This document shows positions 1 through 35,190 of a stretch of DNA of 35,190 nucleotides, in pieces. The DNA comes from Bacteroidales bacterium. GTDB lineage: Bacteria > Bacteroidota > Bacteroidia > Bacteroidales > UBA932. Where the stretch lies: assembly GCA_017469425.1 (NCBI GenBank), contig JAFUGJ010000005.1:1-35190 (forward strand), in the 5' to 3' direction. A program made the position numbers and the translations under genes. Below the pieces are notes generated by a model, which saw nothing but the letters and a program-made list of their open reading frames with translations, ran no database searches and was not told the origin of the DNA. Position 1 is the stretch's first letter; each line of letters starts with the position of its first letter.

Positions 1-72
1 GCAGTGGAAAAGGACCGCTATGCCACGGTGAGCGTGAAGTACAAAGGGCAGATAGTATGCAGAAAGAAATAA
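1..72 (+). CDS. ftsQ: FtsQ-like cell division protein, C-terminal fragment (5' end outside window)
   Basis: An open frame enters from the left edge and stops with TAA at 70-72, giving 23 residues ending in IVCRKK. Bacteroidota FtsQ proteins end in a similar beta-strand plus a short basic tail (QIVC followed by lysines), and ftsQ normally lies directly upstream of ftsA, which starts 10 bases later. FtsQ is the bitopic inner-membrane protein that links early and late divisome proteins in the periplasm. The identification rests mainly on position and the short tail, as no domain can be checked here. Confidence 0.7.
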   Translation, partial: AVEKDRYATVSVKYKGQIVCRKK

Positions 73-82
73 AATCAAATAT

Positions 83-1540
83 ATGGAAGAAAGATACATA
101 GCAACAGTAGATCTCGGAACCTCCAAGATAGCACTGTCAGTAGCCAAGATTGCCGGCGGAAGCATGGAGATTCTCTACTACAAGGAACGCCCTTCCGACG
201 GAGTGCGCAGGGGTTGCATCTTCAACCCGGCAAGAGCCTCCGTGCCGCTTCGCAAGGCAATTGACGAAGCGGAAGAGGAACTTGGCATCAGGATTACCCA
301 GGTGGTGATAGGTCTCCCCCGCTACGGCGTGAGCCAGGAACTCTCGAGCGCGAGGATAGACCGCGGCGATGCGGAAAGCTGCATCAGCCAGGAGGAAATC
401 GACGCCATCAAGAACATGGCCCTGGATTCGTATCCGCTCGACGACCCCGCAAAGCAGGAAATCTATGGGGCTTCCGCACAGTCGTTCAGCACCGACGACA
501 GCATCAACTGCACCGAAGAAGATGTCGTGGGCATGCCAAGCGGAGTGCTGGAAGGCAATTTCAAAGTTTTCGTGGGCCTGAAGGCCGCGTCGCGCAACAT
601 CGACATAATGCTCAACAAGGCCGATGTCGCCTGCGCCCGGAAGTTCTTCCTCCCTCCCATCACTGCTGAGGCCGTTCTCAGTTCCGAAGAGAAGGAAAAC
701 GGCGTTGCGCTCATTGAAATGGGGGCGGGAGTAAGTTCGGTTACAATCTACCAGGGCGGCATACTCCGCTACTACTATGCCATTCCCTTCGGAGGCCGCA
801 GCATTACCACCGACATCAAGCTTGAGTGCGGTTTCACCGAGAGGCTGGCTGAGAACATCAAGCTCGGATTCGGCTCCTGCATGCCGGACAAACTCCAGAA
901 CATGGGCGACAAAATCCTGCAGATTAAGGACGAAGAGAATGGCACCGACCAGCAGCTCCCCGTCAAGTATCTTTCCGAAATCATAACTTTCCGCGTGAGG
1001 GAGATAGTCGAAGCCATCCTGTTCAAGATTCAGGAAAGCGGCTATGCCGACAGGCTCCGCAACGGAGTGGTGCTTACCGGCGGCTGCGCCGACCTTGCAG
1101 GATGCGGAAACCTCATCAAGGAAATGTCGGGATACAATGTCCGCACGGGATACCCCCGCACAAAAGCCCTCACCACCGCCGGATGCCCGGGCATCAACGA
1201 AGCCGGCGCAGTGTCGTTGACAGGCATGCTCCTGCTTGCCAGGGAGGACAAGCACCTCAACTGCATAGAGGAAGTTCCGATTGCATCGCAGCGAAAGGAG
1301 GAGGTTGAAACCGAAACGCCCGCCGAACCCGAAATACAGGAAGAGTCCGTAAATCTCGGCGGCACCGTTTTCGAGCCCGTGCAGGAACCTCGGCAAAAGC
1401 CGGAAAAAACCAGGAAAACCAAGGTTGCAAAGGAGCCCAAAGAGCATGGCCAAAGCCTTCTGGTCAAGTGGACCAAAAAGGCTTTCAAGCCGGTGGAAGA
1501 TTTTGTAGGGGGCCTCTACGACCAGGTACAGGACAACTGA
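83..1540 (+). CDS. ftsA: Cell division protein FtsA
   Basis: Actin-family ATPase that tethers FtsZ filaments to the inner membrane. The first phosphate motif VDLGTSKIA lies at about residues 9-17. The second is a relaxed form, LIEMGAGVSSVTIY, near residue 215. The adenosine motif VVLTGGCADL is near residue 335. After residue 400 there is a hydrophilic tail rich in E, P and K of about 60 residues. It leads into a C-terminal amphipathic segment (SLLVKWTKKAF and following), the expected membrane-targeting helix. At 485 residues it is longer than proteobacterial FtsA (about 420), the excess being this linker. It sits 10 bases after the ftsQ tail and 16 bases before ftsZ, so co-transcription is likely. 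No Shine-Dalgarno sequence is visible. Confidence 0.96.
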   Translation: MEERYIATVDLGTSKIALSVAKIAGGSMEILYYKERPSDGVRRGCIFNPARASVPLRKAIDEAEEELGIRITQVVIGLPRYGVSQELSSARIDRGDAESCISQEEIDAIKNMALDSYPLDDPAKQEIYGASAQSFSTDDSINCTEEDVVGMPSGVLEGNFKVFVGLKAASRNIDIMLNKADVACARKFFLPPITAEAVLSSEEKENGVALIEMGAGVSSVTIYQGGILRYYYAIPFGGRSITTDIKLECGFTERLAENIKLGFGSCMPDKLQNMGDKILQIKDEENGTDQQLPVKYLSEIITFRVREIVEAILFKIQESGYADRLRNGVVLTGGCADLAGCGNLIKEMSGYNVRTGYPRTKALTTAGCPGINEAGAVSLTGMLLLAREDKHLNCIEEVPIASQRKEEVETETPAEPEIQEESVNLGGTVFEPVQEPRQKPEKTRKTKVAKEPKEHGQSLLVKWTKKAFKPVEDFVGGLYDQVQDN

Positions 1541-1556
1541 TAAAGATGCATTCACT

Positions 1557-2810
1557 ATGGGAGAAGACAATATGATAATCACCCCCGCCGACTGGGTGGT
1601 GTCCAACGAAACCATCAAGGTTCTGGGAGTTGGAGGAGGCGGCTGCAACGCCGTATCGTACATGTATGAACAAGGCATCGACGGCTGCAGCTTCATTGTC
1701 TGCAACACCGACTCCATGCATCTGCTGGCAAGCCCGGTGCCCACGAAGATTCAGCTCGGGCGCGGACTCGGGGCAGGCACCAACCCCACCAAGGGGCGCA
1801 ACGCGGCGCTTGAGAGCCAGGACGAGATTTCCGCGAAGGTGCTGGATACCGACACGCAGATGCTGTTCATTACCGCCGGAATGGGCGGAGGCACAGGAAC
1901 AGGAGCCACCCCCGTGATTGCCAAAATGGCCAAGGACCGCGGCATACTCACCGTGGCAGTAGTTACCATTCCCTTCCTCAACGAAGGGAAGAATGCGCTT
2001 TCTCGCGCACTGGAAGGCATCCACGAACTCGAAAAGAATGTTGACAGCCTGATAATCATCAACAACGAAAGGCTCTACGACTATTATGGCAGCCAGCTGG
2101 TTCAAGACGCCTTCCCGAAGGCCGACGAGGTGCTTGCCACAGCCGTGCGCGGAATCATCGAAATCATCAAGAAGAAGGGCTACATCAATGTGGACTTCGA
2201 GGATGTGAAGACCATGATGAAGGACAGCGGCATGGCCCTGATGGGCTATGGCAGCGGGTCGGGTCCCGACCGTATCGAAAAGGCGGTGAAACAAGCCTTC
2301 GAGTCGCCCCTGCTCAACGACTTCGACCTCAAGAGCGCGAAGAATGTGCTGGTGAACACCACCGTGGGCAAGAACGAACAGGGCCTCACCATGGACGAGA
2401 TGCGCAAGCTCAACGACCTCATCGACGAATACACCGGAGGCGGCAACAACTTCAAGCGCGGCCTCATCTATGACGAAAATCCCGATGCAGGCGGCACCAT
2501 CCACATCACTTCGATTGTGGTCGGCCTCCGCTTCACGGATGTAATCGGACCAGGACTTGCCGATGCCGACAACTACATCACCATCAGCAAAAACTATGTC
2601 TACGACAAGGGCGAACTCGCCAGCGGCGAAGGAATCAGTCTCCCCGCCGACAGCAGCTCGCACATCGGATACACAAAGAAGGATAATGAAAGGGCATTCC
2701 GCTTCGACCTCGACAAACGCCCCGCGCTGCTCGTGAGCGAAAGCCAGGAAGCCATCAGCATACTCGAAAACGAACCTGCAATCCGCAGAAAACCTAAAAA
2801 GAACGAATAG
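1557..2810 (+). CDS. ftsZ: Cell division GTPase FtsZ
   Basis: Tubulin-like GTPase that forms the Z-ring at midcell. The tubulin signature GGGTGTG is at residues 110-116. An N-terminal GVGGGGCNAV loop precedes it, and the synergy loop NVDFEDVKTMM, whose acidic residues complete the active site of the adjacent subunit, lies near residue 210. The C-terminal linker is short for the phylum, and the protein ends in a basic peptide around PAIRRKPKK, the likely FtsA-binding tail. Length is 417 residues from the ATG at 1557. A second ATG at 1572 (MIITPADW) is also possible and has a purine-rich GGGAGAAG just upstream. The stop codon abuts the gltX start. Confidence 0.97.
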   Translation: MGEDNMIITPADWVVSNETIKVLGVGGGGCNAVSYMYEQGIDGCSFIVCNTDSMHLLASPVPTKIQLGRGLGAGTNPTKGRNAALESQDEISAKVLDTDTQMLFITAGMGGGTGTGATPVIAKMAKDRGILTVAVVTIPFLNEGKNALSRALEGIHELEKNVDSLIIINNERLYDYYGSQLVQDAFPKADEVLATAVRGIIEIIKKKGYINVDFEDVKTMMKDSGMALMGYGSGSGPDRIEKAVKQAFESPLLNDFDLKSAKNVLVNTTVGKNEQGLTMDEMRKLNDLIDEYTGGGNNFKRGLIYDENPDAGGTIHITSIVVGLRFTDVIGPGLADADNYITISKNYVYDKGELASGEGISLPADSSSHIGYTKKDNERAFRFDLDKRPALLVSESQEAISILENEPAIRRKPKKNE

Positions 2811-4361
2811 ATGAGAAAGACAAGGGTAAGATTTGCACCGTCGCCGACCGGCCCCCTGCACATGGGCGGAGTGCGCACGGCACTGTATAATTATCTGTTT
2901 GCAAAGCAGAACGGAGGAGATTTCATCATCCGCATCGAAGACACCGACTCGCACCGTTTCGTACCCGGGGCTGAAGAATACATCATCGAAGCCCTGCGCT
3001 GGTGCGGCATCGTTCCCGACGAAGGAGTGGATGCCGAAGGCAAAGTGGTGGAAAGCCCTTCGGAGCGTCACCCGCACGCACCCTACCGCCAGAGCCAGAG
3101 GCGCGGCATCTACCGCAAATATGCCGAACAGCTCGTGGAGGCAGGATACGCCTACTATGCTTTCGACACCGCAGAAGAACTTGCCGCAGAGCGCGCCAAG
3201 GCGGAATCCGCAGGACAGACTTTCATCTACAATTATGAAAGCAGGCTCCATCTGCGCAATTCCCTCACCCTGCCCGCAGCCGAAACGGAGCGCCTGCTCG
3301 CGGAAACCACCGACTGGACCGTGCGTTTCAAGATGCCGGAAGACGAAGTGGTGGCAATGGACGACCTTATCCGCGGGCACATCGAAGTGAACACCCGCAC
3401 GCTCGACGACAAAGTGCTGTGGAAACGCGCCGACGAGCTCCCCACCTACCATCTCGCCAACATCGTGGACGACCATCTGATGGAAATCACCGAGGTTATC
3501 CGCGGCGAGGAATGGCTGCCTTCCCTCCCCCTGCACTATCTGCTTTACAGGGCTTTCGGATGGACGGATACCCAACCCCGCTTTGCGCACCTGTCGCTGC
3601 TTCTCAAGCCCGTAGGAAACGGTAAACTCAGCAAGCGCGACGGCGACAAGCTCGGCTTCCCGGTATTCCCCCTCCAGTGGAAGAGCGCCGACGGCGAAAC
3701 CTCGCACGGCTACCGCGAAGACGGATACTTCCCCGAAGCATTCGTGAACATGCTGGCGCTGCTTGGCTGGAATCCCGGAACCGAACAGGAGCTGTTCAGC
3801 ATGGAAGAACTGATTCAGGCATTCTCCATGGACAAGGTGCAGAAGGCGGGGGCGAAGTTCAACCCCGAAAAGGCAAAATGGTTCAACAAGGAATACCTGC
3901 GCATGAAAAGCGACGAGCAGCTTGCCTCGCTCTTTGTTCCGGTCCTTGCCTCCCACGGCATCGAAGCACCCTTTGAGTATCTTGTGCGCGTGGTGCATCT
4001 CATCAAGGAGCGCGCCACCTTCGTGGCCGACTTCTGGGACATTGCCTGGTATCTTTTCAAGGCTCCCGAAACTTATGCCCAAAAAGACGCCGCCAAGTTC
4101 TGGAAGCCCGAAAATACGGAGCCTGCAATGAAGGTTGCCGACTTTATCCTCGCTTACGACGGCCCCTGGACCAGGGAAGCACTCGAAGGCCCTCTGGAAG
4201 AATTCATCCGCAGCAACGGATGGCCCATGGGAAAGGTTATGAACTGCATACGCCTCGCCCTTACCGGTTCCGGAAGCGGCCTCGGCATTGCCGACATAGT
4301 AATCCTTATCGGCAAAGACGAATTCAAAGCAAGGATGGACAGGGCCAAATCATTAAACTAA
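2811..4361 (+). CDS. gltX: Glutamyl-tRNA synthetase
   Basis: Class I aminoacyl-tRNA synthetase that charges tRNA-Glu in the cytoplasm. The HIGH-type motif appears as PLHMGG at residues 15-20, and the KMSKS-type loop as KLSKR at residues 272-276. The catalytic core is followed by a helical anticodon-binding domain to residue 516, a normal length for Bacteroidota. The ATG follows the ftsZ TAG with no gap, so translation is probably coupled to ftsZ. Finding gltX directly behind ftsZ is not the classical dcw arrangement, but the reading frame is intact and both signature motifs are present. Confidence 0.97.
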   Translation: MRKTRVRFAPSPTGPLHMGGVRTALYNYLFAKQNGGDFIIRIEDTDSHRFVPGAEEYIIEALRWCGIVPDEGVDAEGKVVESPSERHPHAPYRQSQRRGIYRKYAEQLVEAGYAYYAFDTAEELAAERAKAESAGQTFIYNYESRLHLRNSLTLPAAETERLLAETTDWTVRFKMPEDEVVAMDDLIRGHIEVNTRTLDDKVLWKRADELPTYHLANIVDDHLMEITEVIRGEEWLPSLPLHYLLYRAFGWTDTQPRFAHLSLLLKPVGNGKLSKRDGDKLGFPVFPLQWKSADGETSHGYREDGYFPEAFVNMLALLGWNPGTEQELFSMEELIQAFSMDKVQKAGAKFNPEKAKWFNKEYLRMKSDEQLASLFVPVLASHGIEAPFEYLVRVVHLIKERATFVADFWDIAWYLFKAPETYAQKDAAKFWKPENTEPAMKVADFILAYDGPWTREALEGPLEEFIRSNGWPMGKVMNCIRLALTGSGSGLGIADIVILIGKDEFKARMDRAKSLN

Positions 4362-4370
4362 GTGAAGATT

Positions 4371-4802
4371 ATGAAAATAGGATTATGCTCCGACCACGCA
4401 GGCGTGGAATATAAGGCCAAATTGATGTCTTACCTGCTCGGCAAGGGTTACGAGGTGGTGAACTTCGGAACCGACAGCACCGAGAGTTGCGACTATTGCG
4501 ATTACGCGCATCCCCTCGCCCGCGCCGTGGAGAGCGGTGAGTGCAATCTTGGCATCGCAATATGCGGCACCGGAAACGGGATGGCAATGACCCTCAACAA
4601 ACATCAGGGAATCCGCGCAGGCCTCGCATGGAACACTGCCGTGGGCACCCTCGTAAAAGAGCACAACAACGCGAATGTCCTGGTGCTGCCTGCAAGGTTT
4701 ATCTCCTACAGGATGGCCGTCAGTATCGTGCGCGCATGGCTCACGACCGATTTTGCAGGAGGACGCCACCAGCGCCGCATCGACAAGATTCCCGTAAAAT
4801 AG
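4371..4802 (+). CDS. rpiB: Ribose-5-phosphate isomerase B (RpiB/LacA/LacB family)
   Basis: Interconverts ribose 5-phosphate and ribulose 5-phosphate in the pentose phosphate pathway. The N-terminus MKIGLCSDHAG carries the substrate-binding DHAG motif. The segment AICGTGNGMAM contains the family's active-site cysteine, and HNNANVLVLPAR and GGRHQRRI match the later conserved blocks. The ATG at 4371 is preferred because the family starts MKIGxxSDHAG. A GTG at 4362 would add three residues. The product is 143 residues, typical for the family. It follows gltX by 9 bases and converges on the Dma-like gene with a gap of only 6 bases. LacA/LacB-like specificity cannot be excluded from sequence. Confidence 0.92.
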   Translation: MKIGLCSDHAGVEYKAKLMSYLLGKGYEVVNFGTDSTESCDYCDYAHPLARAVESGECNLGIAICGTGNGMAMTLNKHQGIRAGLAWNTAVGTLVKEHNNANVLVLPARFISYRMAVSIVRAWLTTDFAGGRHQRRIDKIPVK

Positions 4803-4808
4803 CTTTCG

Positions 4809-5993
4809 CTAAAACAGATTCACCCTGTATCCGACCGTGAAATTGAACGCAGCCGGATGCTCGGTGTAATACGATTCGAATTCCCGGTTGCCAGGCAGAT
4901 GCCAGGAGAATCCAGGCTGCACAAATAGCGAACTGCGTCCGAATATCTTCAACTGAATACCGGCTCCGGCGTTTAGCGACCATCTGGAATCCCGGTAGTC
5001 AATGGTATTTGAAGCTCTTGAGATTTCCGTCGTGCCCAAATATAATATATTCTTTTCTTCGCCCCCGGAACAGAATTCGAGCATCGGGCCTGCATTGGCA
5101 TACAGCGTAAGGCGCTTCCATTGCAAAAGATTGTACTGAATATACAGGGGGATTCCGTAATATGAGAGGCTTCTGTCAAGATGCGAACGGCTGCCTCCGG
5201 CCTGGGAGTCGAACGAAGAAGTCAGCGAGGTGAATACAAGCCCGGTTCCCACAGAGAGCCTGTCGGTAATGGAAACGCACAGGTCAAGCGAGATCCGTGC
5301 GCTTTGGCGATGGTCGGAGGTGGTAGTGCTTTCCCTGTTACGCGCAAGCATCGCAGGCGACGAAGTGCCAAAAACTGCGCCGGTGCCGACCGCTTTGGTA
5401 AGGGTGGAATTTGAAAGGCCGTAACCCGAACTGGTCTGCACTACATTCCCCGCAAACAGTCCTCCGGTGGAAATACCTCCATGCACGCGTATATGCTGCT
5501 GCTTCTTTTTGCGTTCCTGCGGCCAGGTCTGCACGGTCTGCCGTGTGCGGGGAGCCGGTTCCGTTACGGCATCGTCGGTTTCCGGTAATGCCGCCTCGGT
5601 TTCGACCGGTTCCGTTTCGGCCGGCTTTGTTATCGTTTCGACAGATTCCATTGCGGTTTCAAGCGGTTCTTCAGTTTTCCGGGTCTCCATCTCGAAAACA
5701 GGGGTTCTGCAGAACGGGGGTTCCTCCGATATATTTTCAGCCACCACTGCGTCTCCCGGGACGATGGAGACTCCTTCCTGCGGCATGGAAGGATGCAGGA
5801 TAAGAACAATTGCAAGTACGGCAGCGGCAGCAAGGGCCGCTCCGGCATACCACCATATCGGAGCCGGTTTGCGGCAGCCCCGGCCTTGAACTCCGGAACT
5901 GACTGCGTCCCACAGCCCTTCCGGTTCCGCCTCGGCAAAAGAATCCATGCGCTCAGCCAAAGACTCCGTCCAATCTTTTTTCAGTTTATCCAT
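4809..5993 (-). CDS. Dma-like dual membrane-spanning anti-sigma factor with outer-membrane beta-barrel domain
   Basis: A 394-residue protein with four visible parts. Residues 1-45 are a charged cytoplasmic segment with a GLWDAV motif, like the short sigma-binding end of Bacteroidota anti-sigma factors. Residues about 47-66 form a single hydrophobic helix. Residues about 67-165 are a linker rich in E, T and P. Residues about 168-394 show alternating hydrophobic strands, many Tyr and Gly, and end in YRVNLF, as in outer-membrane beta-barrels. Its start overlaps the end of the ECF sigma gene by 8 bases, as expected for a sigma/anti-sigma pair. Established knowledge: Dma1 of Bacteroides thetaiotaomicron spans both membranes, restrains the sigma factor Das1 and controls outer-membrane vesicle formation. 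I infer the same class here; the signal it senses is unknown. Without the sigma neighbour it would be called a PorT-like barrel protein. Confidence 0.8.
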   Translation of the reverse strand: MDKLKKDWTESLAERMDSFAEAEPEGLWDAVSSGVQGRGCRKPAPIWWYAGAALAAAAVLAIVLILHPSMPQEGVSIVPGDAVVAENISEEPPFCRTPVFEMETRKTEEPLETAMESVETITKPAETEPVETEAALPETDDAVTEPAPRTRQTVQTWPQERKKKQQHIRVHGGISTGGLFAGNVVQTSSGYGLSNSTLTKAVGTGAVFGTSSPAMLARNRESTTTSDHRQSARISLDLCVSITDRLSVGTGLVFTSLTSSFDSQAGGSRSHLDRSLSYYGIPLYIQYNLLQWKRLTLYANAGPMLEFCSGGEEKNILYLGTTEISRASNTIDYRDSRWSLNAGAGIQLKIFGRSSLFVQPGFSWHLPGNREFESYYTEHPAAFNFTVGYRVNLF

Positions 5994-6585
5994 TATCCTG
6001 TCGTTTCCAATAATCCTTTATTTTTGATGCGAGAATTCGCCGCGCACGAAGATACTGCGATGCGGAAGAATCCTCCTTGATGCCAAGCATCCCTGCTATT
6101 TCCTTATGCGATTTCTTTTCGAATACAAAGAGATTGAATACCGTCCTGTACCCATCCGGAAGAGCCTTTATCATCCGCTGCAACTCCTCGGGAGGGATTT
6201 CGGGGCGCACCGGCTCATCTTCGGCGTCGGAGGGTATCTCCGGCAACTCCGACAGGGCAAGCAGGCGTCCGGAATTGCGAAGCGACTTCAGTGAATCATT
6301 AACCACGATACGGCTCACCCAGGCGCGGATACTCCCCTCTCCCCTGTATTCGAATCTGTCCAGGCTGTTGAATATCTTGATGAAAGAGTCTTGCAGCACA
6401 TCCTTCACATCGGAAGGGTCCACGACATAGCGCGAGCATACCGCAGTAAGATACCCCACATAACGGTCGTAGAAACGACGCTTTGCCGAGGCATCTCCGC
6501 TGCGGACAAGAAGCAGCAGTTCCTTTTCAGTCGGAATCGCTACGGCTTCTGAACCGGAAAATCCGCTCGGCGTCTTTTTCTTCAC
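5986..6585 (-). CDS. ECF-type RNA polymerase sigma factor (Das-like)
   Basis: A 199-residue sigma-70 family protein of the extracytoplasmic function type. Region 2 spans about residues 35-103, including DVKDVLQDSFIKIF and the promoter-melting segment FEYRGEGSIRAWVSRIV. Region 4 spans about 134-192 with the helix-turn-helix core SHKEIAGMLGIKEDSSASQY. There is no sigma region 3, as usual for ECF factors. The frame opens with GTG at 6585, with a TGA two codons upstream, so this is the longest possible start. The start lies inside the preceding NigD-like gene (59-base overlap), and the end overlaps the anti-sigma gene by 8 bases. The three are therefore almost certainly translated from one message. 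It probably directs transcription of envelope or vesicle genes and may activate its own operon. Confidence 0.93.
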   Translation of the reverse strand: MKKKTPSGFSGSEAVAIPTEKELLLLVRSGDASAKRRFYDRYVGYLTAVCSRYVVDPSDVKDVLQDSFIKIFNSLDRFEYRGEGSIRAWVSRIVVNDSLKSLRNSGRLLALSELPEIPSDAEDEPVRPEIPPEELQRMIKALPDGYRTVFNLFVFEKKSHKEIAGMLGIKEDSSASQYLRARRILASKIKDYWKRQDNG

Positions 6586-7213
6586 CGTTCAACCATGTCA
6601 ATACCAAGTCAACATATTCTCCTCCTGTTTCAGGAAGATCTCTTAAATCAAAACATATCAGACCATCTCCCTCCACTTCGGCAGCGTCGCCATTGCGGTA
6701 GTGAACCAAGCGGAGCCTGTAAGGATTGCCGGGGTCGCCGACCCTGACGAGCGAGAAAGAATGCCCGACCGGGTCCGTTCCCCAGAAAGTGGAATAGTGC
6801 ACTGTGAGATAACCGTCCTCGACACTTGTCATCCAGTCGTCGAGCACATCAATCGTATCTCCTGAACCGGATGCCGGAAAACCAGCCTGCATTTTTCCTT
6901 CATCAATGGGTTCCGACCAGTCAACCACGGTCCGATAACCATAATCCATAAACTGCGAGCCCGAAACTCGTATCAAGCCAAACATCCTGCACACACCGGC
7001 AAATTCATCCTGCATATTCTCAGGGTAAAGCCTCGTAGAATCATTCACCTGCAGATAGACTACTCCGGAATCCGACTGGCGGGCGGTAAAAATAGCGTAT
7101 GCAGACTTGATATTCTCAAAGCCTATATCTGGAACATCATCCATTTGCATTGTGCAGGAGCCCGCCGCAAAAAGGGCGGAAACAAGTAGGAGTATGCCGA
7201 CGGACTTTCTCAT
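6527..7213 (-). CDS. NigD-like lipoprotein
   Basis: A 228-residue predicted lipoprotein. The N-terminus MRKSVGILLLVSALFAAGSC is a signal peptide with lipobox cysteine at residue 20. The rest is beta-rich and predicted to face the periplasm or outer membrane. Motifs such as DDWMTSVEDGYLTVHYSTFW and the following HSFSLV resemble the NigD-like family of Bacteroidota, where a DDW...DGYLT block precedes a C-terminal beta-sandwich. The ATG at 7213 is preferred for its signal peptide; an ATG at 7231 adds six residues. It sits directly upstream of, and overlaps, the sigma gene. NigD proteins lack a known biochemical activity. In Bacteroides a NigD protein has been tied to the Das1 sigma factor and vesiculation, which fits this context. 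The family call is by motif memory only. Confidence 0.7.
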   Translation of the reverse strand: MRKSVGILLLVSALFAAGSCTMQMDDVPDIGFENIKSAYAIFTARQSDSGVVYLQVNDSTRLYPENMQDEFAGVCRMFGLIRVSGSQFMDYGYRTVVDWSEPIDEGKMQAGFPASGSGDTIDVLDDWMTSVEDGYLTVHYSTFWGTDPVGHSFSLVRVGDPGNPYRLRLVHYRNGDAAEVEGDGLICFDLRDLPETGGEYVDLVLTWLNGEEKDAERIFRFRSRSDSD

Positions 7214-7274
7214 AAAACAGTCTGCTTTCATAAACTAAATCCGGGGAAAGGCAAAACCTTGCATCATCCGCAAA

Positions 7275-8900
7275 TCAATTGAAAAGCATTAGCTGCCGAA
7301 GGCTGACTTTTTCTTTGTCGTTGCTGAGTTGCACACGGAAACGCTGCGCTTTCACGGGAGCGAAGGGCAAGGTGATACCTGTGCCGTCGCCACTTCCGGA
7401 AGCCAGGGTTTTCCATTCTCCGTGGATATTGGCCTGTACGGTATATTGCTGATTGATGCCATCCCAATTCTGCCAAGGCTCAACGCTGGCAAGGCACTGG
7501 ACGGTCTGAGGCAAAGGCAGTTCTATTTCCACCATGGCCTCGTGCCCGTCGGAGGTCCATGTCGATTTATAATCGGCATCGCTAAGTTCTTTTATCACCT
7601 TGCCCCCGACGGTCATCGGCGCGCCTTCGGTAGGCACATCCTGAGTCGGAATCTGCTCCTTCAGTTCCACCGCAAGGACCGAAACCGCCGCATCGGGTGC
7701 GAAAGGAGGAAGGGAAAAGGAGGTGGCGCCTCCCGAATGTCCTTCTTTTATCTTTACCGAAGGGTCGGCAAGGAGCCGGGCGCTCCTGACTTTCGCACTA
7801 TAGGGAATGCTGATGTTCCGGTCCCACCGGGTGATATGAAGATACAGGATATTTCCCTTGCGGGTGGCATATCCGAAAGGGAGGAAGGGGAAGGGAGAAG
7901 CTTCAGTGCCGTAAATCGCTTCACCGTTAACCTCCATCCAGTCGCCGATTCTCTCAAGATTGTCGCGGCATATCTGCGGTATCGTGCCGTATTTGTCCGG
8001 GCCTATGTTAAGCAGAAGGTTCCCTCCCTTGCTCACGATTTCCACGAGTTTCCGAATTAGCTCGGAGGATGATTTCCAGTTGTCGTCGTAGGCACAGTAG
8101 GCCCAGTGGCGGTTCATGGTCATGCAGGTTTCCCACACGCTGCCCGGATACCCCGTGGCGGGAACGAACTGCTCGGGGGTTATCACATCGCCCACCATGC
8201 CGCCACCCATACGGTTGTTCAGGATAATGTTCGGACGGGCGCGGACGGCGTCATAGAATTTCAGGGCCTCTTCATGGGTGATGTCGCCGCCCTGGTCGAA
8301 CCAGACTATATCCGTATCCGGGAACCGCCCAAGCAGTTCCTCAACCTGTGGAAGGGCAATCTTGTTGATGTAGTCATCCCTGCTTCCCTGATGGGCCGGG
8401 TCCCATGCGCATCCGTTGGCTCCGGGATGATACCAGTCCAGCATGTGGGAATAGTAGAAGCCGAAATGCAGGCCCTGCTCTCCGCAAGCGCGGTACAGTT
8501 CCGCAATCACATCTTTGTCGTAAGGAGTGGCATCTATGATATTATAAGGTGTCACCTCCGACTTGAACATGGAAAAGCCGTCGTGGTGCTTGGCGGTTAC
8601 CACCAGGTAACGCTGCCCGGCACGCTTTGCAAGACGAATCCAGTCGTCGGCATCGAAACGGACGGGATTGAACTGCTTTGCAAGGGCGGAATACTCCGCG
8701 ATGGGAATCTGCTTGCTGTGCATCATCCACTCCCCGCCGTCGGTCTTGTCGCCATACATGCCGGCCAGTTCGGTGTATATGCCCCAATGTATGAACATCC
8801 CGAACTTCGCCTCACGGAACCATTCCAACCTGTCGGCCTGCTGTCCGTACAGGGTCAGCCCTATAAAAGCCAGGGCAAGCATTGCGCTAATCTTTTTCAT
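7275..8900 (-). CDS. GH29 alpha-L-fucosidase with C-terminal F5/8-type (CBM32-like) domain
   Basis: A secreted glycoside hydrolase predicted to remove alpha-linked L-fucose from host or plant glycans. The signal peptide is MKKISAMLALAFIGLTLYGQ. The GH29 catalytic barrel follows: KFGMFIHWG near residue 32, TAKHHDGF at 102-109, and the nucleophile motif VWFDQG with Asp202. From about residue 430 to 541 a beta-sandwich like F5/8 type C carbohydrate-binding domains ends the protein. I start at the ATG at 8900 because it gives the signal peptide; an in-frame ATG at 8948 adds an unlikely 16 residues and lies within the promoter. Only 61 bases separate its stop from the NigD-like start, so read-through into the sigma operon is possible. 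Exact linkage specificity is not readable. Confidence 0.92.
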   Translation of the reverse strand: MKKISAMLALAFIGLTLYGQQADRLEWFREAKFGMFIHWGIYTELAGMYGDKTDGGEWMMHSKQIPIAEYSALAKQFNPVRFDADDWIRLAKRAGQRYLVVTAKHHDGFSMFKSEVTPYNIIDATPYDKDVIAELYRACGEQGLHFGFYYSHMLDWYHPGANGCAWDPAHQGSRDDYINKIALPQVEELLGRFPDTDIVWFDQGGDITHEEALKFYDAVRARPNIILNNRMGGGMVGDVITPEQFVPATGYPGSVWETCMTMNRHWAYCAYDDNWKSSSELIRKLVEIVSKGGNLLLNIGPDKYGTIPQICRDNLERIGDWMEVNGEAIYGTEASPFPFLPFGYATRKGNILYLHITRWDRNISIPYSAKVRSARLLADPSVKIKEGHSGGATSFSLPPFAPDAAVSVLAVELKEQIPTQDVPTEGAPMTVGGKVIKELSDADYKSTWTSDGHEAMVEIELPLPQTVQCLASVEPWQNWDGINQQYTVQANIHGEWKTLASGSGDGTGITLPFAPVKAQRFRVQLSNDKEKVSLRQLMLFN

Positions 8901-8920
8901 CGTCGTATCTGCTGCAGACA

Positions 8921-8948
8921 CAAAGATAATAAAAAGAGATTGATGCAA
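8921..8948 (-). promoter_or_regulatory. Predicted promoter of the GH29 fucosidase gene
   Basis: On the minus strand TATCTTTG (8928-8921) matches the Bacteroidota -7 consensus TAnnTTTG exactly. TTGC at 8948-8945 could serve as the -33 element with a 16-base spacer, a little short of the usual 19-21. The -7 lies about 20 bases before the chosen ATG, which supports the shorter start. Confidence 0.55.
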
Positions 8949-8993
8949 GATTTTGCACAGCGCGAGTTTAAATAGTAGAAAGACAAAAGAATT

Positions 8994-10469
8994 ATGAAAA
9001 CAAAGCTCCTATTTTTCGTTTTGACAGTTGCAGGTTTTGCTTTTGCATCATGCAGCATGAATGACTATTATGACGGTTTCAGCGGTTATCCGGAATACAG
9101 CTACGATGAACAAACAAGTCCGGAATCCGGAGACAATTTCGATGTGATAAAGGAAAACCCGTTTGTCAGCACAAGCGAGCAGCCTGTATCGACCTTCTCC
9201 GTCGATGCGGACGGCGCCGCCTATGCATATATGAGAAGATGCATCAATTCCGGCTTCCTCCCTGATGCGAATTCCGTCAGGATAGAAGAATTCCTCAATT
9301 ATTTCACATTCAACTATGCTGACCCCGAAGGGAATGAGACCCTTGCAATAAATGCCGAGGTTGGCGGATGTCCATGGGCCGAAAAGCATAAACTGATACG
9401 CCTCGGGCTCAAAGGGAAAACACTCAAAAACGAAGAAATTCCCGATGCCAACTACATCCTGCTGATTGACACTTCCGGCTCAATGTCGGGCGACGACCGC
9501 ATCAACCTGCTGAAAAGCGGCCTCATCGCCATGATAGACTACATGAAACCCTCCGACCGCATCGCCATCATCACCTATTCCGGGAGCGTGAAAAAGGTTC
9601 TTGAATCAACGCTGGTGAAAGATGCGCAAACCATAAAGAACGCCATCCGGGGACTCTCGGCGAGCGGAGCCACAGCCGGAGGTGCCGCCATGAAGATGGC
9701 TTATGAAGAAGCCACGGCGCACTATATTACCGGAGGCAACAACCGCATTATCATGTGCACCGACGGGGATTTCAATGTAGGCGTTTCGAGCACGGAAGCC
9801 CTGGTGGAAATGGTCGAGAGCTACCTGGACAAGGGTATCTACCTCAGTATAATGGGCTTCGGCACGGGCAATTTTCAGGATGCCAGGATGGAAAACCTCT
9901 CCAACCACGGCAACGGCACTTACACATATATCGACTCCGAAGAAGAGATGATGAAAGTCTTTGTCAACGAACGCAGCCATTTTTATGCGGTAGCTAATGA
10001 TACCAAATGCCAGATTACATTCAATCCGCAGTATGTTGACAGTTACCGCCTGATAGGATATGAAAACAGGGTGATGAATAACGAAGACTTCGAAGATGAC
10101 AAAAAGGATGCAGGAGAGATTGGCGCAGGACAGACCGTAACCGCACTTTACGAAATTGTGCCGACAGAAGACTTCGCCACGGATGCCATTCTTGCGGATT
10201 TTGATGTCCGCTACAAGAAGGCTCTCGGAGAAGAAAGCAGGGGGCTGTCACTCAAAATTAAATCTTCATCAGCCAGGCCATCCGACGAATTCGACTTCGC
10301 CGCAGGCATAGCTGCATACGGACTGTGGCTCAGGAATTCGGAATACAAGGGCACAGCCAGCGCCAGCCTTGCAGAAGAACTCGTCGGGCCCTCACTTGAT
10401 TACGACCACCTCGGACTCCGGGCCCAGCTTGCAGAATTGATTCACAAGGCCGCAAGCCTTAAAAAATAA
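8994..10469 (+). CDS. YfbK-type von Willebrand factor A lipoprotein
   Basis: A 491-residue lipoprotein: signal peptide with lipobox cysteine at residue 20 (GFAFASC). The N-terminal vWF_A-associated domain contains the family signature STFSVDADGAAYAYMRR and the RIEEFLNYF block, about residues 60-125. A vWA domain spans about 150-325 with the metal-site (MIDAS) motif DTSGS at 159-163, a threonine in SASGATAGG and an aspartate in CTDGDFN. A C-terminal DUF3520-like domain follows (about 340-490). vWA domains bind protein partners through a divalent cation; the partner here is unknown. It stands alone, divergent from the fucosidase, with its own terminator downstream. I found no clear TAnnTTTG in front of it. 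Confidence 0.9.
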   Translation: MKTKLLFFVLTVAGFAFASCSMNDYYDGFSGYPEYSYDEQTSPESGDNFDVIKENPFVSTSEQPVSTFSVDADGAAYAYMRRCINSGFLPDANSVRIEEFLNYFTFNYADPEGNETLAINAEVGGCPWAEKHKLIRLGLKGKTLKNEEIPDANYILLIDTSGSMSGDDRINLLKSGLIAMIDYMKPSDRIAIITYSGSVKKVLESTLVKDAQTIKNAIRGLSASGATAGGAAMKMAYEEATAHYITGGNNRIIMCTDGDFNVGVSSTEALVEMVESYLDKGIYLSIMGFGTGNFQDARMENLSNHGNGTYTYIDSEEEMMKVFVNERSHFYAVANDTKCQITFNPQYVDSYRLIGYENRVMNNEDFEDDKKDAGEIGAGQTVTALYEIVPTEDFATDAILADFDVRYKKALGEESRGLSLKIKSSSARPSDEFDFAAGIAAYGLWLRNSEYKGTASASLAEELVGPSLDYDHLGLRAQLAELIHKAASLKK

Positions 10470-10491
10470 GGTATAGTCAATGAATAAGATG

Positions 10492-10522
10492 AAGCCGGTC
10501 GGGAATAACCCAACCGGCTTTT
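10492..10522 (+). terminator. Rho-independent terminator after the vWA gene
   Basis: The arms AAGCCGGT (10492-10499) and ACCGGCTT (10513-10520) pair perfectly around a loop that can form an additional GGG/CCC pairing. The run continues TTTT through 10522. It begins 22 bases after the vWA stop codon and just before the convergent tRNA gene. Confidence 0.85.
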
Positions 10523-10527
10523 GATTG

Positions 10528-10611
10528 TGCGGGAGATCAGAGTCGAACTGACACGTCTTCACCAGACACTAGCTCCTGAAACTAGCGCGTCTACCATTTC
10601 GCCACTCCCGC
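10528..10611 (-). tRNA. tRNA-Leu (anticodon CAG)
   Basis: Read on the minus strand, the 84-base gene begins GCGGGAG and ends CTCCCGC plus discriminator A, giving a perfect 7-bp acceptor stem. The anticodon loop is TTCAGGA, anticodon CAG. A long variable arm (TGTCTGGTGAAGACG region) is typical of tRNA-Leu, and a TTCGACT T-loop is present. The 3' CCA is not encoded. Confidence 0.96.
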
Positions 10612-10621
10612 TAGCGGACTG

Positions 10622-10629
10622 CAAAGATA
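10622..10629 (-). promoter_or_regulatory. Predicted -7 element for tRNA-Leu
   Basis: TATCTTTG on the minus strand matches TAnnTTTG and ends 11 bases before the mature tRNA 5' end. No clear TTTG -33 element is visible upstream. It sits in the 28-base gap between the DUF3575-like gene and the tRNA. Confidence 0.5.
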
Positions 10630-10639
10630 GTAATTTTTT

Positions 10640-11188
10640 TTAGAAAATATAACTTAGTGCAATTATCATGTCGTTTGGCAGCATAAAGGCTGTGTTTCCG
10701 GCACCTGTCCTGCGTCCGCAGGTAGGACAGGCATAAGTCACATACTTGGTGTAGCCGCCCCAGAGTCCGATTCCGAGGTCGAGGTTGAAATGCTTGCCCA
10801 GCATTTTGGAGTAACCAGCCCCGATGCCTGCACCATAGCGGTCGCCCTCAGAAGTAATCAGCGTCACCGTTTCTGCTTCATTGAATTCCTGATACTGGAG
10901 TTTGCCGCTGAGCCACCATCCGGAATATATATGCCAGGGCCAGAAACGGGTTCCCACGGAATAAAGCTGCTGGCGCAGCATGCCGCCGGAATCGTACTTC
11001 ATCCCTGCGTTTACGCTCCAATGACGGGTAAAGCCGTACGAAGCTTCAAGGTTCGCAGAGCCTGACCTTGCATAATCGACGACATTGGTGGAGAAAGACA
11101 GTTCCTGTGCTACGGCAGAGTGCGGCACGAGGCAGCCCACGATGGTGAGCTGCGCCGCACAGACAAATAATTTGAAGAAGTTTTTCAT
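10640..11188 (-). CDS. DUF3575-like outer-membrane protein
   Basis: A 182-residue secreted protein. The signal peptide is cleavable (about residues 1-28, ending AVAQE). The remainder alternates short amphipathic strands with many aromatic residues and ends in SYIF, as outer-membrane barrels do. The blocks NVVDYARSGSANLEASYGFT, RHWSVNAGMKYD and WPWHIYSGWW resemble DUF3575 proteins, often found near Bacteroidota fimbrial and adhesin loci. A YACPTCGRR loop with a CxxC motif near the C-terminus is unusual for a barrel. It follows the HExxH lipoprotein gene by 14 bases and is probably co-transcribed with it. No function is known. Confidence 0.65.
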   Translation of the reverse strand: MKNFFKLFVCAAQLTIVGCLVPHSAVAQELSFSTNVVDYARSGSANLEASYGFTRHWSVNAGMKYDSGGMLRQQLYSVGTRFWPWHIYSGWWLSGKLQYQEFNEAETVTLITSEGDRYGAGIGAGYSKMLGKHFNLDLGIGLWGGYTKYVTYACPTCGRRTGAGNTAFMLPNDMIIALSYIF

Positions 11189-11202
11189 AATTTAAGCATT
11201 GT

Positions 11203-12798
11203 TTAACGATAGTAGCGGTTGAAAGCCATTTGAATATTGGTCTTGAATTCGGGGTAGAGGTTGAGCAATTTGTCGCGAAGCAGGTCGCGGTCGGTAACAT
11301 CGGAGAGCAGCGCCTTGGAAATCTGGTAGCGGTTGAGCCCCCTTTCGTCCAGGAACATGAAAATCTGCGGATAGAACCACCAGGAAGTGCCGAATGCGGC
11401 CTCACTCTCGGGATAGCGCAGGCGATATAGCTTTGATTCCATGTAGTATGCCCACATTTCCCCGACCTCGCACACTCCGGAATCTTCCTCTCCCCCGCTG
11501 CCATAAGTTACGAACCCGGAGGAAATGAAAGAGCCGAGAACATACTCAATGAATCTGTCCCAATATTCTTTTCCGGCCTGCTGGAAGTGCGTGGCATGGG
11601 ATAACTCGTGCACGGTACTGGCAAAGACGGATGCATAATCCTTGCAGTTCCTGGTTCCTATGGTAATGTCGGGCAGGAACCACTTCACGATGGTGGCATA
11701 CTCGCCAAGATATTTGCCTATCATGGTATTATCTATCCCTGCGCCATGCTGCATCATAACCGTGCTGCTGGAGCTCATCTTGCCGAAAAGCCACAGCCGC
11801 AGATTGGACGGGGGCGCTTTCATCGCCACCTTGCTGTTGCTGCACTGTTCGAAATAATCCCAGACCGTGTTGTTCACCACGCAGCGGCAGAACAGGCTGT
11901 GGTCGCTCTTGCTGCTCACTTCCATGTCGTATCCCTCGGCAGAATGTTTTCCCATAGTTGAGGAAGAGCCTCCCACCAGAATCAGGTTCAGTCCTATGCC
12001 AAAGCCCTTTTTATTCTTGAATACCAGCCAATAGCGTGGCTTTGAGGAGAAGGATTTCCCCATCTGGTAATACCCGTTCTCATCGGTATAGGTCTGGGCT
12101 ATCTTCACAAAAACATTGCACGCCACGCGAACCCCGCGAACTCCCTCCGGGGCGTCTGGATAATAGTCGTCCACCAGGGTTACCCTGCCGGATGGTTTGG
12201 ACTCGGAAGAGCCCTTGGTGCCGGGTTCCGAGAGCATGTGGGCATTGCCGGTGATGCGGAAAGCCTCCCTTTCCACCGCCTCCCAGTCGATGCCATCCGC
12301 ATCCGCACGGGTTATCACCTCATGTTCGGTAATATGGCACCTGTCAAGAATCTCGTACCGTATCCCTTTCGGGAAATCAAAATCGGGCGGAAGCACTGCG
12401 TACTGCCAGGTAATGTCGCCCTCCGGAACGGTGGGGTCATGGTAGTAGTCGCCGTCGCGTACAATTTCGAAATCCACGGGGTGGTCGAGCATCTCCACGC
12501 CGAGCGAATCCAAAGTATCGTACTGGTCCTGACCGGAAGGGAGGAAACGCACATACAGGTGCGTGGTGCTCACCTCTCCTTCCACGGCTTTGGCAGGATA
12601 GAGCGACGCAAGGGCTTTGGTGACATTGCCAACCGAATAAGGGTCGTCGAGTTGTTTTCCAAGTACCATCATCCCGTGCGTAAGGGCCTCCTCTTCTGAA
12701 GAAGACACTCCCGGAATGTCCGGAGAGCCTGAATCAAGACTGCACGAAAGCAGCCCGCAGCCCCACAAGGCAAGAAAAAAGAGTTTCGAGTGTTTCAT
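11203..12798 (-). CDS. Putative zinc-metallopeptidase-like lipoprotein (HELSHATH)
   Basis: A 531-residue predicted lipoprotein with signal peptide MKHSKLFFLALWGCGLLSCS and lipobox cysteine 19. The central part (about residues 195-260) looks like a carboxypeptidase-regulatory-type beta-domain, with VRGVRVACNVFVKIAQTYTD and NGYYQMG. Near the C-terminus is VHELSHATHF, an HExxH motif at residues 397-401 with a further His at 404. It is followed by an acidic stretch around CEVGEMWAYYMES that could give the third zinc ligand. I infer a surface or periplasmic zinc peptidase; the family is not one I recognise by name. The ATG at 12798 is chosen for the signal peptide over one at 12840, which lies upstream of the predicted -7 element. 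It pairs with the DUF3575-like gene 14 bases downstream. Confidence 0.7.
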   Translation of the reverse strand: MKHSKLFFLALWGCGLLSCSLDSGSPDIPGVSSSEEEALTHGMMVLGKQLDDPYSVGNVTKALASLYPAKAVEGEVSTTHLYVRFLPSGQDQYDTLDSLGVEMLDHPVDFEIVRDGDYYHDPTVPEGDITWQYAVLPPDFDFPKGIRYEILDRCHITEHEVITRADADGIDWEAVEREAFRITGNAHMLSEPGTKGSSESKPSGRVTLVDDYYPDAPEGVRGVRVACNVFVKIAQTYTDENGYYQMGKSFSSKPRYWLVFKNKKGFGIGLNLILVGGSSSTMGKHSAEGYDMEVSSKSDHSLFCRCVVNNTVWDYFEQCSNSKVAMKAPPSNLRLWLFGKMSSSSTVMMQHGAGIDNTMIGKYLGEYATIVKWFLPDITIGTRNCKDYASVFASTVHELSHATHFQQAGKEYWDRFIEYVLGSFISSGFVTYGSGGEEDSGVCEVGEMWAYYMESKLYRLRYPESEAAFGTSWWFYPQIFMFLDERGLNRYQISKALLSDVTDRDLLRDKLLNLYPEFKTNIQMAFNRYYR

Positions 12799-12823
12799 AT
12801 TCCATCTGTTTTGTATCCGTCGG

Positions 12824-12831
12824 CAAATGTA
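12824..12831 (-). promoter_or_regulatory. Predicted -7 element for the HExxH lipoprotein operon
   Basis: TACATTTG on the minus strand fits TAnnTTTG and lies 25 bases before the ATG at 12798. No well-spaced -33 TTTG is visible. It lies back to back with the promoter of the histidine phosphatase. Confidence 0.45.
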
Positions 12832-12888
12832 GCGCTGCAAAAGCGATGAAAAAGTTTTAAAACGATTAATTGCATCAATGCCCCTCTC

Positions 12889-12919
12889 TTGTATGTAGAA
12901 AGCGCTTTTACTATATTTG
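12889..12919 (+). promoter_or_regulatory. Predicted promoter of the histidine phosphatase gene
   Basis: TTGT at 12889-12892 and TATATTTG at 12912-12919 are separated by exactly 19 bases, a very good match to the Bacteroidota housekeeping promoter (TTTG, 19-21 bases, TAnnTTTG). It places transcription start near 12925, so the coding region must begin after it. Confidence 0.75.
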
Positions 12920-12933
12920 CAAACTGTTCCAAT

Positions 12934-14196
12934 ATGCTTATCATGAATTTTTTGTATTGTTTCTTTATACTGTTTTCAGCATCCTTACAGCCTGAAACCC
13001 AAATGCTTGAGACCATCAGGCAGGACAAGTACCTTGCAGCAGGCAATCACCACACATACATCGCCCCGGACAAAAAATGTCTTGACACCAAGGCTCCACG
13101 GGGATACAAGCCTTTCTATATCGGATACTATGGAAGGCATGGCAGCAGGTTCCTCACCGGCAAGATTGAGTTCATTTCGGGATACAGGGAAAAATTCGAC
13201 TCTCTCCATGTCCTGGGGCTTCTCACGGAAGAGGGAGAACAGCTTAGGGATTGGCTGAAATGGAGCGAGGAGATGCACAGAGGAAACGAAGGGATGCTGA
13301 CACAGACAGGATATGAAGAGGAAAAAGGGATTGGTGAGCGTTTTGCCAGGCGCTACCGCAGAATATTTCATCAGAAAACAAGAAAAAGCGTCAGATGGCG
13401 TTCCTCTCCGGTGCTGAGGAGCGCGATGACCGGAACAAGTTTCCTGCTTTCACTGCAGCGCAGTGCACCCCGTCTGCAGTTTGACCTGAATGCAGGGCCA
13501 AGGTATTATTTTACCCGCTGGGACCCCAACCCATCCCTGGATGAAACCGAAAACAGAATTGCGGATTCCCTTTTCCGCGCCCGTTTCCCGGAGCAGGAAT
13601 TCTGGACGCGCATGACTGCGGATTCGCAGAAGTCCGGAAGTATTCTTGGCGATACATACACCGCAGCCTGCGAAATCATTCATATTCTCGGCATCAGCCG
13701 CTGCATCGACAAAGAAGCAGACCCTTACGCATTGTTTACCGAAGAAGAGTTGTTTGCCTATGCAGTGTCGCAGAATGCCAGGATAGCCGCATGGTTTACA
13801 CACAGCACGGAAACGGGATGCTACCGCGACACCAATGCCGGTTCGCATCTGGTGCACGAAGTGCTCGCAAGGGCCCAGGAAGCAGTCGACGGCAACGACA
13901 TCTGCGCCGACCTCCGTTTCGGCCACGATTCCGGAGTGGCGCCAAGCCTGAGTTTCCTGCATTCAGAGGGCTACGACCAATGCACTTCCCTTTCCGACAC
14001 ATATATCAGCTGGCCCGCATACAAACATGTCACCATGGGATGCAGTTACGCTTTCGTGCTGTACCGCAACAGAAAAGGCGAAGTGCTGGTCAAGCTCCTC
14101 GAAAACGAAAAGGAGACCACCGTTCCAGCGCTCTCCCCTTTCAAAGGCCCCTATTACCGCTGGGGCGACTTCAAAGCGTATTGCGAGGCTCTTTAG
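12934..14196 (+). CDS. Histidine-type phosphatase, MINPP (phytase)-like
   Basis: A 420-residue secreted branch-2 histidine phosphatase. A hydrophobic N-terminus (MLIMNFLYCFFILFSAS) serves as signal sequence. The catalytic motif YYGRHGSR has Arg68 and His69, and the proton-donor block DLRFGHDSG has His331-Asp332. Family members of this layout in Bacteroides act as multiple inositol polyphosphate phosphatases (phytases) and are exported in vesicles. Substrate here is inferred only. The frame is open further upstream to 12889, but that part contains the promoter, so I start at ATG 12934 (an ATG at 12943 is also possible). It converges on deoC with stop codons overlapping by 4 bases. Confidence 0.8.
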   Translation: MLIMNFLYCFFILFSASLQPETQMLETIRQDKYLAAGNHHTYIAPDKKCLDTKAPRGYKPFYIGYYGRHGSRFLTGKIEFISGYREKFDSLHVLGLLTEEGEQLRDWLKWSEEMHRGNEGMLTQTGYEEEKGIGERFARRYRRIFHQKTRKSVRWRSSPVLRSAMTGTSFLLSLQRSAPRLQFDLNAGPRYYFTRWDPNPSLDETENRIADSLFRARFPEQEFWTRMTADSQKSGSILGDTYTAACEIIHILGISRCIDKEADPYALFTEEELFAYAVSQNARIAAWFTHSTETGCYRDTNAGSHLVHEVLARAQEAVDGNDICADLRFGHDSGVAPSLSFLHSEGYDQCTSLSDTYISWPAYKHVTMGCSYAFVLYRNRKGEVLVKLLENEKETTVPALSPFKGPYYRWGDFKAYCEAL

Positions 14197-14996
14197 AAGA
14201 ACTTCACTTCCCGTCCTTCGATGGCGCTCATGAGGGCATTGCCCACACGGCTGACGCCAAAGCGGAAATAGTCTTTATTCAGCCACTCATCTCCGAGGAC
14301 TTCGAGTCCGATATTGTAATAGACAAGGGCATCTTCGGCGGTCGCGATTCCACCGGCTGCCTTGAAACCGACCTTGCGTCCGGTCCGGGCATGGTAGTCG
14401 CGGATGGCTTCGCACATCACGCGGGCAGCCTCAGGCGTAGCGTTCACGGAAACTTTTCCGGTCGATGTCTTTATAAAATCGGCACCGGCTTCCATTGCAA
14501 GCAACGAAGCCTTGCGGATGAGCTCGGGGGTCTTGAGAAGCCCGGTTTCGAGGATAACCTTTAGCACAATCTTGCGGCCGAGCTTTTCACCGGCAGCATC
14601 AATCGCAGCCTTCATAACCCGGATTTCCTCTGCTGCACCTGCCTCATCGCCCGCAAGGAATTTATTGAGAGCAAGCACGATGTCGATTTCATCGGCACCG
14701 TTTTCGACAGCAAGCTCGCACTCGCGCACCTTCACCTCCAGAAAACTCTGGGCGGTGGGGAAGCAGCTGGAAACCGCAGTAACATGAAGTTCTTCGCAAG
14801 GGCGGTTCTCACGGACGACATTTGCGAGATTGGGGAACACGCAAACCGATGCAGGTAAGGGATAAGAAGGATATTCCTTCTGCAACGCCACCACTTTATC
14901 CACGAGATTCTTCACACTCTTGGGAGTATCCTCGGGATGCAGGGTGGTAAGGTCCATGAAGGAAAAACATTTCTTTAGAATTTCAGTCTGGTTCAT
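14193..14996 (-). CDS. deoC: Deoxyribose-phosphate aldolase
   Basis: Cleaves 2-deoxyribose 5-phosphate to glyceraldehyde 3-phosphate and acetaldehyde in deoxynucleoside salvage. Class I aldolase features are plain: the Schiff-base lysine in DFIKTSTGK (Lys176), the second catalytic lysine in GFKAAGGI (Lys212), and the acid EIDIVLALN (Asp105). Length 267 residues fits the longer DeoC group. It is the last gene of the ftsY-pheT-DUF4296-radical SAM run, 5 bases after the radical SAM stop. There are no deo neighbours, so its expression is tied to housekeeping genes. Confidence 0.95.
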   Translation of the reverse strand: MNQTEILKKCFSFMDLTTLHPEDTPKSVKNLVDKVVALQKEYPSYPLPASVCVFPNLANVVRENRPCEELHVTAVSSCFPTAQSFLEVKVRECELAVENGADEIDIVLALNKFLAGDEAGAAEEIRVMKAAIDAAGEKLGRKIVLKVILETGLLKTPELIRKASLLAMEAGADFIKTSTGKVSVNATPEAARVMCEAIRDYHARTGRKVGFKAAGGIATAEDALVYYNIGLEVLGDEWLNKDYFRFGVSRVGNALMSAIEGREVKFF

Positions 14997-15001
14997 ATTG
15001 G

Positions 15002-15757
15002 TTATGCTTTAATCTGTATATTGAATCCTTCGTCGAGCAGAGGCTGCACAAAGCTGCGCATCTGCGCTTCGGTAAACTTCTCCAGACCCTTCCCGGGAGT
15101 GGGCCGGTCGATGGTGTATACCATGATTTCCCGAGGCCGGAGGACGCGTACCATCTCCATCCACGGAAGCAGCACCTCCGGCGACGACGAGTCGAAGGAA
15201 GGACTTCGGAGGAACATGGTCTGCAGCACGAAGTCTCCCTCGAACTGGGCCAGGTCGCGGACCACCTGCAGGGGTTCATATCCGGCATAGGGCTGATTGA
15301 TTCTGGCCGCAAGTTCAGCGGTGGGAGCGTCGATTTTAAGTATGGGATTGTCTACCTTACGGAGCGCGGCGACAACCTCGGGATGAGAGAGCCTGGTGGC
15401 ATTTGACAGCACCGACACCTTGGCCGAAGGGAAGAATGTGTTGCGCAGCATCAGCGTGTCGTCGATAATGCGGGGAAAATCGGGATTCAGCGTAGGTTCA
15501 CCATCGCCCGAAAAGGTTATGGAGTCTATCGCCGTGCCGTCGAGCATGCACTGCTGCAGCTTATCTTCGAGGGCGGAACGCACTTCTGCGGCGGTAGGAA
15601 GCCTCTTGTCGTCACGACCGTCTTTATTCCATCCGCATTCGCAGTAGATACAATCGAAGTTACAGAGTTTCCCATTGACAGGCAGGAGATTGATGCCCAG
15701 CGAGCTGCCGAGCCTGCGGCTGAAAATGGGGCCGAATACGGTTTCCTCACGCATCAT
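15002..15757 (-). CDS. Radical SAM protein (small [4Fe-4S] enzyme)
   Basis: A 251-residue radical SAM protein with the cluster motif CNFDCIYC (Cys32, Cys36, Cys39) and the following SAM-binding block FSGDGEPTL near residue 105. The remainder keeps a partial TIM-barrel with a short C-terminal part and no extra cysteine cluster. Related Bacteroidota proteins are annotated only as radical SAM proteins; the product of the reaction is unknown. Its ATG at 15757 overlaps the upstream TGA in an ATGA arrangement, implying translational coupling; a second ATG follows immediately at 15754. Confidence 0.88.
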   Translation of the reverse strand: MMREETVFGPIFSRRLGSSLGINLLPVNGKLCNFDCIYCECGWNKDGRDDKRLPTAAEVRSALEDKLQQCMLDGTAIDSITFSGDGEPTLNPDFPRIIDDTLMLRNTFFPSAKVSVLSNATRLSHPEVVAALRKVDNPILKIDAPTAELAARINQPYAGYEPLQVVRDLAQFEGDFVLQTMFLRSPSFDSSSPEVLLPWMEMVRVLRPREIMVYTIDRPTPGKGLEKFTEAQMRSFVQPLLDEGFNIQIKA

Positions 15758-16368
15758 AACACTTTCTCCTTGACAATCTTATCGTTTACAGGTCTGAAGC
15801 GCTTCAGCAAATCCGGACGCAAAGAGTCCGGGCGGAGGGAATCCAAACGGAGGGAGTCCAAACGAAGGGTATCCAGGCGCAGGGAATCCAATGCCAGGCT
15901 GTCCAGGCTCACGGAATCCCGCACTATCCACAGCAAGGCCGTATCGTGCAGGATGGAATCCGGAGCGAATACTGGAAGATGCAGCGCGGAAAGACCTGCA
16001 AGAATCTTGTTCTGGCGCTCAATTGCCTTTTCAAATTCTTCCACCTCGGTGAGGCCGGACTTGAGCTTCTCCACCGCTTTTTTCAATACCTGATTATACT
16101 TTTCCGGCTTGGCAAGGTAATAGTTCACGCTGGCATCATAATCCCGGAAATCGTATCCATGCCTTGCAAAAATGGCTCCGTAGAACTGCGTAGTGTCGGC
16201 CTTTCTGCGCTTTGCCGAATTATCGTTCAGCCACTGGTCGGCAAGGAACATTTCGGCATAGATGTCCGCCATATCCGAAACGCCGATGATTCTGGCCCTG
16301 CGGCACGAAGGCAGCAGGCAGCCAAGCACCACCAGGGCGAGCAACAGATATGACAGCCCCCTGCGCAT
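15754..16368 (-). CDS. DUF4296 lipoprotein with C-terminal LDSLR tandem repeats
   Basis: A 204-residue predicted lipoprotein: signal peptide ending CLLPSC with lipobox cysteine at 22. Residues about 28-115 match the DUF4296 pattern: MADIYAEMFLADQWL, a YGAIFARHGYDFRDYDASVNYYL block and a helical KAVEKLKSGL stretch. The tail (about 150-190) is a tandem five-residue repeat of the form LDSLR/LDTLR/PDSLR that could form a rod or spacer. DUF4296 function is unknown; the family is typical of Bacteroidota. Its ATG overlaps the pheT stop by one base (TAATG) and its stop overlaps the radical SAM start. Confidence 0.85.
   Translation of the reverse strand: MRRGLSYLLLALVVLGCLLPSCRRARIIGVSDMADIYAEMFLADQWLNDNSAKRRKADTTQFYGAIFARHGYDFRDYDASVNYYLAKPEKYNQVLKKAVEKLKSGLTEVEEFEKAIERQNKILAGLSALHLPVFAPDSILHDTALLWIVRDSVSLDSLALDSLRLDTLRLDSLRLDSLRPDSLRPDLLKRFRPVNDKIVKEKVL
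15809..15913. repeat. Tandem 15-bp repeat (about 7 units) inside the DUF4296 gene
   Basis: Seven consecutive 15-base units on the plus strand begin at 15809, 15824, 15839, 15854, 15869, 15884 and 15899, with a core of the form (G)A(A/G)TCC followed by a variable AGG-ending half. Each unit encodes five residues, LDSLR-like, on the minus strand. The copies differ at several positions, so the array is old rather than freshly expanded. Being a multiple of three, gain or loss of a unit keeps the frame. Confidence 0.85.
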
Positions 16369-18812
16369 TACCTCAGACTTCCTCCGAACTCCTTGGTGAA
16401 CACATCCAGAAGCCGTGCCATCACTCTTTCGACATCCTGGTCGGTAAGGGTCTTTTCTGTATCCTGCAGGGTAAAACTGAGTGCATACTGCTTCTTGCCT
16501 TCCGGAATCTTGTCGCCGCGATACACATCGAAAAGGCTCACATTCTTAAGCAGTTTGCGGGCATTCTTGAATGCAGCCGTACGCAAATCCGCATATTTCA
16601 CATTTTCGTCCAACAGAAGGGCGAGGTCGCGGCGCACTTCCGGGAACCTGGGCATTTCCCTGAACGCAACCTTGTTGCGTTTCACCAAGGTAAAGAGCGC
16701 ATTCCAGTCAATCTCGGCTGCGACCACCTGCTGCTTGATGCCGAATTTGCGCGCAAGGGCGGGATTGACCACGCCGATTGTGGCAAGATGCTGTTTCTGC
16801 CCGGGAAGGCTGTAGACGGTTCCCTCCGAGAAAATGTCGGACGGAGCGGCTTCCGACCACATCTGGTAGAGGTCGGCGCCATAGCGCTTCAGGAGAAGTT
16901 CGAGATAGCCCTTGAGCTGGTAGAAGTCGCCTTTTCCTTCGGCTCCTTTCCAGTTCTTGTCCGGAGCGCCGCTGAGAATCAGGGCAAAGCAGGGGTGCTC
17001 TTCGTAGCCTTCGAGGGTCTTGCCGTCTTTGTCGGCAAGGCGCTTGTACACAGAGCCGTATTCAAAAGTCTTGATGCGGGAAATCTGCCTGTTGGCATTG
17101 TATGCCACCACTTCGAGTCCGCCGAGAATCAGGGTCTGGCGCATGACATTAAGGTCGTTGCTCAGGGGATTCACTATGTGCACGAGCGCATCGGCGGGGA
17201 AGGTCGTAAGATTCTTGTAGTAATCCGCCTTGGTGAGCGAATTGTTCATGGTTTCGGCAAATCCGTTGGCAGCAAGGAAGTTGGATATCTGGTTGCGGAT
17301 GGCTTCGGGCTGCGGGGTGGGAGATGCGCTCACGCTCATCTTCATATGGTGGGGAAGGTCGATGTTGTTGTAGCCGTAAATACGGAGTATCTCTTCCACG
17401 ACATCGCACTCACGGTAAACATCTATCATATAACTTGGAGCAAGCACCACGGCCTTGGCCCCATCCCGGCTTTCGAACTTGTACTGCAGGGCCTCAAGTA
17501 TGCGGACGATGTCGTCGTGCCCTATCTTCTTGCCTATGAAAGCTTCGATGCGGTCGAAATCGAGTTCGATGCGCTTGCGTTCAACCGGAACGGGGTAGAA
17601 GTCGGAGGCTTCCCCTGCAATGCTTCCTCCTGCAAGTTCGAGGATGAGAAGGGCCGCACGCCTGAGTGCATAGGGCTGCACTTCCGGGTCGGCACCGCGC
17701 TCGAAACGGAAGGATGCGTCGGTCTGCAGACCCTGGGTCTTGGAAGTGCGGCGTATGGAACCGGGGTCAAAGTATGCACTCTCGATGAATACATCTGTGG
17801 TAGCCTCGGTCACTCCGCTGTCCTCACCTCCGAATACTCCGGCAATGCACATGGGCCTCTGCGTATCTGCAATCACCATGTCCTTTGCGCAAAGCTTGTG
17901 GTCCACTCCGTCAAGGGTACGGATAATTTCGCCCTCTGCGGCACGGCGCACCACTACCTTTCCTCCGCCAATCTTGCCGGCATCGAAAGTATGAAGGGGC
18001 TGCCCAAGTTCAAACAGGATGAAATTGGAAATATCGACGATATTGTTGATGGGACGAAGTCCTATGGAAAGGAGCCTCTTCTGCAGCCATTCGGGAGAAG
18101 CGGCCACCTTGACTCCCTGAATGGTTACACCGCAATACCTCGGAGCACCATCTGCATCCAGCACCTCAACCGATATGGGAGATTCGGCATTACCGGCGGC
18201 AAATGCGCTGACATCGGGGTACTTCAACTTGCAGGGAAGATTGTGGTAGCACAGATAAGCATACAGGTCGCGTGCCACGCCGATATGCGAAGCCGCATCC
18301 ACGCGGTTTGCGGTAATCTCATACTCAATCACGGCTTCCGTCTTGAGATGCAGGTATTCCTTTGCGGGAGTTCCCACCACGGCATCGTCCGGCAGCACCA
18401 TGATGCCTTCATGGCTTGCGCCTATGCCAAGTTCGTCCTCGGCACAAATCATCCCGAGGCTCTCAACCCCGCGGATTTTGCTCTTCTTTATCTTGAAATC
18501 GCCCGGCAGCACCGTGCCAATCTGGGCAAAGAGCACCTTCTGCCCTGCAGCCACATTGGGAGCGCCGCACACGACCTGAAGCGGCTCGCCGCTTCCGGCA
18601 TCCACAGTCGTAATATGCAGATGATCCGAATCGGGATGCATCTCGCAGGTAAGCACCTTCGCCACCACCACACCGGCAAGTCCGCCGGGAATCTCTTCCT
18701 GCTCTTCGAGGCTGTCAACCTCTATTCCTATTGAAGTCATGGCCTCGACCACCTCGGCCGGGGTAAGATCCATCTCAAGATATTCCTTGAGCCAATTGTA
18801 ACTGAGTTTCAT
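16368..18812 (-). CDS. pheT: Phenylalanyl-tRNA synthetase, beta subunit
   Basis: Beta chain of the alpha2-beta2 enzyme charging tRNA-Phe. It contains an N-terminal tRNA-binding (EMAP-like) domain (about residues 40-150), the B3/4 editing domain (about 210-390), B5 (about 410-480), the catalytic-like core and a C-terminal anticodon-binding ferredoxin-fold domain (about 720-814, starting RFPEVRRDLALLLD). Length 814 is normal. The alpha subunit gene pheS is not in the window. The gene lies 3 bases after ftsY and overlaps the DUF4296 start by one base. Confidence 0.97.
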   Translation of the reverse strand: MKLSYNWLKEYLEMDLTPAEVVEAMTSIGIEVDSLEEQEEIPGGLAGVVVAKVLTCEMHPDSDHLHITTVDAGSGEPLQVVCGAPNVAAGQKVLFAQIGTVLPGDFKIKKSKIRGVESLGMICAEDELGIGASHEGIMVLPDDAVVGTPAKEYLHLKTEAVIEYEITANRVDAASHIGVARDLYAYLCYHNLPCKLKYPDVSAFAAGNAESPISVEVLDADGAPRYCGVTIQGVKVAASPEWLQKRLLSIGLRPINNIVDISNFILFELGQPLHTFDAGKIGGGKVVVRRAAEGEIIRTLDGVDHKLCAKDMVIADTQRPMCIAGVFGGEDSGVTEATTDVFIESAYFDPGSIRRTSKTQGLQTDASFRFERGADPEVQPYALRRAALLILELAGGSIAGEASDFYPVPVERKRIELDFDRIEAFIGKKIGHDDIVRILEALQYKFESRDGAKAVVLAPSYMIDVYRECDVVEEILRIYGYNNIDLPHHMKMSVSASPTPQPEAIRNQISNFLAANGFAETMNNSLTKADYYKNLTTFPADALVHIVNPLSNDLNVMRQTLILGGLEVVAYNANRQISRIKTFEYGSVYKRLADKDGKTLEGYEEHPCFALILSGAPDKNWKGAEGKGDFYQLKGYLELLLKRYGADLYQMWSEAAPSDIFSEGTVYSLPGQKQHLATIGVVNPALARKFGIKQQVVAAEIDWNALFTLVKRNKVAFREMPRFPEVRRDLALLLDENVKYADLRTAAFKNARKLLKNVSLFDVYRGDKIPEGKKQYALSFTLQDTEKTLTDQDVERVMARLLDVFTKEFGGSLR

Positions 18813-18815
18813 ATA

Positions 18816-19706
18816 TTATTTCAAATCTTCCGGATTAAACAGCGACGCCACGAACTTGTCCTTGTCGAAATACTCCAGGTCGGCCATTCCTTCCCCTACA
18901 CCAATGTATTTGACGGGCACCTCAAACTGGTCGGTAAGACCGACCACCACGCCGCCCTTTGCCGTGCCGTCGAGCTTGGTTACCGCGATGGCGCTGATGT
19001 CAGTAGCGCGTGAGAACTCCTTGGCCTGCTGGAAGGCATTCTGCCCGGTGGAAGCGTCCAGCACCAGCAGAACCTCGTGCGGAGCATCGGGCACAACCTT
19101 GCGGCAGACATTGCGAATCTTGGTGAGTTCGTTCATGAGGTCGATGCGATTGTGAAGGCGCCCCGCGGTATCTATCAGCACCACATCGGCATCCCTTGCC
19201 ACCGCCGCCTTTACGGTATCGTACGCAACCGAAGCCGGGTCGGAGCCCATTTCCTGACGGACGATGTCAACTCCGGCGCGTTCCGCCCAAATCACGAGCT
19301 GGTCAACGGCTGCTGCGCGGAAAGTGTCGGCAGCGCCAAGAATCACCTTCTTGCCCTGGCTCTTGAAAAGATGCGCGAGCTTTCCGATGGTTGTGGTTTT
19401 CCCAACTCCGTTGACTCCCACAACCAGAATCACATAGGGCTTTTTGTCGGGAAGTCCGGCGGAAGGATTGCCGCCTTTTTCGAGCAGCGCGGCAATTTCC
19501 TCGCGAAGATAGCTCACAAGCTCGTCGAACGAAGTATATTTGTCGCGATGCACCCTCTCCTCCAGGGCATCGACCACCTTCAGCGTGGTATCCACACCCA
19601 TGTCCGACTCCACCAGAGCCTCCTCGATGGCATCGAGGGTATCGTCATCCACCCTCGACTTGCCGGTAATCGCCCGGGATATCTTTGCGAAAAAACTTAG
19701 CGCCAT
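18816..19706 (-). CDS. ftsY: Signal recognition particle receptor FtsY
   Basis: SRP GTPase that docks ribosome-SRP complexes at the inner membrane. The N helical bundle (about 1-80) precedes the G domain with GVNGVGKTT at residues 97-105, DTAGR near 178 and TKLDGTAKGG near 240. It is 296 residues and lacks the long acidic A domain, as is common in Bacteroidota. The ATG at 19706 (MALSFFAK) is chosen because a TAnnTTTG element ends 20 bases upstream; the longer open frame up to 19832 would add 42 non-conserved residues. It heads the operon ftsY-pheT-DUF4296-radical SAM-deoC. Confidence 0.96.
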   Translation of the reverse strand: MALSFFAKISRAITGKSRVDDDTLDAIEEALVESDMGVDTTLKVVDALEERVHRDKYTSFDELVSYLREEIAALLEKGGNPSAGLPDKKPYVILVVGVNGVGKTTTIGKLAHLFKSQGKKVILGAADTFRAAAVDQLVIWAERAGVDIVRQEMGSDPASVAYDTVKAAVARDADVVLIDTAGRLHNRIDLMNELTKIRNVCRKVVPDAPHEVLLVLDASTGQNAFQQAKEFSRATDISAIAVTKLDGTAKGGVVVGLTDQFEVPVKYIGVGEGMADLEYFDKDKFVASLFNPEDLK

Positions 19707-19726
19707 GGCATTTCTGTTATAACCCA

Positions 19727-19734
19727 CAAATATA
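19727..19734 (-). promoter_or_regulatory. Predicted -7 element for the ftsY operon
   Basis: TATATTTG on the minus strand is an exact TAnnTTTG match 20 bases before the ftsY ATG. A TTTTGC lies upstream but with only about 12 bases of spacing, so the -33 element is uncertain. The rest of the 232-base stretch 19707-19938 holds no convincing gene. Confidence 0.55.
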
Positions 19735-19858
19735 ATGAAATATCTGCAAAATAGCGCTGCCCCCTTATACTGAACAGCCGTGCCACAGCTCCGGAAATGA
19801 AATACTCCTGATGATGCCGGAGGCGGAATCAAGTACTTGATAATATGACAATTAACAA

Positions 19859-19889
19859 CTAAATATCGCTCAAATTGAGCGATAGTTAG
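19859..19889. promoter_or_regulatory. Long near-perfect palindrome, possible repressor operator
   Basis: The core TATCGCTCAA-A-TTGAGCGATA (19864-19884) has ten-base arms around one central base. After one mismatch the outer CTAA/TTAG (19859-19862 and 19886-19889) continue the symmetry. There is no T-tract, so it is not a typical terminator. It lies about 125 bases upstream of the ftsY -7 element and just beyond the end of the island remnant. Its TATCG...CGATA ends resemble operators of helix-turn-helix regulators in general; no matching regulator gene is adjacent. Confidence 0.6.
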
Positions 19890-19938
19890 TCAGCAAAACA
19901 CTGAAACACAAGCATTTAATTCAGCGCATTGATTACTA

Positions 19939-20279
19939 CTATACTTGCTTGTCGCTGAAGTTCCTGTCAATCAGATCGTATAGATTGAAAAGATTGCGTG
20001 AAATATTAACCAGGACCTTGAGGAATGCCCAGCTGATGATGCCAGTGATGATTGCTACGACACCGCTTCCCATCAAGATGCCACCAATAGCGCCTTCTTC
20101 TGTTACCAGGACAAAGCCCACAATCAATGCCAGCGCGCCTCCAACTATTCCAATCCATTTGAAGGCATCTGCGTTGTATTGACTACTGCTTCAGCACCAG
20201 CATTAACTGAATATCGCACATTGTTGCCAACTGCTTTAGGAGCATCTTCGGCAGATTCTGTTGTCTTGGGGGAGGCATC
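19939..20279 (-). pseudogene. Frameshifted remnant of a small membrane protein gene
   Basis: Two overlapping minus-strand frames read as parts of one protein. The upstream one (20279-20145) gives a small-residue-rich segment including NAGAEAVVNTTQ and ends in TAG. The downstream one (20190-19939) continues with QYNADAFKWIGIVGG and a hydrophobic stretch (about 45 residues with two probable helices) ending NFSDKQV. Neither has a good ATG start. A one-base deletion between about 20165 and 20190 would explain the break. It directly follows the zinc-ribbon gene stop. Alternatively the downstream frame could be read alone from a TTG at 20127, giving 62 residues. Confidence 0.5.
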
Positions 20280-20281
20280 TA

Positions 20282-20692
20282 TTAATTAAATGCAGCCCAT
20301 ATCAATAGCCAAAACAATGCCGTTAACAAAAGTACTATAAGGAAAATCTTTCCCATTAACAGAACAGTTCTTCCTGCATCCTTTACTTCCTGCTTAAAAG
20401 ATGTTGGCAGATAAATCATACAAAACGGACATTGACGAGAAGCTTCGGGAATCTTGGTTTTGCAATACGGACAAATCTGAAATTCGCCTTCCTTTAAATG
20501 AAGAGGGTTCTTATAGTTTATGTCAGATTCTAACAACGACTCATTTTCGTCACTAACATCCTCTATAGGGTGCTCTGCTAACTCAGACATCAATCCACCA
20601 CATTTTGGACAATGTATTTCCGGCATTGACATTATTGAATCTGTCTGAAAACTGCAACCACAAACAGAACATACATATGTAATCTTACTCAT
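20282..20692 (-). CDS. Double zinc-ribbon protein with C-terminal membrane anchor
   Basis: A 136-residue protein with two rubredoxin-like knuckle pairs: Cys8/Cys11 with Cys28/Cys31, and Cys74/Cys77 with Cys88/Cys91, followed by one hydrophobic helix at about 110-133 ending in WAAFN. An acidic spacer (about 40-65) separates the ribbons. I see no catalytic motif. The layout suggests a cytoplasmic zinc-binding head on an inner-membrane anchor. The ATG at 20692 (MSKITYVCSVCG) is chosen over one at 20713, since the ribbon starts there. It is AT-rich and lies in a run of same-strand small envelope genes. Confidence 0.7.
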   Translation of the reverse strand: MSKITYVCSVCGCSFQTDSIMSMPEIHCPKCGGLMSELAEHPIEDVSDENESLLESDINYKNPLHLKEGEFQICPYCKTKIPEASRQCPFCMIYLPTSFKQEVKDAGRTVLLMGKIFLIVLLLTALFWLLIWAAFN

Positions 20693-20730
20693 ACAACACA
20701 AACTAAAGCACAAATACTAATCGTATGCCT

Positions 20731-21318
20731 TCAGAGAACACTATTTTGTAATAATGAGCCTATGTACTTCTCAAGGACACCTGTACTGGCAACTGGATAA
20801 TTAAGAATATTCATACTTGTCACATCCGTAGCACTTAGATTAATAAGACGGGCATTAACCTGAGTTCCTGAAGCCACCCTACGCAAATGAATGTAAAAAT
20901 TTCCATGAACATTCATATTTCGAGTAACTTTTGCTGATACGACATAAGCATTGCTGCCATCAAAAGATTTTTCCAATACTGTCATCTTTGTAAGATTCAA
21001 TCCATTAATTAATATAATGCCGTTATCTTTATCAAGGCTGCTCAGTGATATCCAATCAATTTTTGTCAACTCTGATATTGCCCTATCCCAAGTTACATCA
21101 AATGAATCCGTAGTCACAGCCTGAAATTCATTAGCATATGAACCAGTAAGTGCCAATTTTTCATTCTTGTTTTTCTCAACATTCTTTACCGCGCCGTAAG
21201 ACGCCTCAACGGCCGCTCCGTAAGCAAGGCCAATTAGAGCAGAACAAGATTGAAGAGAGAATAGCATAATAGAAGAAATGATTAATAGCAAAACTTTTTG
21301 TAAGACTATTTTTTTCAT
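20731..21318 (-). CDS. Hypothetical lipoprotein
   Basis: A 195-residue protein with a signal peptide and lipobox LQSC (Cys25). A short small-residue segment follows (GLAYGAAVEASYGAVKNVEK). The remaining 130 residues look like an alpha/beta domain, with WDRAISELTKIDW, GIILINGLNLTKMTV and FYIHLRRVASGTQVNARLIN. I do not recognise a family; the strand pattern is compatible with a DUF3568-like or YceB-like small periplasmic fold, which is speculation. Codon use is AT-rich compared with the housekeeping genes. It is 38 bases from the zinc-ribbon gene start and 54 bases after the next lipoprotein gene. Confidence 0.65.
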   Translation of the reverse strand: MKKIVLQKVLLLIISSIMLFSLQSCSALIGLAYGAAVEASYGAVKNVEKNKNEKLALTGSYANEFQAVTTDSFDVTWDRAISELTKIDWISLSSLDKDNGIILINGLNLTKMTVLEKSFDGSNAYVVSAKVTRNMNVHGNFYIHLRRVASGTQVNARLINLSATDVTSMNILNYPVASTGVLEKYIGSLLQNSVL

Positions 21319-21372
21319 AATGTCTAATTTTAATTTATCTTAAATAGTGAAAACAGATTAAGCAACAGCAAT

Positions 21373-22137
21373 TTAAAAGTCACGAAGATAGTCTTTCTTC
21401 TGTTCTTCTCGTGCCGCATTTTCTGCAGCCGCCTTCTTTGCTGCCTCCTCTTCTTTAGCAGCAATATCTCGTTGCTCTTTATAGACTACCGACATATCAT
21501 AGTATGAAATAACCAAGTCTTTGGGCCACTCTGTTCCTCTCCAAAGTCGAATTAAAGTGTTGTCCTTAACAAACCGATATTCAGTACCTACCCACGCTGC
21601 TGCACGCAAGCCATATTTAGGATCTACACGCATTGACTCTTCTGGACTCACAGCCTTACAGAGATAGCCTTTTGATTCAAAAACGGGTCCGAATTCTTTA
21701 TAAAGATCCTCCATCGTATAAAGACCTGCTCTTCCCCACGATGAGAGCAATAAGTTCAGTACTTTGAGTGTGTCATTATAATGAACGGAGGAAACAACGA
21801 AAGAATAGTTCTTAGTTTGATTTCCAGATTCATCAAAATGGGTAAGGGGCATTGTATAGGTATAGCGGTCATCCCATTTTTCGTAATGAACCTTTTTACT
21901 TTGGACGAGCTCTTTTTCATGCGTATTGGTCTGGGCCCGAGTCATTCCCCAATAATATCCAAGAGCCAGCGTGTCCGGAATTTGGGAGACACGAGGGCCA
22001 TATGACTGCCGAAAAGCAGTTTCGAAAGTAATAGGAACTATTTCTTCTACTGAGTTTTCCGCTTCTGAACCAGAGCCATTAGTTCCACACGAGGAAAGAA
22101 ATAATACCAAAGAAAGGAGTGTTGTAAAATGCTTCAT
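21373..22137 (-). CDS. Hypothetical lipoprotein with charged C-terminal helix
   Basis: A 254-residue predicted lipoprotein with signal peptide MKHFTTLLSLVLFLSSC (Cys17). The middle part (about 50-205) is mixed alpha/beta with a tryptophan- and tyrosine-rich stretch such as TLALGYYWGMTRAQ and IRLWRGTEWPKDLVISYYD. The last 35 residues (about 218-254) form a highly charged E/K/A helix, likely a coiled coil, ending DYLRDF. I recognise no family. The gene is AT-rich and in line with the flanking envelope genes, so it probably belongs to the same accessory unit. Confidence 0.65.
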   Translation of the reverse strand: MKHFTTLLSLVLFLSSCGTNGSGSEAENSVEEIVPITFETAFRQSYGPRVSQIPDTLALGYYWGMTRAQTNTHEKELVQSKKVHYEKWDDRYTYTMPLTHFDESGNQTKNYSFVVSSVHYNDTLKVLNLLLSSWGRAGLYTMEDLYKEFGPVFESKGYLCKAVSPEESMRVDPKYGLRAAAWVGTEYRFVKDNTLIRLWRGTEWPKDLVISYYDMSVVYKEQRDIAAKEEEAAKKAAAENAAREEQKKDYLRDF

Positions 22138-22196
22138 GATATTCGATATTTATGATTACTCATTACTGTCCACTAAAAACGAGGGCACTGAAAAAG

Positions 22197-22691
22197 TCAT
22201 TGCCTATCACCTATTTCAATTTCCGCAGTTCTCTCTGCATCCCTTATTTTTTGAAACTTGACTATTGCAGCGATAAAACAAAACACCCCAATAATAGCTG
22301 AAACGATGGCCCTAAATAGATATATTAACATCATAAACAAGCATCCAGTTGGATTAAGATTAAAAAACCATGTCAAACCAAGAACATTTCCATAATTCCA
22401 ACCCCATGGAGCAAAAAAAGCAATTAGAGAGATAATCCAAGGGAAATTCTCATTGCCATCATATGCAGTTATCATGACACAGATAAAAGCCAAAATACAA
22501 GAAATAACAAGTGTTTTCACCAACTGCCCTTTAGCCGCTTTCAAATCATCAATTTCTTTTTGGCGTAGAACTTTATAACAATCCTCACATAGGCAAGGAC
22601 TGTACTTATCTGCACACTCTTGACAGAGATGCCTTCCGCAATGCTGACATGATGCTACTGCATTTTTTTCAGGATGGTAATAACAATTCAT
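22197..22691 (-). CDS. B-box-like zinc-finger membrane protein
   Basis: A 164-residue protein. The first 40 residues carry a B-box-type zinc-binding pattern: Cys3, His6, Cys15, Cys18, Cys23, Cys26, Cys33, Cys35 and Cys38, similar to the CxxHP...CxxCGRxLCxxC opening of bacterial B-box/rhomboid-associated proteins. Three hydrophobic stretches follow (about 58-76, 85-110 and 116-146), then a charged tail. It would sit in the inner membrane with a cytoplasmic zinc finger. No catalytic residues of a rhomboid protease are visible. It is the second zinc-knuckle membrane protein in this AT-rich run. Confidence 0.7.
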   Translation of the reverse strand: MNCYYHPEKNAVASCQHCGRHLCQECADKYSPCLCEDCYKVLRQKEIDDLKAAKGQLVKTLVISCILAFICVMITAYDGNENFPWIISLIAFFAPWGWNYGNVLGLTWFFNLNPTGCLFMMLIYLFRAIVSAIIGVFCFIAAIVKFQKIRDAERTAEIEIGDRQ

Positions 22692-22888
22692 GATATAGTT
22701 ATGATATTTTTCTTACTAATTCTTCGCATGCACGAAAGTGCAATACAGACAATTATATATACACGATATATATTAGCCGCAATTGGGAGAATTGAACAAG
22801 CTCATAAATAAATGATTACAACTAAGAACATGGCAATTCCCAAAAAGTACCTCATATTAAATCTATTCATAATTAAGTGATCAACAAA
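22692..22888. other. AT-rich intergenic stretch, no gene seen
   Basis: This 197-base gap lies between the B-box gene and the small membrane protein gene. It has no open frame worth calling, no tRNA and no convincing TAnnTTTG element for the downstream gene. Several short A/T-rich runs and a TATATATA-like stretch near 22757-22772 are present. Confidence 0.5.
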
Positions 22889-23257
22889 TTATTTACAACC
22901 GACAAGTCGCTTTGCGAGCCTTGTAAAAAGATATGTCATGAAAAAATACACGGAGATAAACGATAATATTGCATCACACATAGGATTTGACAATTGAGCG
23001 AAACACAGAAATACAATAAGCACAGCAAGAATGACAATCAAAGCTACCTGTTTCTTACCAATTTTGGGAAGTTTGTTTTGAATATAGTTCTCAAAGATAA
23101 TTCCTAAAAGAGTACCAATTAAGTTACAAAATAACTGTAAAAGGCTACTTACTACATAACGATCATCTAATTTCAAATAGGAAAAAACGGCTAAGACTCC
23201 CATACACAACACAAAACATGAGAGGAATCTACTAATTTTACTGGCTTGTTCTACCAT
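22889..23257 (-). CDS. Small integral membrane protein
   Basis: A 122-residue protein made almost wholly of hydrophobic helices: about residues 8-27, 34-57, 69-89 and 92-114, with a basic end RLAKRLVGCK. The segment LLQLFCNLIGTLLGIIFENYIQ lies between the first two pairs. No family is recognised and no charged residues inside the membrane suggest a transporter. The ATG at 23257 is the only reasonable start. The gene is AT-rich like its downstream neighbours, 197 bases from the B-box gene. Confidence 0.6.
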   Translation of the reverse strand: MVEQASKISRFLSCFVLCMGVLAVFSYLKLDDRYVVSSLLQLFCNLIGTLLGIIFENYIQNKLPKIGKKQVALIVILAVLIVFLCFAQLSNPMCDAILSFISVYFFMTYLFTRLAKRLVGCK

Positions 23258-23361
23258 ACGAATTATTTTAAATATTATTCAATTTCGATTAAAACACACA
23301 AACTACCACAACACCCAAAAGGCATTGCGCGCAAACAATGAAATTACTGATTCTTAGAGAG

Positions 23362-23469
23362 TTATACCCCCCCCCGAATTATTGCACCGTGGAAAGGAAC
23401 AAGGGAGTGAAATCTACCCGAGGAAGGATAGACTGCAATACATCTTGTATTAATGAGCCCTTGTGTCAT
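23362..23469 (-). CDS. Possible small protein with G9 tract near its end
   Basis: A 35-codon frame from ATG 23469 to TAA 23362 lies immediately behind a canonical promoter (23475-23505), so close that the transcript would be nearly leaderless. The sequence (MTQGLINTRCIAVY...) matches nothing I know. Its last codons run through nine G residues (23367-23375 on the minus strand). With eight Gs the frame would continue 25 more residues to 23289 and end in a hydrophobic stretch (FIVCAQCLLGVVVVCVF). It could equally be a non-coding small RNA. Whether it is translated cannot be judged here. Confidence 0.3.
   Translation of the reverse strand: MTQGLINTRCIAVYPSSGRFHSLVPFHGAIIRGGV
23367..23375. repeat. 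Homopolymer tract C9 (G9 on minus strand)
   Basis: Nine consecutive C on the plus strand, the only such long G/C homopolymer I noticed in the window. Such tracts are slippage-prone both in replication and in sequencing. Confidence 0.9.
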
Positions 23470-23474
23470 TGTTG

Positions 23475-23505
23475 CAAATATATAGTAAAATCCACAGAAA
23501 TGCAA
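23475..23505 (-). promoter_or_regulatory. Canonical promoter downstream of the PIN gene
   Basis: On the minus strand TTGC (23505-23502), exactly 19 bases, then TATATTTG (23482-23475). This is among the best consensus promoters in the window. It begins 8 bases after the PIN gene stop and drives transcription leftward into the small ORF with the G9 tract and perhaps on into the AT-rich envelope genes. Confidence 0.7.
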
Positions 23506-23512
23506 CAGGGGT

Positions 23513-24076
23513 TCAGAAATCCCCCAGATCCTTCGTGGGGGTGTAAGCCCGGATGTCATTAACGGGGAAGCGGGCGTTGTTGGCGAGCACTGCGGCGTCG
23601 AGGATGCCTTGGGCAATGTCTTCATTGATTACTCCTTTATTGATACCAATTATAAGGATGTCGAGAAAGCCTATGTACTCTATTCCATTTGCTTCGCAAT
23701 ATGGAGCCACATCACGATAGTTACTGCTTGCAATAGCATCCCTGTAGAATCTTGCAACAGCCATGCAGGCACGCTCTCCCCTCCCTAATCTTTTGTTTTC
23801 AGAAGCCAGGCGGAAAAACTCCTCGACAACAGATGTGGTAACATCTGAAGGGAAGTTCATGCGGACAATACCGCAGTCCGCCATCATACTGTCCAGCAGG
23901 TGTTTGCGCGAGGAATCCCATGGGCAGAAACTGGCTTCGGAATAAACCTGATCGAGCATAATCAACTGGTGTCCGGCCAGAATATCCTTCAGCAGTCTCT
24001 GCCGTCCTGATGCAATAAAATGGGAAAGAACATCCGAATCAAGCAATATCCCCCTCGGTATCATTTTCTTCCTCAT
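23513..24076 (-). CDS. PIN-like domain protein, putative toxin or RNase
   Basis: A 187-residue protein with PIN-type features: N-terminal GILLDSDVLSHFI carrying the first acidic residues, the central GRGERACMAVARF with the conserved Glu, and a C-terminal EYIGFLDILIIGINKG like the end of DUF3368-type PIN domains. Where most PIN proteins have an SDD or TDD acidic site the sequence reads IASSNYRDV, so one metal ligand may be shifted or lost. Its start overlaps the ImmA/IrrE gene by 38 bases; the ATG at 24064 (26-base overlap) is equally possible. PIN domains cut RNA, and Xre-COG2856-PIN gene sets have been proposed as toxin-antitoxin modules. Toxicity is inferred. Confidence 0.75.
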   Translation of the reverse strand: MRKKMIPRGILLDSDVLSHFIASGRQRLLKDILAGHQLIMLDQVYSEASFCPWDSSRKHLLDSMMADCGIVRMNFPSDVTTSVVEEFFRLASENKRLGRGERACMAVARFYRDAIASSNYRDVAPYCEANGIEYIGFLDILIIGINKGVINEDIAQGILDAAVLANNARFPVNDIRAYTPTKDLGDF

Positions 24077-24812
24077 TATTGTAAATACCCATTTCGCGAA
24101 TCAGTTCCATGTACCTCGACATGGATATCCTGCCCTCCGAATATAATTTTCTGGCCTTCAGGTTATAATCACCAATCACTTCTATCTTGCCGGTAGGCTT
24201 GTAGAGCTGGGTATTGTATCCAAATTCCATCGCGGAACGGGTAACATTCCTGCTGAACACATCGAATTCCAACCCTGAAATGATTCCCATCGACTTAAGC
24301 CTGCGCAGCACTACTATGCGGGAGCATTGGTAGTTTTGCTCTACGGCAAGGATGTCGGCAAGACTGATTCTGCGTTTTTGAAGAAGCACTTGCGTGGGCA
24401 GCATTGATTCCATTGACTCTTTGGGAAGGAGAAGGAAAGAAGCAAAGACATCGGCCTTATACTCTTCCAGGTCGGCTTCATTAAAAGTTCCCGCATTGTT
24501 TACCGAGTAAGAAAAGCCACTTTGATAGAGCAGATGGTAGAGCTCGTGACAAATAGTAAAACGCTGTTTGCCAAGACTCTGCGCAGTATTAACGAGCATA
24601 CACCTGATAGGATTTCCCTTTGCATCAGAGGCCATGACCGCCATCCCGGAAAAAGTATCTTCCAGAGGTTTAAGTACAGCAAGAATATGCTTGCTTTGGA
24701 GCACTTTTTCCGTATTCAAGGCATCGCTCGCAGGCAGAGTCAGGTCTTTCCTCAACTGCATGGAGAGTTGAAGCATCTCCAATTCTACTTCCTTAACCTT
24801 CCGCGAGTTCAT
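24039..24812 (-). CDS. ImmA/IrrE family metallo-endopeptidase (COG2856)
   Basis: A 257-residue zinc protease of the ImmA/IrrE family. The motif TICHELYHLLYQ has the zinc histidines His89 and His93 and catalytic Glu90. The later EEYKADVFASFLLLP block provides the third ligand (Glu117) and is typical of the family. The C-terminal half (about 150-257) is helical with a helix-turn-helix-like part. Family members cut Xre-type repressors or act as antitoxin partners. The ATG at 24812 is chosen because it follows closely on the Xre gene (20-base overlap); a longer frame to 24947 would lie inside the Xre gene. It is the middle gene of an Xre-ImmA/IrrE-PIN operon. Confidence 0.88.
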   Translation of the reverse strand: MNSRKVKEVELEMLQLSMQLRKDLTLPASDALNTEKVLQSKHILAVLKPLEDTFSGMAVMASDAKGNPIRCMLVNTAQSLGKQRFTICHELYHLLYQSGFSYSVNNAGTFNEADLEEYKADVFASFLLLPKESMESMLPTQVLLQKRRISLADILAVEQNYQCSRIVVLRRLKSMGIISGLEFDVFSRNVTRSAMEFGYNTQLYKPTGKIEVIGDYNLKARKLYSEGRISMSRYMELIREMGIYNNEEENDTEGDIA

Positions 24813-25131
24813 TGCACATGAAAATATAGTTCCGAACAATCTTCTTAAAATTTGCGACCTCTTCAAGATTCTTGATTTCTCCATCTTTCCTGAAGGCGAA
24901 TGCAAGCGAAGTATCCAGATTATTATTCTCAGGATGAAGGATATCATACTCGTCTATCCCATAAAGACCGGCGAGTTTCTCAAGCAATGTTACAGACAAA
25001 GTGGATGTTCCCTTTTCATACTTTAGGTATGCAGGCTGGCTTATACCGAGGTATCGGCCTATCTCTTCCTGGCTGTAGCCAAGACATTCACGGATGTATT
25101 TCAGGTTGTTTCCCAATGTTTTTGCGTCCAT
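24793..25131 (-). CDS. Xre-family helix-turn-helix regulator
   Basis: A 112-residue DNA-binding protein. Residues about 5-65 form a classical Xre/Cro HTH: NNLKYIRECLGYSQEEIGRY, LGISQPAYLKYEKG and a third block ending YDIL. The C-terminal 45 residues are helical and may serve dimerisation or contact with the ImmA/IrrE partner. It is the first gene of the three-gene cassette. The ATG at 25131 is chosen because the longer start at 25167 would include the promoter. An 8-bp inverted repeat sits next to the -7 element, consistent with autoregulation. Confidence 0.9.
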   Translation of the reverse strand: MDAKTLGNNLKYIRECLGYSQEEIGRYLGISQPAYLKYEKGTSTLSVTLLEKLAGLYGIDEYDILHPENNNLDTSLAFAFRKDGEIKNLEEVANFKKIVRNYIFMCNELAEG

Positions 25132-25154
25132 AAGACAGGATTCTATTTCAAGAA

Positions 25155-25162
25155 CAAAGATA
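25155..25162 (-). promoter_or_regulatory. Predicted -7 element for the Xre-ImmA-PIN operon
   Basis: TATCTTTG on the minus strand matches TAnnTTTG exactly, 23 bases before the Xre ATG. The expected -33 region is occupied by the inverted repeat 25170-25192 rather than a clear TTTG. Confidence 0.55.
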
Positions 25163-25169
25163 ATCAATT

Positions 25170-25192
25170 AAGTTATAATTTCTATATAACTT
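25170..25192. promoter_or_regulatory. Inverted repeat, probable operator of the Xre regulator
   Basis: AAGTTATA (25170-25177) and TATAACTT (25185-25192) are perfect eight-base inverted arms with a seven-base spacer. The repeat lies directly upstream of the -7 element, where a bound dimer would block RNA polymerase. The size and symmetry fit an Xre dimer site. Confidence 0.65.
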
Positions 25193-25226
25193 GCAATATT
25201 TCTACAAGAAATATAACCGCAATAGT

Positions 25227-25260
25227 AAAAAAAGCACCGCCCCGGGTGAGGGGCGGCGCT
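25227..25260 (-). terminator. Strong Rho-independent terminator of the thrS-DUF4295 operon
   Basis: On the minus strand the stem AGCGCCGCCCC (25260-25250) pairs with GGGGCGGTGCT (25243-25233) around a six-base loop and is followed by a T-run (25232-25227). It lies 20 bases beyond the DUF4295 stop and separates the translation operon from the accessory island. Confidence 0.92.
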
Positions 25261-25280
25261 TAAAACGATACAGGGGATGC

Positions 25281-25439
25281 TTACTTCTTTGCGAAGAAGT
25301 CCTTGGCCTTGTCGGCCTCAACGAGCTGCTCGGTGAAAACATAGGCACCGGTCTTGGGCGACTTTTCCATACGGATGCACTTGACCATGCTCTTTGCACC
25401 GGCCTTGGCGGCGAATGTTGCAACGGCTTTCTTTGCCAT
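25281..25439 (-). CDS. DUF4295 small protein
   Basis: A 52-residue basic protein (MAKKAVATFAAKAGAKSMVK at the N-terminus, KAKDFFAKK at the end). DUF4295 proteins are small, restricted to Bacteroidota and regularly encoded directly after rpmG, as here (21 bases downstream). They are thought to be ribosome-associated because of their size, charge and context, and members of the family have been seen on Bacteroidota ribosomes, but I state this from general recollection. It is the last gene before the strong terminator. Confidence 0.9.
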   Translation of the reverse strand: MAKKAVATFAAKAGAKSMVKCIRMEKSPKTGAYVFTEQLVEADKAKDFFAKK

Positions 25440-25460
25440 AATTTAATCTCCTATAGTTAA

Positions 25461-25649
25461 TTACTTGATTTCACGATGAACGGTGACCTTCTTGAGATAA
25501 GGATTGTATTTCCTGCGCTCAAGACGCTCGGGAGTGTTCTTCTTGTTCTTGGTAGTGATGTAGCGGCTCATTCCGGGAACACCGCTCTCTTTCTGCTCAG
25601 TGCATTCGAGGATGACCTGCACCCTGTTACCTTTTGCTTTCTTTGCCAT
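25461..25649 (-). CDS. rpmG: Large ribosomal subunit protein bL33
   Basis: A 62-residue protein of the 50S subunit. The start [19 protein letters not shown] and the end [15 protein letters not shown] match L33. The zinc-ribbon cysteines of the C+ type are absent, only one Cys being present, so this is the zinc-free form common in Bacteroidota. It lies 11 bases after rpmB. Confidence 0.97.
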
Positions 25650-25660
25650 AGTCGTAATGA

Positions 25661-25903
25661 TTAAACAAGGTTAACAAGTCCTGCCTTCTTTGCCTTCTTG
25701 ATGGTAGCGTCGAGGCCGTTCTTCTCGATCTCGCGGATACCCTTGCAGGACACTTTAAGTGTGATGAACCTCTGCTCCTCTTCGCTCCAGAACTTCTTGT
25801 TCTTGAGGTTGAGGGAGAAGTCGCGCTTGGTGCGCAGTTTGGAATGGGCAACATTGTTGCCTTTCATCCTCTTTCTTCCGGTTACTTGACAAACCTTTGA
25901 CAT
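25661..25903 (-). CDS. rpmB: Large ribosomal subunit protein bL28
   Basis: An 80-residue 50S protein with the L28 hallmarks [20 protein letters not shown] at the N-terminus and [19 protein letters not shown] in the middle. It lies between lepB (13 bases upstream) and rpmG in the same operon. Confidence 0.97.
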
Positions 25904-25916
25904 AGTTTTATACTTT

Positions 25917-27206
25917 TTAAAATTTTACTTTTCCAAATCTGGTCCACCTTATGCTGGACGGAAACTTCTTCGAGGCGTCGGTTGACAGCCATACAATCGC
26001 CGGCATTCCGACTATGTGGTCCTCGGGAACGAATCCCCAGTAACGCGAGTCGAGGGAATTGTGCCGGTTGTCCCCCATCATAAAGTAGTAATCCTGTTTG
26101 AAGGTGTAGCTTCCTTTTTCGATGGCTTCCTGCAGGTCACTGTGCTCATAATCCCGGATAGCCCTTTCGTAGAGGGGCAGCGTGAGTGCCGAAATCTCCA
26201 CGGTGTCGCCCTTGCGGGGAATGCGGAGCGGTCCGAAATAATCGCGGGTCCAATGATACTGTTCGCTGAACGGGAAGATGGTAAGATAGCTGTCGGGATA
26301 ATCCGCAGGATACTCATCCAGGTTCGCCTCCACGCTTTCCACTGCCTTAAGGGCCTTTACTTCCTCCAGCATCTTCGCGGTAAGCGGCATGGCCGGATAA
26401 CCGGGAAGGGAGGGGTCGAAGTAAAGTTCCGCCGAATTGACGCCCAGCCTGTCGATGATACGGGAATTCAATCTGCCGGAAGTGGTTATCACCCTGTAAG
26501 ACAGTTGAACGCCGGGATACACCGTCTGCTGCTCCCCGTTTATCCACACGAGCCCGTCCCGGACTTCGAGTGTGTCGCCGGGGGTGGCGACGCAGCGCTT
26601 TATATAGTGGTCTGTCTTGTCCGCAGGACGGACGATCAGTGGACCAAGTCTTTCAATGATCTGCTCTCTTCCCCAGAGGCGGCTCAGCATATAGTAGTCT
26701 GCTGCCGGGTCCTTCCGGAGCACCGTGTCGCCATTCGGGAAATTGAAGACCACGGGGTCGCCTTTTCTCACCTCCCTGAATCCCTTGAGTCGCCTGTAAT
26801 CATTCTGGATGAGCGTTGAATACGACTCCTTCCCAAAAATGCTGTTGTGCGTAAAAGGAATTGTCAGCGGAGTCTGCGGAACTCGCGGTCCATATGTCAA
26901 TTTGCTCACGAAGAGATGGTCGCCCGTGTATAGGCTGCTCTCCATCGATGAGGAAGGAATCTTGAAGGCCTGGAAGAAGAAAATATTGATGAAGGTTACG
27001 AAAACGACTGCGAAGATTATTGCATCGAGCCATCCGTCCTTTTTCCAGAACCGCCACTTCACTTTCTTCGTTACGAAGATGTCGAAGAGTACCGGCAGTC
27101 CGAGGAGCCACCAAAAGTTTCCCAACCAGATTACCCACGCCACATAAAGCAAAGCCCAGATTGCGAACTTCACCCATGCTCCGGGGGTAACATCCTTCAG
27201 CTTCAC
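25917..27206 (-). CDS. lepB: Signal peptidase I
   Basis: Inner-membrane protease that removes signal peptides from exported proteins. Residues 1-80 carry three hydrophobic stretches. The catalytic serine is in FKIPSSSMESSLYTGDH (Ser87), the general-base lysine in YIKRCVATPGDTLEV (near residue 210), and the third box MMGDNRHNSLDSRYWG is near residue 385. The roughly 150-residue insertion between the lysine box and the GDN box and the total of 429 residues are usual for Bacteroidota. It is embedded between rplT (1-base gap) and rpmB, so it is transcribed with ribosomal protein genes. Confidence 0.95.
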   Translation of the reverse strand: MKLKDVTPGAWVKFAIWALLYVAWVIWLGNFWWLLGLPVLFDIFVTKKVKWRFWKKDGWLDAIIFAVVFVTFINIFFFQAFKIPSSSMESSLYTGDHLFVSKLTYGPRVPQTPLTIPFTHNSIFGKESYSTLIQNDYRRLKGFREVRKGDPVVFNFPNGDTVLRKDPAADYYMLSRLWGREQIIERLGPLIVRPADKTDHYIKRCVATPGDTLEVRDGLVWINGEQQTVYPGVQLSYRVITTSGRLNSRIIDRLGVNSAELYFDPSLPGYPAMPLTAKMLEEVKALKAVESVEANLDEYPADYPDSYLTIFPFSEQYHWTRDYFGPLRIPRKGDTVEISALTLPLYERAIRDYEHSDLQEAIEKGSYTFKQDYYFMMGDNRHNSLDSRYWGFVPEDHIVGMPAIVWLSTDASKKFPSSIRWTRFGKVKF

Positions 27207-27207
27207 C

Positions 27208-27552
27208 TTACTTTACGGAATTGATGATTGCTTCGAACGCCTTGGGGTTGTTCATTGCAAGGTCTGCAAGCACCTTACGGTTGAGTCCGATATTCTGCTT
27301 TGCGAGCTTACCCATAAACTGGGAATAGCTGAGTCCGTACTGGCGGGCAGCGGCGTTGATACGCTGAATCCAGAGGGCGCGGAAATTACCTTTCTTGCGA
27401 CGGCGGTCGCGGTAAGCATAGGTAAGACCCTTTTCGTAAGTGTTCTTTGCTACGGTCCAGACATTCTTTCTGGAGAGGAAGTTACCGCGGGTTCTCTTGA
27501 GAATCTTCTTGCGGCGCGCCCTTGAGGCGACTGAGTTGACTGATCTAGGCAT
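27208..27552 (-). CDS. rplT: Large ribosomal subunit protein bL20
   Basis: A 114-residue basic 50S assembly protein: [20 protein letters not shown] at the start, [20 protein letters not shown] in the middle. It follows rpmI by 14 bases and is followed by lepB after one base. In Proteobacteria and Firmicutes this protein represses its own operon; no equivalent leader is obvious here. Confidence 0.97.
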
Positions 27553-27566
27553 AATTTAACTTTGTT

Positions 27567-27761
27567 TTAGAGAACCAACAATTCTTTAACTCTCTTCTCA
27601 TCCGCCCTCTCGAGGATGGCGAAATGATCAAGATTGCGTTTCTGCTTCTTGGTCTTCTTGGTGAGGATGTGGCTGTGGTAAGCATGCTTCCTCTTGATTT
27701 TTCCCGACCCGGTAAGCGTAAAGCGCTTTTTGGCACCGGAATTGGTTTTAAGCTTTGCCAT
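27567..27761 (-). CDS. rpmI: Large ribosomal subunit protein bL35
   Basis: A 64-residue basic protein with the L35 pattern [20 protein letters not shown] and [14 protein letters not shown]. It lies 47 bases after infC, the largest gap inside this operon and AT-rich, which could hold a processing or regulatory site, though I see no clear element. Confidence 0.97.
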
Positions 27762-27808
27762 TGTTGTGTTGTTTATATTAATAAATAATGTTTACCGCTC
27801 ACGGCGGA

Positions 27809-28402
27809 CTATTTCTTTTTAACGGGGGCGATGATAATGTGCATACGCTTGCCCTCCAGCGTAGGCATGTTCTCGGCGCGTCCGAACTGCTCAAGCTCCA
27901 CAGCGAAACGCAGGAGCTGCTTCTCGCCCTGGTCCTTGAACATGATGGAACGGCCGCGGAAGAAGATGGTGGCCTTCACCTTGGAACCCTCCTGCAGGAA
28001 CTCCTGCGCATGCTTGAGCTTGAACTGGAAGTCGTGCTCGTCGGTATTGGGGCCGAAACGGATTTCCTTGAGAACGACCTTTGCGGAATTGCTCTTCATC
28101 TCCTTGGCCTTCTTCTTCTGCTGGTACAGATATTTCTGGTAATCGAGTATCTTGCATACGGGAGGATCGGCCTTGTCGGAAATGAGTACCAGGTCGAGTT
28201 CCAGCGAATCTGCAAGCGCAAGAGCCTTGGCAAGGGGATATACCCCCTGCTCGGGAATGTTTTCACCCACGAGACGCACCTGCGGGGCAGTAATCTGCTC
28301 GTTAATAGGCATCTCGTTCTCGTCGCGCTTCTGGGCGAGGCGAGGGTCGGGCTTGCGGGTCTTCTTGAAGCCTGAAGGCTTGGGTCTGTAAGGTCCTGGC
28401 AT
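27809..28402 (-). CDS. infC: Translation initiation factor IF-3
   Basis: A 197-residue factor that checks start codon and initiator tRNA pairing on the 30S subunit. The N domain begins around MPINEQITAPQVRLV with YPLAKALALADSLELDLVLI. The C domain contains VVLKEIRFGPNTDEHDFQ and FFRGRSIMFKDQGEKQL. An N-terminal basic extension of about 30 residues precedes it. The start is a regular ATG, not the AUU known from E. coli, so the classic self-control through a rare start codon is not evident. The ATG follows the thrS stop without a gap. Confidence 0.97.
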   Translation of the reverse strand: MPGPYRPKPSGFKKTRKPDPRLAQKRDENEMPINEQITAPQVRLVGENIPEQGVYPLAKALALADSLELDLVLISDKADPPVCKILDYQKYLYQQKKKAKEMKSNSAKVVLKEIRFGPNTDEHDFQFKLKHAQEFLQEGSKVKATIFFRGRSIMFKDQGEKQLLRFAVELEQFGRAENMPTLEGKRMHIIIAPVKKK

Positions 28403-30334
28403 CTAAGCTAATTCTTCAGCAACTGCTGACTTAACATATTTAACAAACTCTTCCGCACTCATCGTGCCGACATTGACTCCTTCCCTGCGAACAGAGACGG
28501 TGCCGTCAGCTTCTTCCTTCTCTCCAACGACCACGAGCAGAGGCACTCTGAACTGGGCTATATCCCTGATTCGCTTGCCGAGAGTCTCGTTTCGTGCGTC
28601 TATGGAAGCGCGAATTTCGTTATTTTTTAACAATTCGCAAACTTTTTTTGCATAATTTTCAAATTTCTCGCTGATTGGCAGGACTTTAACCTGTTCCGGA
28701 GCAAGCCATACGGGCAGATGCCCGGCGGTATGCTCGAGAAGCACGGCGGTGAAACGCTCGAGGCTTCCGAAAGGAGCGCGGTGAATCATGATTGGGCGCT
28801 TCTTGCTGCCGTCGGCATCGATGTACTCAAGTTCGAAGCGCTCGGGGAGATTGTAATCCACCTGGATGGTGCCGAGCTGCCACTCGCGCCCGAGGGCATC
28901 CTTTACCATGAAGTCGAGCTTGGGGCCATAGAATGCGGCCTCGCCGTACTCAATCTTCGCGGGCAGGCCCTTTTCCTCACAGGACTCGATGATGGCCCTC
29001 TCGGCCCTCTCCCAGTTCTCCTCGCTTCCGATGTACTTGCTGCGGTTCACCTTGTCGCGGAGCGAAATCTGAGCCTTGAACTTATCGAACTTGAATACCT
29101 TGAACACATACTGGATGAGGTCGATGACCTTCTTGAACTCGTCCTTCAGCTGGTCGGGGCGCACATACATGTGGGCATCGTCCTGGGTAAAGCTGCGCAC
29201 GCGGGTAAGTCCGTGCAGCTCCCCGCTCTGCTCATAACGGTAGACCGTTCCGAATTCCGCAAGGCGGATAGGGAGCTCCTTGTATGAGTGGGGGCTGGAT
29301 GCGTAAATCTCGCAGTGATGAGGGCAGTTCATGGGTTTGAGCATGTACTCTTCCCCTTCCTGGGGGGTCTTTATGGGCTGGAAGGAATCCTTTCCGTATT
29401 TTGCCCAGTGCCCGGAAGTTACATAGAGCTGCTTGCTTCCGATGTGCGGAGTCACCACCTGGAGGTATCCGTATTCCTCGAGCCTGGCGCGGAGGAAGGT
29501 TTCCAGCTGATAGCGGAGCACCGCACCCTTGGGCAGCCACAGGGGAAGACCCATGCCCACTCTCGGGGAGAAGGTGAACAGCCCCATTTCCTTGCCAAGC
29601 TTGCGATGGTCGCGCTTCTTGGCTTCTTCCAGAAGCAGCAGATACTCGTCGAGCATGCTCTTCTTGGGGAAGGTGATGCCGTAGATGCGGGTGAGCTGCT
29701 GGCGATGCTCGTCGCCGCGCCAGTATGCCCCGGCGATAGCGGTGAGTTTCACGGCTTTGATAACCTCGGTATTACGGAGATGAGGGCCGCGGCAAAGGTC
29801 GGTGAATGCGCCGTTTGTATAGTAGGTAATGGTACCGTCCTCGAGTTCGCTGATGAGCTCGCACTTGTACTGGTCACCCTTTTCTTCGAAGTGCTTCATG
29901 GCGTCGGCCTTGCTGACCTCGATGCGCTTGAAGTCCTCCTTTCCCTTGGCAAGTTCCAGCATTTTCTTTTCAATCTTCGGAAGGTCGGCTTCCGTGATGC
30001 TGGCGCCATTGAGGTCGATGTCGTAATAGAATCCGTTCTCCACAGCGGGCCCGATGCCGAACTTGACACCGGGATAGAGGCTCTCGAGAGCTTCTGCCAT
30101 GAGGTGCGACGAAGAATGCCAGAAGACATGCTTTGCTTCGTCGTCCTCCCACTTGTAGAGTTTGACTTCTGCGTCAGCCCCGATGGGCCTGGAGAGGTCG
30201 TATATTTCGCCATTGACGCTTGCCGCAAGAACTTCTGCAGCAAGGCGGGGAGAGATGCTCTGGGCAATCTCGTATGCGGTTACACCCTTTTCAAAGGGTT
30301 TGACGCTGCCGTCGGGAAAAGTAATGTTAATCAT
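28403..30334 (-). CDS. thrS: Threonyl-tRNA synthetase
   Basis: Class II synthetase, 643 residues. A TGS domain (about 1-62) is followed by the editing domain with [11 protein letters not shown] (His pair for deacylation of Ser-tRNA). The catalytic core holds [10 protein letters not shown] with the zinc cysteine, the motif 2 region [20 protein letters not shown] and the motif 3 end [17 protein letters not shown]. The anticodon-binding domain starts around residue 540. It heads the operon thrS-infC-rpmI-rplT-lepB-rpmB-rpmG-DUF4295. No T-box leader lies upstream; only 55 bases separate it from the divergent DUF4199 gene. Confidence 0.97.
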
Positions 30335-30356
30335 TCAGCCATTATATTTTAGCCTG

Positions 30357-30364
30357 CAAAGATA
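30357..30364 (-). promoter_or_regulatory. Predicted -7 element for the thrS operon
   Basis: TATCTTTG on the minus strand matches TAnnTTTG and ends 22 bases before the thrS ATG. No clear TTTG is visible at the -33 position. The opposite promoter for the DUF4199 gene starts 12 bases further right. Confidence 0.55.
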
Positions 30365-30375
30365 ATAAAAATTAG

Positions 30376-30383
30376 TATATTTG
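30376..30383 (+). promoter_or_regulatory. Predicted -7 element for the DUF4199-GT2 unit
   Basis: TATATTTG matches TAnnTTTG and ends only 6 bases before the ATG at 30390, so transcription would begin at or next to the start codon. No good -33 TTTG is seen. Confidence 0.5.
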
Positions 30384-30389
30384 CGGTCT

Positions 30390-30920
30390 ATGGCAGAAGA
30401 TAGAAACAAATTCCTCAACGATTCCGGCAAGGCCGGGCTGATTCTGGGGGGCGTTGCAATCGCATATTTTCTCATCGGCATCCTTTTAGGGAAGGTCAAT
30501 CTCGGGTTTTTCGGAGGGCTATTGAACTTCCTGCTGTGGGCGGCAAAGCTGGTGCTTTGCATCTGGCTGCTGCACGGATTCCTCAAGAAATTCGCCGCAA
30601 CCTGCGACAAAGACAGGTCCCGTACCTTCCGTTTCGGGCTCATCACCGCCTTTTGTTCCGCGCTTGTATATTCCGCATTCTGCTTTGCATACACGCAGTT
30701 CATAGTTCCCGACTTTTACTCGGAAGCCTTTCAGATGGCGGCAGACATCTATTCGGGCATGCTCACTTCCGAGCAGATGGACACTCTTCTCGACATGGAA
30801 CCCTCCCTGCCCAGACTCGCTTTCTTCGGGAACCTCATCTGGTGCTGGCTTTTCGGAACAATAGTTTCCGCCATAAGCTCGAGCCGTATCTGCGGACCCT
30901 CAAATCCTTTCGAAGAATAA
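30390..30920 (+). CDS. DUF4199 family membrane protein
   Basis: A 176-residue inner-membrane protein with four hydrophobic helices at roughly 14-34, 40-60, 79-100 and 142-165, and a helical soluble loop between the third and fourth (about 105-138). It matches the DUF4199 layout, a Bacteroidota family of unknown function that is regularly followed by a GT2 glycosyltransferase, as here (7 bases downstream). The ATG at 30390 is chosen because the preceding in-frame TTG at 30381 is part of the promoter. Confidence 0.88.
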   Translation: MAEDRNKFLNDSGKAGLILGGVAIAYFLIGILLGKVNLGFFGGLLNFLLWAAKLVLCIWLLHGFLKKFAATCDKDRSRTFRFGLITAFCSALVYSAFCFAYTQFIVPDFYSEAFQMAADIYSGMLTSEQMDTLLDMEPSLPRLAFFGNLIWCWLFGTIVSAISSSRICGPSNPFEE

Positions 30921-30927
30921 CAGCATC

Positions 30928-31878
30928 ATGGATATTTCGGTAATCGTTCCTCTATACAACGAAGCCGAGTCGCTTCCCGAACTTTCCGAATGGATAGGCA
31001 GGGTGATGACCGGCAATGATTTTTCCTACGAACTTATCTTTATCGACGACGGCAGCACCGATTCCTCTTGGGATGTAATCCGGGGCCTTTCGGAAGGCGA
31101 TGCCAACATCCACGCCATCCGTTTCCGCCGCAATTACGGAAAGTCTGCCGCGCTCTACTGCGGCTTTGCCAAGGCCGAGGGAGATGTCGTGATTACCATG
31201 GATGCCGACCTTCAGGACAGCCCGGACGAGATTCCGGCGCTGTACAGGATGATTACCGAAGAGGGCTACGACCTGGTGTCCGGCTGGAAGCAGCACCGCA
31301 AGGACAATGTGCTCACGAAGAATCTTCCCTCAAAGCTGTACAACGCCACCGCCCGCCGCATTACCGGTATAAAACTGCACGACATGAACTGCGGACTCAA
31401 AGCCTATCGCAGCGAGGTCGTGAAGAATATCGAGGTTTACGGAGAAATGCACCGTTATATCCCCTATCTCGCCAAGAATGCAGGCTACGGCAGAATAGGC
31501 GAACTTCCCGTGCATCACCAGAAGCGCAAATACGGCAAGAGCAAGTTCGGCATGGACCGCTTTATCAACGGATTCCTGGACCTGCTGAGCCTGTGGTTCC
31601 TCAGCACTTTCGGCAAGAAGCCCATGCACTTCTTCGGTTACAGCGGCATTTTCATGTTCATCGTGGGTTTCGTGATGACAGTGTGGATTATCGCCGCCAA
31701 GCTCATCCATCAGGCACAGGGCGTGCGCTACCGCCCGGTTACCGACCAGCCTCTCTTCTACCTCGCCCTGCTTGCCGTAGTGCTCGGCGTGATGCTCTTC
31801 CTTGCAGGCTTCATCGGCGAAATGATTTCCCGTTCAAGTTCCGAACGGAACAAATACAACATCAGGGAAACCCTGTAA
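30928..31878 (+). CDS. GT2 family glycosyltransferase (DPM1/GtrB-like)
   Basis: A 316-residue membrane-bound glycosyltransferase. The N-terminal GT-A domain has VIVPLYNEAESLPEL, the nucleotide-binding IDDGSTDSSWD and the metal site MDADLQDSPDEIP. Two transmembrane helices (about 232-258 and 273-297) follow, with a basic cytoplasmic end. Relatives transfer a sugar from a nucleotide to undecaprenyl or dolichyl phosphate. The donor here is unknown. It pairs with the DUF4199 gene in a gene order conserved across the phylum. Confidence 0.92.
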   Translation: MDISVIVPLYNEAESLPELSEWIGRVMTGNDFSYELIFIDDGSTDSSWDVIRGLSEGDANIHAIRFRRNYGKSAALYCGFAKAEGDVVITMDADLQDSPDEIPALYRMITEEGYDLVSGWKQHRKDNVLTKNLPSKLYNATARRITGIKLHDMNCGLKAYRSEVVKNIEVYGEMHRYIPYLAKNAGYGRIGELPVHHQKRKYGKSKFGMDRFINGFLDLLSLWFLSTFGKKPMHFFGYSGIFMFIVGFVMTVWIIAAKLIHQAQGVRYRPVTDQPLFYLALLAVVLGVMLFLAGFIGEMISRSSSERNKYNIRETL

Positions 31879-31891
31879 GGGGAGAATTACA

Positions 31892-31899
31892 TATTTTTG
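31892..31899 (+). promoter_or_regulatory. Possible -7 element before the kinase gene
   Basis: TATTTTTG fits TAnnTTTG but ends 4 bases before the ATG at 31904, which would make the transcript leaderless. There is no -33 match, and the gene may simply be read from the GT2 unit 25 bases upstream. Confidence 0.35.
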
Positions 31900-31903
31900 C
31901 AAT

Positions 31904-32773
31904 ATGAAACTGATTGTAGAATGCGGGGCCACAAAGAGCGACTGGAGCCTGGTGGATGGCTGTGGGCTTTCGGCGTCTTTCCAGACGGAGGGCCTGAATT
32001 TTTCGTCCGGCAACGAGGAATTCGTATATCGCACCCTCGAACTTGCAGTCCTCAAGACAAAGGACATTGCTGACGGAGAGCCGGTTTCGGCAGTCTGTTT
32101 TTATGCTGCCGGACTGTTCCCCTCGGAAAATGCCGATTCGCCGTACATGATGCTGAATTCCTATTTCGGCGGAACCTTTCCCGACGCCGAAATACACCTC
32201 GAGAACGACCTTCTTGCCGCCGCCCGCGCAGTCTGCGGCCATAGAAAAGGAATCGCGGCGATTCTCGGAACCGGGTCCAATTCCTGCGTGTTCGACGGCA
32301 CCCGCATCACGCGCAGGCAGCCGTCCGGCGGATTCATCCTGGGCGATGAAGGAAGCGCATCAGCACTTGGACGGGCTTTCGTGAGCGATTACATAAAAGG
32401 GCTTGTGCCGGAAACTGTGAGGCGTGCCTTCGCCGAGAAATATGACATGGAATACTCTTCACTGGTATGGCAAGTATACCATGGGGCATCTCCGGCGGGT
32501 TTTCTCGGGAAGTTTGCCCCCGACATACTGTCTTTCTACGACCAAGACCGATACATTAAAAATCTTGTTGACGACAATTTCCGGGCTTTCTTCGAGCGCT
32601 GCCTGAAACCCTGCCTCGACTTTGACGCCACAGTAGTAGGCATAGTTGGAGGATTCGGCCATGCATGCAGGAACATCATCGACGCCATAGCGGAAGAATA
32701 CGGCATAAAAATCGACAAATATCTCCCTTCCCCTTCAGAAGAACTTATAAAATACCATTATGAAAACCACTGA
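31904..32773 (+). CDS. BadF/BadG-type sugar kinase, likely MurNAc/GlcNAc kinase (MurK-like)
   Basis: A 289-residue ASKHA-fold kinase. The phosphate-1 loop is VECGATKSDWSLV, the phosphate-2 region AILGTGSNSCVFDG, and the sugar-side block GGFILGDEGSASALG is typical of the BadF/BadG/BcrA/BcrD and N-acetylglucosamine kinase group. The next gene, murQ, uses MurNAc 6-phosphate, so phosphorylation of MurNAc (and perhaps GlcNAc) from peptidoglycan turnover is the natural role. MurK of this family does so in other bacteria. It overlaps murQ by 14 bases. Confidence 0.85.
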   Translation: MKLIVECGATKSDWSLVDGCGLSASFQTEGLNFSSGNEEFVYRTLELAVLKTKDIADGEPVSAVCFYAAGLFPSENADSPYMMLNSYFGGTFPDAEIHLENDLLAAARAVCGHRKGIAAILGTGSNSCVFDGTRITRRQPSGGFILGDEGSASALGRAFVSDYIKGLVPETVRRAFAEKYDMEYSSLVWQVYHGASPAGFLGKFAPDILSFYDQDRYIKNLVDDNFRAFFERCLKPCLDFDATVVGIVGGFGHACRNIIDAIAEEYGIKIDKYLPSPSEELIKYHYENH

Positions 32774-33569
32774 GCAAGATTCGCACTACAATAACCTCGA
32801 ATTGTTGTCGGCACGGGAAATCATTGAAGGCATCAATGCCGAAGACCATCTGGTGGCCGATGCCGTGCAGGAAACGCTTCCGCAGGTGGAAACATTGGTA
32901 AAGGGCATCGTGGAACGGGTGCACAGGGGTGGACGCATCTTCTACATAGGCGCCGGAACGAGCGGGCGGCTCGGCGTGGTGGACGCCTCGGAAATTCCGC
33001 CTACATACGGAGTACGAGGGCTGTTCATCGGCCTGATAGCAGGGGGCCCGTCGGCGATGTTCAACGCCGTTGAAGGGGCGGAAGACAACGAGTCCGGAGC
33101 ATGGGAAGACCTCCGGCAATACTCCCCTACGGAAAATGACACACTCGTCGGGATAGCTGCATCTGGAACCACCCCCTATGTTGTCGGAGGCATACGCGAC
33201 GCCCGAAAGAACGGACTGCTCACGGCATGCATCACCTGCAACGAGAACGCACCTGTTGCTGCGGAAGCGGAAATTCCCATTGTTGCCGTGGTGGGGCCGG
33301 AATTCGTAACCGGCAGCACCCGAATGAAGGCAGCTACCGCCCAGAAGATGATTCTGAACATGATTTCCACTGCCACGATGATTCTTCTTGGAAAGGTTAA
33401 AGGCAACAAGATGTTCGACATGCAGCTGAGCAACGCCAAACTCGTGGATCGCGGCACACGGATGATTATGGAGGCAACGGGCATTACGGATTACGGAAAA
33501 GCGAAAGCCGCACTCCTGCAGCACGGTTCGGTGCGGAGGGCAGTCTCGGCTTTAAAGGCAGACAGATAA
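32760..33569 (+). CDS. murQ: N-acetylmuramic acid 6-phosphate etherase
   Basis: Splits the lactyl ether of MurNAc 6-phosphate to GlcNAc 6-phosphate and D-lactate in cell-wall recycling. The SIS-domain signature is clear: FYIGAGTSGRLGVVDASEIP (about residues 60-80), VGIAASGTTPYV and the family signature GPEFVTGSTRMKAATAQKM. Length is 269 residues, shorter than the roughly 300 of enterobacteria because the C-terminal helical domain is reduced. It overlaps the kinase gene by 14 bases and precedes the pyruvyl-transferase-like gene by 8, so the three form an operon. Confidence 0.95.
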   Translation: MKTTEQDSHYNNLELLSAREIIEGINAEDHLVADAVQETLPQVETLVKGIVERVHRGGRIFYIGAGTSGRLGVVDASEIPPTYGVRGLFIGLIAGGPSAMFNAVEGAEDNESGAWEDLRQYSPTENDTLVGIAASGTTPYVVGGIRDARKNGLLTACITCNENAPVAAEAEIPIVAVVGPEFVTGSTRMKAATAQKMILNMISTATMILLGKVKGNKMFDMQLSNAKLVDRGTRMIMEATGITDYGKAKAALLQHGSVRRAVSALKADR

Positions 33570-33577
33570 AGTTCAGC

Positions 33578-34828
33578 ATGCATATAAGCAAAATCATAAT
33601 TGGAAGCACCTTGGCACTTGCTCTTGCCATCTCCTGCGGAATATCCCACACAGGAAAGCATGAGGCGGCTCCAAAATACAAGAACATACTCCTCAGGGAC
33701 TTCCGCACCGTAAAAGACGGCGAAGTGGTTTGCTACAATATCGGCACTTCCGCCCATGCACCCGGCACGCTTGCCATGCTCCGCAAGCACCTTCCCGGTG
33801 ATGTCCGCTTCACAATATGGGCCGATGCCCCCCTGGAGCCAGGGCTTGAGAGGATGATGCGCAGGGCTTATCCCGATATAGGCTTTGTATATGGCAACTC
33901 AGCCGAAGCCGATTCCGCAATCAAGGCATCGGACCTTCTTCTCGTGGCATCTGGTTCCGGTATCCCGAAAACCGTTGCAAACAGTCTTGAAAAATACAAA
34001 GCCGCCTCCGGCAAACCGACCGCGGCATTCGGCATAGGAGGCGGAAGGGAAGATTTGATAGAAGCGATGGACTTCGTCTATTTCCGGGATTCCGGAGCCT
34101 TGCGAAGATTCAGCGGCAGAAAGCCGCCCGTAAGGGGATGGGTGCCGGATGCAGTGTTCGATTTCGACATCATGGACGAACGCGGAGCGGATTCCCTGCT
34201 ATCTGCACTCGGTCTTACTGAAGGCAGATTTGTATGCTGCATCCCGGGCCAGAGGCATACTCCGCGCTGGGAATACTTCGGCACTAAAGTCAACAGGAAG
34301 AACCTTGCCGAAAACACTGTTTTTGAGGAACAGGACAATGCAATACTACGGGAAATCATCTGCCGCATAGTTACGGATTACGGGCTCAAGGTCCTGATAT
34401 GCCCGGAGCAGATTCCGGAGATGAGGCTGTGCAAGGAAGTGATTTATGACCGGCTGCCTTCCTCCGTGAGAAGCGAATGCGCAGTTCTGCCCAAGTTCTG
34501 GATGCCGGACCTGGCCCTTGCCACATACTGCCGCAGCCGTCTGGTTTTCGGCATTGAGATGCATTCCCAGGTAATGGCGGCAGGCAGTGGCATCCCGGCA
34601 GTGGTATTCTGCCGTGATGCGGACGGAAGCAAACCCGATATTTTCCGTAATGTCGGACTTGGAGACTGGGTTGTAAACATAGACAGGTCCGACGCCCTGG
34701 AAAAAGGGCTCCGGACCATAAACTCCATACTTAACTCTCCCGAGACTTCGGCACGGCAGCTCAATGAAGCCCGAAGGCGCATCGATTCTTCTGCATTTGC
34801 TGCCGTAAGAGAAAGTCTTTCGTTCTGA
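33578..34828 (+). CDS. Polysaccharide pyruvyl transferase family lipoprotein
   Basis: A 416-residue protein. The N-terminus MHISKIIIGSTLALALAISC is a signal peptide with lipobox Cys20, unexpected for the mostly cytoplasmic pyruvyl transferase family. The body resembles that family: an N-terminal Rossmann part with CYNIGTSAHAPGTLAMLRKH, a middle GIGGGREDL turn, and the C-terminal signature block VFGIEMHSQVMAAGSGIPAV. No partner substrate gene is visible. It lies 8 bases after murQ. It could act on an exported glycan, or be a binding protein that kept the fold without activity. Confidence 0.72.
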   Translation: MHISKIIIGSTLALALAISCGISHTGKHEAAPKYKNILLRDFRTVKDGEVVCYNIGTSAHAPGTLAMLRKHLPGDVRFTIWADAPLEPGLERMMRRAYPDIGFVYGNSAEADSAIKASDLLLVASGSGIPKTVANSLEKYKAASGKPTAAFGIGGGREDLIEAMDFVYFRDSGALRRFSGRKPPVRGWVPDAVFDFDIMDERGADSLLSALGLTEGRFVCCIPGQRHTPRWEYFGTKVNRKNLAENTVFEEQDNAILREIICRIVTDYGLKVLICPEQIPEMRLCKEVIYDRLPSSVRSECAVLPKFWMPDLALATYCRSRLVFGIEMHSQVMAAGSGIPAVVFCRDADGSKPDIFRNVGLGDWVVNIDRSDALEKGLRTINSILNSPETSARQLNEARRRIDSSAFAAVRESLSF

Positions 34829-34832
34829 AGGA

Positions 34833-35190
34833 TTATTTTCCCGTCGCCTGAAGCCCGGCCACTTCTTCCAAAGAAAGGTCCGTTGCTTCTGCGATTTGCT
34901 CCGGTCTGAATCCCATCAAAGCCATCTTCTTCGCAATCTCCAGGCTCTTTTCTGCTGCTCCCTCGCTTCGACCTTCTGCAATTCCTTCAGCGCGACCTTC
35001 AGCACGCCCTTCAGCAATGCCCATGGCTTTTCCTTCAGCCCTACCTTCAGCAAAGCCGGACTCGCGGGCATAGGTTTTTTCAGCGATGATGTCAATTTCT
35101 GTTCGCATAAACGATTCGTAAGTTGTTTGTTGTTCCACACTCATGTTCGCGAATTCCGCAGCATCGTACAGAAGTCGCAGAACCTCTTCC
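34833..35190 (-). CDS. Rpn/PD-(D/E)XK nuclease-family protein, C-terminal part (5' end outside window)
   Basis: The frame enters from the right edge and ends at TAA 34833, giving about 119 visible residues. The visible start EEVLRLLYDAAEFANMSVEQ resembles the end of the PDDEXK-type domain of Rpn/transposase-like proteins, followed by the typical Y-SFMRTEIDI block. The tail is a run of AEGR-type repeats (EGRAEGRAEGIAEGRSEG), usual in this group, then a short helix-turn-helix-like end (EQIAEATDLSLEEVAGLQ). Members promote recombination or act as nucleases; many are mobile. The catalytic domain lies outside the window. It converges on the pyruvyl-transferase gene with a 4-base gap. Confidence 0.75.
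   Translation of the reverse strand, partial: EEVLRLLYDAAEFANMSVEQQTTYESFMRTEIDIIAEKTYARESGFAEGRAEGKAMGIAEGRAEGRAEGIAEGRSEGAAEKSLEIAKKMALMGFRPEQIAEATDLSLEEVAGLQATGK
34965..35060. repeat. Imperfect 12-bp repeats encoding AEGR units
   Basis: Within the Rpn-type gene, about seven imperfect 12-base units encode (A/S)EGR-like tetrapeptides on the minus strand (residues GFAEGRAEGKAMGIAEGR and following). Units diverge at wobble positions, so the repeat is coding rather than a satellite. Confidence 0.7.

Follow-up and report, generated by a model that had tools for sequence, protein, structure and literature searches.

The window, by which we mean the whole stretch of 35,190 nucleotides analysed here, contains three overlapping minus-strand genes encoding a NigD-family lipoprotein, an ECF sigma factor and a Dma-type anti-sigma factor. 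The open reading frames of nigD and the sigma factor gene overlap by 59 nt and those of the sigma factor and Dma genes by 8 nt, which bears out the layout described in the earlier note. The nigD gene is the first of the operon and lies behind a conserved promoter-like element, a second copy of which precedes a VWA lipoprotein gene. The features of the locus are:

4809..5993, minus: Dma-type anti-sigma gene, 394 aa, ATG start (OMP_b-brl_2; profile match to reference Dma-type proteins)
4812..5498, minus: Dma residues 166-394, predicted outer-membrane barrel domain ending in Phe (OMP_b-brl_2; homology to reference barrel domains)
5499..5795, minus: Dma residues 67-165, E/P/T-rich tether, predicted periplasmic (composition)
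5796..5852, minus: Dma residues 48-66, single predicted inner-membrane helix (hydropathy)
5859..5993, minus: Dma residues 1-45, predicted cytoplasmic sigma-binding domain, W..L...M..Y.E..PEGLW (N-terminal profile homology)
5986..6585, minus: ECF sigma factor gene, GTG start (Sigma70_r2 and r4_2; tree)
6527..7213, minus: NigD-family lipoprotein gene (PF17415, NF051862; signal peptide and lipobox ...SALFAAGSC by eye)
6527-7231, minus: nigD-like open reading frame from the ATG at 7231; the in-frame ATG at 7213 is an alternative and was the start used in the earlier note
7236..7263, minus: promoter-like element TGCAAG-N15-GGATTTA before nigD, putative site of the operon's sigma factor (29.1 bits)
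7275-8900, minus: alpha-L-fucosidase gene, between nigD and the VWA gene
8944..8970, plus: second element copy, TGCAAG-N14-GAGTTTA, before the VWA lipoprotein gene (22.9 bits)
8994..10469, plus: VWA/YfbK-type lipoprotein gene, predicted regulon member (PF12034, PF12450 and VWA families above cut-off; element upstream)

Proteins encoded by the operon

The product of the first gene carries a NigD_C domain (PF17415, E 5.3e-16) and matches the NigD1/NigD2 family of NCBIfam (NF051862, E 6.7e-26), both above cut-off; the same domain search returned no match to NigD_N. The lipobox was assigned by eye, and its cysteine is invariant in 42 aligned rows. Together, the NigD_C domain and the predicted lipoprotein signal place the protein among the NigD-like lipoproteins. 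It is 23% identical to the Bacteroides finegoldii reference over 166 residues (E 6e-5), and five sequences with solved structures are listed for the family, the best being 3k0y.

The sigma factor contains the region 2 and region 4_2 families above cut-off and is 44% identical to the nigD-linked sigma factor of B. finegoldii and 43% identical to a Das2-type reference, L155. Its relationships were assessed in a tree of 91 rows, comprising the window, 56 of the named loci (themselves the best 80 of 577), four plasmid-collection loci and 30 loci of relatives. The rows from nigD operons require 8 changes on this tree, compared with 29.4 after shuffling (none of 500 shuffles as low), and they group with two EcfO/Das1-type references and the Das2-type reference (SH-aLRT 85).

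The anti-sigma protein is predicted to have the Dma-type anatomy that the earlier note had ascribed to it, with an N-terminal domain, one helix, a linker of about 100 residues rich in E, P and T, and a barrel domain ending in Phe. Hydropathy gives a single hydrophobic stretch, starting at residue 48, and a second hydrophobic window over threshold is absent from all 49 rows of the family. The tether of the window protein comprises 98-99 residues (18 E, 13 P and 13 T), and tethers in the family have a median of 126 residues (range 97-148, n=49 rows). OMP_b-brl_2 spans residues 209-362 (E 1.5e-7, above the curated cut-off), and a tentative reading by eye suggests eight strands. The last residue is Phe, and an aromatic residue is last in 15 of the 49 family rows. 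The N terminus matches those of the L155-L158 proteins with a probability of 98.2% (E 3.2e-14, 31 columns), compared with 0.7% for a reversed control, and the protein matches four reference Dma-type proteins with a probability of 100% over the barrel (225 columns); identity to the B. finegoldii reference is 26% over 185 residues. The comparison with Dma proteins proposed in the earlier note was thus positive over both the N terminus and the barrel. By homology, residues 1-45 would bind the sigma factor and the barrel domain would insert into the outer membrane, an assignment of barrel and tether that is predicted from sequence. Tree and profile comparison together place the predicted sigma-Dma pair with the described Das/Dma and EcfO-Reo systems, in keeping with the likeness suggested before.

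Linkage of nigD in relatives and in known systems

The gene-order survey was based on 80 named loci, which are the best 80 of 577 confirmed candidates by sigma factor similarity and not an even sample. A Dma-like open reading frame follows the sigma factor gene in all 80, and nigD precedes it in the same direction in 58. The NigD-sigma-Dma order is therefore not a matter of chance. The earlier note had singled out the joining of nigD to the pair; the linkage is real but not special, being the commonest arrangement (58 of these best 80 loci) and occurring also in Phocaeicola vulgatus, where locus tags M0N98_03762, _03761 and _03760 show the EcfO-dependent nigD (M0N98_03762) adjoining ecfO-reo. 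The possibility that the linkage is peculiar to the window was rejected on the same count. Among 61 genomes searched, 35 bear NigD, and in 22 of these nigD lies within 4 kb of a Dma-like match. In a 23rd genome with nigD near Dma, G031, the contig ends within the locus. The nigD gene is divergently oriented in two reference loci from Bacteroides/Phocaeicola. A phylum-wide sample of 118 genomes, consisting of the window's own and 117 from other orders, contains NigD_C in 4 genomes and the Dma profile (E 1e-8) in 15.

EcfO was reportedly first described in Bacteroides fragilis. The EcfO-Reo locus of the P. massiliensis relative differs from the window in that nigD is divergent rather than co-operonic, and the -10-like half of its element reads CATTT rather than GGATTT. 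In the B. thetaiotaomicron genome, das1-dma1 is presumably located elsewhere than nigD1. Similar to the window protein, Dma1 has the four-part anatomy, and nigD1 (bt_4005) and the window NigD belong, as effector and putative effector, to the same NigD1/NigD2 family (NF051862; passages of PMC13088901). Das2-Dma2 (BT_1559-BT_1558) likewise has the anatomy of the window pair.

The promoter-like element and its predicted targets

What is new here, and absent from the earlier note, is a conserved element, TGCAAG-N14/15-GGATTTA, upstream of the operon. The element was found by EM motif discovery in 20 upstream regions including that of the window, and a position weight matrix (PWM) was trained on 49 sites from other loci; its two best matches in the window are the sites before nigD and before the VWA gene. 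Of the 58 nigD-first operons from the best 80 of 577 loci, 33 carry the element exactly, 8 with one mismatch, 9 with two and 8 with three or more, whereas 600 random windows of equal size, drawn from the same loci and in some cases containing true sites, gave 10, 8, 41 and 541, respectively. The element was counted if it lay between 400 nt upstream and 120 nt downstream of the first gene, which was taken as the longest plausible upstream open reading frame, so that start positions are rough. Within the genus set, the element is found with at most one mismatch in the window and in 16 of 19 nigD-first loci, the other three being L061, L064 and L077.

The element is absent, within one mismatch, from all 21 tested sigma-Dma pairs of other clades (the C13 pair of the window's own genome and 20 unlinked Dma-like places), two of which have a match with two mismatches. 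Unlinked NigD was sampled at 17 of 27 places (L084-L100), 14 of which have a nigD open reading frame by profile; L097, L098 and L099 have none and were left unscored. One of the 14, L085, first counted as unlinked, turned out to lie at a contig end and to be linked after all, with an element of 24.4 bits. None of the remaining 13 exceeds 3.1 bits, and the idea of an element common to every nigD gene of the group was rejected. Outside the genus, the strict pattern is weakly enriched (11 sites compared with 3 in the control, 24 genomes). In the B. finegoldii and P. massiliensis references, where nigD and the sigma factor gene diverge, both strands of the gap between the two genes carry a related element, although the Bacteroides-type pattern was written after inspection of these gaps. 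In Chryseobacterium, the element precedes another lipoprotein gene (DUF4840) and not NigD. The co-operonic gene order and an exact copy of the element occur together in a cultured species, Proteiniphilum acetatigenes (locus L215). The core TGCAAG-N14/15-GGATTT also occurs in the window's own genome at C39:4501, within an open reading frame, and at C78:2931, matches that we take for chance. We infer that the element is the promoter used by the operon's own sigma factor. No mention of it was found in passages and sections of PMC9308784, PMC13114119 and PMC13088901; it may be in print in their supplements or in the 2024 Dma1 and 2013 EcfO papers, which lie outside that scope.

The VWA gene, the second predicted target and likewise not mentioned in the earlier note, was found by tblastn in 17 distinct relative loci, all with an upstream PWM match of at least 12.8 bits. 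The broad element pattern used for further targets was drawn up in knowledge of the sites before nigD and the VWA gene and by its construction matches both. The VWA target finds no support in the P. vulgatus papers, because neither "von Willebrand" nor "VWA" occurs in the main texts of PMC9308784 and PMC13114119; a literature search linking NigD to von Willebrand returned only unrelated papers.

Proposed mechanism and alternative readings

We consider it probable (about 0.8) that the window operon is an autoregulated outer-membrane stress switch of the EcfO-Reo/Das1-Dma1 type. In the resting state, Dma residues 1-45 would keep the sigma factor bound at the inner membrane, the presumably disordered linker would cross the periplasm and the C-terminal barrel would be placed in the outer membrane. 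A disturbance of the outer membrane, the presumed signal, would alter the barrel or the tether and free the sigma factor, which would then transcribe from TGCAAG-N14/15-GGATTTA sites. Its targets would be its own operon (nigD, then sigma and anti-sigma), the VWA lipoprotein and a small number of other exported proteins; with sigma and anti-sigma in their own regulon, the response would be boosted and then reset. NigD would travel to the cell surface and to vesicles shed from it, acting as effector. This role is suggested by analogy with two published systems: according to passages of PMC13088901, hypervesiculation of the B. thetaiotaomicron dma1 mutant requires nigD1, and sections of PMC9308784 and PMC13114119 assign three P. 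vulgatus nigD genes to the EcfO regulon. The tie between NigD and the Das/Dma pathway, mentioned in the earlier note, is thus supported.

Alternatively, the operon could be a dedicated vesicle-release switch, in which an outer-membrane change frees the sigma factor, raises NigD and so raises vesiculation. The window NigD scores above cut-off for the very family of nigD1, but the predicted targets include the VWA lipoprotein and others for which we know of no vesicle role. The nigD1 requirement in the dma1 mutant favors such a switch; against it, passages of PMC13088901 report that loss of Dma2 raises vesiculation in B. thetaiotaomicron without inducing nigD1, and sections of PMC9308784 report that P. 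vulgatus EcfO-Reo protects from antibacterial toxins and gives longer O-antigen. For these same reasons, the vesiculation by Dma2 loss without nigD1 and the toxin protection, the phenotype is not readable from the genes. We regard a dedicated vesicle switch as possible but the weaker account; a vesicle role for the window operon is possible, and vesiculation may be one output among several.

It is less likely still that the operon, in the manner proposed for Dma2, senses glycans and adjusts the use of polysaccharides, the neighboring alpha-L-fucosidase being its target. Deletion of dma2 alters host-glycan PUL expression (passages of PMC13088901), and the fucosidase gene does sit between nigD and the VWA gene. 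However, no PWM match of 9 bits or more is directed at the fucosidase, the site before it being directed to the VWA gene, and tblastn (E 1e-15) found a fucosidase homologue in none of 112 relative loci; its membership in the regulon was rejected on these grounds. In addition, the Dma2-type reference operon has genes for DUF4943, DUF4858 and nitronate monooxygenase and, unlike the window, no nigD. Finally, that the Dma C-terminal domain is a soluble periplasmic beta domain of an ordinary single-membrane anti-sigma factor is improbable: no solved structure was matched by sequence for the Dma family, the three C-terminal residues include no aromatic one in 13 of 49 rows, and a crude hydrophobicity scan, run without a control, showed 16 peaks from which no clear number of strands emerged, but OMP_b-brl_2 scores above its curated cut-off, all 49 rows have the long tether, and the homology is to a kind of protein that two groups describe, in passages of PMC9308784 and PMC13088901, as spanning both membranes.

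Within the autoregulated stress switch, a more speculative extension, which we hold to be rather doubtful, is that the first gene is a conserved slot for a lipoprotein (NigD in Bacteroidales, DUF4840 in Chryseobacterium) that is produced together with the sigma and anti-sigma factors and belongs to the sensor as well as to its output, acting on the Dma barrel to reset it or to set its threshold. If so, the element would mark one ancient envelope-stress regulon of the Bacteroidota, in which only the slot lipoprotein and the peripheral targets vary.

The window operon adds a further member to a kind of stress-sensing system described before in Bacteroides, and the findings bear on the sensing of outer-membrane damage by Bacteroidales and on the roles of NigD proteins. 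The element marks the operon across families and picks out few candidate targets per genome, which makes the regulon directly testable. It also yields a prediction for nigD genes: those linked to the operon would be part of the response, and the unlinked ones would not.

Genes of the operon and architecture of the Dma protein

The operon consists of three ORFs, found where the earlier note had placed a nigD-like gene, a sigma factor gene and a Dma-like gene:

6527–7231, minus strand: nigD-like ORF, with a second in-frame ATG at 7213
5986–6585, minus strand: sigma ORF, with a GTG start
4809–5993, minus strand: Dma-like ORF

The nigD and sigma ORFs overlap by 59 nt and the sigma and Dma ORFs by 8 nt. 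A start at 7213, which by eye is likelier than 7231, gives NigD an N-terminal lipoprotein signal peptide. NigD belongs to NigD_C (Pfam) and the NigD1/NigD2 lipoprotein family (NCBIfam), the sigma factor contains sigma regions 2 and 4_2, and the Dma protein matches OMP_b-brl_2, all above the curated cut-offs; the family scan gave no match to NigD_N in the window NigD protein. Compared with the closest reference type, the sigma factor is 44% identical over 178 residues, and identity is low for Dma (26% over 185 residues) and NigD (23% over 166 residues, E 6e-5). Among the matches listed, the named sigma factors most similar to this one come from Bacteroidales bins, in keeping with a probable Bacteroidales source. 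The source genome comprises 2.53 Mb in 103 contigs (94% complete, 6.3% contamination), with the window as contig C92.

The anatomy of Dma, described in PMC13088901, was compared over 49 aligned relatives. Each has a single strongly hydrophobic stretch (median start 47, range 41–75), with no second stretch above threshold in any of the 49, and a linker of 97–148 residues (median 126). The C-terminal residue is aromatic in 15 of the 49; another 21 carry an aromatic residue within the last three positions, and the other 13 lack one there. The window protein has the features that the earlier note had described, namely one predicted helix, seen here as the single hydrophobic stretch, an E/T/P-rich linker of about 100 residues (98–99 residues, with 18 E, 13 P and 13 T), and a terminal Phe. 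A crude alternating-hydrophobicity scan of residues 160–394, run without a control, gives 16 peaks, and eight strands are read by eye in the predicted barrel domain. Profile comparison with Dma proteins, which the note had suggested as a check, gave two matches: the N terminus matches four references with a probability of 98.2% over 31 columns (reversed control, 0.7%), sharing with them the pattern W..L...M..Y.E..PEGLW, and for the barrel half the probability against these references is 100% (225 columns).

Gene order and relation to known systems

The NigD–sigma–Dma order, proposed earlier as something to survey in relatives, recurs among them. In a sample of 61 genomes (the source genome, 36 others of its genus and 24 from other families of the order), 35 have NigD_C, and in 22 of the 35 a Dma-like match is no more than 4 kb away. 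In 20 of the 22, nigD is followed after 546–1359 bp by the Dma match on one strand; in the remaining two (G012 and G038; loci L067 and L083), nigD is downstream of the Dma gene, not upstream of sigma. The 20 linked loci fetched first, all except our own and that of G038, which came in a later batch, each contain a sigma ORF, positioned after nigD in 19; in L067, sigma precedes the Dma gene and nigD is last. L071 is at a contig end, with no Dma ORF found, and one further linked genome, G031, is also at a contig end. Among named loci, the best 80 of 577 by sigma similarity, a Dma-like ORF follows sigma in all 80 and a codirectional nigD precedes it in 58, with overlapping ORFs in 31 of the 58 when the longest ORFs are taken. 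A nigD-sigma-Dma operon resembling those of Bacteroidota is also observed on a contig labelled Paenibacillus (L217), probably a mislabelled or contaminated bin.

Related systems have been described. In PMC13088901, nigD1 is induced in a dma1 mutant and needed for its hypervesiculation, and is not induced in a dma2 mutant. The P. vulgatus sigma/anti-sigma pair M0N98_03761/03760 is reported as BcpT-induced and protective in PMC9308784, in which three nigD genes are also induced. The pair is named EcfO-Reo in PMC13114119, which describes NigDs as surface lipoproteins and a regulon including nigD M0N98_03762, 02415 and 03293, with protein shown for NigD3293. From the locus tags, nigD 03762 is taken to adjoin ecfO-reo.

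The references are four loci from a plasmid collection. L155 (B. finegoldii) carries DUF4943, DUF4858 and nitronate monooxygenase genes and is treated as Das2-type because this content matches that of the dma2 region in PMC13088901. In L158 (B. finegoldii) and L156 (P. massiliensis), nigD is divergent from the sigma-Dma pair, a gene order that suggests the EcfO/Das1 type; a profile search of L157 (Parabacteroides distasonis) found no nigD. When 91 sigma factors were placed in a tree by a quick method with SH-aLRT support only, the window sigma fell in a 21-row group (support 91) in which every row has nigD in the operon, and L155, L156 and L158 join the nigD-operon rows in a 67-row group (support 85). 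The nigD-in-operon state requires 8 changes versus 29.4 with shuffled labels (0 of 500 shuffles as low). Since 30 of the 88 inner branches are open and 27 starred, no exact branching order is claimed.

A promoter-like element upstream of the operon

Motif discovery in 20 upstream regions, including that of the window, yields TGCAAG followed by a G-rich TTT block, mostly GGATTT. Within one mismatch, this element is present in the window and in 16 of 19 nigD-first loci of the genus set, and was not found in L061, L064 and L077; shuffled fetched loci give 6.6 such matches per 262 kb.

Element matches by number of mismatches (named loci are the best 80 of 577; random windows are from the same loci)
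Set: exact; one; two; at least three
58 nigD-first named loci: 33; 8; 9; 8
18 named loci with another first gene: 5; 8; 3; 2
13 Chryseobacterium loci, part of the preceding 18: 4; 8; 1; 0
4 sigma-first named loci: 0; 0; 1; 3
600 random windows: 10; 8; 41; 541

None of 21 tested sigma-Dma pairs of other clades has the element within one mismatch (two mismatches in 2, at least three in 19). Upstream of 13 unlinked nigD genes, the element PWM scores at most 3.1 bits, and at the linked locus L085 it scores 24.4 bits; random 350-nt stretches (n = 300) reach 9.5 bits at the 99th percentile. The strict form, TGCAAG-N14/15-GGATTTA, occurs at 27 sites in 37 same-genus genomes versus 0 in the backward-read control, and at 11 versus 3 in 24 genomes of other families. 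As read by the author, 10 of the 27 precede nigD, 10 others lie within 200 nt upstream of a gene whose product seems to carry an export signal, and the remaining 7 fit neither description; one of the 7 is a contig end identical in sequence to a site already counted.

The element is also found where a different gene occupies the first position. The 22 named loci without nigD by profile (among the best 80 of 577) include the 13 from Chryseobacterium, in which all three upstream proteins scanned match DUF4840 above the cut-off. A DUF4840 lipoprotein gene is the first of the sigma-Dma operon in L207, L219 and L230, preceded by an exact element in L207 and by one with a single mismatch in L219 and L230. 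The other five proteins scanned in this slot comprise one each with DUF4840 below the cut-off, Big_2 and NIPSNAP, and two with no family match. Separately, sigma genes of a clade without nigD (L103, L104, L109 and L115) display by eye a different upstream pattern, approximately GACGTATT then TGTNTATA, perhaps that clade's own promoter.

Candidate targets and the proposed switch

A PWM built from 49 sites at other loci scores 29.1 bits before nigD, 22.9 at 8944 before the VWA lipoprotein gene (8994–10469, plus strand) and 11.9 at the next separate place in the window; shuffled sequence gives a mean of 0.15 matches of at least 15 bits. The VWA gene gave 22 tblastn rows from 17 distinct loci, all with an upstream match of at least 12.8 bits, and in several of 112 relative loci the VWA gene and nigD are adjacent. 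The terms "von Willebrand" and "VWA" are absent from the main texts of both P. vulgatus papers (PMC9308784, PMC13114119). In the window, an alpha-L-fucosidase gene (7275–8900, minus strand) lies between nigD and the VWA gene; a tblastn search of the 112 relative loci at E 1e-15 detected no homologue of this gene.

A looser pattern, designed to cover the sites before nigD and the VWA gene, matches the 2.53-Mb genome at those two and at two others (four in total; control, 0). C62:28658 is 94 nt 5′ of a 201-residue lipoprotein gene beside a serpin gene, and C98:53038 is 7 nt 5′ of a gene whose 214-residue product appears to have a signal peptide; neither protein has a Pfam match. Given the 6.3% contamination, contigs outside the window may not all belong to this genome. 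Matches to the plain element core on C39, inside an ORF, and C78 are taken for chance. Serpin lipoprotein genes adjoin element copies in three genomes (L244, L245 and L246), directly downstream in two, both relatives; for L244 and L245 the serpin assignment was made by eye.

In this genome, most of the Dma profile aligns to C92, C13 and C95, and its barrel part alone to C51. The further Dma-like proteins are those of C13 (L081), C95 and C51 (L082); on C13 the Dma-like protein is paired with a separate sigma factor, and this pair is without the element.

Vesicle release may be an output of the operon, though not necessarily the main one. Homology, sequence-based anatomy and the element itself are established here, and the best-supported reading of the operon is an autoregulated outer-membrane stress switch, in which the Dma protein would insert into the membrane and bind the sigma factor, a signal would act on the system, the element would function as a promoter, and NigD would exert its own action.
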